Below are positions 1 through 64,000 of a DNA stretch of 64,000 nt, one piece after another. The translations under genes were made by a program, and so were the position numbers. This stretch comes from Owenia fusiformis. Taxonomy: Eukaryota > Annelida > Polychaeta > Sabellida > Oweniidae. Each line of letters begins with the position of its first letter. Position 1 is the stretch's first letter. The stretch spans positions 7,277,815 through 7,341,814 of the forward strand of contig CAIIXF020000003.1 of assembly GCA_903813345.2 (NCBI GenBank), read 5' to 3'. Below the pieces are notes generated by a model, which saw nothing but the letters and a program-made list of their open reading frames with translations, did no database searches and had not been told where the DNA came from.

Positions 1-3000
1 GTGATTTCAACTCCTTCATTTCATCTTGTGTAAGGTGATACAACTCTGACTTAAGTTTTTGGGCACTCTTTGATTTAGGGTCGAGTTTGGCAAGTGTTTC
101 GGCTATGAAGTCCTCTACTGATTGTGTCTTTTTCTTTGCTCTTCTAGAGCTTGAACTCTCCTTAGCATCACTTGTACTAGGAGAGTCAACATTAGGTTGC
201 GATTGTGTTTTGGGCTTTTCACCAGTCTTTACATTTACATCAGTCTTTTTTGTTTTAACAGTACTGTTCTCGGCACCTTTGTTTTTGGTGCTCGATTTGT
301 TCTCTAATCCTTTGTTGTGTTTTACTTTTTTCGCAGGTGGCGATAATGTGTAAAACGAATCTGAATCTTCTGAGTCATAAGACATTGACGAGACTGAAGT
401 ATATGATGATGAATCCTCTCCATCATCACCATCATTCACCTTTTTCTTGCTAGAGCTTACACTCGCTTTTCCATTTTTAAACTTTGGTCCATTCAATGGT
501 TTGATTTTTAAGCCTTTCCGTATCTTATTTTGCAAGCTTGTTTTGTGAATTGTCTTATTATTCACTGGCTTCACTAATATAGTGCCAGATGAGTTAGTCA
601 AAGGTTTGGAACCCAATAATTTAATGAGATTGCTAAAGTCAGGTTTGGGTGTAGGCTTTTTTACATCAGCTGGTTCAGACTTTTTAGTTTGCTTCTTCTT
701 CACTTCTTTTTTAGTGTTATCATTTTTAGAAGCCTTCGAGCTTTTTTGTTTCCCATTTACCATAGTGACTGTCATTTTAGTACCCTTTCCCGATTTTCCA
801 CCCTGTTTGGCTATAGAAATCTTCTTTTTAGCAACACTAATTTTTGCAACATTTGTTTTCTTTAATTTCTTAGCATTATCCTTGATAGTGTTTTTATCTT
901 TACTCAAGCTTTTGTTTAGCTTTTTTCCTTCTTCTGCCTTTTTGTTGGCAGTGTTTGCCTTAGTCACACCTCCTGTATTTTTAGGAGTTTTCTGTTTTGC
1001 AGATACTGGTGAACCTTTGACCTTAGCGCTACCTGTCGTAGTATTTGCCGTTTCCTTTGGCTTCACAGTCTTTGTGTCTGTTTTGCTTTCACCGTCTGCC
1101 CCTCCTCCCTTCATCTTAGGTTTATGAGCAAAATTATCCCCGTTATCCTGATGTAGAGCTTTATCAAATGCTTGGATTAATTTAATACAAGCGCCAAGAT
1201 TTTCTTCAGGCTCCCAGGTATCCCAGGATTTGTTGTAGCCTCTCCAACTAATTAAATACTCAAATGTCCCTCGGGCTGTGATCCTTCTGCCAAGTATCTT
1301 TTCAACCTAAAATTTAATGCTCATATTATTTAATACCTATTTGACACATATAACATTTCATGTTTACAGGTCACTATGTTCTTTAAAATAACATTATCTT
1401 TTAAGCGTAAAACTGTTCATAAAATGAAACCAAAACAAAGTTTGTCATGCTGATAACTTATTCATGGTATTTTCAAAGTAGATAAAGCATATTTTAGGTT
1501 CCCATGGTTCCCAGAATGGTGTTATTACTGAAGCACAAGAGGTTAATATAATAGACAAGTGTACAATTTTGATCCTTATCATTGATAGAAGCTGGATATT
1601 GTGCACACAGATAATTCCTTATCAACAAGGAAAAGCAATGTAGATTAGGGAAATAGCTAATAGTCACATACGACAGTGTTAAAGGGAGATGGAGAAAGGC
1701 TTCCATTTCATTTGATATTTTGTTATTTATCCATTCTACTCCTCTTTTAAATTATGTTAGATAGAAAATGTTAGTTATATAGTTTGAAATGTGATGACAC
1801 TATTGTTAAAAATGAAATTTTTCAAAACTGGAGGGAGAGCATTACAATTATGATTTTTGCACGCACAACCAACTCGCACAATAGCAAATAAGAATTTTCA
1901 TATTCTACTTCTTGGCAGATTTCAGATAATAACTTTTCCTTCATGTCAATTTTGTTTCTTATTTAACATTTAGATCTACTCGTTACATCATTGCCTATCC
2001 ATATTAGACTTCAGACCAAATAATAATCAGTTTTTTATTTCATTTGTGATGTTTACAAATGCCATTGACTTGAACTAATGGTCTAACAGTGTCATTCACC
2101 AAAAAGGCAGACAATATTTTCAGGAAAGGACATTGTGCAAGACAGCAAGTACATGTTGGTTTTAAAGATTAATCTGTATTATCTTTCTTAAAAATAAATC
2201 ATTCTTTATTTTCATTTTTATGAAATTATTTTAAAACATGCATAACATTTTGCTTATATAAAATTCTGGGGAACCTTAAAAGCTATTGACTGCATAAATC
2301 TGGGGAAATCATGACTTTACAATAATGTCGATATGAGAGTTACGACTTTGGCAAATCATGACTCCACAAAGTGACAAAGTCATTACATTGGCAGATCATG
2401 ACTCCAAAAGGTGATAACTGACTTAGCCTGATATAACCAATAACTTCTGACGTATGAGGAGGATAACAGCAAAACAAGATTTTAACATGCAAAGCTAATT
2501 CTTAAATATCTTTAGGAAATTAAATTTAACAGATAAAATGCAACAGAAAATATAAATAAATGTCACTGCACCTATAGCTTCCTGCAATTCTCACTGGCTG
2601 TATGGATGATTGTTGTTCTCAAAGTACAATCACTTTCACTGGAACAATCACAGAAAACACATTTTAGCTCAGCACAATCACACAGCACAATCACTGTTTC
2701 AGCCAAATAAAATAAATTGCTATATAGCAGAAACATTAATATATCAAAATTCAGAGCATGATATAATATTGATACTCAAAAACAATAATGTATGATAATA
2801 GCTTGAAGCTTATTTTGGAGTTTAAGTTTAGCAATGCATTGTTAAGCTTAGCTACTCCACTGTAGAAGAGTGCCGACATATTTGAGATATCAGATGGATT
2901 AAACATTAGATTATTTAAAACAGGCATGGAACAAATATTCTGACTGATTACTTTTTGGGAAAAATACAAAGATATCACATTTTAAGCAGGCATAAAATGT

Positions 3001-4937
3001 GGCGCTACCTTTTTTGCCATGCCAGCATAAACAAAATGAGAAATAATTTTTTAATACCCAGCATAAAATGGAACATCACTCTCTTTGTAAGGCATAAAAA
3101 GTGACATCTTGTAATGTTTTTTTCCAAAAAGTAATAAATCTTGGTATTTGTCGCATTCTGGTTTTAAATAATCCGCTGTTATAATAAATATATTAAATAT
3201 CTCTGACTGCTACAATACAGTTTAAAGCATCCATGCATGTAGTGACTTAGTTTAAACACTGGACAAGTCTGTCTGTAGCTCTTTGAGTAAAGCTACAATG
3301 GTAATATGAAATTGACAACCGGTAACTCCAATCTAATTCATTATAAAACAAGCAATTACGAAATAAATGTATTTGTATTTAGTAATTTATGGATTGTCAC
3401 ACTGTGATATAACATCTGCTGAAAGAACCTTGTACTTTCTAGGAGTTGATAAAACATACATGAGTGTACATCTTGGTACCAGTAATTTGTAATGGATTTA
3501 CACTCCCATTTATTCATGGTAAATATACCCAAAAATATCGTAAATAATCTAATCTATCTAGATTCATTTTTATAACACATCTCTCAAGAGAATATAAATT
3601 ACACCCACTTTGACACAGCCCTGAAAAGTACTGAGTTGGTTATTTTAGTTCAAATGACCTTTAGTCAAGCACATGTACATGTAAAATACCAAACATAACT
3701 TAAATAAAAATAAGATTAATTTTTTTCATATATTTATGTAATTGCTCCACAGAATTAATATTTTTATTTTGGTTAATAATATATGGTTGATAGTAGATTT
3801 GTGTCAAAGTATATTTCAATGTCCTTTGGCTTAGGAGGGAAAATGTGACACCAACTGGTTCCAATAAGAAAAGTGTAGCACTGCAGCAATTTGTTACAAA
3901 CACTGAAAACCAGCAAAAAATCATTGGTCACAAAAACTACACATCCTATAACAATTGTAACTTCTTGGAAGTGACATAATTTCTTTTTCTTACATTACAT
4001 TTTGTTCTGGGCCCTCTACAACCTTCAGTTTTATTCTAGATTTTATTTCAACTTGATGCATCATCATTGAAATTGTTTTTTCCTTAATTTAAATATAACT
4101 TCATACATCTGGAAAAATATCCAATATTCTCTAATGCCAATCAAAATGTTCTACTTGTTCAAATTACTTTTTATCCAAAAATTGAACTCTAACACAGATA
4201 TTTGAATTTGAAGTTACTTTAAAATCTCAATAAAAGCATGGGAAGACATAATTCATCAGATATCATTGAGAGAGTAGGGCCAGATTTTAAAAGTTACCCA
4301 TCATATTTCAGAATCAGAGACAATAACACAACACAAGTGCAAGTAAATAAAGACAAATGTACTTTCTTCACCCATGTTAATTTACAAATATAAAGTGTCA
4401 TTTCAAAAATTTATTTCATCATATTAAAAATATCTTGCATTTAACTTTCCCATTGTGTCAAAACCACATGTGATCATATTGTACATCAAATGGGTCTTTC
4501 TTCGGAAGTTTGAACCATGGTTCATGGATGAACAGGTTTTGGGTGATGGACTAAAAGTAGCACAAAAGAGATAAAAAGACGTAAGTTATACATGAAAGTA
4601 AGCAGATTCGGGGATTAGTGCCTGTTACAGCCAATGAGACTAAGGTTAAAAGCTGATTACATGTAGATGCAGAGAAAACAGCATTTCAATGAACAGTGGT
4701 TATGAAGACGAAAATGACAGGTGCTTCCTCAAAAGCGCAGAAACTGATTGTATATTGTGTTCGAGTTTTTAGCTTAAATAACGGAGATCGACGTCTATAT
4801 TTATCACAATTACATGCACAAGGTATTTATCTTAAAATTTAGACAGGGATTTGATATTATCTGGTGATATAAAGTAGGAAAATACAGTGTTTTTTAATGC
4901 TTACCTCGAACAATTTGGGAGAGTCCGCCATTTTCAT
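1..4937 (-). CDS. Chromodomain protein, 5' part (CDYL-like or other chromodomain family), partial
   Basis: Two coding exons are visible: 4905-4937 (11 codons, donor gtaagc) and 1-1306 (acceptor ttttag), which is open to the window edge. The junction joins ...KLFE to VEKILGRR, a typical chromodomain start. It continues with FEYLISWRGY and WDTWEPEENL, which supply the expected aromatic cage and the conserved TWEPEENL block (about residues 10-62). After that comes a long low-complexity linker rich in Lys, Ser and Thr, without a recognisable fold, up to the edge. Chromodomains bind methylated histone tails, so a nuclear chromatin role is inferred. CDYL has the same order (chromodomain, basic linker) followed by a crotonase domain, but any such domain would lie outside the window. 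CBX or MPP8-like proteins are alternatives. The second ATG (4929-4931, ATGGCGGAC) may be the true start, since it has a TISU/YY1-like context. Confidence 0.85.
1307..4904 (-). other. Intron 1 of the chromodomain gene
   Basis: A 3.6-kb AT-rich intron between the tiny first exon and the chromodomain exon. I see no convincing gene, RNA or full transposon in it. There are short imperfect repeats around 2300-2430 (the phrase atcatgact recurs) and 2640-2720 (cacaatca recurs). Confidence 0.7.
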
Positions 4938-4975
4938 CTGAGAAGAACGTGACAATGCGCATGCGCGATTCCAAG
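4938..4975. promoter_or_regulatory. Bidirectional core promoter with NRF1-type palindrome
   Basis: Only 38 bp separate the minus-strand chromodomain ATG (4935-4937) from the plus-strand ECI2 ATG (4976-4978). The spacer contains TGCGCATGCGCG at 4956-4967, a full match to the NRF1 consensus YGCGCAYGCGCR. NRF1 is known to drive nuclear genes for mitochondrial proteins, which fits ECI2. Either both 5' UTRs are extremely short, or the transcripts overlap head to head. Confidence 0.75.
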
Positions 4976-7900
4976 ATGTCAGCCCCCATCAAAAGTCTAG
5001 CTCTTCTGGGATGTATGAAAACTCGGTTATATCTGTGTCGGTAAGCAATAAGAAGTGTTTCAATTGAATGCTATTGTTGGATACTGGATCAAAGCAGCCA
5101 CTGACATCGTTGTCAAAACGAATTACTTCTTATTTCTTCTATATATGATGTTATTTGAAAACGAAAAAAATATTTGCAAATTTATTTTTGTCAACACCAA
5201 AACAACTTTGGTTTTATGCAATTGCTCGTGTTCCATTATCCAACGTGAGAGTCCCCAACTCTCGGGATGTAGAAATTGGAAAAATAAAAATGTTGCTGTC
5301 TAATTGGCTATGTGGGAGCAGCCTTAGACTGTATCCTATTTAGTCTGAATTATATTCAGACTGGCTCCTACAAGTCAGTCTGTTGGATACATACTAGGAG
5401 CAGCCTGGCTGGTGAGTCAATTTCCCCACCTTGACAGCAATAAAATAATACATCGGCGTAGCACGAGTGAGTTTATGATGCTCGAGCAAACCCCCATACT
5501 CTTTGACCTCAAACTCCGCGTTTTGTTATAAAATGAACCCCTGGCTGTGGCAGGGAACAACCCCCAACTGAAAGATCGAAGAACCTCAGGCGGGGACGAA
5601 CCCCACTCATTTTGTAATGCTCATAAATGTGTATCTAGTTGAGCTAGTCATCTGAAACTTCTTATGGAGTTTCAAAATGGAGTATAGTTTTAATGTGGGA
5701 AAAAACAAGTCAGTATTTTTCTAGACAAAAAAGTTATGAAACATTATGTTGGTGACATTTTTTGTGTTGCGCGGTATATGTATTATATTTGGTCAAATAT
5801 TCACTGTTATCAAAATTACTATTACTGGGAATACATGTATGCATGCCAAAATTTCCTACTCATGAGATGAAAAAACTATGTCAGAATCCTGAGTCCTTTC
5901 TCTGAGACAATACTGCATCTCAAAGTCCCTATACACTCCCCAAAATTGGTTTGTCTCGGGCATACTGTACCTTTGAATCGGGCACCAACTCTATCTGCTA
6001 TTGATGATTGCTAAATACATGTATATTTTCTTGCTTCCAAGATGATTTTTGGTCTAATGCCTTCTTCATTGATTCTACTTTCAAAATATGTATTGATATG
6101 CACTTAAAGACTGTTGTGTATCTCCTTAAAAAGCCATTTTTAGACTAAGGACTAAATGTGTTGTGGCTCACAATCTTTTGAAATTCCTTCAACTCAGAAA
6201 AAGGAACAGCTATAATGCTGGAGGGAGGTTTATTGATATCATTTGATAAACCGCTATGTAGTAAATCATGAATACCTAAAAAATAAGAAATACATTTTTG
6301 TAGAAATATTGGATCAAGAAGCCTATTTACCACCCCCAAGGTGCTCTATCCTGCCCATGATGCGGAGTTTGCTGCAGCTAAAGATAGGCTAGGTACGCTG
6401 AAGGATGACCCAGGCAATCAGACAAAACTTCAGATGTATGCCTTGTTCAAACAGGTGAGCTTCTTTAATGACCCAGATATAACCATTTTACTCTATCAAG
6501 TCTTAACCACTTGCTATCATTTGCTCAATCCTTTTGCTTTAGTTTATTCATTTTTCTGATAGCAAATAACTAAGCAAATAAAAATCAAAGTTCTTGTCAC
6601 TTAGTCATGATTTTGATGAAATATATCATATTTGCTTAGAAATACTAAAAGCATTACAAAAAATGCAGAACTTATTTAAGCCAGGCAGTAGTTTTATTGA
6701 AAAAGTAATAATCAGATTACTTTCTTTCTGAAACTGATAAAGTGATCTGTTTCTATTATGTTAAATTAAGGGGTTTCATTAGCAGCAGGCGATTTTCACC
6801 GGTTGTTTTCACAAAATCACCTGTTGTTTTTATGGACTTTTTAACTTTTCCATGTTAAATTTATGATTTCCATTATTATTAATTTGCCTGTTGTTTTCAT
6901 TTATTTAGCTTGTTGTTAGAAATTCTAGCGAAACCCTGAAAATCTATTACATCCTTTTCATACTTTGGCTATGCCCTTGTATTTGAAACATTATTATAGT
7001 ATTTTTGTATTATAGGTCAATTAAGTGTATTTATATTCACAACATTTTCTTTCTAGGCATCTGTAGGAAAATGCAACACCAAAAAACCGGGAATGATGGA
7101 CTTTGTGGGGAAGGCTAAATGGGATGCATGGAATGGCCTCGGTGAAATGTCTCAGGTAATTTGAGACCTTTGATTTTTAAATTCATCTATACTTTACATA
7201 TCTCGGCTTGACATCCTCTTGGATGTATATAGCCTTTTTTATATAAATATTCAAATAGATAGCTGATGCTTGAACATTAAACATTTAATAAACAAGAATA
7301 AGAAATGAGAGAGAAAGAGAAGAAGAGAAAGTTGCAGGGTTTGCATAGCATATGTTGTTTACGTAACAATCGGAAGTTGGATTAGGTTCATAGGGCTCTT
7401 TGACTTTTTTTTGCCTTTGATCTTCTATTACAATTGTATGTTAAGACTTTGATCTGCCCATATGTGTATTCTACATTTTAACCTGTGAAGTGAAACACCT
7501 CTTTAAGTGGAACACTTTTGAAGTTCAGTTTGCCATAACCTCAATGTAAAATTAACCCCTGCATGTGAATTATCTCCTAAGTGGAACACTTTTGGGCTAT
7601 CAAATATGGTTCATTTACATGTAGGGACAGTAATATGAAGCATGGGATCCCCCCTTTTGTGGGCCCAGAAAATCTTTTTAGGTCCCCAAAAATTTCTAGG
7701 GCCTCAAAAATGGGCCTAATTTGGCTTTTTTAGGCAAAAAAAAAAATGGGCCTTTAATTTTAGGCCCAATATTTGGTTTTAGGGGCCCAAAATGTTTTGC
7801 CCAAATTTGGGCCCTCCCTTGTTAGTTTCTGGATCCGCCAGTGTATTGTCAAATGTGCATTCAACAAATGGTGCTATTTTTACCACTTAAAAAAAAGATC

Positions 7901-10900
7901 ATAATTGGCTACTTTTATTGCCAGAACAGTGTTAGTAATTAAGTATGATTTTGTAATTGAATATGGGTCTTGTTTTTTTATTATGATGCAAAATAGTAGT
8001 GGTAATAAAATATTTAATTGGATAATTCAGAAAAAAATTCATATTCATACATTTTTAGCAGCATAATTTGATAGTGTATGAACTGAATTTGTGTTACTTT
8101 GACAATTTTGGTTAGGGTAATTCTTTGCAGCACAGACACTAACAGTGAGATGATGATTAACGTTTTATCAAATTATAATTAGAAAATAGTATTCAAATAT
8201 TTTTTTATTATATCAAAATACAAACAAATTTACAAGCGTTATAGTAAAGATAATTTCATAATTGTTAATGGCCCTTAGTTTCTTGTAATGCTGCAAAATA
8301 GAAGTGGTAATAAAATAAGTTAAGCACATAATTAAGAAAAAAGTTTATACAGATATTATATGCATCATTTTCATTTCAACAACGACATCTAATTTTTGTT
8401 AAGTGAGTTTTTTGTAACTTTGGCAATTTTTAGCTGAAGTAATTTCAAACAAATTATAACTTTGTTTCCCAGCAAAGGTAAATGTAGGATATTATGGAAA
8501 AAATATATTTCGGAGGTTGTCTAATGAAAGCTGCAACCAAATTATACTTTCTTTCAGAGGATTTGATATCTTTGAACAGTTTATTAGATAAAGTAATGGG
8601 CCATTTCTTACAATTGATTTCCTGGAATTGAACCAATAGAGGCTTTTCCATATAGCTTTGAAATCTCACTAAAGTCTCGTTTTTAATGAGATTTTAGGAG
8701 ATCTGCATTTTGACCACTCAGACTAACAGTTTCTTCTATTTGATGCCATATTTGAATTCTGTGTGTAATTTTCTCTCAAAATAACTTTGATTTGGACTGA
8801 TATTTACCTTTATTCAACTTCTAGAGATTTTCAAGTTTTCTAAAAATGGTCGGGCTAAATCCCCATTGACACAATGATAAAAAACCTTTAAAAGTTCATT
8901 TACTCTTATAAGGATCACAATTTTAATGTGATATCACAATCCACATGTTAATAATATCATTTAGTTTCATTCCAATGGTGTTTTAAGTTGATCCAAATGG
9001 AATTACTTAAATTGAGGAATTAAGGGACTTTTCCTATTAAGTTGCCGTGTTATTTAGCCCTACCAATACCTATGATGCCATCTATTTTTCCATTTATAAG
9101 GAAAATGGTCAATTACAGAACAAGACACTTGACAGTGAGGTCATGATAAGAATTTTATCAAAAAATGATTTAAAATCATCTTTCCGAATTTTTTATGATT
9201 TCAAAATAGAAACAAATATATCTTTGTTATACTAAAGATAAATTTATAATTAATTATGGGCCTGACTTTTGTTTAATGCTGCAAAATGATAGTAGTAATA
9301 TAATAAATAAAGCGGATGTTACAGAAAAAACTCTGTACATTTAAAGCAGCACATCTTTTCATCGCTGATTTGAAAATTAAATTTTTCACTTTTTGTAACT
9401 TTGGTGATTTTAGCCAAAGTGAATCTGATCAAATTACTAACCCTCAGCCATGACACTATTCTTATTCTTAGACGATTACATATTCTTTGGTATATTTATT
9501 CTTCCATTGTTTCTACTTTCGGACTGAAGTATTTACAATGACATGAAACTTTCTGGGACATGATAATGAATGTGTACATTCTGTGTTTTGAAATATTTAG
9601 ACGCAAAGTTAAAAAGGTCAGAATACTGAACTCCCATTAATATTTGACGCTATTTTAATCGTGTTTTTGGCATTTTGAAATTTCGCGGCTGTTACATTTC
9701 ACCTAATTTCAGTTTTTTGAAATTTCGTGGCTTTTAATTTCCGCAGATTTGTCATACAGGATCACTCTTTCGACTTTGATATCAGCCATGGTTGTTCCTT
9801 GACCCAATGATTTTGGCTTCTTATTAAGCCTTTTCGTAAGAATGTTCATTTTGATACAGTGATAACGATCTCTCTTCTAATTTCTGTTTTTCAAAACTCA
9901 AAATGTCCTGTTTTTACCTATTTTGCCCAGCACTGGATGAAATATTGTCAACATTGAAATCCTCGGGAATTTCCTTGGAATTTCTTGACTATCAAATTTT
10001 GCGAATTAAAACTAGAGGAATTTCGTGGCAATTATATTTCGTGAATTTTCCAAAACTCGCGAAAAGCGCGGAATATAGTAGCGTGCGAAAATTACCGGGA
10101 GTACAGTATATGAAAACAAATCTCAAAACACCTGTAAAAGAACTTCATGATCATATAAAAAAAGCATACCTCATAATAGACCTAACAAGTGAAGCATGTG
10201 AGCTGAAATGACAGCTGCAAACAAAACTTTTACTTTCTTTCAGAGTATTTGATATCTTTGATTTTTTGAGATCAACAACAGTTCATTGTATAAAGCAATG
10301 GGCCACTTTTAATTGATTTTCTGAAATTGAACCTACCACAGAACAAGACACAGAGCAGTGGGATCAAAATAAGCATTTATTAAAAGATAATGTGAAAATC
10401 CATTTTTCAGTATTTTTTATGCTTTCAAAATATAAACAAATTTATCATCATAACACTAAAGATGAATTTATAATTGAATATTTCTCTGTCTTCTGTTTAA
10501 TGCTGCAAAATAATAGTGGTAACATAATATATAAAGCGGATAATTCAGTCAAAACTTCATATATTCAGAGGAGCATACTCTGTACTCAATGAATAAGGTT
10601 CTCCATTTTCGCAACTTTGGCAACTTTAAACCATAGTGAATTCAAGTATGTCATGCCTGAGTCATATAATATCCTCTAAGCTTTCAACAAAATTCTCAAA
10701 CTGCTAGGCTGGCTGATAAATCAGAGCAAATGTGACCCAGGCATAACTAACGCAAGCGCCAGCGGCAGCCATGACATTATTCTGATTTTCCGCACTTTCA
10801 ACTTTTGTGTGCATTCTTTTTTTTGCAAACCAAATTTACATTGTACTTTCTGTTCAGAAGATTATCTTTGAACTTTGAGATCAATAACAGTTTATTGTAT

Positions 10901-13900
10901 TAAGTAATGGGCCACTTCTTCTAATTGAAAGTCTTAAATTGAAGTTTAAATCAGATGGAAAAATCTGGGATTAGTTAAGACAGAAAAATGGATGCAAGTT
11001 TGAAAGCAGCCCATACAGACCTCAGACAAAATGAGCCCCTGGCTTAGTTGGAAAAATAAATTTTGAAGTTTTCTTATTGTTTTATGAAAAATAGCACTCA
11101 GCCACCGTGGACAAATCTTTCGATCCAAACCTGTGATTGAGGGATCCTAAAAAGATAATTCTACTATAACATCATGAAATGTACAAATATGGAGACTCAT
11201 TCAAGATTTCATTGGGTCACCCCGGATTAAACACTTATTAAGATTTATCACATATTAAGACTAATTGGTCATATGTATGACTATATTAAGAATATTAATT
11301 GATTTACAGTGCAAGAGAAAACTCTATTTTATATGATGCGGGATTTTAAGAAAAACCAGTCTCTTATGTAGGTCTAAGCTAGAGACTCGAGTTAGACTAA
11401 CCTACATGTACAGTGAAATCTGTATTTGCAAACACCTCTTTAATGCAAACACCTCTTTAATGCAAACACCTCTTTAATCCAAACACCTCTCAGAGTGAAC
11501 AAAATTATCTCCCATTGACTCACATATTTGAAAAACATTGAAATGGGAACACTTGCTAATACTTGGTATTTAATCCATGATATTTCCTGAATTGTCAACT
11601 TTTACCATTTTTCTAATTTTGATTTTCCTTGCAACAAGAAACTTTACATTGGATATCATTATGAAGATAATATTTCCGACATTTAATTTTCCGAACCTGG
11701 AAAAATATGCAAATTCAATGATTAGGCAAAATTACCACTTATACAATAATTTTGAACACTTATACTATATATTTTGAACACTTATACAATAATTTTGAAC
11801 ACTTATACAATATATTTTGAATACTTATACAATATATTTCGAACACTTATACAATAATATTTCTAGGATGATGCCCAGCTAGAGTATATAAATATAGTGG
11901 AGGACCTTGTAAAGAATGATTCAAGCAATCAAGATGCTGGAGCCACAGAGGGTAAGTCAATTATTGATTCAAATTTATGAGGATTTTTTGGGAAAATTGA
12001 TTTTACAGAAAGTGACAAATTAGCAGAGCAAACTTAGACCAAAATCTGATCCGGTCTTGAGCATGCTGTGTATATTTTTTGGCAGCCATTTTGAATTTTT
12101 GATAAAAAGTGTGATATTTATCACTGTGTGCCTTGTTTTCTATTTATAGGAGGTGAATCAGGTGGCACCGCTGAGGAGGGAAAGTTCACCACTCTCTTAA
12201 CCACTAAGGAAGATGGCCTGTTTACTATAACACTTAATAGACCAGAGAAGAAAAATGCAATCAGTTTTGCTGTAAGTCTGTTAAACCCCCAAGCTCTTGG
12301 CCAGAGGGTTTCAAAAATTCTCAAATTCTTTGAGCACTTGTCAAGTGATTTTAGGCTAAAATTGTCAAATTTGAGCCCCTTTGGGATTTTTGGGTATCCC
12401 TTTGGCAAAAGGTGGCTACAGGTTTGGTTCCCCAAACTCAGTTATTTCCCTAGCTTTTACTTCTCAAATAAATTGTTTTTTGCACAATAATAATACTATC
12501 ATAGACCAGGTATGGTATGTCAAATGATTTAAGACAGTTGTATCTTTGACCCGGACTATATTTAGATAAATATAAATAAAATACAATAAATTATACAATA
12601 TACAATATTTAGACAATAAATACAAAAATGTAAATACCTTGCGCAGCATTTTTCATCAAAATAATATAATTTCTTTTAAAGTTACATAATTAAGATAATA
12701 AAAATATCAAACCATCTCCTAAAAACCATCGTTTAGGAGAAGGACCCTATCTGGTCACATTTTTCAAAATGTCAGACTGTATTCTCTTACCTTTATTAGC
12801 ATTTGTTTGTGATCCATATTAACATATTGCGGTTGTGCCTGTAGATGTACGAGGAAATAGGAAATGCCTTGGAGGAAGCAGCAAAAGACCCCAGTGTGGT
12901 TGTAGCAGCTGTAACAGGTAGGCCAATTAGTTATTACACCAGCAGTGTGATATAGTCGTAATGGTGGCGGTGTGGTCACACTTGTGATTGTGATTGTGAC
13001 CATGATCTCTTTTCATTCACAAAATACAGTTATGTCAATTTCTCTTAGACACTACATACTTGACACTTGACACAGACATACAGGAAAAACTTGACTGGCA
13101 GATGAATTTGACTGATGGAAACATCTTTAGTTTTTTGGGTGGTATAAAGATACATCTTTAGTTTTTTGGGTGATATAAAGATACATCTTTAGTTTTTTGG
13201 GTGATATAAAGATATGTCTTTTGTTTTTGGGTGATATAAAGATATGTCTAGTTTTTTGGTGATATAAAAATATGTCTTTAGTTTTTTTAGGTGATATAAA
13301 GATACATCTTTAGTTTTTTGGTTGATATAAAGATACATCTTTAGTTTTTTGGGTGATATAAAGATACATCTTTAGTTTTTTGGGTGATATAAAGATACAT
13401 CTTTAGTTTTTTGGGTGATATAAAGATACATCTTTAGTTTTTTGGTTGATATAAAGATACATCTTTAGTTTTTTGGGTGATATAAAGATACATCTTTAGT
13501 TTTTTGGGTGATATAAAGATGGCAGCAGTGTAGTCTAAATTTGATATTCTATCTTAGTTGACTGACCTGACATCTTTTTATGAACATTCATCCTGTCAAC
13601 CTAAGCCCGTGTAAATAGCTGTTCAAAGTCCTGCTTAGTGTTATTTGCAAAACATGAACAAATGGCAGCAACAGAAACTGTGTAGTGTGTACCATTTAGA
13701 AATTGATAGAGTAACACCTGTATATCCGAACACCTCTCTAATTATGACACCCCTCAATGTGAAAACTTTTTCTTTGTCCCAATTTTGTATTTTCCCATTG
13801 AATTTTAAAATAAATTGAAATATGAATCCCTGCCAATCAGAAAACACTTTTAGCCAGTCTCAATGGCATTTGAATTTGACAGGTTTTATTGCAACACAAT

Positions 13901-16900
13901 TTCCTTTTGGAAGTTCCAGGTTCTGGAGACAACCACTAATTGTAATTTCTATTGGAAATTCCAGGTGCTGGAGACTACTACTGCAGTGGAAATGACTTGA
14001 CTAACTTTATGAACGTCGATCCCAGCAATATGGCCAAAATGGCCGAAGATGGTGGTGACATATTGAAGTAAGTTTCTTCACAGATGCATGAAAAGGCTGC
14101 AGATCAGTCTCTGTTTCGTTTTATGTAGATAGAAAATATCAAACAGTATGTACAATTTACCTAAAATTATAGTTACATTTTATATAATTTCCCCTTAATT
14201 TGATATGACAATTCAAGTAAGTTTACAATTATAATGATACAATTTGCCAAAAATCATAATCACCTGCATTATTCACAATGGGGATGGGAGGGGGATGAGG
14301 GGGTGAGGGGGGTTTGAGCAAACCCCCCCATCCAAAAATTCTTCCAAAATCATGCAGTTTTTTACCATTCATTGCCAAAGTGAACCCCCTGGAATTTATT
14401 TGAAAAGTGAGTCCCCCCTGGAAAATCCTGGCTACAGGCCTGATACATGTACATGTATGCACTGTATCATTACCCTGTGTTATATGCCCTCCAGTGTTTG
14501 CCCTGTATTATATGCCCTCTATTAAATGCCCTTTCTTATATGCCCTGTATTATATGTCCTGCAGTATATGTCCCGTATTATATACCCTGTTTTATATGCC
14601 CTGTATTACACACCCTGTGTTATATGCCCTGTATTATATATCCTGTGTTATGTGCCCTGTATTATATACCCTGTGTTATGTGCCTTGCATTATATACCCT
14701 GTGTTATATGCCCTGTGTTTTACATTTTCAGAAAGTTTGTAGGGGCATTCATAGATTTTCCTAAGCCTTTAGTAGGAGTTATCAATGGGCCAAGTGTAGG
14801 AGTCTCCTGTACTGTACTAGGCTTATTTGATCTAGTCTATGCTGCAGACAATGTAAGTTGAATGTCCTTATATGGTATTGCATTTGCAGTAAAATGTGCA
14901 TAAGTGGAACACCATTGGTACCTCCATTTGTGAGGTGTTCCATCACTTCATTTTACTTTGAAAAGTGTTCTATTTATGAAGGTGTTCCATTTACAGAGGT
15001 GTTCCAGCTTACAGATTTTACTGTACACGTACTTTAAATTTGTGAAGAGTCATAGCTGAAGTTTGGTTTTGCAGTAAAATTCTTCAATCACTGTTTTGTT
15101 ATAAGCTTTAGGGGCCGGGTCAATATTTCAATGTCTGTCAAAAAATGAAATTAATTTAGTTAAGTCTTAATCCCCTCCCCCTTCTAACGAAAGTCAAACT
15201 GTTGATTTGCCCACAGTATAAACATGTCAAAATGATGATTTACAAGTACAATCCCTGCATATAAAATCTGCTACTGCAGTAAACAACATATCGGATTCTC
15301 TTACATGCACTTAGCTGTTGCATGTTTAATAATGACCATACCATTGCAGAGGATGGATCTCCAGGAAATTAAAAATCAATGTCTGTCACCTAATTTAATA
15401 GGGCTTTACCCCTCCCCCCTAACATAATGAATTAGTTTTTTTTGATTGACATTGAAATATTGACCCCGGCCCGCCCGTTACTAAGTATGAAAATAAGTGA
15501 TAAAAATTATACAAATTGAATAAACGCAAATGAATAGGGCTTTCCCCCTCCCCCTAACATGATAATAAACATAATTAATTATGTTTTTTTGATTGAAATT
15601 ATTAACCCAGCCCGTTACTTAGTATGAAAATAAGTGATAAAAATTGTACAAATTGAGTAAATGCAGCAGAAAGGTGCCCAAATGTTCAAAAATAATAACT
15701 TTGATTTTAATTTTTAACTTTCAGGCCACATTTAACACACCATTCAGTGCCTTAGGACAGTCACCTGAGGGTTGCTCATCATATACATTTCCAAAAATTA
15801 TGGGGACCACAAAGGTAGGTCATTATATAGACACATACCTATACTGATTTCTTGACTCCTCAACCAAAAAATCTATATAATTTCCATTGTTATGATGTTG
15901 TCCCTATATCCCTCAGCATATTGAAAAACAATTGTGTAAATTGTATAAATCTGAAATGAAGAATAACATACGTACTTTAAACACGGCAGGGTTAAATGGC
16001 TTCATTATGAAAGATTTTGTGCCTGTTTAGGGGTTTCACTAGAATTTCTCACAACAGGCTAAATAAATGAAAAAACAACAGGCAAAATGAATGGAAATCT
16101 TTAATTTAACATGGAAAAGTTAACAAGTCCCTAAAAACAACAGGTGATTTTGTGAAAACAACTGGTGAAAATGGCCCATTGCCTGCTGCTAATGAAACCC
16201 CTGCTGTGTAACACTTCATAGGTGTTTACATGTAGAGGTGTTTACATGTAGAGATGTTTACATGAAGAGGTGTGTGAACACCTTCATTATCTTGATTATC
16301 TTCATTATCTTGTCAAGCAAGCACCTTGAAACTTTATATAATGCGTACATACTCCCTCATTTTGATTATTGTGACATCATATACAATAGTGCATCAGATA
16401 CCAAATTGCAATCTCTTGAACGGTTACATTATAGAGCAGCATGTCTAGTCTCTGGAGCAATCCATGGCTCGAACACTAATAAAGTTCTCTCATCAATAAA
16501 CTGGAAAACTTTATCCTCTAGAAGAGAGGAACATCTCAAAATATTTATTTTTAAAGCAAGATATAATAACTTTCCTCCTTTCATTTGTAATCTTGTCAGG
16601 TCCTATGAGAATGATATACAGGTGCGCTCACTAAGGAGCCACAGGGACTATAAGATTCCCCTTCAAACAAGCGCTCTGGCTAAGAAATCTACAATTTTTA
16701 AAGGTATGGCCCTTTGGAATAACCTTCCACCAGATTATAGAATTGGCTAGCCAATTTCAAGATTTAAAAGAATAGTAAGAGGCGATGGAAGCCATGCTTC
16801 TACCCTATCAACGTCAAAACTAAAAAATGCCATGCCTCGCTACCTAGAAATTCCGTTAAACCGACTCAGGTCCGGACTTCTCTTGCAAGCTCACCTCCAT

Positions 16901-19900
16901 GCACACAACTTTGAACGAGTTGCTAATCCTAAATGTTTATGTGACAATACAAACCAGACAACTTTACATTTCCTGTTGAAATGCCCACTGCTGACAGAAC
17001 AGAGAATAACACTAATTGCAGGATTGGAGACGATAGGGATCCGTACCCACTATGATGGACTTAATATGCATGATCAATCCCAGTTCTTACTTTTTGGAGA
17101 TAATAAATTTCCAATAGATGTCAATGAGAAACTAATGAACATAGTAGCATATTATATCCACCAGGGTCTAGATCTTTTGGACATGTAATCGATTACAACA
17201 TGTTACAACTGAAATCCCTCTGGCCAAGGGAAAAAAAAAAAACCTTACACATTTTTGTGATATACGAGTGTAGTGTGATGATATTTTATTGACTTTTTTT
17301 CATCTATTTTAACAATAACATGACATAAAAATAACTTATTATGTAAAAACTTAATAATATTCCTTTGGATTTCACTCAAAATTGCCGTCAATGTCATTAG
17401 ACTTTGGCAATTGTTTAAGTTTGTATATCTGTATTTTATGGAATACAATAAAGATGATTAAAAAAAAAAAAACACCTTCATTGCCAAGTTTTTTATCAAA
17501 ATGCTTCAAAAGAAGCAATCAAACCTACTGTGTAACACTGACCGTAATGATATTGCAATGCATTTTAGGCCAATGAGATGCTGCTATTCAATCGCAAGTT
17601 GACGGCACAGGAAGCTTGTGAAAGAGGTCTCGTCACAGAAGTGTTTCCCGAGTCATCTTTCCAGAATGAGGCTTGGGATCGTGTCCGTGGATTTGCCAAA
17701 CTACCAAAAGATGTAAGTTTTGTAAAATTTGTATGTAATCAATAAAATGTTCTTCAATAAAAAATGTTGTCTAGGTACAAGCCTCTGTGACCTCCCCCCT
17801 CTACTACTTAACTAAACACCTTCACCTGTGTGCAAGTTCTTGTAGCTAGACTATAGGGATTTTAAGCTTGCAATGATTTTCACAACCTAAACGTGAACAG
17901 AAAAAATATGAAAGCGATGCATTAGTATTAGCGATTGGTCATACATAGAGGTTGCCGTTTCGATTTTATATGCAAGCTTAAACTCCCGATTAGTTCTTCA
18001 AGACTCCGCATGTTAATGCCTTGTTAATTTTTCAAAAAACATTGTGTGACTTGTCTTTCATTCATTCATTTTATGATTAATGATAATTTATAAATGCTTA
18101 ACAATCCAAACTTAAAGTAGTTGATAAGCCCAGATGGGTCGGGATGAATTATGTAAACTTACCACCATAAAACAATATTCTTATCTTATATAACTGTAAA
18201 TAAGGCATATTTAAGATTATACCTACTCTACCTGTCAATAGTCTAGGGTTGATTTGATTGATTTTCGATTTAAAGTAAACTTGGAACAAACATGCCCCGT
18301 GCCTCGAGGAAAAACATGATTTATAATACTTTTAAATAATATGATTTGATAAAAAAGAAATTTATATTTTTTGTATTTCAAAAATAATTGATATTCAGTT
18401 TCATATTACTTCACATTATTTTTTTTATTTATTTAATTAGTGGTAGGGAGGTACATGTAGTATACAGGGTGATCTGATAAAAATGAGCACACATCTCTTT
18501 ATAATCTTCAGGTATTGCTCATGTGTGGTTCTACCACTGGCTAGATTATTCAATTTCCTTTCCAATGATATATCACTCTATTAAAACATTAAAATATTGA
18601 TGATGCTACACAGCCATGGGGGTGATTCTTCTATAACGAGATTTCAATTACATAAATGACACGTTCAAAACAAATTCAGTCTCCTTTTCCCATGCTTTTT
18701 TTTATAAATGCACATTATTCTATCTGTTAGCTTCAAAGTTGAAAATCGTTTATTCGTTTTTCAAGTGAGTCCCTTTAGAGAGGGAAAACCACTATTCTGT
18801 TTTGAAAATGAATAAGAAATGTAAGCATGCACCAGTTTTTAAAAAACAACATATTTTCCAACAAAAACATGTTATGGTGCTTTTATGAGTTAACAATTTT
18901 TAAAATATAATTGCTATATATTTTGTAAGAGAATTATAATACTAATAGAGAACACTTTTCTATTGTAATTACCCCTAAAAGCCATTTTCAAGCTATAGAT
19001 ATGGCCCCTTTAGATTACTTTGTCTACCATGCATTTACTCGTGATGTAGTTTTTAGTCACCAAGTTTTGTTTTGACACATTTGATTGTGTGACTTTTCAC
19101 CTCGACCCTGACTTCAATTCTACAAATATTTCACGACTTCAAAACATTCAAAAAGCATTTTCTTTGATTAATGGGACTTATCATACCATGTATATGCCCA
19201 TTTCGTCTGACAATAATCTATACAAGCCAGTATACTGGTTTTCTAATGCAATCCACCTGTTTCAGAACAGATAGAGCAGAAGGATGCCAAAACGAAACTG
19301 CTTTTTTGTTAACGCTTTATCATGATTAACCTGACAACTTATGTGATACTCTTATTAGTGGATTTCTCGTAACAATGCCCTTTCATCATGTTGCCCATTT
19401 CAAATATAAATAATGCTCATGGGCATTATATTGTGAGATTGAGAGTAAACAAACCAGGAATCAGGCTTTACTCATTTAAATAATCATGACCTTATAAATA
19501 GAATAATAGTTTTATTATCCCAACGAACGAAGTTCTGTAGGGATATAGTGAAGCCCTCCGTCCGTCAGTCCGTCAGTCCGTCAGTCCGTCAGTCTGTCAG
19601 TCTGTCAGTCCGTCAGTCAGTCCATCCGTCTGTCCGGAAGATAACTCGAATACTAGTGGACAGATCTTTTTCATATTTGGTGGAAAGATGTATACTGGTC
19701 AATAGTTTTACGCAAAAAAAAATTTTTCAAGATGGCTGCCAGTTTAAAAATGGTGGGAATTTTTTGCAAAAATCTTATGTTTTTCATTTTAAACTAAAAT
19801 AATAAATATTATTAATTGAAATTTTGGTAGTATATTAACAACATCTATCTAATTCATATATATCCTGGGTTTTTCACCCTGAGCCCCGGGGCCGTAAATG

Positions 19901-22900
19901 GGGGATCGGGAAAACAGGAATTTGCGTTAATTTTGAGATGTTTTTGAAGTATAGCTTTATTCTACTCAAATGAAAGGCAATTTAGAGGAGATTGTAAATA
20001 TTGTAGCGTTTTTTTGATTCGGGCCTCAAAAAACTCAAAATGGCCACTTATGCGGGATTTCGCAATTATTTTCTAATCTCCTCAAAGTATGGCTATATTA
20101 TACTCAAATTGAAGGTATTTTAGAGTAGATCATAATTATGGCATTGTTTTTTCTGATTTGCGCCTCTGAAAATTCAAAATGGCTGACTAGAGCAGAAATT
20201 CGCAATTACTTAGAGTAATCTTGAAAGTATGGTTACATGATAGTACAATGATTTAAAATATTTATTGAAGGTAAGAGTAGATGGTAAATATTACATTGTG
20301 GCTGTACAGATTGATGATTTACTTAAGTATATAGTGTTCGTTGGGATTCGCTACTCCGTGGAGTTGCCATTTTCTAGTTTATCATGATATATGATAAAAT
20401 TACTTCTACATGTACCATGTATGGTACACGTATATGTATTTTCCCAGTTCAGTCAGTTCAAATGTGAACACCGAAGGTACATTCATTCATATATATGTTG
20501 TAATACATTACCATCATCTATATTCATGGGTTTCAATGCAAACAACAGACAATTTCAGAGTTTTCTATTTCTGTTTTTTTTTCATTTTGATATACAATAT
20601 AATATATACCATACATACAGGGTTGGCCAAAAAACTCCACTTTTTTTCAAAATACTATATTTTTAATCATAATTTGCATACCAAATGAAACTTGAAGTTG
20701 CACTCTAGCCATGGATTATGAATTGTACACTTTTACTTGAATAAAATATGTTACCAGCGCAGTGTATAATATTGGATTTTTGTCCAAAAATCAGCACTTG
20801 ACATATGAAATTTTCACTGGACAACTTGTGGCTAGTGTGGACTAGTTTTGTATTCGACAAATTAAAATACACACTTGACACAGTCAAAATAAAGAAACAG
20901 GCATAATTTTATGCAATCGGTATTTTTATTTCTATTCAGTTGTTGTTCACAGCTTTAGCATCCATATCTTACATATTATCAAACTTAAAATAGACAATAT
21001 CCTCCCCCTCACTATCAGAGGCAGTCATGATTGAACAAATCATTCATCCTCTGACATGCTGTCATCACCACATCAGGTTCATTATCATTAGGAACTTCTA
21101 CATTAGCAGGTCCACTGCCATCAACAATTGTCAACAATTTTTCAACCTGATTTTCATTAACAACTACATTTTGAACATGGGAACTACAACTTATCTGAGG
21201 TTTGATTGTGACACATTGCTTAGATTGCCTTAAACCCTCTTTACAATGATGTCTATGGCAGATGAAGGTTCATATTTCAGATATGAGAACAGAAAGAGAA
21301 TTGGGGGACGGTTGGATGTCTTCCCCCAAGAAAATTTGAAAATCAACAGCAAAAGGTGCAATCTGAGGCATTCTGATTTCTGAAAACCGTGCAAAGTAAA
21401 TCACATTTTCTTCGTAGTATATATTTTTTCTATGTTGTAAATCACTTGAAGTAAATACGATAGGCCTACATGTACATGAAAACTTGAAGACAAATTAATT
21501 CGTCCAGTCTTTCAGTATTTATCTGATATTAAACGCTGATTAATTACTGTTCGAACATATATTTTCTTTATTTCAAGTCCCATTGGTTATTATTGAGTTG
21601 TAACAGTGATGAGGCGACGAGACGTGAGAGAATAAACGAGGAAAACAAACCAGAAAATTTCTTTCGTCTTGTTCGGAAGCCATTTTTGTTTTGTTTATGT
21701 CAATATGTTAAATAATGAAAACCATATATAGTCACACGTTTCTTCGGGGAAAGCCTACTAATTAATTTATGAATGAAAGTTTCTCAAACAATTTGTAATC
21801 GTTTACGTTAACCAATAGAGAAGCGGTCTTTTAAAATGACGCAGTTACCCGCGTAATTAAAAGCCAATGAGAGAACGGCTCATTTCGATGACGTTTGAAA
21901 ATAGAGACAGTAATTCTACTCCCCTATGAATAAATTAGACCTTTGAACAAAATGATCGATAATGATGTGTAAAATAGGAAAATAAGAGGGAGGATGTTTG
22001 ACATACGGAACCGCAGCTTGTTCTGACCATGACAACACTGTAGTAATCATGGTACTACAGCACCGGTGAAGTTAAATGCGAGAGAGATTTGTTTTGTTGA
22101 CTAAAGTTTATTAAAATGACTCGACACTCCTCAAATTTCACACCAGACAAAAGTGGAAGTGAACATCTTTTTACATTCGACTTTTGGCTCTAACACTCGC
22201 AAATTTGGGTTGGCTAGCGTCTAAATTATTCACTGTACCAGCGTCTCACTGAAACATGTGCTGTACTGCATGTATGAGAAATAAACATAATTTGCAAAAT
22301 GTTCCTGAACTGATATGGTATGATGACCACCAAGCTAAATGATGGAAACCCCAGTGAGTATAGGGTATTGGGAGGTCTCCAGGAGATGGTTTAAAGACAC
22401 CCAATCTCAAAAATTGCTAAAGCTGGCAATTAAGACCGGTTGAAAGAAAGTCAACATTTCATTGATACTGCTATATCAGCATGGCGATTAAGACTAAAGG
22501 TTAACATCAAAGAGGGTGCCAGGCCAATGGATTATGGAACTCCTCTTTTGGATGAAAAACAATCCAAGTTGAAGGACTCGTTACACTATTTTGTTACTTT
22601 GGACCCCTGGCACTATATAACTGTAAAATTTAATGTATGTAGGTTGGAAAATAAAAAAGTGGCATTTTTTGGCCCACCCTGTATATACACGTAAATATAT
22701 TGATATTGATTACAAGTTATTTTCAAAATGTTTGATTTTATCATAAATTATGGTTTGAGTCATCCAGGGGCTACATATAGGCATCAAAGGATTGGTATCG
22801 ATATACCAATGGATATCATTGATATCGATTGGTATCAACAATGTTTTTCTTTTAAACCAATCATTGAAAACATTCTGTAAAAAACATGGTATTTCATGTA

Positions 22901-25900
22901 ATGTTGACTGATTGACAACAATTTAATGCAAAAATTGTTAAGAAATATTTTATATAACTGTTTTTGTTAACATTTTTTGTTTTTTTAGTGCAATTGTTTT
23001 GCTCCTTTCTACCAGTTCTTGAGAATGAAATAAGATGTCTTTCCCAACCTTGTTGGAACAAAATAGCATATACAACATGTTTTTAGACCTCTCAATATTA
23101 TAGTTATACAAAGGAATTTTTGGTTGATTTTAAAAAAGTATTCAAAAAATTAAAACAAAATTCCCCCAAAATAGATAAAAATCAAGATAAACCTTTCATT
23201 TCATTAAAAAGATACTTTTTTAAAATCAACCAAAATTTCCTTTGTACAATTACAATATTGAGAGACCTAAACATGTTGTGTTTATTTCGTTTATGTGTTT
23301 ATGTCTTTTTTCCAATGAGGTTCGGAAAGATGTTTCATTTCACTCTGGAAACATAATACCAAGAACAAAACAAGTGTTTGATCTGTTTTCTAAAACAATA
23401 TAGATGAAACTATGTAAAAGGAATATTTTGATAGAAATGTGCGGAAATGCTTAAAATCATAATTTTTTAGCGAACCCCCTTGGGCAAATTTTTCTCAAAA
23501 TCATGCATTTTTCCACCATTCTGAGCACTTTTCAAGTGATTTTGGCCATTTTTTGGGCCAAAGTTATCTATTCTGGAATTTTTTAAAAAGTGAACCCCCT
23601 TTGGGGATCCTGGTAACGGGCCTGTCTAAAATGTAATGGTAAATATGAAGATTTGTGATATCAATTAAGGTCAAGCTAGAGCAACTGGAACTTTGTGAAT
23701 CAAGATGGTGTTTTGTTTTAGAATGGGACCTTGATTGAAAATGGTGGACATTCCTTTTAAATAAACATGCATATATTTGCCTTTGTTTAAGCATTATGTT
23801 TTTTCCTATCTTGCCAGAAATGTTCAAAATAAGAAATGATTTGACAAAACAATTATTTTGTTTGGATTCAGTATTTCTTATTATTTTCCAAATTATTATT
23901 TGTTGTATATATCAATCTACTTAAGGATTCTCCTTTTTTAAACTGAATCTCTTTCATCAAGTCTATGTAACTGCTCTTTGTTGCATCCATTTGTTACCAT
24001 AAATTAGTGATTGTCATGGTTACATCCTAGTTAACTTAATTAAGTTCATTCTGTGGAGTCCAGTGTTTATTCAAACATTATGGATATATCGCCATTTCTC
24101 CCGAATGACTGTCAGAGTTAGTTCAGTGTTAATTCAAACATTATGGATATTTCGCCATTTCTCCCGAATGACTGTCAGAGTTAGTTCAGTGTTAATTCAA
24201 ACATTATGGATATTTCGCCATTTCTCCCGAATGACTGTCAGAGTTAGTTCAGTGTTAATTCAAACATTATGGATATTTCGCCATTTCTGCCGAAATGACT
24301 TTCAGAGTTAGTTCAGTATGTATTCAAATTCTCTCAGTCTGCCCAATTTTAATGCCAGAAACATTCACGCCAAAACTGCCATTGATTCTAGAGCAGACCA
24401 AACTGAGAGAATTGCAGCATGGGTCACAGAAGCATCCAACGAAGGCCTTGTAAAAGATGTGCAAAATGCGCAAGAACACCAGGAACATTCTGACGAATGG
24501 CTGCAGGAACCAGACAGTGAAGAAGTTGCACATCCCAAACAGAATTCCACATCCCAATGTAAGAACGATTCCAAATAGAATCGCTAGGAAGTTGTAGACT
24601 CCTTGCTGAAAGTACACAAGCATACAGATTTTAATTAAGTGATTTACCATTCTCTGACTTGCTACCAGCATTTATACATTATATTTTGGTAAAGTCAAAA
24701 ACTGATGCACCATATACAGAAAATACCATACAGAAATAGGAGAGCACCGAAGCACCTCAACCAAAGATCTTTATATCACAAAGATGGTGGGAGATGTTTC
24801 AAGGAACAAGTTGAATTCCTTGAAATGCTTCAGGGAACAAGTTGAATTCCTTGAAATGCTTCAGGGAACAAGTTGAATTCCTTGAAATGCTTCAGGGAAC
24901 AAGTTGAATTCCTTGAAATGCTTCAGGGAACAAGTTGAATTCCTTGAAATGCTTCAGGGAACAAGTTGAATTCCTTGAAATGCTTCAGGTAACAAGTTGA
25001 ATTCCTTGAAATGCTTCAGGGAACAAGTTAAATTCCTAGCAGGGTTTGGGTAAGAATTTTGGCCATCATCGGTTATTGTCTAAAAATCTTGACCTATACA
25101 GAAATAGTTTCATTCTTCATTTAATTGTTTCCAAATGTATACCCACCAGGCCAACATTGTAGAGCATTTCATAGTAAAGTTTAACTGGACCAATCATTTT
25201 GGGTTCATCTGGTTCAAAGAACACACTCTCGAAGTCAACTTCGATGTGCTCAGTGTGAGTAAAGTCATCTTTTGCCTTGTCTCCTTGTTCTGGTATTGTT
25301 GGTTTTGTATGGACAGCTCTCTTGGGTAAATGAAGTTCCGGTTGCTCTCTACCCTCATTTCCTGTTACTAACATTGATTGCGGGTTGAAACTCGGGTTGA
25401 AAATACCTCTGTCAAGTGTTGGCCGTCTTCCTCCCGGATAGTCATCCTGGGAATAATCATTTCTACCATATGGCGATGGTGACCTAGACATCTCGTCTTA
25501 TTTGAATTGGACTGTCGATTGTCAACTTCGATTTTATGTTTAGAATTTTAATTTAGTTTTCACTGTTTAAAGCTGATCCTTGAATATGAGAGAACACCTG
25601 AATTTAATCAAGATCTCCTTAATCTTGATCAGAGTTGTCTGTTTGATAAGGTTACCTCATTTATTTACGTAATTAAATCATTGTTAACCTGTAACTGAAG
25701 TTTTTTTAATGTATTTAAGATGAGCCTGGGGAAGATATCAAGTTCATATTTATCATCCCACCAATTGAAGTTTGAGTATGGATATAAAGAAGCTATCGTT
25801 CCATCTATTTGTCCATCTGTCTTTCTTCTGCCTGTATTCCTGTCCGAGCAATGACTGTCATATAGGTTTGATTAACATTTTAAAGACTGATACTTTACAG

Positions 25901-28900
25901 CATAGGACTTCTGCCTGAGAAATAATTTTTTGTAAGTTTAGAAAAGTTATATGCTGATGCCCCAGGGACATAAGACCCTTGCTTAAGAAATTTTCAATAT
26001 GGCTATTGAATTCAAATCAAAATAAATATAAGTTTCATGGAAAATGCTCTTGAGTACAGTTCATCAGGTTTTATTATATCACCACCAAAAAGTGGTAACA
26101 TATTGTTATGGTCTCCGTTTTTTTTGTGGTGGTGGTTGGCAAATCTTGGCATCTGTAACAAATTCTTAAATCTTCCGATAACTTAACAAATACTGTTTAG
26201 ACTGACTTCAGTTTTTTTTCAAAACCAAGTTTTCAGACTTTAGATTTTAGATTTGACCTTCATTGACCTTCTCAAGGTCATAAAGGTTTTTTTTCAACTT
26301 GCCTCTAATTGACCAATTGTTTTTTTCAAAATCATATACAAGTTACCAGAAGTTCAAATCTGACCTCAGATTAAAGATTTGAGACCTTCTCAAGGTCAAA
26401 AAAGGTCAAATTTTATTTTTTCAACTTGCTTCAAATTGACCAATTTTTTCAAAATCATCTACAAGTTATCAGTAGTTCAAATCTGACTATAGATTTGACC
26501 TTCAGTTACATTCTCAAGGTCAAAAAAAAGATTTGAACTTTAATGACATTCTCAAGGTCAAAAAGGTCTTTTTTCAACTTGCTTCAAATTGACCAATTTA
26601 TTTTTTTTTAAATATTTTACATGTTCTGAGAAGTTCAAATCTGACTTTAGATTTGAGATTTCACCTTCAATGACCTTCTCAGGTTCAAAAAAGGTCTTTT
26701 TTCAACTTGCTTCAAATTGACAAATGTTTTTTCATAATCATCTAAAAGTTCTCAGAAATTCAAATCTGACTTAAGATTGAACTAATAATATTGTGAGCAA
26801 CTAGGTGGTGACATTTTGTCATGCCTTGTATAAATTTATTGTCATGTGGCAATAGGGCCACTGCTTGAGAATGAGTTTTGGATATGGGTGCTCAATTTTA
26901 CATGACCACCATTGTTTGTAAAATGTATAATCTTTGATAACTCAAATATTGGTTGTCACATTTGGTGCTGATACTTTGTATAGGCATAGGCTTTTGCTCA
27001 AGATGGAATTTTCAATTTGCCATTTTGATTTTTTTTGATAATTAAGTGTGATATTAATCACTATGTGTCTTGTTTGTTTTTTACTTTGATAAATCTATTT
27101 CAAAATGTTCTCCATGTTAACCAGGGTATCTGCCATCTGATCAAAGTCATCTGATAAACTTTCCCTAAATAGACGTGCAATTTACAAAATGTGGGTTTAA
27201 GGTAGTGATGCAAGTCGCATTTAAAGCAGTCAATTTGACGAAGAAAATTGCATGAATTCACTTCTAAAACAGTTTATCGATGCTTTAATTAGCACAAAGA
27301 TCCAGAGTAGATCAGAGTGGTTGCATTGGGCAATCTGGGGACTTTAAAATGCCCAACTCATTTGACAACATCTGAATTTGGGCATGTTGAGTAAATTACA
27401 TGGTGGCCATTTTGTGTGATATTTATATCTGTGTCTTGTTACATTTATAACAATAATATATTTTGTTCAGATTAAGTATTGTTTATTATTTTCCATGTTA
27501 TAATTCTTTGTATCAATCTAAGAATTTTACTCAAATTGGATCACTTTTGTCTAGTCAACTAGGTTATTTGGTACATCCATAAATGAATGATTGTCATGGT
27601 TACATACATGTCCATTTGTATATCTATCTTTAGAGTTCATTCTTCGGAGTCAAGTGTTTATTCAAACATTATGGATATTTCGCCATTTCTCCTGAATGTC
27701 TGTTGGAGTTAGTTCAGTATGTAGTCAAACTCTATCAATATGCCCAATTTTAATGCCAGAAACATTCACGCCAAAACTGCCATTGATTCTAGAGCAGACC
27801 AAACTGAGAGAATTGTAGCATGGATCGCAGAAGGACCTAACGAAGGTCTTGTAAAAGATGTGCAAAATGCGCATGAACATCAGGAACATTCTGACGAATG
27901 GCTGCATGAACCAGACGGTCCAGAAGTTGCACATTCCGAACAGAATTCCACATCCCAACGTAATAAAGATTCCAAATATAATCGCTAGGAAGTTGTAGAC
28001 TCCATGCTGAAAGTGAACAAGCATACAGATTTAGATCAAGTGATTTACCATTCTTTAACTTGCTATCAGCATTTATATTTGTTTGCAAGGGGAAGAGTCA
28101 GGAACTGATGAACGTTATACGGAAATAGATGCACGGCAACCAAAGATATTCATATCACAAAGATGACTGAAGATGCTTTAAGGAACCAAATTCCTCAAAA
28201 GTTTAGATCTTTTGCTATCAACAGTTGCAGTAATCGATACCCATACAAAAATAGTTTTATCTTTGATTTAAAATATTTTAACGTGTTTACCCACCAGGAC
28301 GACATTGTAGAGCATTTCATAGTAAACTGAAACTGGAGCAATCAGCTTGGGATCTTCTGGTTCGAAGAAGACACTCTCAAAGTCAACATCGACATGCTCG
28401 GTGTGAGTAAAGTCATCTTTGGTCTTGTCCTTTTGTTCAGGTTTTGTTGGTTGTGTATGGACAGCCACCTTTGGTAATTCTGGTTCTCTAACCTCGTTGC
28501 CTGTTACTAACATAGACTGTTGTTTGAATCCTGGGTTGTAAATAGCTCTGTCAAGTGTTGGTCGCCTTCCTCCCGGATAGTCGTCCCGGGAATAATCGTC
28601 TCTACCATATGGCGATGGTGACCTAGACATCTTGTGGTATTTGAATAGAACTGTCGATTGTCAACTTCGATTTTATGTTTAGAATTTTAATTTAGTATTC
28701 ACTGTTTAAAGCTGATCCTTGAATATGAAAGAACACCTGAATTTATTTAATCAAGAGCTGTCAGGTTGTCTGTTTGGTAAAATGAATTTATTTATGTGTT
28801 ATATGTTATCATTGTTAACCTATTATTGAAGTTCATTTATAAATTTTAGTTGAGCCTTGGGAAGCACTTGTGAATATTTTATTTACTATCCAGGGGCATA

Positions 28901-31900
28901 GGATCATGTTTGAAAAGAGGTATGCATTTTAGAGAAAATAAAGGTGGTACGGAACCTAATTGCATGGTCGCCCCGCCCCCTCTTCCCATCCTATTTTGAT
29001 TTTTTAATAGGTCTCATATCTTAGAAGCGTCTCGGTTCCAAAAGAATCGTAGAAGACTTAACACATTTTACCATACCATACGTCTGTAAATTCAGGAATT
29101 CAATAAATCTTCCATAATTTTGGAATTTTCCAGCAGAAATTGACTGCTCCCCTCCATCCCATTTTCACTATCAAGGGGCATGTTATTTGGTGCAATCTAA
29201 CGTTTTTAGTACTATTAGAAGTTGTTTTCAGATATAAAACAGCATTTCTTTTCACAGGAATCTTATTAAAAATAGGCAGTTTCATTTTTTTCAAAAATTG
29301 CAAAAGGTCGGAAATTGATGACAAATCTGATGAATTTTTGAAATTCAACATTCCCATGTAAATTTATTGGACTCCGAAGTCAAAATTATTTTTAAAGAAA
29401 CCTCTCCCATTTTGTACTAAACGATGAGCAACATCAGAAACAAATTTTTCGATTTGCTAAACAATATGAGTCACCCTTTAATACTTAAGTGTGCAAAAAG
29501 TTAGATATTCCAATTTTCTGTATGAAAATAATTTTTGGTGAAGCTTTTACTGAATAGATGTCTTGAAATTTGATTTTCCCTGAACCCACCATTTCCCATT
29601 TGTTTACATGGGATTGACAATTTTCAAAAATTCATCAAAGGAGCACATAAGTCATCGCAAACAATTTCAGAAGGTTATATCTTGAATTATGACTATTTTC
29701 TGACAATGAAGACAGGTTTATCTTTTAGATCAATTCATTGTCTCAAAGAAAATTACATACAGTAATAATAAACAAACTCGGAGATATTTAACTAGAAATT
29801 AACCCATCAACACACTTTTCAAAGATGTTGACCTCATTTTCACCAAAAATGCAATAATTTTTTACATTGTTTAACCCTTTCCCGACGTGAATATAAGAGG
29901 AAAATGTTAGCCCTCGTGACTGATAAGTAAGAGCAGTTTTTAGGGGAAAACTGCAAATTACCTCCACCCCAGGACCTATACCTTGAATTTATCAATGAAA
30001 TACAATTTTTAGTAAGGATTATCACATTAGAATAACTTCTCAAAATTTGGTGTAAAAATACTGAATAGAAATGGAGATATTGTCATTTCATTGATGTATA
30101 TAAATAAGAATAATGGTGCCAAGAGGAGCCTATCGTCCTGAAAGGTATTACATAATAGGGCTCCATATGGAGCCTATCGTCGTGAAAGGGTTAATGCATT
30201 ACTATTCTTTATTTTAATGTATCAAATATTTCTTGAAAGAAAAACTTAATTGCTTCAAGATATATGTTCCCCATGTTATTTCTCCATTGAAAAATCTCAT
30301 GCTATCCATTGGTTTCAGTTCATTTTGGTCATCCGAATTCAGTATCTTTAAAGTCCCTGGAGTAATCAACTTTTCCTTTTAGGAAATTGAACATGTCTCA
30401 AAGCACATTCTAATCATGCATTCAACAATATAATAAAAGGTTGCATTTTTGGTGAAAATTAGGTCAACATTTTTGAAAAAGTATGTTGATTGGTCCATTG
30501 CCCCTTCAATATCACTAAGGTCTGATTAATTTGATTATCATTATATTTATTTTCTTGAAGATAATGAATAGATGTAAAAGATACACTCATGTTCATGATC
30601 AGAAAATATTCATAATTCAAGTTAGAATCGTTTGAAATTGTTTGCGATAACCTACATGCTCCTTTGTCATCAACTTTCGGCCTTTTGTAATTAAGAAAAA
30701 AATTGGGAAAATTTGGAGCATTGGAAATAAAGTCAAGTTACATTTTCACCTTCATCATAAATATTTCATTGTAGGTTATGTAAATAAAAATTAACATGCA
30801 AAGAGACTCTAACACGTAGCCCAATGGGGGAGTTAGGGTTGCCAAACTTATGGAGAGGAGTGTAACATATTTTCCACAACCATCCTCATACCAGAAAGTG
30901 GAAAAATCCGACCATTGTCATTTTTCAAAAGTCATAATTTGTAGACCTCAAAAGTCATAATTTGGGGGGGGGGGGCATTCTCATACCAGATCGTAAAATT
31001 TAGGTCCATAGCAATACCAAAAGGTACCCAATGTGAGCCAACGATCCCTGTCAAGGTTTATATACAGTGAACCCCCTCACCCCTCCCCTTTTTCAAGAGA
31101 AATATAATCACTGGGTAATGGTGGAAATATTATAAATTAGTTCTGGTCCTATGCTCCAACCAGATTTAACCAATGATGATCAGTTTTTTGTCTATCAAAA
31201 CAATTTTGCACAATTTGACGCATATTATAAGTTTCTAAAAGTATGGTCAGTATAAAGACTTACATATTGCCTATAATGTTTGAATCAATTTGTATCAATA
31301 TACAATATTTATCGAACGACCCTAGCATGTTTAGTTCACTTTGATTTGCTTCTCATTGGAATTGTTTTCTTGTTTATTAACTCATTCGCTACTAAGGACT
31401 TGATATGACGTCATAAAGCACATACGTTGACTACTAAGGACGTGATATCAAGTCCAAGCACAAACCCAATGTATCTTTGGGAATCCTTGTAACCATGACA
31501 ACTTATAAAATGGGACTTAAAAAACTATTCATTTTGAAAGAGTATATCATATGCTTTAAAATGATATATAACACTACATATGTATGCCCATGTATATACA
31601 ATATATATTATTTCAGAGGTACCATATATGGCAATTTTCAAAATATCGTCAGTATTATAGTGCTTTTTGCCCCAGTATTGAATGAGTTAAGTGAAGCTTT
31701 GATAAAGAAAGTTCTAATTAATCAATATACTCAATATACTGTGTATACTAGACAGATATATTGGGGTTGTAGATTGTGTAATGTTTACAAAGGTATATTT
31801 CACAGGCCCATAGCCAGGGGGGTTTGATGGGTTCGAGCGAACCCCTCTCTGGTCAAAAAAATCTTTCAAAATCATGCAGTTTTTCACCATTTTGAGCACT

Positions 31901-34900
31901 TTTTGTGATTTTGGCCATTTTTGGACCAAAATTGTCACAAGTGAACCCCCCTGGAATTTTTCAAAAATTAACCCCCCCCCTTTGCAAATCCTGGCTACAG
32001 GCCTGTTTCAGCTGGTTATCTTGATTTATAGTACTTTCATTTTACAAGTAATAAATTACATAATTTGTACTATCAGGACACACGAATTTGAGAGAACTTG
32101 AATGTAAATGTGTTATTTTATGACCCCCATAAATTGTAATCCACTAGGCCTGTAGCCAGGATTTGCCAAGGGGGGGGGGTTAGATTTCAAAAATTTCCAG
32201 GGGGGTTCACATTTGACAATTTTTGCCCAAATATGGCTAAAATCACTTTAGAAGTGTTCAAAATGGTGACAAACTGCATGATTTTGAAAGAATTTTTGGT
32301 CAGGGGGGTCGCCCGAACCCTGCCAACCCCCCCTGGCTATGTTCCTGTGGTCTCATTTGGTTAAAACAGGGACCTTCATACTTAACCAGGCAAATACAAC
32401 CCATGAAAATAGTGTTATAGTATCACTATATAATGTGAAACTAACATACAACCCATAATAGAAAACCAACATGTAACAATGGTGGTGCCTCAAAGTGCAC
32501 ATGTATTAATTTTTCACAAATAATAAAATTGTAAATTGCAATTGTGAGGCAAATAACTATCTACATATTTATGTGTATCATGGAGCCACTAGTTAATATA
32601 GTGAGCCTATGAAACTGCCAAATCATACTTCTGTCTGTAATAATTTTTTGGCACTCAGGCCCGTAGTTAGGGGGTTCGATGGGTTCGAGTGGACCCCCCC
32701 CCACCCACTGGCCAAAAAATCTTTAAAAATCATGCTGTTTTCACCATTCTGAGCACTTTTTAAGTGATTTTGCCATTTTTGGACCAAAATTGTCACAAGT
32801 GAACCCCCTTGGGGTTTTTCAAATAGTGAACCCTCTCTTGGCAAATCCTGGCTACGGGGCTGCACTTGTACATGCATATTAATTAGTAACCTTGTGAAGG
32901 TCAGATTTTTTGGGGTTATAATCATGAGAATTATACACAAAAGTGTTCATATTAGCAGGTATTCACATTTCAAGGTTTTTTTACATGGAAGTTTATGATG
33001 CCAAACTCAAAAAGGAATCTAAAAAGAGTTGGATGTTTAGATAAGAGAGGTGTTCAGATATACATGTTCATGTTTTAATGTTAATAAAAAAAGTCAAAAC
33101 TACATGTACAGTCAACCCTTTTGTTCTGGTCTGCTGGGTATTGTTGTCCCCTCTGCTATTCTGTTGTCTCCTCTGCTATTCTTTTGTCCCCTCTGCTATT
33201 CTGTTGTCCCCTCTGCTATTCTTTTGTCCCCTCTGCTATTCTTTTGTCCCCTCTGCTATTCTTTTGTCCCCTCTGCTATTCTGTTGTCCCCGTCTGCTAT
33301 TCTGTTGTCCCCTCTGCTATTCTTTTGTCCCCTCTGCTATTCTGTTGTCCCCTCTGCTATTCTTTTGTCCCCTCTGCTATTCTGTTGTCCCCTCTGCTAT
33401 TCTGTTGTCCCCTCTGCTATTCTTTTGTCCCCTCTGCTATTCTGTTGTCCCGTCTGCTATTCTGTTTTCCCCTCTGCTATTCTTTTGTCCCCTCTGCTAT
33501 TCTGTTGTCCCGTCTGCTATTCTGTTTCTGCTCGAATGGTCCCGCGAAATCCCGCGAATTTGATAAAAAAAATTGGCCTATAAGCGCAATCACGCAAATC
33601 CCTTAAATGTCCCGCGAAATCCAGCGAATTTAGTAGATGTCCCGCAAAATCCCGCGAATTTTGGGCACTGGGTCTAAAAAATCTGTCCCGAGAGAAAATC
33701 TTTGGGGGTTGACAGTACTGGGAAAATAAAAAACATCCCAGTCTACACTGCGTGGATCAGATCCAGGTTTGTCATTAACAACTTATAAAATAAAAAGATA
33801 CACGCTGATGTAGTATTAATCTGGGGGCCATTAACAGAAACTTCGAAAAATTAAGAATTCTTAAAGTCCATTGTTCTCTAATGTGACATCATTATATCCA
33901 TGGTTACAACAATTGATTCATGAATTCGTAACTTTACGAAGTTACTGTTAATGACTCCCTGTTTATTTGCCTTTTTATGATTCAGATACAGATTTTAATT
34001 CACTGAATTGTTTTGTTTCATTCCACTTCAATTCGGGTCAGGGTAAAGGTGGTTCTCTTCATCCCAGTCAGCAAACACTTTCCAGGACCCATCACCTGGA
34101 TTGGGATTTTCAGGCACTACTCCATCAATCAGATATTCTAACCAGTCAGTGTATGTCCAACCAAATACACAATATCCAAACTAAAAATGGTAAATAATGT
34201 TAAAAGTTTCACTATGAATATACCTAGAACTAAACCTCTAAATTCAATTTATTCATGTTTTTACAGATATTTGTAATCTAATTTCAAAGATTGATAAAGA
34301 TTGGAATTGGTAATCTTGTAAAGGATATGCCAAAAAAGGTAAAGGTTGGTGGGCAATACACAAGATTAGAATTTGTTTCAAAGCAATCATAAATGTACAC
34401 TTCACTTTATATAACTAAAAGTAAAATAAAACAATAAAAACATTCTACTATCTGTCACAATTCCTTGTGATAGCGGCTTCATATATTTGTCATTTTGAGA
34501 TAAAACATGACTTTAAAACTAATATATTGAAAAGCCTAAAATGTTGTTGATGGTTACAATTACCAAAAGATTTTTGGATAACCAAAGTTTGAGAGGGACA
34601 AATTGATTTAGGGCCTAACACATTGATATAAATTTTAAACTTACGTCAAAGTATAAAGCTGGTCTTGTATATCCAAGTTTGAACGGACACTTATTTCCAG
34701 CTAGTTTGACTGTAAAACATTAAAATATGGCATTTGATTTTTGGTATGTTGGAGTTTTAGTGCATGCAATGATATATTTTAAAATGATACCCTATGTTTC
34801 CCCTCATTATTAATGATTGTTCATGAATCAGTCAATAATAGTACAATAATATAATTTCTGTGGGCAATATAGTAAAATATTGGACCGAGTGCCGAAGGCC

Positions 34901-37900
34901 CAAGTGAAATATTTTTCACTATATTGCCCGCATAAATGATGTTACTAGTATTATTACCACCGTTAATAACCTGGGCTGAAAAAGCAAGAAAATCCTACCA
35001 TTAAACGATATCTAATTTTCTGGGGAAAATTGCCAGTCGTTAATTCCATTATTGACTGGTAATATGGCCCTTCACAATGATGTCATATACTGCTCAGGTC
35101 GATATAATAAAATAAATGCCTTCTAACCCTACTATCACACCAAACTAGTTCTCACTGCGTTCTCGAAAACGGGCTTCAACTGTATACGAACGGACTGGAC
35201 CTACTAAGAACCGTTTGGGATCTATTTACAAACTTCATCGAACGTACTCGAACGGGTAGGTCCTCTAGAACCTAGACAATGCTCAAAATGTTCTCGTGAT
35301 CGTCACGTTCTACAATTAGAACGAGCGACAACGTACTAACGATGAGCTGGACGTACTACGAACGGAACCGTCGTACTTCAGTCCTACTAGGGACCTTTTA
35401 ACAACGAGTTGAACTGTCTGCGGACGTGTTGAGAACAAGGTAGAACTAATTGCAAACGGGTTTAAACTGATTAAGAACGTATTTAACACTGCTTATGAAC
35501 GAGTTAGCAAAAATATAGCTATCACACCAAACAAGTTGCCACTGCGTTCTTCAAAACTGGTTTTAAACTGTGTGCGAACGGAATGAACGTAGCTGCAACT
35601 TTCTAAGGTCTATTTACGAACTTTATGAACGTTCTCAGACGGGAATGTGATTTTAGAATTTTGAATCGATTCAAAATTCGATGACGACCATACCGTTCTG
35701 TAATCAGGTCATGTTGACCTTCTAGACTAAGAGACGCGTTCTACGACATTGCACTCCGACGTGGTGCGACCTGAACGAACTGCGAACGAGATGGACGTAT
35801 TGAAGACTGTTTAAGAACGAAGAAGCTAATTATTTCAGACATATTTCCCGACCACAGCCAGATTGAGCCCGTTTGACGACGTTTTCGTAGGACTGGCAAG
35901 AACGGGTAAGAACTAGTTTGGTGTGATAGGGGGGTTAACTAGCACTAATACCCCTAGAACAGGCCCGGTAAGGTGGCAATAATACTCTTTCTTTTAAACA
36001 AGTCTTATATATTTTTGAGATTCTTAAACTTAGGTGTTTGTTTTATGATTAACTCTGAGCACTGTGAGTGGGAGCCCATGTTTGTTATGAAAATATATAC
36101 GTAATTTGTAAGTACTCACAACCCACTGGGAGTTCTCTTTCCAACCTTTTTTCACCATACGTTCCATCATCAAATGTAGCTCCAAAACACATTATTATAT
36201 TCCCATTTTCAACAACTACATAAAATGTCTTTTTATATCCCTCGCCATTTTGTATTCTCTGTTCAAAAAATAAAACAGAATTCAGAGGAATGTATTCAAT
36301 TTAGCCAAACCTCTTTTATTTTACATTAAACTATTCATAATTCATTGGATATTGGCTATGATTATCAGGATTATGAAATTGATTATTCTTGCCATCGTAA
36401 TTCCATGAAAATGATCAGTTGATTAACTTCAAAGAGCAGAGGCCGTCAATGGTTTTGGGTTCAAGAGCCTATCTCAATTAAACATCAGAAGGAAGTTTTC
36501 TTATAGGGATGCTTCAATGGCAAAATGTCAAGTAATTATGTATTAAACTTACAGCTTTAGTGTTATTTGCCCAATTAAAAAGATGATAACTGGCATCTCT
36601 AGTGTTATTTACCCAACTAAATAGATTAAAACTTACAGCTCTAGTGTCATCAGACAGAGCAAGTGAATAATGGACATCTACTCCGCGGTATTCCAGCCAG
36701 ACATATAGAACACAATCTCTTATTTCTATCTTTATGGTGGCATTCATAGGATTCTTTGCTTCTGGACTTTCATTGGTCACAACTGTTCCGTCAAAGTTGA
36801 CATCAACCATTCCAAATATTGTTCCCGTTTTGCCAAAGAAAATCTTCTGGGTGGCTGGGATTTCAGCAGGTTCAGGTGATAGGGTTTGAGGGCATACAAG
36901 CTGCCCATTTCCACCAGCTTCACAGTTGCCTTCACTCATGTATGTACCATCATCCAGTAATGGGTCAGGTGCTGAGAAGTTCCAATGTGCACAGGCACAT
37001 TCAGCTAAAAAGTTCAAGTCATCATCAATGAGTATAAACACAATTTTAAGTGACTTTAGTGTACTTGGTTTTTATGAGTAGAAAGATGAAAATACTCCAG
37101 AGTACAATATGTTAATCCAATATTTGTCCATGGGGTTTCAATTAGTCGAGTAGTTGAAAGCCCATGATATTTCCTATAACAACCCAGTACTATACTGTTC
37201 TGTATTGTATTGTATTGTATTGTACTGTACTGTATTGTACTTTACTGAACTGTACTGTACTGTACTGTACTGTACTGTACTGTACTGTACTGTACTGTAC
37301 TGTATTGTACTGTACTGTATTGAACTGCACTGTACTGTTACTACTCTCTTGGGCTTGAATGAATTTACTTATAACTGGGAATGATACTATAATTGGTCTC
37401 CTACATGTACAGCCTTGATTGAGTGTTCTTATGAATCTAATTGATAAAAATAACTTTTTAATGCAGCAAGGCACTCGTCTATATTAACTTTTTCTTCAAT
37501 GTTGCATTTCTTAAAAGTCTATAACTGGATTGTTTTTAAAAAAATTTCTTACTCTTTAGATGTTCACATGCGCAGTATTTCAGACTGAACGTGCCAGGCT
37601 CTGGGCAGTACCCATACTCATGCCAATCTGGTATGTAGTATTTTCTGTTAGTCATATCATATGCATCTTTTACATACAGAGGTCCATAACCCTTAGTATG
37701 GTCATCATATTTAATTCCTGTGAGACAGCATTCATTGTTGTCTGGATTAGCAACACATGGGACCATAGGGACATCAAATTCATTATCTGAAATGTATAAG
37801 AGACATCCACAGAGTTTTTACAAGGTTACATGTACCACTGGATTAGCAACACATGGGACCATAGGGACATCAAATTCATTATCTGAAATGTATAAGAGAC

Positions 37901-40900
37901 ATCCACAGAGTTTTTACAAGGTTACATGTACCACTGGACTAGCAACACATGGGACCATAGGGACATCAAATTCATTATCTGAAATGTATAAGAGACATCC
38001 ACAGAGTTTTTACAAGGTTACATGTACCACTGGATTAGCAACACATGGGACCATAGGGACATCAAATTCATTATCTGAAATGTATAAGAGACATCCACAG
38101 AGTTTTTACAAGGTTACATGTACCACTGGATTAGCAACACATGGGACCATAGGGACATCAAATTCATTATCTGAAATGTATAAGAGACATCCACAGAGTT
38201 TTTACAAGGTTACATGTACCACTGGATTAGCAACACATGGGACCATAGGGACATCAAATTCATTATCTGAAATGTATAAGAGACATCCACAGAGTTTTTA
38301 CAAGGTTACATGTACCACTGGATTAGCAACACATGGGACCATAGGGACATCAAATTCATTATCTGAAATGTATAAGAGACATCCGCAGAGTTTTACAAGG
38401 TTACATATACCACTGGATTAGCAACACATGGGACCATAGGGACATCAAATTCATTATCTGAAATGTATAAGAGACATCCACAGAGTTTTTACAAGGTTAC
38501 ATGTACCACTGGATTAGCAACACATGGGACCATAGGGACATCAAATTCATTATCTGAAATGTATAAGAGACATCCACAGAGTTTTAACAAGGTTACATGT
38601 ACCACTGGATTAGCAACACATGGGACCATAGGGACATCAAATTCATTATCTGAAATGTATAAGAGACATCCACAGAGTTTTTACAAGGTTACATGTACCA
38701 CTGGATTAGCAACACATGGGACCATAGGGACATCAAATTCATTATCTGAAATGTATAAGAGACATCCACAGAGTTTTTACAAGGTTACATGTACCACTGG
38801 ATTAGCAACACATGGGACCATAGGGACATCAAATTCATTATCTGAAATGTATAAGAGACATCCACAGAGTTTTAACAAGGTTACATGTACCACTGGATTA
38901 GCAACACATGGGACCATAGGGACATCAAATTCATTATCTGAAATGTATAAGAGACATCCACAGAGTTTTTACAAGGTTACATGTACCACTGGATTAGCAA
39001 CACATGGGACCATAGGGACATCAAATTCATTATCTGAAATGTATAAGAGACATCCACAGAGTTTTTACAAGGTTACATGTACCACTGGATTAGCAACACA
39101 TGGGACCATAGGGACATCAAATTCATTATCTGAAATGTATAAGTGACATCCACAGAGTTTTAACAAGGTTACTTGTACCACTGGATTAGCAACACATGGG
39201 ACCATAGGGACATCAAATTCATTATCTGAAATGTATAAGAGACATCCACAGAGTTTTTACAAGGTTACATGTACCACTGGATTAGCAACACATGGGACCA
39301 TAGGGACATCAAATTCATTATCTGAAATGTATAAGAGACATCCACAGAGTTTTTACAAGGTTACATGTACCACTGGATTAGCAACACATGGGACCATAGG
39401 GACATCAAATTCATTATCTGAAATGTATAAGAGACATCCACAGAGTTTTTACAAGGTTACATGTACCACTGGATTAGCAACACATGGGACCATAGGGACA
39501 TCAAATTCATTATCTGAAATGTATAAGAGACATCCACAGAGTTTTTACAAGGTTACATGTACCACTGGATTAGCAACACATGGGACCATAGGGACATCAA
39601 ATTCATTATCTGAAATGTATAAGAGACATCCACAGAGTTTTTACAAGGTTACATGTACCACTGGATTAGCAACACATGGGACCATAGGGACATCAAATTC
39701 ATTATCTGAAATGTATAAGAGACATCCACAGAGTTTTTACAAGGTTACATGTACCACTGGATTAGCAACACATGGGACCATAGGGACATCAAATTCATTA
39801 TCTGAAATGTATAAGAGACATCCACAGAGTTTTTACAAGGTTACATGTACCACTGGATTAGCAACACATGGGACCATAGGGACATCAAATTCATTATCTG
39901 AAATGTATAAGAGACATCCACAGAGTTTTTACAAGGTTACATGTACCACTGGATTAGCAACACATGGGACCATAGGGACATCAAATTCATTATCTGAAAT
40001 GTATAAGAGACATCCACAGAGTTTTACAAGGTTACATATACCACTGGATTAGCAACACATGGGACCATAGGGACATCAAATTCATTATCTGAAATGTATA
40101 AGAGACATCCACAGAGTTTTTACAAGGTTACATGTACCACTGGATTAGCAACACATGGGACCATAGGGACATCAAATTCATTATCTGAAATGTATAAGAG
40201 ACATCAACAGAGTTTTAACAAGGTTACATGTACCACTGGATTAGCAACACATGGGACCATAGGGACATCAAATTCATTATCTGAAATGTATAAGAGACAT
40301 CCACAGAGTCTTTACAAGGTTACATGTACCACTGGATTAGCAACACATGGGACCATAGGGACATCAAATTCATTATCTGAAATGTATAAGAGACATCCAC
40401 AGAGTTTTTACAAGGTTACATGTACCACTGGATTAGCAACACATGGGACCATAGGGACATCAAATTCATTATCTGAAATGTATAAGAGACATCCACAGAG
40501 TTTTAACAAGGTTACTTGTACCACTGGATTAGCAACACATGGGACCATAGGGACATCAAATTCATTATCTGAAATGTATAAGAGACATCCACAGAGTTTT
40601 TACAAGGTTACATGTACCACTGGATTAGCAACACATGGGACCATAGGGACATCAAATTCATTATCTGAAATGTATAAGAGACATCCACAGAGTTTTTACA
40701 AGGTTACATGTACCACTGGATTAGCAACACATGGGACCATAGGGACATCAAATTCATTATCTGAAATGTATAAGAGACATCCACAGAATTTTAACAAGGT
40801 TACTTGTACCACTGAATTAGCAACACATGGGACCATAGGGACATCAAATTCATTATCTGAAATGTATAAGAGACATCCACAGAATTTTAACAAGGTTACT

Positions 40901-43900
40901 TGTACCACGTTCAGAGTACAATCAGGAAAACCAGAAAAACACGTAATTGTTTTAACTGACCTGGAAAAAGTGCTCAAATGGTCCGGAAATTTAAGAATTT
41001 TAAGGAAGGTAAGGGAAAAGTCAGGGATGTTAAGCTAGTGATATTTTGAAAAAAATACATGAATGTGTATGGAAAATGGATGGGGTGCTAGGATTGAAAA
41101 AAGCGAGGCATATATATTACCACATAAGTAGTTCAAATCAGGTAGTGCTACCAGCTCCTTTATTAGACGTCCTAGAGATTTCATACCATGGACTATATAT
41201 ATACGAGGGGTGATCAATAAGTAATATTACCACATAAGTAGTTCAAATCAGGATTGCATGACCCAGGTGTCCAATAGGTGGCGCAAGCGCATAGCTCAGT
41301 GTTCCAAAAGAGTTCCTCATCGTCACAGAAACAACTTCTGTTGTAGGCTTTCTGTTTGTCTGCTTCACATTGTTGGTAGAAACAACAGGGGTCAGCTGGC
41401 TCTTGATAGAAACCAGTCTTACACCATTCTACAAAAAGGTAGTGGATGAACTTAAATACCTTTATATATTTTGAAGAGGCCATATATTCATCTGCCGTCT
41501 ATTTTTCTAGAAGCATATAATCTATCACACATCCAGAATTATATTTTTATCCAAAGTGTTATTTACCTTATAAATATAAACATAACCATGACAAAAAATA
41601 TATCAGATTTTGATAAACCATATCCACCAATAAAACAAACAATCTATATAATAATATTTAATATATTCAAAATCTAATAGAGAAATATCAATTATCTCTG
41701 TATAAAGCCCATCAATCCGTTTAAATAACCAGTCATTAGAGCAAGCCACATGATTCAACTTACCCTCATCTGAAACATCATGAGCTGAAAATGGAACAAA
41801 AAAGAACATTAAATGAAAAATTGTTCAGTGTTAAGAAATAAATAAAGAATGTCATGTTGGACAAATGAAGATATTTCTCAATTCTCTGTGGATGATTTTT
41901 TCAAATATTTCCATTTTATTCTACTTGTTTGTATTTATATTATATTTGCAAATTTCTTTTAACAGTGGAGACGATAACCCCATTTAACGTGTAACACGGA
42001 GATTGCCATTTTGCACGTCAATTGACGTGAATCACGCCAATAAGCATAATGTCCATTGTAATTCATAATTTAAACACCAGGTTAATTAGAAGACCTAGTG
42101 TTTAATATATATACAATCTAAGTAATATATATTTTATAGTACATATACTTTGGTAAACATTAATGATATATTAAATCCCAGGGAAGTATTTCATTCCAAA
42201 ATTGTGGAGAAAAATGCCGTTCAATCTTGTGAATTTTCTGTCAATGTTACGAACCAATGAAGTCACCACCGAACTTGCATTCTTGGAAAGTCTAAATCGA
42301 TCGATGGAACGCTTTTTATTGCATTTTCTTCAAGTAATTAATCTAATCTAGCACTTGTATGCAGGAATTCGCGATCCTATGTGGGAATTTTGCGCTAGAA
42401 CTAATCAAAGTTACCTCTCACGAATCCTAGAAAAACGCCATATTGGAATTACTAATACTCCTTCAATTGTCTAGATATCGTCTTTCCGACGGGTTTTATG
42501 ACAAAATTGGTACTGACCCAATGTTATTTTAATCTCTTAACACAACGTGAGCCCCAATTCCGAGAAAAGACCACTGGAAATCACTAAAATGGGGTCTACT
42601 TTCCCTCTTCTTTTTGACCGGAAGTGTTTTCCTGACCTCGGTGTGTTGCCGATTTTTTCGTTTTTTTCTGGCTGGATTTAGTTTTAAACCTTCTTTACAA
42701 TGATCTAATGATTACCTTAAATGAATTTTGAACAATTTAAATTCCTATCCTTATAATATCAGAATGTATTAGTTTTCTTTCGATCATTTGTTTACTTCCG
42801 GTTTGCTGTTGAATAAATATTTCGAGTAAACATTGACGTAAGCACATGATAATAGTTGTTAGTTCAAAATGCAACCCGGACAATAGCAAATGTTTATGAT
42901 TATAACTATTACATACGATGCAGATCATGATTTACCCACTAGTTTCCCAGTTTATAACTGCCTGTTGTCCTGCCGATAATATGTGAAACTTTTACAAGAT
43001 AATAGTTTGCACGTCAATTGCCGTGCAAAATATTGCACGTCACTTGACGGACATGACGGCAATTGCCGTTATTATCTATTGACATGCGCACTTATGCGTC
43101 ATAATTTCACGTCAATTGTCGTGCAACATGGCAATTGCCGTACTTCACGTTAAATGGGGTTATCGTCTCCACTGTTTAAAAGCATTAGTGCCAGTTATGG
43201 TCTTAATAATTAGAGTACATACTCTTAATGTGCTGTATGTATGCTTAATATGCTGTACCACGATTTCAGAGTGCAATTTGAGGTTGTACTGTAGGTCTAT
43301 GTGATCATTTTATACATGGATAACACTAGTTTACAAAGAAATTCAGAGACAATTATGTCTCACTCATCATCACAGGCCAATTTGAGCATTTAATAGATAT
43401 GCATGTACCCTGCGTGCAGAGTCTAGTTAAACTACTGAAGACGAAGCTCTCTTTTAAGAGGTGAAGTCAAACGAATGCAAAGGGTAATATTCATGTTAAA
43501 CATCAGTTTACTAGTACACTCTACGATACACATTTGGTGTTCATGAGCAACCCATTTGGCTTAATAGTAATGATTGTGTTATTTGTTTTTATTTGACTGT
43601 TCCTTATTAATGGTTTATTGGATGACTCTTAGATGCTAATCAGGTAATTTCAAAAATATATTAAACAATTCAATTAGACAAACAGAGTATCTTATGCATT
43701 TCTAGGAGTTAGGTATAGTAGAGTGTAGTATATGAATGCAAGGCAATAATATATCTTACTCATCATCATGGGGTATGGATCCCCACAATATGCAACACTG
43801 CATAGGCAGAAGAGGGCCACGAATTTGAACATCTGAAACATAACAATATAGTAGAGTGTAGTATATGGACATGTATAAGCAATAATATATCTTACTCATC

Positions 43901-46900
43901 ATCATGGGGTATGGATCCCCACAATATGCAACACTGCACAGGCAGAAGAGGGCCACAAATTTGAACATCTGAAACATAACAATAGTTCTATATTATTTAT
44001 TATTTTAAAGCAGTGTTTTTATTATGTCACCAACGTATTATTTTCCTATAAGAATGGTTACCATTCTTATTATTTGGGAGAATTTAAACATTTTTCACTC
44101 ATTTTTGCACTTTGAATCATTAATAACTTCACCAACTTATAACATATTGTGAATCTTTTGGGAGATATTGTATTTGATATTGTAAGGAATAGATTGGTAG
44201 GTCAATTATACACATTGCTTGTAATTTTTTCACCCCCATAGATCTGATTCTGCCTTTAATGACTTGTCTTTTCTTATGTTTCAGTCCATGATTTCTAGTG
44301 CAATACACATTATAATTGTCTAAAAGGATAATTATTTCTTGAAAAGCCTCTTATAATTGATTAGTTAAATATGCTTCTGCTAGGCATTGTAGTAGAAATG
44401 CACTATTTTATAAATAGAAAAATAGATTTGTAAAAATATGAATATTCCTGTTACAAAGTTCCCCTAAAAATGAAAATGACTAAGCTCAACTTCGAATGAA
44501 ATATTCAGTCGCTTTAGATATTTAATTACGAACTGCTTACCTTGCTTGTGATCCCAAAAGATGCGATGAAAACAGCCTTAAGGACTGCTTCTTATATAAG
44601 CTCAGTTTTTGTTGAGGCAATATCGTAATACTTTAATTGCTCTTAATGCCAATAACTTTCTCAATAAGAATGACTTTTATGATTTGGAGGCCATCTTGGA
44701 TGCTTGATTTTGCGATGCTTTTGTATTTTCCAGCGGTATGTTGTAATAATTCATGATTCAATATAATTTTGATTGGCTTGAATTTTTATTTTCGGAAATG
44801 GTATTAAATCTTGAGTGTTTAAAGCAAATTAATTTCAAAACACATGCGTCTGTTGGTATATGCATAACTGAATTCTTTGCTATGTCACCACCAAAAGTTT
44901 TTGTGGTAGAAGTTGGTGTTTGGCAGTTGGTGTTTGGAGTTTGGCATTCCAAAATAAGTGGTGACATATTACCGTCTCCAACTTTTTGTGGAGTGGATGG
45001 TGTTTTGTGGTTTGTGTTTGGTATTTGGTGGTTGTTGTTCTATGGTTGGTGTTCGGTGGTAAGTGTCTGTAACAAATGGCAGGTTGTGACATTTTGCATG
45101 TTAATTCCTTGTCAATATATAGATATTTTTGTAATTGTCACTCGATGCTCTTGGTGAGGGGTCTGTTTAAAATAAAATTGTTTTCAAATATCCGATTTAT
45201 TTAATTTTATGTCACCATATTGTTATAGTCTCCAACTTTTTGTGGATGGCATTCAGCTATTGGTGTTTGTCACTCAGTGGTCGGTGTTCAGTTGTAGATT
45301 TTCGGTGGTAGGCATCTGTAACAAATGGCAGGTGGTGACATTTTGCATGTTAATGCCTTGTTTCATAACATGAACTCAATGATAGAGGTCAAGACACTCT
45401 CAGGATATACAACTGCCCATATTATTTGCTCATAATATTTATCCGTAATATTTTTCCCATCAATCTTTGGTCAAGGAGAGATGAAGCTCGAAGAGCAATA
45501 TAATGAAACACGATAATGCACCAAGACACTGATGATGGCTACTGCCATTAGTCACTTCATTTAATTTAGATAATGAAAATTAAATTTTGAAAAAGACAAG
45601 AGTTTCAATTTTAATGTATGTTTATAAAGCACCTTTTTTTAGTCCATAAAATTGCATTTATTGTATTATCTTTTTAATGTTTATCCAATTCACAAAATGT
45701 CAAAGGATGACTTAAGTTCCTTCAGGTTAAAATAAATGTCAGGTATCAAAGTTCAAGGGTTTGTTTTGTCTTTTCTAAGCTTTCATTATAATGAAATATT
45801 AGTTAAATGGTATAAACAAATAAACCAGAGTGTTTGGAGTCGTAGAAATGTATTGCATCATAAAAAATATACCATTACATAATATTACATAACATTACAC
45901 AACATTACATAACCCTACAAAATTAAAACCTGAAAACAACACCTTCCAAGAAACTCCAAATATTAGAATAAAACTACCTATGCTAATACCTATAATAATC
46001 ATTCAATATTATCAAATGTACAGATTTATTTTCATTGCGATGTAAAAACAACATAATTATATGCAGTACATGTTTGGGGACAACAAAAAATAAATAATCG
46101 TTACATAATATATTCATGAAAAATCTTAACATTTTGCAGTTTTTAAAACATTGCCATAATTAATGACATTTTTGAAATCCGATGTTGAAGAATTCTGACG
46201 TCAATTTCATGGGAAAATAGTTTGTCCAAATTGTTTTTACAGATTTACATGTATGTGATTAATGGAGATGATCTTTTCCATATCTCGTATCTAGTTTGAT
46301 TGCATTTATGTAATAAATGACAAATAAATTCTTAAAGGGTCATGAATGCCACTCAACCTTCATTGTTAACATTGCAGTACATAAAATACTCAAACAGGTA
46401 TATTATACTTGTTTTATATTTTAAGGTCAGGGTGCATGATGGGAAATTTTCTGCATCCCTCAATTGAGTCACATGTTATTTTTCAAACAAGAATCACTCC
46501 TTCCCCACATTGTCTATATCTTCCAGGTTTGCACAGAGTGCACTAATGTGCCTAGAGAAGACTTGTGAGAAGATTTGTTTTGTAAAATGTATACAAAATG
46601 AGAAAATTCAGTGAAAAAGTTTTCTGAAAATTTTCTGAATTTTTTCACTGAATTTTCTTCACTTTATATTCACTTTATCAAAATATAAGTGCACTCTTTG
46701 TGCAAAACTGGAAGATGTAGACAATATGGGGAAGGAGTGATTCTTGTTTGAAAAATAACATGTGACTCAATAGACTAGATGCGAGTAGAAATAATCTTGA
46801 TTTACGTCATTAAATATTCAAAATCCAGTCAAAGTGATGTCATATTTGAAATCTACATGTAAAAGTACATCTAGAAATATGACTTCGAAAATTGTTTATC

Positions 46901-48058
46901 AACTTTGAAAATTTAATTTCTTTTGAAAATGCGACTTCTTGTTCGGGTTGATTCCCCATAGACCCAATGTTACAAAATCACAAAAAGTGAAATATCTTTT
47001 TTTGTATGGGACAGAAAACATTTTCTTTTACTGGACATATTTTAATTTGCATAATTATTAGATACATAAGGGTGATATGAAAATTTAACCACTAAAACAG
47101 GTGTAATTTAAGTTAAAGGGAACTTTCTACTATACCCGCCATGCTATCTGACCCGAACGAGCCACCTGGTGGTGAAACTGGTAACTACCTACTTGCATCT
47201 GCGTTATTGAGGGATGCAGAAAATTTCCCATCATGCACCTTGACCTTAAAAGAACAATATTCAAGTTGATTTGCAATCAGGTCATTTGCCAAATTGGCAT
47301 TATTATATGTTGGTCTTCAAATATTATGAATTATTTAAATACATCTGTGTTTTGTTATCCCACCAAAAATAAAAATAAATGTCCATCTGTCCATTCATCC
47401 TTCAGTTCGTCCGTAAGCATGAAGAAACATCATCTTTTTTAATATTTGCCCAATAAGGTAGCCATTTCGAAAAAAAAACAAATCCAGCCATTGTCATTGT
47501 AATTGGCCAAACCATTGTATTTACATGTTGATCATGCATCCATTATGTTTATTAATTTAAGGGAGGTCAATAATGTAATTTTTACCTAGTCTTCCTTAAA
47601 GTATGTTATAAATATATACGCAAGAGTACCATAGGGAAAGGACCAAAAATTGTTACAGAACCCAGCAAGAAAAAAACATTCAAGTTTTTACCAGTCATAA
47701 AGAAAACAAACCCCAACTATCCCAAATCATAATACTGTATAGTATGGGAGCAAAGGTAATTCCGTGTCCTTTTTAGAGGCGAGCTAAGCGACATATATTT
47801 TCATGAACTATACATGATACTTACCAAGAACAATATAGGATATTGTTATACAGTGGTTATGCAAATAAATGAAAACTTTATCTTAAAAATTTTGTTTGAT
47901 ATTTTCAGACCCTGAGGCTCTCCAAAGTTCTCATCAGAAGTGTTGATAAAGATGCTCTTCATAGTGCTAATGACAGGGAGTGTGCACAATTAGTGGAACG
48001 GTGGCAATCAGAGGAATGTATCAATGCAATCATGGGCTTCTTCTCCAGACAGAAGTAG
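4976..48058 (+). CDS. ECI2: Enoyl-CoA delta isomerase 2 (ACBP + crotonase domains)
   Basis: Isomerises 3-enoyl-CoA to trans-2-enoyl-CoA during beta-oxidation of unsaturated fatty acids. Coding exons: 4976-5040, 6304-6454, 7057-7155, 11867-11951, 12150-12271, 12845-12917, 13965-14067, 14732-14852, 15725-15814, 17569-17712, 47909-48058. Together 1203 nt, 400 residues, close to the family length, with all phases consistent and GT-AG borders. Residues 1-34 are basic and hydrophobic, like a mitochondrial presequence. Residues 35-105 form the acyl-CoA-binding domain ([30 protein letters not shown]). Residues 145-400 are the crotonase fold, with the oxyanion-hole region YYCSGNDL (about 203-210) and QSPEGCSS, whose Glu288 aligns with the family's catalytic glutamate. 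The C-terminus is SRQK, not a peroxisomal SKL-type signal. Intron 10 is 30.2 kb and hosts three antisense genes. Confidence 0.95.
5041..6303 (+). other. ECI2 intron 1
   Basis: No gene seen. At 5310-5410 a short imperfect inverted repeat (cagactggctcctacaag against aggagcagcctgg) is visible. At 5455-5630 a C-rich stretch has repeated aacccc phrases, probably an old repeat fragment. Confidence 0.5.
6770..6936. mobile_element. Short MITE, family GGGGTTTCATTAG, copy 1
   Basis: About 167 bp with inverted ends: GGGGTTTCATTAGCAGCAGG on the left, and on the right attctagcgaaaccc, which reads GGGTTTCGCTAG in reverse. Related copies occur at 16030-16201 and 59000-59112. Non-autonomous, no coding capacity. 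Confidence 0.7.
7480..7835. repeat. Degenerate dispersed repeats in ECI2 intron 3
   Basis: 7485-7620 contains repeated phrases of the type aagtggaacactttt, also found in the 14887-15023 element. 7641-7830 is a low-complexity tract of alternating gggccc/aaaa words, of a kind seen again near 59795-59850. Confidence 0.45.
7900..10930. repeat. Diverged tandem/segmental repeat filling ECI2 intron 3
   Basis: Sequence around the anchor TGCTGCAAAATArTAGTGGTAA recurs near 7985, 8290, 9275 and 10500. Each copy is followed by ataaa...ggataattcagaaaaaa and flanked by similar tracts (for example caaattatactttctttcagaggatttgatatc near 8535, 10225 and 10845). Copies are too diverged for a recent array. A stretch at 9665-10115 is rich in tttcgcgg/cgcgaa words, like a separate old element. 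Confidence 0.55.
11411..11500. repeat. Short tandem repeat, gcaaacacctctttaat unit
   Basis: Three to four tandem copies of a 21-bp unit with core caaacacctctttaat, after a cagtgaaatctgta start. Similar AACACCTCT text occurs near 13720 and 53375, suggesting one dispersed family. Confidence 0.6.
11738..11862. repeat. Tandem repeat abutting the ECI2 exon 4 acceptor
   Basis: Five to six copies of a 21-bp unit (gaacacttatacaataattt and variants). The last copy runs directly into the acceptor ttctag at 11861-11866, so the array forms the polypyrimidine/branch region of exon 4. Confidence 0.8.
12281..12432. mobile_element. Degenerate CAGGCC-type MITE fragment
   Basis: Contains the internal phrases of the family (gagcacttgtcaagtgattttag, ggtggctacagg) without intact termini. 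It begins a few bases after the exon 5 donor of ECI2. Confidence 0.5.
13125..13522. repeat. 31-bp minisatellite in ECI2 intron 6
   Basis: About 13 tandem copies of a unit reading agatacatctttagttttt plus tgggtgatataa, with a few shortened or mutated units near 13215-13280. No splice site is included. Confidence 0.9.
13905..13975 (+). repeat. Duplicated acceptor at ECI2 exon 7
   Basis: The phrase ttggaagttccaggttctgg (acceptor ending at 13919) is repeated 45 bp later as ttggaaattccaggtgctgg (acceptor ending at 13964). Only the downstream copy leads into the conserved crotonase coding sequence. The upstream one would meet an in-frame TAA after six codons. Confidence 0.8.
14290..14442. mobile_element. 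CAGGCC-type MITE fragment
   Basis: Shares the body and right end of the family (aaaatcatgcagtttttacc, gtgaaccccctgg, cctggctacaggcctg). The left end is replaced by a G-rich tract. Confidence 0.65.
14462..14724. repeat. 15-bp tandem repeat ending at the ECI2 exon 8 acceptor
   Basis: About 17 copies of ccctgtattatatg and variants. The last copy (ccctgtgttttacattttcag) leads straight into the acceptor at 14731. All three plus frames are open across it, which is a by-product of a 15-bp unit, not evidence of a protein. Confidence 0.85.
14887..15023. mobile_element. MITE with CAGTAAAAT termini
   Basis: 137 bp with inverted ends CAGTAAAATgtgcataag...GGAACACC and GGTGTTCCagcttacagATTTTACTG. Internal aggtgttcca phrases recur. 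Confidence 0.7.
15111..15660. mobile_element. TIR element GGGGCCGGGTCAATATTTCA with duplicated 3' half
   Basis: Left end GGGGCCGGGTCAATATTTCA at 15111 pairs with the right end tgaaatattgaccccggccc at about 15453-15472; arms are about 35 bp. The 3' part (aatagggctttcccctcccc through aagtatgaaaataagtgata) is tandemly repeated, giving a second, degenerate right end near 15610. Confidence 0.65.
16030..16201. mobile_element. Short MITE, family GGGGTTTCATTAG, copy 2 (inverted)
   Basis: Starts ggggtttcactagaatttct and ends gctgctaatgaaacccc, the reverse orientation of the copy at 6770-6936. Internal aacaacagg phrases are shared. Confidence 0.75.
16277..17482 (+). mobile_element. 5'-truncated non-LTR retrotransposon (CR1/L2/RTE-like) with 12-bp target site duplication
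   Basis: A dead LINE insertion in ECI2 intron 9. The reading frame (16300-16750, continuing 16751-17188 after one in-frame TAG at 16748-16750) gives the end of a reverse-transcriptase protein: [45 protein letters not shown]-terminal Cys/His cluster follows (KCLCDN...HFLLKCP). A polyadenylation signal AATAAA (17446-17451) precedes an A-tract (17460-17472). The direct repeat aacaccttcatt flanks the insertion (16277-16288 and 17471-17482). The N-terminal endonuclease and most of the RT are missing. Confidence 0.85.
17713..19511 (+). other. Start of the 30-kb ECI2 intron 10, no gene seen
   Basis: AT-rich. A possible transposon terminus, tatacagggtgatctgataa, sits near 18463, but I found no partner end. 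A 60-codon open stretch at 19089-19274 has no recognised homolog and is probably chance or an old repeat. Confidence 0.5.
19512..20378. mobile_element. Pearl-like (Helitron-associated) element, copy 1
   Basis: Begins attatcccaacgaacgaag, carries a (GTCCGTCA)-type microsatellite at 19555-19635, and ends gctactccgtggagttgcca. The same terminal sequences occur in inverted orientation at 50473-51922. Its body includes aagatggctgcc / aaaatggccact phrases. Combined microsatellite and tandem core is the layout described for bivalve pearl elements (family knowledge). Confidence 0.7.
20618..22681. mobile_element. Mariner-type element with 30-bp TIRs and transposase remnant
   Basis: Termini CAGGGTTGGCCAAAAAACTC (left) and the reverse of gagtgcc-like gcattttttggcccaccctg (right) agree over about 30 bp and are flanked by TA on both sides, as in Tc1/mariner insertions. 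Near the right end a frame at 22440-22550 encodes [14 protein letters not shown], resembling the C-terminal region of mariner-family transposases. No complete transposase remains. On the minus strand 21028-21230 is open (about 70 codons, rich in V and N) and unrecognised. The middle is long compared with typical mariners (about 2.06 kb) and includes unexplained sequence. Confidence 0.75.
22682..23082. other. ECI2 intron 10 spacer
   Basis: No gene. A short palindromic stretch (ggtatcgatatacc, gatatcattgatatcgattgg) is at 22792-22835. Confidence 0.5.
23083..23279. mobile_element. Hairpin MITE
   Basis: Arms of about 75 bp (left acatgtttttagacctctca, right tattgagagacctaaacatg in reverse order) face each other across a loop of roughly 45 bp. 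The transcript would fold into a long hairpin. Confidence 0.75.
23468..23626. mobile_element. CAGGCC-type MITE, left-truncated
   Basis: Shares aaaatcatgcatttttccacc, gagcacttttcaagtgattt, gtgaaccccctt and the right end ggatcctggtaacgggcctg with the family. Confidence 0.75.
24062..24320. repeat. 62-bp x 4 repeat in the caveolin A 3' UTR
   Basis: Four tandem copies containing attcaaacattatggatat and cgccatttctcc. The downstream paralog has one copy at 27652-27720. Only the outermost copy keeps tttatt (AATAAA on the minus strand, 24066-24071); the inner ones read ttaatt. The extra copies therefore lengthen the 3' UTR without adding polyadenylation signals. Confidence 0.85.
24324..25491 (-). CDS. 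Caveolin family protein, paralog A
   Basis: Two exons: 25147-25491 (115 codons) and 24324-24605 (93 codons plus stop), joined in phase 0 with donor gtgggt and acceptor tttcag. The protein has 208 residues, slightly longer than vertebrate caveolins. The N-terminal 80 residues are polar and probably cytosolic ([10 protein letters not shown] start). [10 protein letters not shown] sits where caveolins carry the FEDVIAEP signature, followed by an oligomerisation/scaffold-like segment. Exon 2 gives the intramembrane hairpin ([20 protein letters not shown], then [16 protein letters not shown]) and the [10 protein letters not shown] segment, the usual palmitoylation area. Caveolins coat plasma-membrane caveolae. 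The gene is nested antisense in ECI2 intron 10. Confidence 0.9.
24795..25035. repeat. 33-bp minisatellite in the caveolin A intron
   Basis: Seven to eight copies of aacaagttgaattccttgaa plus atgcttcaggg. Absent from the intron of paralog B, so it arose after the duplication. It accounts for most of the intron size difference (541 against 288 bp). Confidence 0.9.
25492..25625 (-). promoter_or_regulatory. Conserved upstream block of caveolin A
   Basis: About 120 bp upstream of the ATG match the block upstream of paralog B (28631-28745) almost base for base, for example cactgtttaaagctgatcc and gattgtcaacttcgatttta. Introns and spacers around them have diverged. Probably the shared 5' UTR/promoter. 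Confidence 0.7.
25860..26900. repeat. Element with about 130-bp internal tandem units
   Basis: Four or five diverged units between 26200 and 26780, each with gttcaaatctgac, ttctcaaggtcaaaaa and caacttgcttcaaattgacca. Flanks carry phrases (caccaccaaaaagtgg, ggtggtgacattttg) shared with 44880-45370, so these may be parts of one dispersed family. Confidence 0.65.
27725..28630 (-). CDS. Caveolin family protein, paralog B
   Basis: Exons 28295-28630 (112 codons) and 27725-28006 (93 codons plus stop), phase 0, same donor (gtgggt) and acceptor type as paralog A. The protein has 205 residues. [10 protein letters not shown], the hydrophobic hairpin ([20 protein letters not shown]) and [11 protein letters not shown] are conserved. 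Differences lie mainly in the N-terminal tail and in the C-terminal last residues. A polyadenylation signal is visible at 27657-27662 (tttatt on the plus strand). The start codons of A and B are 3.1 kb apart in the same orientation, so this is a tandem gene duplication within the ECI2 intron. The two genes could be co-regulated, given their matching upstream blocks. Confidence 0.9.
28631..28745 (-). promoter_or_regulatory. Conserved upstream block of caveolin B
   Basis: Counterpart of the block at 25492-25625; the two stay alignable to about 28745 and then diverge. Confidence 0.7.
28746..29639. other. Spacer left of the fold-back region
   Basis: No gene seen. A 73-codon plus and an 85-codon minus open stretch overlap at 29100-29361. 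Neither has recognisable homology. Confidence 0.5.
29640..30670. mobile_element. Fold-back repeat with a TTAA-type MITE at its centre
   Basis: Imperfect inverted arms: ggagcacataagtcatcgca (29640) pairs with tgcgataacctacatgctcc (about 30643-30662). Gttgacctcattttcaccaa (29826) pairs with gtgaaaattaggtcaac (about 30455). Between them, 29875-30190 starts after TTAA with CCCTTTCCCGACG and ends CGTCGTGAAAGGG before TTAA, the signature of a piggyBac-type insertion. Confidence 0.65.
30671..31376. other. Spacer, possible old repeats
   Basis: No gene. 30850-31000 has two partial copies of cataccag...aaaagtcataattt text, likely an old repeat. Confidence 0.4.
31381..31686. mobile_element. TTAA-type MITE (piggyBac-like)
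   Basis: Flanked by TTAA on both sides (31377-31380 and 31687-31690) with inverted ends CTCATTCGCTACT and agtattgaatgag. Near the left end, ctactaaggacttgatatgacgtc-type text recurs twice. Confidence 0.75.
31803..32005. mobile_element. CAGGCC-type MITE, complete copy
   Basis: 203 bp, starting CAGGCCCATAGCCAGG and ending CCTGGCTACAGGCCTG, a 16-bp inverted repeat. Candidate target duplication tttca on both sides. This is the best copy of the family in the window. Confidence 0.85.
32145..32347. mobile_element. CAGGCC-type MITE, inverted copy
   Basis: Starts taggcctgtagccaggattt and ends cccctggctatgttcctg, with the family body in reverse orientation. Lies 140 bp from the previous copy. Confidence 0.85.
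32656..32862. mobile_element. CAGGCC-type MITE, copy
   Basis: Starts caggcccgtagttagggggt and ends aaatcctggctacggggctg; same orientation as 31803-32005. Three copies therefore lie within about 1.1 kb. Confidence 0.85.
33107..33717. mobile_element. TACAGTCAACCC TIR element with an internal minisatellite
   Basis: Ends TACAGTCAACCC and GGGTTGACAGTA are inverted and begin or end with TA. The interior holds a 20-bp minisatellite (33140-33530), then three copies of tcccgcgaaatcc(c/a)gcgaat (33540-33660). Confidence 0.75.
33140..33530. repeat. 20-bp minisatellite CCCCTCTGCTATTCTTTTGT
   Basis: About 19 copies, with G/T variation at one position (ctgttgtc / cttttgtc). It keeps several frames open, but only because it lacks stop trinucleotides; not judged coding. 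Confidence 0.9.
33962..33967 (-). terminator. Polyadenylation signal candidate for the secreted gene
   Basis: tttatt on the plus strand (AATAAA on the minus strand) 61 bp beyond the stop codon at 34028. Confidence 0.5.
34028..43968 (-). CDS. Secreted cysteine-rich protein with chitin-binding-like domain (shell-matrix-like)
   Basis: Coding exons, 5' to 3': 43896-43968 (or its near-identical copy 43760-43832), 41764-41784 (21-nt microexon), 41231-41428, 37553-37786, 36637-37004, 36120-36258, 34645-34709, 34028-34180. Phases agree throughout: 1251 nt, 416 residues. The protein starts with a signal peptide ([16 protein letters not shown]). It continues with a peritrophin/ChtBD2-like Cys block ([25 protein letters not shown]), a second Cys-rich block ([22 protein letters not shown]) and a C-terminal beta-rich region ([30 protein letters not shown]). 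Chitin-binding plus beta-sandwich order recalls molluscan Pif/BMSP-type matrix proteins, but that is inference. Nested antisense in ECI2 intron 10. Confidence 0.8.
34861..34931. other. Perfect-looking hairpin GGGCAATATAGT
   Basis: tgggcaatatagtaaaatatt and aaatatttttcactatattgccc face each other across about 25 bp. Probably the end of an old fold-back element. Confidence 0.6.
35124..35937. mobile_element. TIR element packed with GAACG/CGTTC words
   Basis: Left CTATCACACCAAACTAGTTC and right GAACTAGTTTGGTGTGATAG are inverted; outer TAACCC/GGGTTA suggests a TA target site. A second, inner copy of the left end (ctatcacaccaaacaagttg) is at 35519. No coding frame was found. GC content and word composition are unlike the surroundings. 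Confidence 0.8.
36540..36660 (-). repeat. Triplicated donor of a secreted-gene exon (42-bp unit)
   Basis: On the minus strand aacactagagctgtaagttt is followed by two copies 42 and 84 bp on. Donors 1 (exon end 36637) and 3 (exon end 36553) keep AGCT|GTAAGT; copy 2 is mutated. Using donor 3 adds 28 in-frame residues without a stop. Confidence 0.75.
37190..37340. repeat. Pentanucleotide microsatellite (TGTAC)n
   Basis: About 28 units of TGTAC/TGTAT. Palindrome-rich, so both strands show open frames; no protein inferred. Confidence 0.95.
37741..40906. repeat. 96-bp array built from an exon start and its splice acceptor
   Basis: About 33 head-to-tail copies. Read on the minus strand, each unit includes atttcag|ATAATGAATTTGATG (acceptor plus exon start, encoding [14 protein letters not shown]) and then a gtacatgtaacc tail. 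The last unit in gene direction (exon start at 37786) continues into the real exon of the secreted gene. Units differ at very few positions (gttttaac or gtttttac; catgtacc or cttgtacc), so the array is young or homogenised. The 32-residue plus-strand frame ([20 protein letters not shown]) is a by-product. Confidence 0.95.
41110..41255 (-). repeat. Duplicated donor end of the chitin-binding exon
   Basis: The last 22 nt of exon 41231-41428 plus its donor (cctgatttgaactacttatg, then tggtaat) recur 110 bp downstream (41115-41147). The shift of 110 is not a multiple of three. Confidence 0.8.
41963..43174. mobile_element. 1.2-kb TIR element CAGTGGAGACGATAACCCC
   Basis: Inverted ends of about 29 bp (CAGTGGAGACGATAACCCC, then atttaacgtg), flanked by tttaa on both sides. 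Next to each end are several copies of short palindromes: gcacgtcaattgacgtg, cacgtcaattgccgtgc, gacggcaattgccgt. No transposase frame seen. Lies in the intron between the signal-peptide exon and the microexon. Confidence 0.85.
43175..43754 (-). other. Intron spacer of the secreted gene
   Basis: Nothing recognised. Confidence 0.5.
43755..43985 (-). repeat. Tandem duplication of the signal-peptide exon
   Basis: Two copies 136 bp apart (43896-43968 and 43760-43832), each with its own acceptor (tgtttcag) and donor (gtaaga). The 73-nt exons differ at two positions seen by eye, both silent (TTT/TTC and CTG/CTA), so both encode [20 protein letters not shown] and PMMM. Including both would shift the frame. 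Confidence 0.9.
44541..44600 (-). promoter_or_regulatory. TATA box and untranslated first exon of the secreted gene
   Basis: CTTATATAAG at 44591-44600 lies about 50-60 bp upstream (minus strand) of a donor at 44540-44539 (caagcaag|gtaagc). The expected start site is near 44565. A non-coding exon 1 spliced to the acceptor just before the ATG at 43968 explains why the ATG opens an internal exon. Confidence 0.65.
44878..45375. repeat. Two copies of a G/T-rich dispersed repeat
   Basis: tatgtcaccaccaaaag, gtctccaactttttgtgg, and ctgtaacaaatggcagg ... tgacattttgcatgttaat occur at 44878-45120 and again at 45208-45372. Related text lies at 26080-26160 and 26800-26830. Confidence 0.7.
45376..46420. 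other. ECI2 intron 10, no gene seen
   Basis: AT-rich. A short cattacata repeat is at 45873-45925. Confidence 0.5.
46421..47249. mobile_element. TTAA-flanked TIR element with an internal hairpin
   Basis: TTAAGGTCAGGGTGCATGAT at the left and ATCATGCACCTTGACCTTAA at the right; arms are about 45 bp. The left arm extends into a second inverted pair (catgttatttttcaaacaag near 46470 against cttgtttgaaaaataacatg near 46745), giving a hairpin of about 340 bp inside the element. TTAA ends suggest a piggyBac-type mover. Confidence 0.8.
47250..47908 (+). other. End of ECI2 intron 10
   Basis: No gene recognised. Confidence 0.5.
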
Positions 48059-48545
48059 AGATATTGACGTCTGCTAACTGCAATGCATTATGGGAACCAG
48101 GTGTGGTGCATCATGGGATATTTTAGTGATGAGAATCTATTGAAACCATATTGGATATTTCTCAAGACTGAAATAGAATTCTGACTTGACGTCTGCCAAC
48201 TGTGATGTATTATGGGAAATGTTAACATGAGCATTGCATCAAAGGACATTATCATTATTTGATAATCACATAGAATGACATTGCAAAAGTATTATTGCCG
48301 TTACAATGCAATTGTATATTTTTATGTCAATTACCTCGAAAACTAATCAATACAATGAATCCAATGGGAAACGGGACTCGTATAGATGGCAGTTAACTTA
48401 ATTCTTCCAATGAGTTGTTGTTTACATCAGTTACATTGGTTTGTGTGTAAAAATTACTGTATTAAAACATCTTCGAATTTCATATCATCAATGATTTTCC
48501 TCTTTAATTATGAAGTGTAATAAAGAATTTGTAGATTTGTTGGTT
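48059..48545 (+). other. ECI2 3' UTR with repeated ATTATGGGA motif and polyadenylation signal
   Basis: Two copies of gacgtctgc(t/c)aactg...atg(c/t)attatggga (48067-48098 and 48188-48217). AATAAA at 48519-48524 is the likely polyadenylation signal. Confidence 0.65.
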
Positions 48546-49539
48546 ATAGTTACATGTATGTAGCAATGTGATAATTTGTTAGTGTTTTGTACTGTAAAAC
48601 TATATGTAAATGATCAGTTTTCTAAAAAAAAGATTGTTACATAATTTTTAATGACATCATATTGTTGTTCATTGTTTTCCTGGGGTAAAAGTAGTTGTGA
48701 AGTCTGTGTATTTTACAAAAAAAGAATTATCTTACAACAGCCTGCACTTAGAACCATCAATAGACTCCCTTTCCAGAAAATATAGAAGACTTGCAAAAAC
48801 TGCTTACCATGTCATGTGCAGGTTATAAGGAGTGCATGCACCTTTTATAATTTTTCTATAAAGTAATTAATTTTTTACTCATGATGTGAGCAAAATTTTC
48901 AAGCATGAATAGAAAAAAGATAAGGAGCAAAGTCTATAGAAGGGGGGGGGCAAACTGATCACAATACAGCACTAGAGGGTGTGATAAAAAATGTGTAGCT
49001 TAACCTAACAAAGATATCCAGTTCTACATCCACATTTATTTTCAAAAGACACTTATAATGAGACATCTTTAAATATGAACCTTTAAAATAGAAACCAAAT
49101 CTCACAAACAAAAATACAGAAGTATTGACAAATGAATTTATTGAAGTAAGAGTGTGTATGTATTACATTGGACAAATATTTGAAATTAATAAATATATTT
49201 CAATATAATGACTGGCTTTGATATAGGCCTGTCGTACTTAACAACAACCTAAGCTATCAAATATGACAATTTGAGTTCTGAATAACAATGTGTAGAGCTA
49301 TTATGTCAAAATAAGGTAACTCATATCATATTGTACTATGTTTGGCGTACAATTTTTACATTGTATCATAGCCTATTGTATTGTAATGTGTGTACTTTGT
49401 GTTTTATTACAATTTATATTAATAATTTGGGATATCCTGATCTTTGGAATGACAAAACTACTGGTTGAAAATTGTTACTTCAACTTCATATTTTCAAACT
49501 CACATTGTGGATGATACATGTAACGTTGGACATGTAGTT
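48546..49539. other. Intergenic, no gene seen
   Basis: Only a poly-G run at 48943-48951 stands out. Confidence 0.5.
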
Positions 49540-50044
49540 ATCACACCAGAATAGCCTGACAACGGTAAAGTCAGATACCGTTGTCACAAATGGCGGACAT
49601 AACCGTAGCTTCAATTAGATTTTCATGAACTGTATGTTCATTAGAGCACCTAGAATAAATTCCTTTGGAACAACAATCAATCAAAGTGTCTTTATACTCA
49701 TTGTACAGTCAATAATGTTCTACCATCGAAATAAAGTATTTAATATAACCAATCAAAATGAGATGGGACAATGGACACTGTAATTACCATATGCCGTTGT
49801 CTTTCCAAATTACTCAAATTCAGATTCCATTGTCATTGACGATATCTAAGACGCTATATTGTGGCGATTCACGACCCAATTATATGAAACATCACCACAA
49901 GAGCTTAATACATGCACATAATTAGCGACGATAAAATACCATGAAATGAGGACCAAGTGATTAAACATTTGAAGCGATGGTTATGTCCGCCATTTGTGAC
50001 AACGGCATCTGACTTTACCATTGTCAGGCTATTCCAGTGTGGTT
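49540..50044. mobile_element. 0.5-kb TIR element with about 65-bp arms
   Basis: Left cagaatagcctgacaacggt...tcacaaatggcggacataacc and right ggttatgtccgccatttgtg...accattgtcaggctattcca are inverted with few mismatches. No coding frame. Confidence 0.85.
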
Positions 50045-50472
50045 TTTCAGCTCTATAATTCTCATGGCAAACTAATCTCTCTTTATACATCATAATATAA
50101 TACTGAGAAATAAAAATCTAAATACATTTAAAAAATAAATAATCAGACATAATTGCAACATCTATTTAGTAAAATTAATCTATACATGTATTGTTTGATA
50201 TGATACTTGAAACAATGTAGTATGACACAGATATAAAGCAGTGGGCCAGAAGCCTCATTTTAGTATTCATCCCTATTCTGGCCTGATGGGTAAAATTGCC
50301 AGATCAAAAAACAGTTGATTTCTAAACTAATCTCCTCCACTTATTTCTTAAATCTTGCCAAAATTTGGTAAAAATAAAATAACTTGAGAATTTTATAATG
50401 CAAAAAATGCTATTATGATACAACATATAATAAAATACAATCAATAACATTTATCATAGGCTACACAATATA

Positions 50473-51922
50473 AACTAGAAAAACAGCAACTCCACGGAGT
50501 AGCAAATCCCACCGAACAAAACATATTATGCTTATTATAGCTAGTGTAAATGTTGAAATGTTTGTGCACTTTGTGATAGAAGCATGAAATTTGGCACAGA
50601 GTTAGTTTATACCATTGTGAACTAGGCATCATCATATAAAATTTGAACCAAATCCGTTCACTGGTATATGAGTTATCAAAGATTATGTTTTTTACGAAAA
50701 TTGGCCGCCATCTTGAAATTCAGCCGCCATCTTGAAAATTATTTCTTGAACAGAGCTACTGTGTCCCTAGGCATAATCACATAAAATTTCAACCAAATCT
50801 GTTCACTGGTATTTGAGTTATCAAAGATTTCGTTTTTTACGAAAAATTGCCGCCATTTTGAAGTTAAGCGGCCATCTTGAAAATGTTTTGTCGAACATAG
50901 CTACTGTGTCGCTAAGCATCATCATATAAGATTTGAATTAAATCCGTTCGCTGGTATTTGAGTTATCAAAGATTACATATTTTCACGAAAAATGGCTGCC
51001 ATTTTGAAATTAAGCGGCCATCTTGAAAATCTCTTTTTGTGCGAAACTCCTTTGTCCCTAGGCATCAGCATATAAAATTTGAACCAAATCCGTCAACTTG
51101 TATTTGAGTTATCAATGATTACATTTTTTACGAAAAATGGCGGCCATTTTGAATTGAGCGGCCATATTGAAAATTCCCTCTCGAGCAGAGGTCCTACACT
51201 CATAAGGCACAAGCCTATAAAATTTGAACCAAATCCCTTAACTGGTATATGAGTTTTCAAAGATTACATTTTTTTACAAAAATTGGCCGCCATCTTGAAA
51301 TTCAGCCGCCATCTTGAAGATTATTTCTTGAACAGAGCTACTGTGTCCCTAGGCATAATCATATAAAATTTCAACCAAATCTGTTCACTGGTATTTGAGT
51401 TATCAAAGATTATGTTTTTTACGAAAAATTGCCGCCATTTTGAAATTAAGCGGCCATCTTGAAAATTTTTTGTCGAACATAGCGAATGTGTCCCTAAGCA
51501 TCAACATATAAAATTTGAACCAAATCCGTTCACTGGTATTCGAGTTATCAAAGATTACATATTTTTACGAAAAATGGCCGCCATTTTGAAATTAAGCGGC
51601 CATCTTGAAAATCTCTTTTTGTGCGAAACTCCTTTGTCCCTAGGCATCAGCATATAAAATTTGAACCAAATCCGTCAACTTGTATTTGAGTTATCAAAGA
51701 TTACATTTTTTACGAAAAATGGCGGCCATTTTGAATTGAGCGGCCATTTTGGAAATTCCTTCTCGAGCAGAGGTACTACACTCATAAGGCTTAAGCCTAT
51801 AAAATTTGAACCAAATCCGTCAACCGGTATTGGAGTTATTGCCCGGACACAAGGACGGACGGACAAACGGACGGACGGACGGCTTCTCTATATCCCCCTC
51901 GAACTTCGTTCGGTGGGATAAT
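50473..51922. mobile_element. Pearl-like element, copy 2, with 145-bp tandem core
   Basis: Same termini as 19512-20378 in opposite orientation (gcaactccacggagtagcaa ... gaacttcgttcggtgggata). The core holds nine tandem units of about 145 bp, each with aaatttgaaccaaatccgt, gagttatcaaagatta and cggccatcttgaaaat. A GGAC/ACGG microsatellite follows at 51845-51885. Units repeat as a block of four (from 50700 and again from 51283). Confidence 0.85.
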
Positions 51923-52569
51923 CAGGTTCTACCATTAACATGCATACATTGGTTCGTTGTCTGACATATTCAGACAACTTCAAATACAGGCAGCTAATCA
52001 TAATTTTAGGCTTTGTCCTATTGCATCGATTGCGATGCAATTGCAATTGCTCAATTCAAGAAATAGACTTATTATGTTGATGTCATTTGCACAATCAAGA
52101 AGCAATGTAGATTTGCTTGCATTGCACAAAGAGGGGGAATATAATATTTCACATCAAGATAAAGAGACATGTGAGGAATATGTTTATAACTATCAAAACA
52201 TCACATTGATCTGTGGCTGTGGTATCCAGATAATAGATAATATTTTGTGGTTAGCAAGAGAGGTAATTATGAGTTCAACTATGAACTATGGGTAATCTCC
52301 TCCTCTTCATAGCACTCATCGGTTGAACTGAGTACACCTCTGCTCAATCCAGATGCATTATGGTAAATAATAGTTGATTCATATTTAAAGACACCCTATC
52401 ATATTCTGCACTTAGGGATGTATATGTATTGAACTGTCCAGGTGCACTGTGGGATGATTCTGCCTGTTTATTTCAGAGACAATATGAGACACGTCTGCCA
52501 ATTTCAAAAGAATTATGGGACACGTCTGCTGATCCTAAATGCATTATGGGATACATTTACAACATTGAG
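51923..52569. repeat. Intergenic region with ACGTCTGC...ATTATGGGA motifs
   Basis: Near 52340, 52440, 52490 and 52525, copies of a motif with tctgc(t/c)...atgcattatggga occur downstream of the RMDN stop, like those in the ECI2 3' UTR. An open stretch at 51957-52295 (112 codons) has no recognised homolog. tttatt at 52467-52472 is a possible minus-strand polyadenylation signal for RMDN. Confidence 0.5.
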
Positions 52570-55500
52570 CTAGGATTCTACTCCTAAAGTCTTCAGTAGC
52601 TCAATAGACTCTTCATGTGCCTGGAAAACAAAGTGAAATCAATCATTCATGTTTAATTTATCAATATGTGTGAATGGCTGAGACATTAAAAATTAAACAG
52701 AGATTAAGCTTACAATACAGTTTTCTAAAATCATGAAAAATTCAAAAATAGAGATGTGAAACCCAAACTTATGCATGAAGCAAATATTACATTACTTGAC
52801 TACACTTACATACATGTATATACATCAATGTTACATGCATAATACTAATTGCCTACTTGCCAAAGACAGTTAAAAATTGAAAAGATGATTTCAAAATTAA
52901 GTTTGCAATTTTTGGGCCAGCCTTTGTAAGTCTGATTATTGAGGATGGAAACCAATTTTTAGCTCGGAAATTTAAAATATTATCTGGATATAACTGTAAA
53001 ACACATTAAATGCAAGGACATCTTTAATTCATGTATATTTGTGAGAGTATTAAATCACAAATTCACACCATGAAAACTGTATATCTTTAACAAGGGATCT
53101 TGAATGAAGGGAACAAATGTACAAATATTTGAAAATTGCTCCTGTGAATTCAGTCATTGTTTTATAGTAGTTGATATTTTATGTACCTTTTTATCATCAG
53201 ATGTTCTGACTGGATAATCTCTAGCACGGATTAAATATTCTTTTGCTTTTTGGTTGTTTTTCATACGCTGATACGTCTTGCCAATCATCATCAGGTTCAT
53301 ACTGTAGAAGTTTGGTTCAACTGGAAATTAATGATTAATTTAACTTTTTTCCAGTACAGTGAAGGTTGTATATATCCGAACACCTTTAATCTATACTCCT
53401 GTCATTGTGAACACTTTTTCTAGGCCCGTTATCTTCTGTTGACTCGAAATGTGAACTCTTTTGTTGGCCCACTGGTGCTCGGATTTATACGCAAAATAGA
53501 TTTAAATGATGACTAATTGGTGCAAAAATGTTCAACAAACATTTCATACATGCAAGGATTTTCATTATTAGAATATCAAGAGTCGGGCAAAATGAAGGAC
53601 AACAGGCAAAAATTACAATTCTCATTATAATTTTGATTAAAATAACTTAAGAAAATTGCATGTTGTTAATTTCAGGTAACCCCTGTTTCAGACAAGATGA
53701 TTGTTAAATATATGAACTTACTTGTTTCAGCTTTGAGTAAATATTCTAAAGCCTAAAAATAGAATAAACTTTATTATAATACAAGCTAATTTAATGTAAT
53801 TTGCAAGTTGGAATATATGCGATTATTTCAATAAATGTGATTATTTCATTGTGATTGTTTCATTAAATGTGATTGTTTCATTAAATGTGATCATTTAATT
53901 GAATGTGATCATTTCATTGAGATTATTTCACTGTGATCATTTTATTGAATGTGGTCATTTCAATGAATGTGATCATTTCAATGAATGTGATCATTTCATT
54001 GTGATTATTTCACTGATCATTTCATTGAATGTGACCATTTCGTTGAATGTGGTCATTTCATTGAATGTGGTCATTTCATTGAATGTGATCATTTCAATGA
54101 ATGTGATCATTTCGTTGTGATTATTTCACTGATCATTTCATTGAATGTGACCATTTCGTTGAATGTGGTCATTTCATTGAATGTGATCATTTCATTGTGA
54201 TTATTTCACTGATCATTTCATTGAATGTGATCATTTCATTAAATGTGGTCATTCCATTGAATGTGGTCATTTCATTGAATGTGGTCATTTCATTGAATGT
54301 GATCATTTCATTGAATGTGGTCATTTCATTGAATGTGATAATTTCATTGAATGTGATCATTTCAATGAATGTGATCATTTCATTGAATGTGATCATTTCA
54401 ATGAATGTGATCATTTCATTGTGATTATTTCACTGATCATTTCATTGAATGTGACCATTTCGTTGAATGTGATCATTTCATTGAATGTGATCATTTCATT
54501 GAATGTGATCATTTCATTGAATGTGATCATTTAATTGAAAGAGATCATTGCATTGAATGTGACCATTTCATTGAATGTGATCATTTCATTGAATGTGATC
54601 ATTTCATTGAATTTGATCATTTCATTGACTGTGATCATTTCATTGAATGTGGTCATTTCATTTGCACTGTCTACATTTTAAATAAAATGCACAATCTTAA
54701 GATGGTGACAGTTAATACCAATTAAGTTACCTCTTCATATGTGGAGGTAGGAGGTGACGTGAAAATAACAGATGCAATTTTCCGCTGATACCACGCTAGG
54801 TCAGCAAACAGGAAACACCTATAAACAATACATAAAGCACATTTAATAATCATTATCATGATGAAAGAGATCTATTTAATTCTGGATTTATTTACTCATT
54901 AGCATTAGTCTAACAATGCTTATATGTTATTAAACACAGTGTGGAGAACTGCAATATTTCTAAACAATAATGCAGTATGTGTACATAGCAAGACAGCTTT
55001 TTGGACTTCAACACTGTTATTTAGTGTATGAGGTTAATATGCAAGACGACAATGTACATGTACAGGGTGGTCCAAAAAAAATTGGAACATTTGTTAATTG
55101 AACACAAAACCTTTATTTTTCGTCTGAAATGCACCAAAATTTTACTGAGCATAGTTCAGTCACTTATCTGTCTGATGTTAAGTTTATAGGTGCAAGCCAC
55201 AAAGTTAATGCATTAAACTAGACAATGTTTGATATGACCCCCTTTCCTCAAATATACACTTGTCAATTTTACCGCTACTTTTTCAAGTTTTCTTTATTTC
55301 AACGCTTTAATGAACATGTTGATTGCTATACACATTTTATAAAATCATATTTAGTTGACAAGAGAGAGGTATTAACATCTATGGTTCACTAGAAAACTAT
55401 TGTGTTATTGTTAACTTAAGAATATCCCAAATCATTATTTTTATTTAAGAGTAGGAAAGAAAGAACATGTAAGAGGTGAGTGATTGCATCACCCATACAG

Positions 55501-58500
55501 CTACTAAAGTGACAAAATCATTGTTTTCACTTTTCAGTAAAGGGGAAACTGACCAGTTATTTCCACGGCTTTATTCAAGATCACCTCTAAGCATATATAA
55601 TATATCATTTGTGTTCTGGGAAACTCCTTTATGATATTGATATACATATATTGATATATTCAATGAATATTATCCATATTAGAACAAGAAAGGGGGAGGG
55701 GGCTCATTTACCAGTCAAAACAGACTGCCCTGGCCTCTTTCTTGAGGATATTCAATAAGTTAGACACCTAACAATAGCCATCAAAATATGCTTGATACCC
55801 ATCAATTTGGGTAAAAAAAGTTGAATGTGTTCACATATTTGATCTTCCAAGGCAAACATATAAGTAGTTTGTTCAACTGAATTTTTTAATCAAAATGGCT
55901 TGGACAAAATCAAATGAACAGCAAGGTGAATGAATCATTTCAAAACTGAGTCCCAGGCTTCAACATGTAATTCAGGAATTGAGGGGTCATATCAAACATT
56001 GTCTAGTTTAATGCATTAACTTTGTTGTTTGCACCCATAAACTTTACATGAGATAAATAAGTGACTGAACTATGCTCAGTTAAAGTTTGGTGCATTTTAG
56101 AAGAAAAATAAAGTTTTTTTGTTCAATTATCAAATGTTCCAATTTTTTTTGGACCACCCTGTATAATTAAGCTCATTGTATAAAGTAATATAAGACTGAC
56201 ATCTAATTCTGATGTCACCCTTAAGGTAGTTCTATGTGTTGAGAATTTTCATTTAATTTTCATGATTGCAATTTCCATGGGAAATATTTTTGAAATTTTA
56301 TGTGGACATTAACACATGATAATAGAATTCATAGTTCAAAACATAAATATTTTGTTAAAATTATCTGAAATGACATTTCCACAAATTATTAATTCTGAAT
56401 TTTTTCTACAAGTGCGGAACTACCTTAATGAGTTATAATAGCATAGCGGGAGATGCTTCCTCTCAAGTAGTCTAATAATCCTCTTATTTTAATGCCATGC
56501 CCTTGGGTATAGACACATATTCTAGAGCGTCATAACTTACCAATATCCTATGGAATGTACAGATGTAGCATCTTTAGGGTTTAGTTCAATGGCTTTCTGC
56601 AACAAACAAATTGAATTCAATAACATTGGCTGATGCCAAGCCCAAAGATAATAAATTTCGGTGAATATGTTCTGTAATTTAATGAATTTTTCAAATCACC
56701 AAATCTGCTAAATAAAGCGATGGCACAAATAGCAGTATTAGCACTTGAATGTATCAATAATGAACAGAAGGGAAATAAGTCTAACATTTTGAAAAATGTG
56801 TTGAAATGAGGTCCTAATCCCTATTTTTTCAGCATCAGACAGAAAAATTTATTATCCAAGGGATTTTTAATGAAGGAAAACATATCACTTTGATGATATA
56901 TGTCGTATGGTGAGGAAGTTATCATGGTAAAATAGACTGACTGTCTAAAATCATTTGCCATACCATACCTGGTCTTTTAAGACCCTTTGGTACGGATGCT
57001 ATATTAAGTTATTTACCTACCATGAAATGTTCTTTGACTTGGAATGCATTTGAGATTCTCTGTTTTGTACCCTCATATTCTCCAGTGTAATCAAGCAGAA
57101 CTGCAAACCACTGAAATATACATAAATGTGACATAAAGTCACATAAACTGAAATATAGATAATAGACTGAAATATACATGAATAAACTGAAATATAGATA
57201 ATAAACTGAAATATACATGAATAAACTGAAATATAGATAATGTTGTTTGTGTGTATAGATGTTGAAACTAGGTTTAAAATCAATATTAAAGAACCTAAGA
57301 CAAGTTAGATGTATCCATAATGTATAAATAACCATCATTCAGTACCTTATGACATGTTTAATATAAGTACTTTATGAAAATGTTCTATACAAGTAACATA
57401 TGACATTATAAGTACCTATGACAGTATGACATATTCACTATAAGTACCTTATGACAGTATGACATATTCACTATAAGTACCTTATAACAGTATGACATAT
57501 TCACTGTAAGTACCTTATGACATATTCACGATAAGTACCTTATGACAGTATGACATATTCACTATAAGTACCTTATGACAGTATGACATATTCACTATAA
57601 GTACCTTATGACAGTATGACATATTCACTATAAGTACCTTATGACAGTATGACATATTCACTATAAGTACCTTATGACAGTATGACATATTCACTATAAG
57701 TACCTTATGACAGTATGACATATTCACTATAAGTACCTTATGACAGTATGACATATTCACTATAAGTACCTTATGACAGTATGACATATTCACTATAAGT
57801 ACATTATGACAGTATGACATATTCACTATAAGTACCTTAAAGACAGTATGGCATATTCACTATAAGTACCTTATGACAATATGACATATTCACTGTAAGT
57901 ACATTATGACAGTATGACATATTCACTGTAAGTACCTTATGACATATTCACTATAAGTACCTTATGACAGTATGACATATTCACTATAAGTACCTTATGA
58001 CAGTATGACATATTCACTATAAGTACCTTATGACAGTATGACATATTCACTATAAGTACCTTATGACAGTATGACATATTCACTATAAGTACCTTATGAC
58101 AGTATGACATATTCACTATAAGTACCTTATGACAGTATGACATATTCACTATAAGTACCTTATGACAGTATGACATATTCACTATAAGTACCTTATGACA
58201 GTATGACATATTCACTATAAGTACCTTATGACAGTATGACATATTCACTATAAGTACATTATGACAGTATGACATATTCACTATAAGTACCTTATGACAA
58301 TATGACATATTCACGATAATTACCTTATGACAGTATGACATATTCACTATAAGTACCTCATGACAATATGACATATTCACTATAAGTACCTTATGACAGT
58401 ATGACATATTCACTATAAGTACCTTATGACAGTATGACATATTCACTATAAGTACCTTATGACAGTATGACATATTCACTATAAGTACCTTATGACAGTA

Positions 58501-61500
58501 TGACATATTCACTATAAGTACATTATGACAGTATGACATATTCACTTTGAGTACCTTATGACAGTATGACATATTCACTATAAGTACCTTATGCCAGTAT
58601 GACATATTCACTATAAGTACCTTATGACAGTATGACATATTCACTATAAGTACCTTATGACAGGAGGGATTTTTATCGTTTAACTCCAGCGATCTTTTTG
58701 CATAATCAAATGCCTCATAATAAAGCGCCTTCTTTTCTTCACCACCAATAACCTTTCCTTTGTCAACTGCAGCGCGGGCGAGTCGCCACAGAATTTCATC
58801 ATTGGAACAGTCCTTATATTTTATTAGTAACTCGTACAATTGCATTGTGTGATGTTGCACATACAGTTCATCTGCTTGTTGGATTGCCTTTTCTTCTTCA
58901 GAGAGAATACTGTTTTCTACAACATTTACAATAAACAATAAAATTAATACAAGACTTTTGTAATTCTTTTGGTAACAGAAAATCTATACAATAAATGCAG
59001 GGGTTTCATTAGCAGCAGGCAACAGGCGATTTTCACCGGTTGTTTTCACAAAATGGCCTGTTGTTTTTAGGGAGTTTTCAATGTTAAATTTATGATTTCC
59101 ATTAAATATTTCATCCAAGAATGTTACATGTATTACAAATGAGAACCTGCAAAAATCATAAAACTGAATTCCAGACTGAAATAATTGCGTTGCTGAAATT
59201 GTATATACACCTTCAAATAGTGATCAATGGATGAATATTGTGCATACTGTACTATATAGCTCTTTGTAGGATCCACAGCCTGTAATATATCTTGGAATAC
59301 AAGCATTAGTAGTTGAAAAGGGAATCTGATCAATCAATATGACTTTTAAGCTACTTACTGAGCATATAATTGCAATCACAGTTTGTGCAGCATGTTTAAA
59401 TGATAACAACAGCATGTTCTAAGAAAACAACACAGAATTTTAATTTTCCTCTCAACATGGCATTTATACCTGGGGCACTAATTACCAATTCATAATGAAA
59501 CAAACCATGAGCCTATTGTACAATAAAACCTGTCTTATACCTGTCTCTACCTTTTATGTTCACTTGACTATTAAATCATTCATAGTGAAATTCAAAGTAT
59601 TTAATAAAAGTGTTTTGTTTAAGCATATGATATTTTATGAGAAGTATTCAGATTAAAGAATAAAGGTTAAAGATTAAAGGTTTATTTTTCAAATATGACT
59701 GATTGCTGAACAATTGGGAGTTGTTAATATTTCAAGGTTTTGGCTTACACAGTGACCCTATGTAATCAACCTGGTCTCTCTGTATATGGACTGGTGGATC
59801 CAGGGGGGGGGGACACGGGGCCTGGCCCTCACAAAAAATTTAAGGCCCAAAATAATTTTCTTTAAGTTTGAAGAATTCTTCTTCAAATCTGTAACATATG
59901 TTACAGATTTCTAAGTACTACAGCTGATTAACTTTTGGGTCTCGTTTTTCCATCAGCCATTACAACAAGTTTTCATTTTCTTTACAGAACATTTGAAATT
60001 TCAATTTTATCTGAAGTTATGCAAGAAAAAATTGAAAATAAATAAGACTATAGATATTAAATCAAATCCTCTTTTGCTAAACCACTTTATCTTTTACAGG
60101 ATATATATTTGTTCATCCATCTCATTTTTGTCAAATTCCTTTCATTTTCATTTTGTTTATACGTCATTTACTGAATATGAAATTCTTGGTCAACTGTACC
60201 TACATGTAAAAGAAATTCAAGGCATATTTTCTTTCTCCAAAGAACATGCTTTCGGGGCTTTCATACATACATAGCTTCATCAACTATTAACAGGAGGAGG
60301 GGTGTTTTAACTTACCATTCTGAATCTCTTGTGCCTTAGGTTTTTCCTCATTTGATCCCCACCCCCAGGCCTTAACAACAAACATAGATGGTACCCACGC
60401 TATACATAGTCGACCCACAGGCTTCTTTAACCATCCCCACACCTAATAAAAAATGTAGAGAATATCATTCATAAACCTTATGATACAAATTCAATGTAAA
60501 ACCTGTGTTTTCACATAACATCTACACGTCCTGCAATGCATTGACAAAGTACATGTATATGGGAACTAAAAACAGAAAAATAATCCTTTCATAAACACAG
60601 GCCTGTCAACTCTCCCGCAATTTGCGTATTTGTCACTCATTTGCTGAAGAATCTGAACCACGCCAGTTTTTTTACCTGGTAATTGTCAAGCAAAAATATT
60701 TCTGTAGAAATTTTTGTTACACAGCTGACAAGATGAGCCTGCGATGTTGTAATAAGCAGATTGTATAGCACAACAAGAGTTGTAATACATGTAAAGTTTG
60801 GAACATGAATAAATGACAGGTGGATTTTCTATCACCATTCCCTAACCATGGTCATCTGAAAGCCCATGCATGTAAATTGCAATATTGTCTAGATACACAT
60901 GCCTTAAAATTTGTATATTTTACATTTTGTATAATCTCATCCACTGATATATGGCCTCTTGAAAATTCTCTTGTTTTAACATGGGAAATCCTCACTTCAG
61001 CAAATCCACTAGTTCAACGTCGTTAAACTCAATAACGGCGTTATTTATTATTAAGAATTTTCTTGGGGCCATTATTGAGTTTAACCTCTTTACTATTCTT
61101 TCCATTGATGCAAGTTTTGGATCCACCGAAACCATTTTTCCGCGATAACATGCAACTGATACTTGACAACAATATAAAAACACATAACATCAAGCGATTC
61201 AACACAATATTATTGTATTAAATGGTCATTTATACAAGTAAAATGAGGTTAAACTTACCAATCTCTAAAATGACATTTCCGCATGTCCTTCATTGTGTCT
61301 GTTCGTCCCGGGTTAAAATTTAAACTATTGAAACGAAATTGTTGTCAAATAGATTGATAATTATCACGCGATTACTCGGGATAAAATAGCCATTTTTGAG
61401 GATAGCAGGTATCTTTGATTGATTTATATAGCGCTTGTATACACACAAAATCGTTATTAATTGCAAACCTACTGTTCGTTGATGCAGTGTCGCAATGACG

Positions 61501-62406
61501 GTTAATTCCTGATACGATTTGCAATTTCGATGTTACTGGAGCTGACCGATATTTTCGTAAAATTCCAAACCTGTCTCCAATATTTTCGTAATTATGCATC
61601 AATATGGTCTAAGGGGGGTACGGGATGGTGTGTATGTATTTATAAGGTATGTATGCATGCTTGAATCACATTCTTTATGTAATATTACCATGTTTTCGGA
61701 GTTTAATTAGTTCCGCATGTCGAAACCTGCTGAACGATTAAATGATCGCAACAAGGGCAAAATCATCATGGAAGTTAGACCTAGCCGGGGCCATAAGACA
61801 TGTCAGATAAGAAACGAGGCCCAGGCTAGGTCTAATGTTGTTGGACTACAAATCCACCTGTCCTTTATTTCTGTTCCAAACTTTAGTCGTGTAGTACATG
61901 TATACATAGTTCAACGTCGTTAAACTCAATAACGGCGTTCTTTACTATTAGTAATTTACTTGCCTAGCCAGGGCCATAAGACATGTCAGATAAGAAACGA
62001 GGCCCAGGCTACATGTAGATCTAGGTCCAATGTTGTTGGACAAGGAATTCTTAGACAAAAGAATAACCACATAATAGACATAGACCGAGAGCCAAGATCT
62101 CAAAGGTAAAGGTTAGCCTCTGAAAAATCATGTGAATTTGGTGGAGTAAAATTCATTTACTATGTAGCCTATTCCTACTTTCACTTTCAATTTGAATTTC
62201 ATTCTAAATTCAAGTCAAAGTGACAGACAAAGTTCAATCTGATTTGTTTGTGATAAACCTCTTGAAAATCACTAAGGAATTATGCTTACCTGTAAGTTCT
62301 TGACATATACAATTTTCCTGTCACATCGGATCTTTAATTGTTGTCCATAATTACTAGCAATCCTTGAAATAAGGCGGGGTAGATTTTTCTGACTTCTTGC
62401 AAACAT
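52570..62406 (-). CDS. RMDN1: Regulator of microtubule dynamics protein (RMDN1-like, TPR-type)
   Basis: Coding exons, 5' to 3': 62290-62406, 60316-60442, 58654-58916, 57021-57110, 56541-56596, 54731-54818, 53723-53753, 53187-53320, 52570-52620. 957 nt, 318 residues, close to the family length, all phases consistent. The N-terminus is basic (MFARSQKNLPRLISRIASNY) and fits a mitochondrial/membrane-anchored form. Family landmarks follow: LYELLIKYKD, ILWRLARAAVDKG, FDYAKRSLELND, YEGTKQRISNAFQVKEHF, KAIELNPKDATSVHSIGYW, LAWYQRKIAS, PPTSTYEEALEYLLKAE, NFYSMNLMMIGKTYQRMKNN. These proteins carry TPR-like helices and associate with microtubules or organelle contacts (family knowledge); which RMDN paralog this is remains uncertain. 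Odd: splice sites around intron 3 are multiplied in tandem arrays. Confidence 0.93.
53820..54662. repeat. 18-bp minisatellite filling an RMDN intron
   Basis: About 45 copies of the unit tgatcatttcattgaatg and variants (tgaccatttcgttgaatg; a shortened gtgattatttcactgatcat recurs at 53995, 54115, 54198 and 54420). It takes up most of the intron between exons 53723-53753 and 54731-54818. Confidence 0.95.
55063..56161. mobile_element. Long-TIR mariner-type MITE
   Basis: Starts CAGGGTGGTCCAAAAAAAAT and ends attttttttggaccaccctg, flanked by TA. Inverted arms of nearly 190 bp (atgcattaaactagacaatg against cattgtctagtttaatgcat). The middle of about 700 bp has no transposase frame. Confidence 0.85.
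56162..56540. other. RMDN intron spacer
   Basis: Nothing recognised. Confidence 0.5.
57111..57236 (-). repeat. Tandem copies of the RMDN exon 4 acceptor
   Basis: The true acceptor tatatttcag|TGG ends at 57111. Five further copies of tatttcagt (minus strand) lie at 57147, 57166, 57186, 57205 and 57225, spaced 19-37 bp. They alternate between tatatttcagt and ctatatttcagt. Confidence 0.85.
57345..58660 (-). repeat. 33-bp array built from the RMDN exon 3 end and donor
   Basis: About 38 copies. On the minus strand the unit reads TGTCATAAG|gtacttatagt plus gaatatgtcatac: the last nine exon bases and the donor. The real exon ends at 58654. Reading on from the exon, the frame stays open for about 21 units, repeating the 11 residues VLIVNMSYCHK, until a shortened unit near 57937 brings a stop. 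A few units vary (gtacattatg, cacgataatt, tgccag). Confidence 0.97.
58917..60315 (-). other. RMDN intron 2
   Basis: Holds a truncated GGGGTTTCATTAG MITE (59000-59112) and a C/G-rich low-complexity stretch (59790-59850). Several short open stretches have no recognised homology. Confidence 0.6.
59000..59112. mobile_element. Short MITE, family GGGGTTTCATTAG, copy 3 (truncated)
   Basis: Matches the first two thirds of the copy at 6770-6936 (gcgattttcaccggttgttt); the right end is missing. Confidence 0.75.
61010..62045. repeat. Local duplications in RMDN intron 1
   Basis: gttcaacgtcgttaaactca followed by ataacggcgtt occurs at 61013 and 61911. The first copy is also half of a hairpin with ccattattgagtttaac (61069-61085). 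Another pair, ggccataagacatgtcagat through gttgttggac, occurs at 61790-61845 and 61972-62041. Confidence 0.7.
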
Positions 62407-62666
62407 TTTAGTAACTCCACTTGTGAAGAGCTTGATCTGGGGACCTGTCAATTTTTGTAAAGTCAAACATGTGTGTAGTAATTCATTTGTAACTATTTTT
62501 AAATGAGGTCTACAATTATTTGATTGAAAATACTTATTGTGATTAGTTTACTCAGATTTGGGTATTAACAATAAAATTGAATTCATAAACTACTACTTGA
62601 GGTGTGAGATCCGAACCACAATATCGACCGTTCGTGAAATTAGTGTACAAGCACATCCGGTTCAAA
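62407..62666. promoter_or_regulatory. Bidirectional promoter region RMDN/PRMT5
   Basis: 260 bp separate the RMDN ATG (62404-62406, minus) from the PRMT5 ATG (62667-62669, plus). It must hold both start sites. No clear TATA box is seen; the PRMT5 ATG has a good AAAATGG context. Confidence 0.6.
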
Positions 62667-64000
62667 ATGGCTCACAAGAAAGTTTCATGTGGTCTGGATT
62701 TTTCTCATTGTTCTGACATTCAAAGCTGTGTTGACAGCGCATGTAAAAGCGGGTGAGTGTTTTAAATTGTTGCATAATGTAAATCATCCATTCATCATAC
62801 AGTTTTCAATGAACGACACGCAACTTGACACTCAACTTTTTGTAAGCATTTTTTCATTCAAACTTTTGTTTTCTTGTCATCAATTTCAAAGGAGAAACCT
62901 AATTATACTGTTTCATCTACTACTAATATAATACACTTGTTCCCCAGTTATCTTTTTTTAACATCAGGCAACTGATTTATCTAATTTCAGATATGACTTT
63001 ATCAGTGTGCCAATATTTCACCCTCGATTCAAGCGAGAGTTTATGAGTGGGCCTGCTAGAGGGCGTACTGGTCCTCAAACAAGATCTGATATGGTCCTCA
63101 CTGCAAATGGTGAGTGAACAATACATACACAGTATAGGAACCTGTACAATTATTGCTTTTTCATTATATTACCTGTGTATCATATTCCCTGTAAAGAGTG
63201 CACATGCATATTTGAGCTAAAATCTGTCTATTTATTGCATACATCTTTATTTTTCCAGATTGGGGCAGTCTAGTTGTTGGGAAGATTACTACAGACTTGG
63301 CCCTAGATTCTCCACATGCCCTGACAAGGAAGAATGCTGAGAAGGTAAATACCTCTCAATGCTATTTTGGTCACATATTTTTAAACTGCCATATATTGAA
63401 AAGACTCAAAATGTAGCTTATTTTTTTTGGCCAGTCTCAGTAGCGTTTGGATTAGACAAGTTTACTGTAAAAACCTCTCAATGCTTTTTCAGTCAGTTTT
63501 TCATTGAAAAAACTCAAAATGTAAACCTGCTAATCTTGTTGTCTTTTAACCAGTCTCAGTAGCGTTTGGATCAGACAAATTCTACTGTATTGGACAGGTG
63601 GCTAAATATCTTATCTGATCATCATTCATATCACTATTGTTCAATTTCATTTACACTATACATATTTTTGTACAATAAAATTCAGATATTTTCAATTTGG
63701 GAATCTGTCACTGATGACATTAATAATTAAAACAAGTCATTTGCATCATAATGTTTTTATGCATAGTAGTGAGAAAATGTGTGAATGTTGATGAAAGTAT
63801 AAATGGAATGTTGTTCTTGTTTTCAGATGTTTCTGCAGGAGTTGAACTACATGGCACATTTGAGTGTACCAGCTGTTTTAATTAAGCTACGCAACAAGAA
63901 TTGTGTTCAATTTGCAAGATCATTGAATGAACATGGTCTCAGGGGTTTCAACCAACAGGTAATTCTTAGAAATTGGAATGTCTAACAATTTTTCAATTAA
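62667..64000 (+). CDS. PRMT5: Protein arginine methyltransferase 5, N-terminal part, partial
   Basis: Type II arginine methyltransferase (symmetric dimethylarginine) that works with MEP50; only the N-terminal TIM-barrel part is in the window. Exons 62667-62752, about 62992-63109, 63259-63344 and 63827-63958, continuing off the right edge. Recognised by [32 protein letters not shown] and [14 protein letters not shown]. Exon 2 is one base short with the expected acceptor (62991): GACTTATCAGT reads out of frame, where GAC TTT ATC AGT would fit. The next AG (63005) restores the frame (exon 63006-63109) but drops about five residues. Either this acceptor is used or one T is missing from the assembly or allele. 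Confidence 0.92.
63346..63592. repeat. Two tandem copies at the start of PRMT5 intron 3
   Basis: Units of about 120 bp: gtaaatacctctcaatgct ... cagtctcagtagcgtttgga, and gtaaaaacctctcaatgctt ... cagtctcagtagcgtttgga. The first begins exactly at the exon 3 donor. Confidence 0.75.

Follow-up and report, generated by a model that had tools for sequence, protein, structure and literature searches.

The donor border of intron 3 in a minus-strand RMDN gene (regulator of microtubule dynamics) is repeated in a 38-unit tandem array, which we interpret, with a probability of about 85%, as a "mirage", a most likely neutral border minisatellite of the kind named in amphioxus: splicing would use the first donor, and the array would be removed as intron. 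As in that known kind, of which it is a real example, the repeat unit spans the exon–intron border, and both ends of the one intron are arrayed. Arrays of repeated donors also adjoin exons elsewhere in the genome, and in three of those genes the following exon is compatible with the first donor.

The RMDN gene and the two arrays of intron 3

The gene lies in the window (the whole stretch of DNA analysed, 64,000 nucleotides), where its joined exons 3–6, numbered as in an earlier sequence-only reading, match the Pfam family RMD1-3 (E 3e-24) and PDB entry 7cc7, human RMDN3 (E 1.7e-24). The junction of exons 3 and 4 (CHK|WFAVL) lies within conserved sequence, as CHKWFAVL aligns with CHLWYAVL of 7cc7. 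Exon 3, whose 5' edge is probably set by an acceptor at 58917, matches only itself in the 498-Mb assembly by a sequence search that may miss repeats. The features around intron 3 are as follows:

58654..58916, minus strand: exon 3, 263 nt, ending ..SCHK in phase 0; from frame, Pfam RMD1-3 and PDB 7cc7
57416..58653, minus strand: donor array, 38 units when cut at the donor, consensus 33 bp, beginning right after the end of exon 3 (58654)
57936..58653, minus strand: units 1–22, donors in phase with exon 3; units 1–21 are of 33 bp and open
57936..57960, minus strand: unit 22, 25 bp, in which the exon frame reads a stop
57341..57415, minus strand: degenerate units on the intron side of the array, including the 25-bp-like GTACTTATATTAAACATGTCATAAG; Tandem Repeats Finder period 26
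57111..57241, minus strand: acceptor side, six TATATTTCAG|T sites, namely the real site at 57110 and five extra ones
57021..57110, minus strand: exon 4 (WFAVLLDYTGEYEG...KEHFM), donor ATG|GTAGGT at 57020; PDB 7cc7 alignment
56541..56596, minus strand: exon 5 (KAIELNPKDATSVHSIGYW), donor at 56540; PDB 7cc7 alignment
54731..54818, minus strand: exon 6 (CFLFADLAWYQRKIASVIFTSPPTSTYEE), probable start, donor at 54730; PDB 7cc7 alignment

The tandem array that the sequence-only reading placed at the end of exon 3 is real: Tandem Repeats Finder delimits it at 57407–58663, with a period of 33, 38.6 copies and 94% matches. Each full unit joins 23 nt of intron start to 10 nt of exon end and restates the border CTGTCATAAG|GTACTT. 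The sharing of the exon end had been recognized before, at nine bases instead of the ten that the units contain. Likewise, the "dozens of nearly identical donors" described earlier are near-identical across the 38 units but not equal in strength, with T at position −1 before units 5, 13, 24 and 27. Unit length is 33 bp in units 1–21, 25 bp in units 22 and 35, 34 bp in unit 25 and 32 bp in unit 38, and the units make up 80% of the 1543-bp intron.

Minisatellites are often mis-sized and the array comes from a single assembly, so that misassembly or a wrong copy number has to be weighed. However, the 38 units, of which 25 are identical to GTACTTATAGTGAATATGTCATACTGTCATAAG, comprise 13 distinct sequences in a non-trivial order, the degenerate units lie at one edge, the sequence is contiguous and similar arrays are present at other loci, all of which make an assembly artefact barely credible. 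A dispersed satellite was rejected as the source because a 42-base unit pattern, allowed up to three mismatches, found 34 matches in the 498-Mb assembly, all within the array (such a search may miss repeats). The array peptide also matched the Pfam family SERTA above its cut-off (E 1.3e-8, 34.9 bits), a match that we attribute to chance in a repetitive protein since no single stretch passed alone.

The earlier reading overlooked a second array at the 3' end of the same intron. The five extra acceptors lie 37, 56, 76, 95 and 115 nt upstream of exon 4, in a tandem array at 57143–57241 (Tandem Repeats Finder, period 19/39), and the real site falls just outside it. The sequence ATGTATATTTCAG|T is common to the real acceptor at 57110 and two of the five extra sites, a sharing of 14 nt with just one exonic. 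Intron 3 thus has both its 5' and its 3' border affected, the 3' case being marginal. None of the five distances is a multiple of 3, so each extra acceptor would shift the frame when paired with any in-phase donor, and on these grounds we rejected the idea that the acceptor side is a further coding switch. A further repeat, of about 46 copies of an 18-bp unit, occupies positions 53817–54662 of the intron after exon 6, and a 96-bp unit is present in 33 copies (98% matches) elsewhere in the window, at 37742–40908 (both by Tandem Repeats Finder).

Repeated donors at other exon ends

Similar arrays were sought throughout the genome as three exact donor words within ~100 bp, with matches within a few kb grouped and the exon side of each group examined over 2.8 kb (1.6 kb for the last six groups). 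The words CAGGTAAGT and AAGGTAAGT together gave 18 arrays, all inspected, and AGGTGAGT and AGGTATGT matched 259 and 461 times, with at least 11 and at least 6 arrays, respectively, all those among the matches listed being inspected. Matches to the donor words and to their reversed-pattern controls (73/56, 41/53, 259/115 and 461/137, many per array) were uneven, and we claim no enrichment. Among the 35 further arrays inspected, 10 adjoin or overlap exons with a database match:

B56, CRIPT and Il2rg-like exons: above Pfam cut-offs
Kringle and P450 exons: below Pfam cut-offs, E 0.00026 and 0.0029
NCS-1 exon: PDB, E 2e-10
Tudor exon: database match
RAI16-like exon: database match, real donor not pinned
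Copper ATPase exon: PDB, E 0.00011
Liprin-alpha exon: PDB, E 0.00041

Ten more arrays adjoin probable exons, recognized as an open frame that reaches the array and has no database match (L004, L005, L012, L015, L024, L025, L032, L034, L057 and L059). Flank inspection gave no convincing exon at the other 15 (L002, L003, L007, L009, L011, L013, L017, L019, L026, L027, L028, L029, L030, L033 and L055). Hence, arrays of this kind occur in several genes of the genome, as expected of mirages. The gene at L015 presumably resembles DIP2, an assignment that Pfam and PDB searches did not confirm; the 5' border of its downstream exon is present twice as well. L027, L029 and L033 have nearly the same flanks and an 18-bp GTGAGT array, and are seemingly copies of a single dispersed element, at which an exon was not seen.

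The 20 exon-adjoining arrays have periods (Tandem Repeats Finder, L004 to L059) of 17, 42, 44, 42, 34, 38, 44, 38, 31, 28, 25, 33, 38, 41, 35, 25, 23, 21, 23 and 30. Five of these 20 are divisible by 3, when about seven would be expected by chance. The distance from the first donor to the second is divisible by 3 in eight of the 20, with L004, L018 and L024 starting with 27, 27 and 24; for the 10 arrays with database-matched exons, the counts are one (period) and two (first spacing).

For NCS-1, B56 and CRIPT, the next exon was found downstream of the array (in CRIPT also by Pfam). When joined to the first donor, it yields a continuous conserved protein (NCS-1 ...FDANK/DGYITFREF, B56 ...SSLYR/ISKDHW and CRIPT ...HYCQ/GCAYKK), and no other donor tested in these genes does so. 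The later donors are offset by 44 (NCS-1), 34 (B56) and 31 nt (CRIPT). Continued into the array, the exon frame reaches a stop close to the second donor in NCS-1 and already inside unit 1 in B56 and CRIPT. These gene models suggest that the first donor is used in all three genes.

Tandem arrays are common enough to expect border cases. Counting arrays with at least three copies and a period of 10–60, we found 4 in 64 kb (eight random 8-kb pieces), 12 in the window and 12 in 58 kb of flanks at the inspected loci. Assuming 150,000–200,000 donors, the random density predicts 309–412 donor-spanning arrays genome-wide and the flank density 1024–1366. With such a predicted base rate, dozens of border arrays are unsurprising and need no special mechanism. 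The units contain just 2–7 intron bases in six of the 20 arrays (exon + intron bases: NCS-1 39+5, L008 37+5, L015 31+7, L025 31+2, B56 28+6 and CRIPT 26+5). RMDN (10+23) and the remaining arrays have at least 10 intron bases per unit. L032 and L056 are exceptions, in that their first strong donor may not belong to the exon itself, and L012 is also ambiguous. It is unlikely, in our estimate, that border minisatellites are a genome-wide class in a spiralian and arise by a process tied to the splice junction, with breaks as if at the site of U1 pairing and a spliceosome that picks the first of identical competing donors.

Donor choice in RMDN

A score for the RMDN donors was obtained with a human 5' splice site matrix. 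By this matrix, AAG|GTACTT scores 0.35 bits, placing it among the best 7% of the window's GTs, compared with 4.1, 4.3 and 3.7 bits for the donors that end exons 4, 5 and 6. The highest of all GTs in exon 3 and intron 3 is array donor 11 (AAG|GTAATT, 58323) at 2.8 bits on the same matrix. The weakness of the RMDN donors leaves the first one without evident advantage. It could also point to a splicing buffer, in which many weak donors jointly increase U1 occupancy and so ensure that the intron is removed. This proposal of the sequence-only reading found no support. Arrays elsewhere repeat donors strong enough to work unaided, donors past unit 22 lie after an in-frame stop, and the extra acceptors shift the frame; we regard the buffer as highly improbable.

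The same reading also proposed a length-variable coding switch. Several donors used in proportion would then give proteins with n x 11 extra residues (VLIVNMSYCHK) ahead of WFAVL, where a TPR segment begins. The claims about frame on which it was built all hold: 33 is divisible by 3, about 21 units are open in frame and the next exon is in phase. Human IFI6, in which downstream repeats serve as donors in the text covered (PMC4526556), provides a precedent. Furthermore, the four units of odd length are all farther from the exon than unit 21 (P = 0.032), which hints weakly that the frame is constrained close to the exon. However, the other arrays have periods and first spacings divisible by 3 about as often as chance predicts, so a 33-bp unit is no evidence for such a switch. 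The inserted residues would also interrupt the conserved sequence at the exon 3/4 junction. The absence of a stop across units 1–21 was rejected as a mark of selection, as it has P = 0.54 under ten random substitutions. Over the 34 units that are 33 bp long, with those of odd length left out, the −1 G of the donor takes 4 of 17 substitutions and is among the two most-hit positions. The donors of the array are not conserved, and nothing suggests that they are protected as a set. Taken together, we consider the coding switch quite improbable. The anatomy given by the sequence-only reading stands, and the harmless neutral array that it also offered is the best of its three proposals.

For the neutral border minisatellite that we favor, the likely origin is a tandem duplication across the exon 3/intron 3 border, after which the array may have grown by slippage or unequal exchange. 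Such an array would be tolerated because the exon edge retains its complete end and a donor after each duplication. The spliceosome would join the exon-proximal donor at 58653 to the acceptor at 57110, and the repeats would leave with the intron. Donors 2 and 3 might be used at low level to add 11 or 22 residues, and by analogy with IFI6, minor isoforms longer by 33 or 66 nt are possible.

Relation to known border repeats

In amphioxus, the text covered of two papers describes mirages as minisatellite-like repeats over exon–intron borders of Adh3 and of the globins BflGb6 and BflGb9, affecting 5' and 3' borders, with AG/GT signals in many units and an Adh3 unit of 10–72 bp; regular splicing is reported there as undisturbed (PMC3087553, PMC3902484). 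Similar repeats are described in lancelet PGBD5, with Adh and troponin C cited alongside in the part covered (PMC3902484). The RMDN array resembles these cases in its border-spanning tandem unit, in the involvement of both borders and in the AG/GT signals of many units, but differs in its apparently spiralian genome, its 38 copies, its weak donors and a frame open for 21 units. Among the matches listed from the open-access literature, to which our search was directed, none used the name "mirage" for repeats in anything but lancelets.

The human IFI6 (6-16) minisatellite, cited as the work of Turri et al. (1995), shares with RMDN the location of repeat units at an exon end, and its units act as donors that add unit multiples to the message. 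The covered text describes two downstream units used in this way, giving three mRNA species (PMC4526556). IFI6 differs in its 12-bp unit and its reported mRNA variants, the RMDN array being known from genomic sequence. The Rogers model, as described in the portion covered of PMC3087553, creates introns by tandem duplication of AG/GT sequences. Duplicated borders likewise give spare splice sites in RMDN, but what is seen here is the enlargement of an existing intron, not a new one. Earthworm metallothionein has intron minisatellites, and the text covered mentions no splice-site arrays (PMC12783039).

The arrays reported here extend border minisatellites beyond lancelets to an apparently spiralian genome, where many loci have them. 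At each, a single exon is confronted with many near-identical 5' splice sites, a natural experiment that bears on donor choice and intron growth. Contig 1 of the genome carries a Hox cluster in which KLTGP follows a homeodomain and Lox2/Lox4-like genes are present. We take KLTGP after the homeodomain to be the signature of Lox5, and Lox5 and Lox2/Lox4 presumably point to a spiralian, not a lancelet. On contig 262 (14791–17163), a single open frame of 1717 aa has four homeodomain matches.
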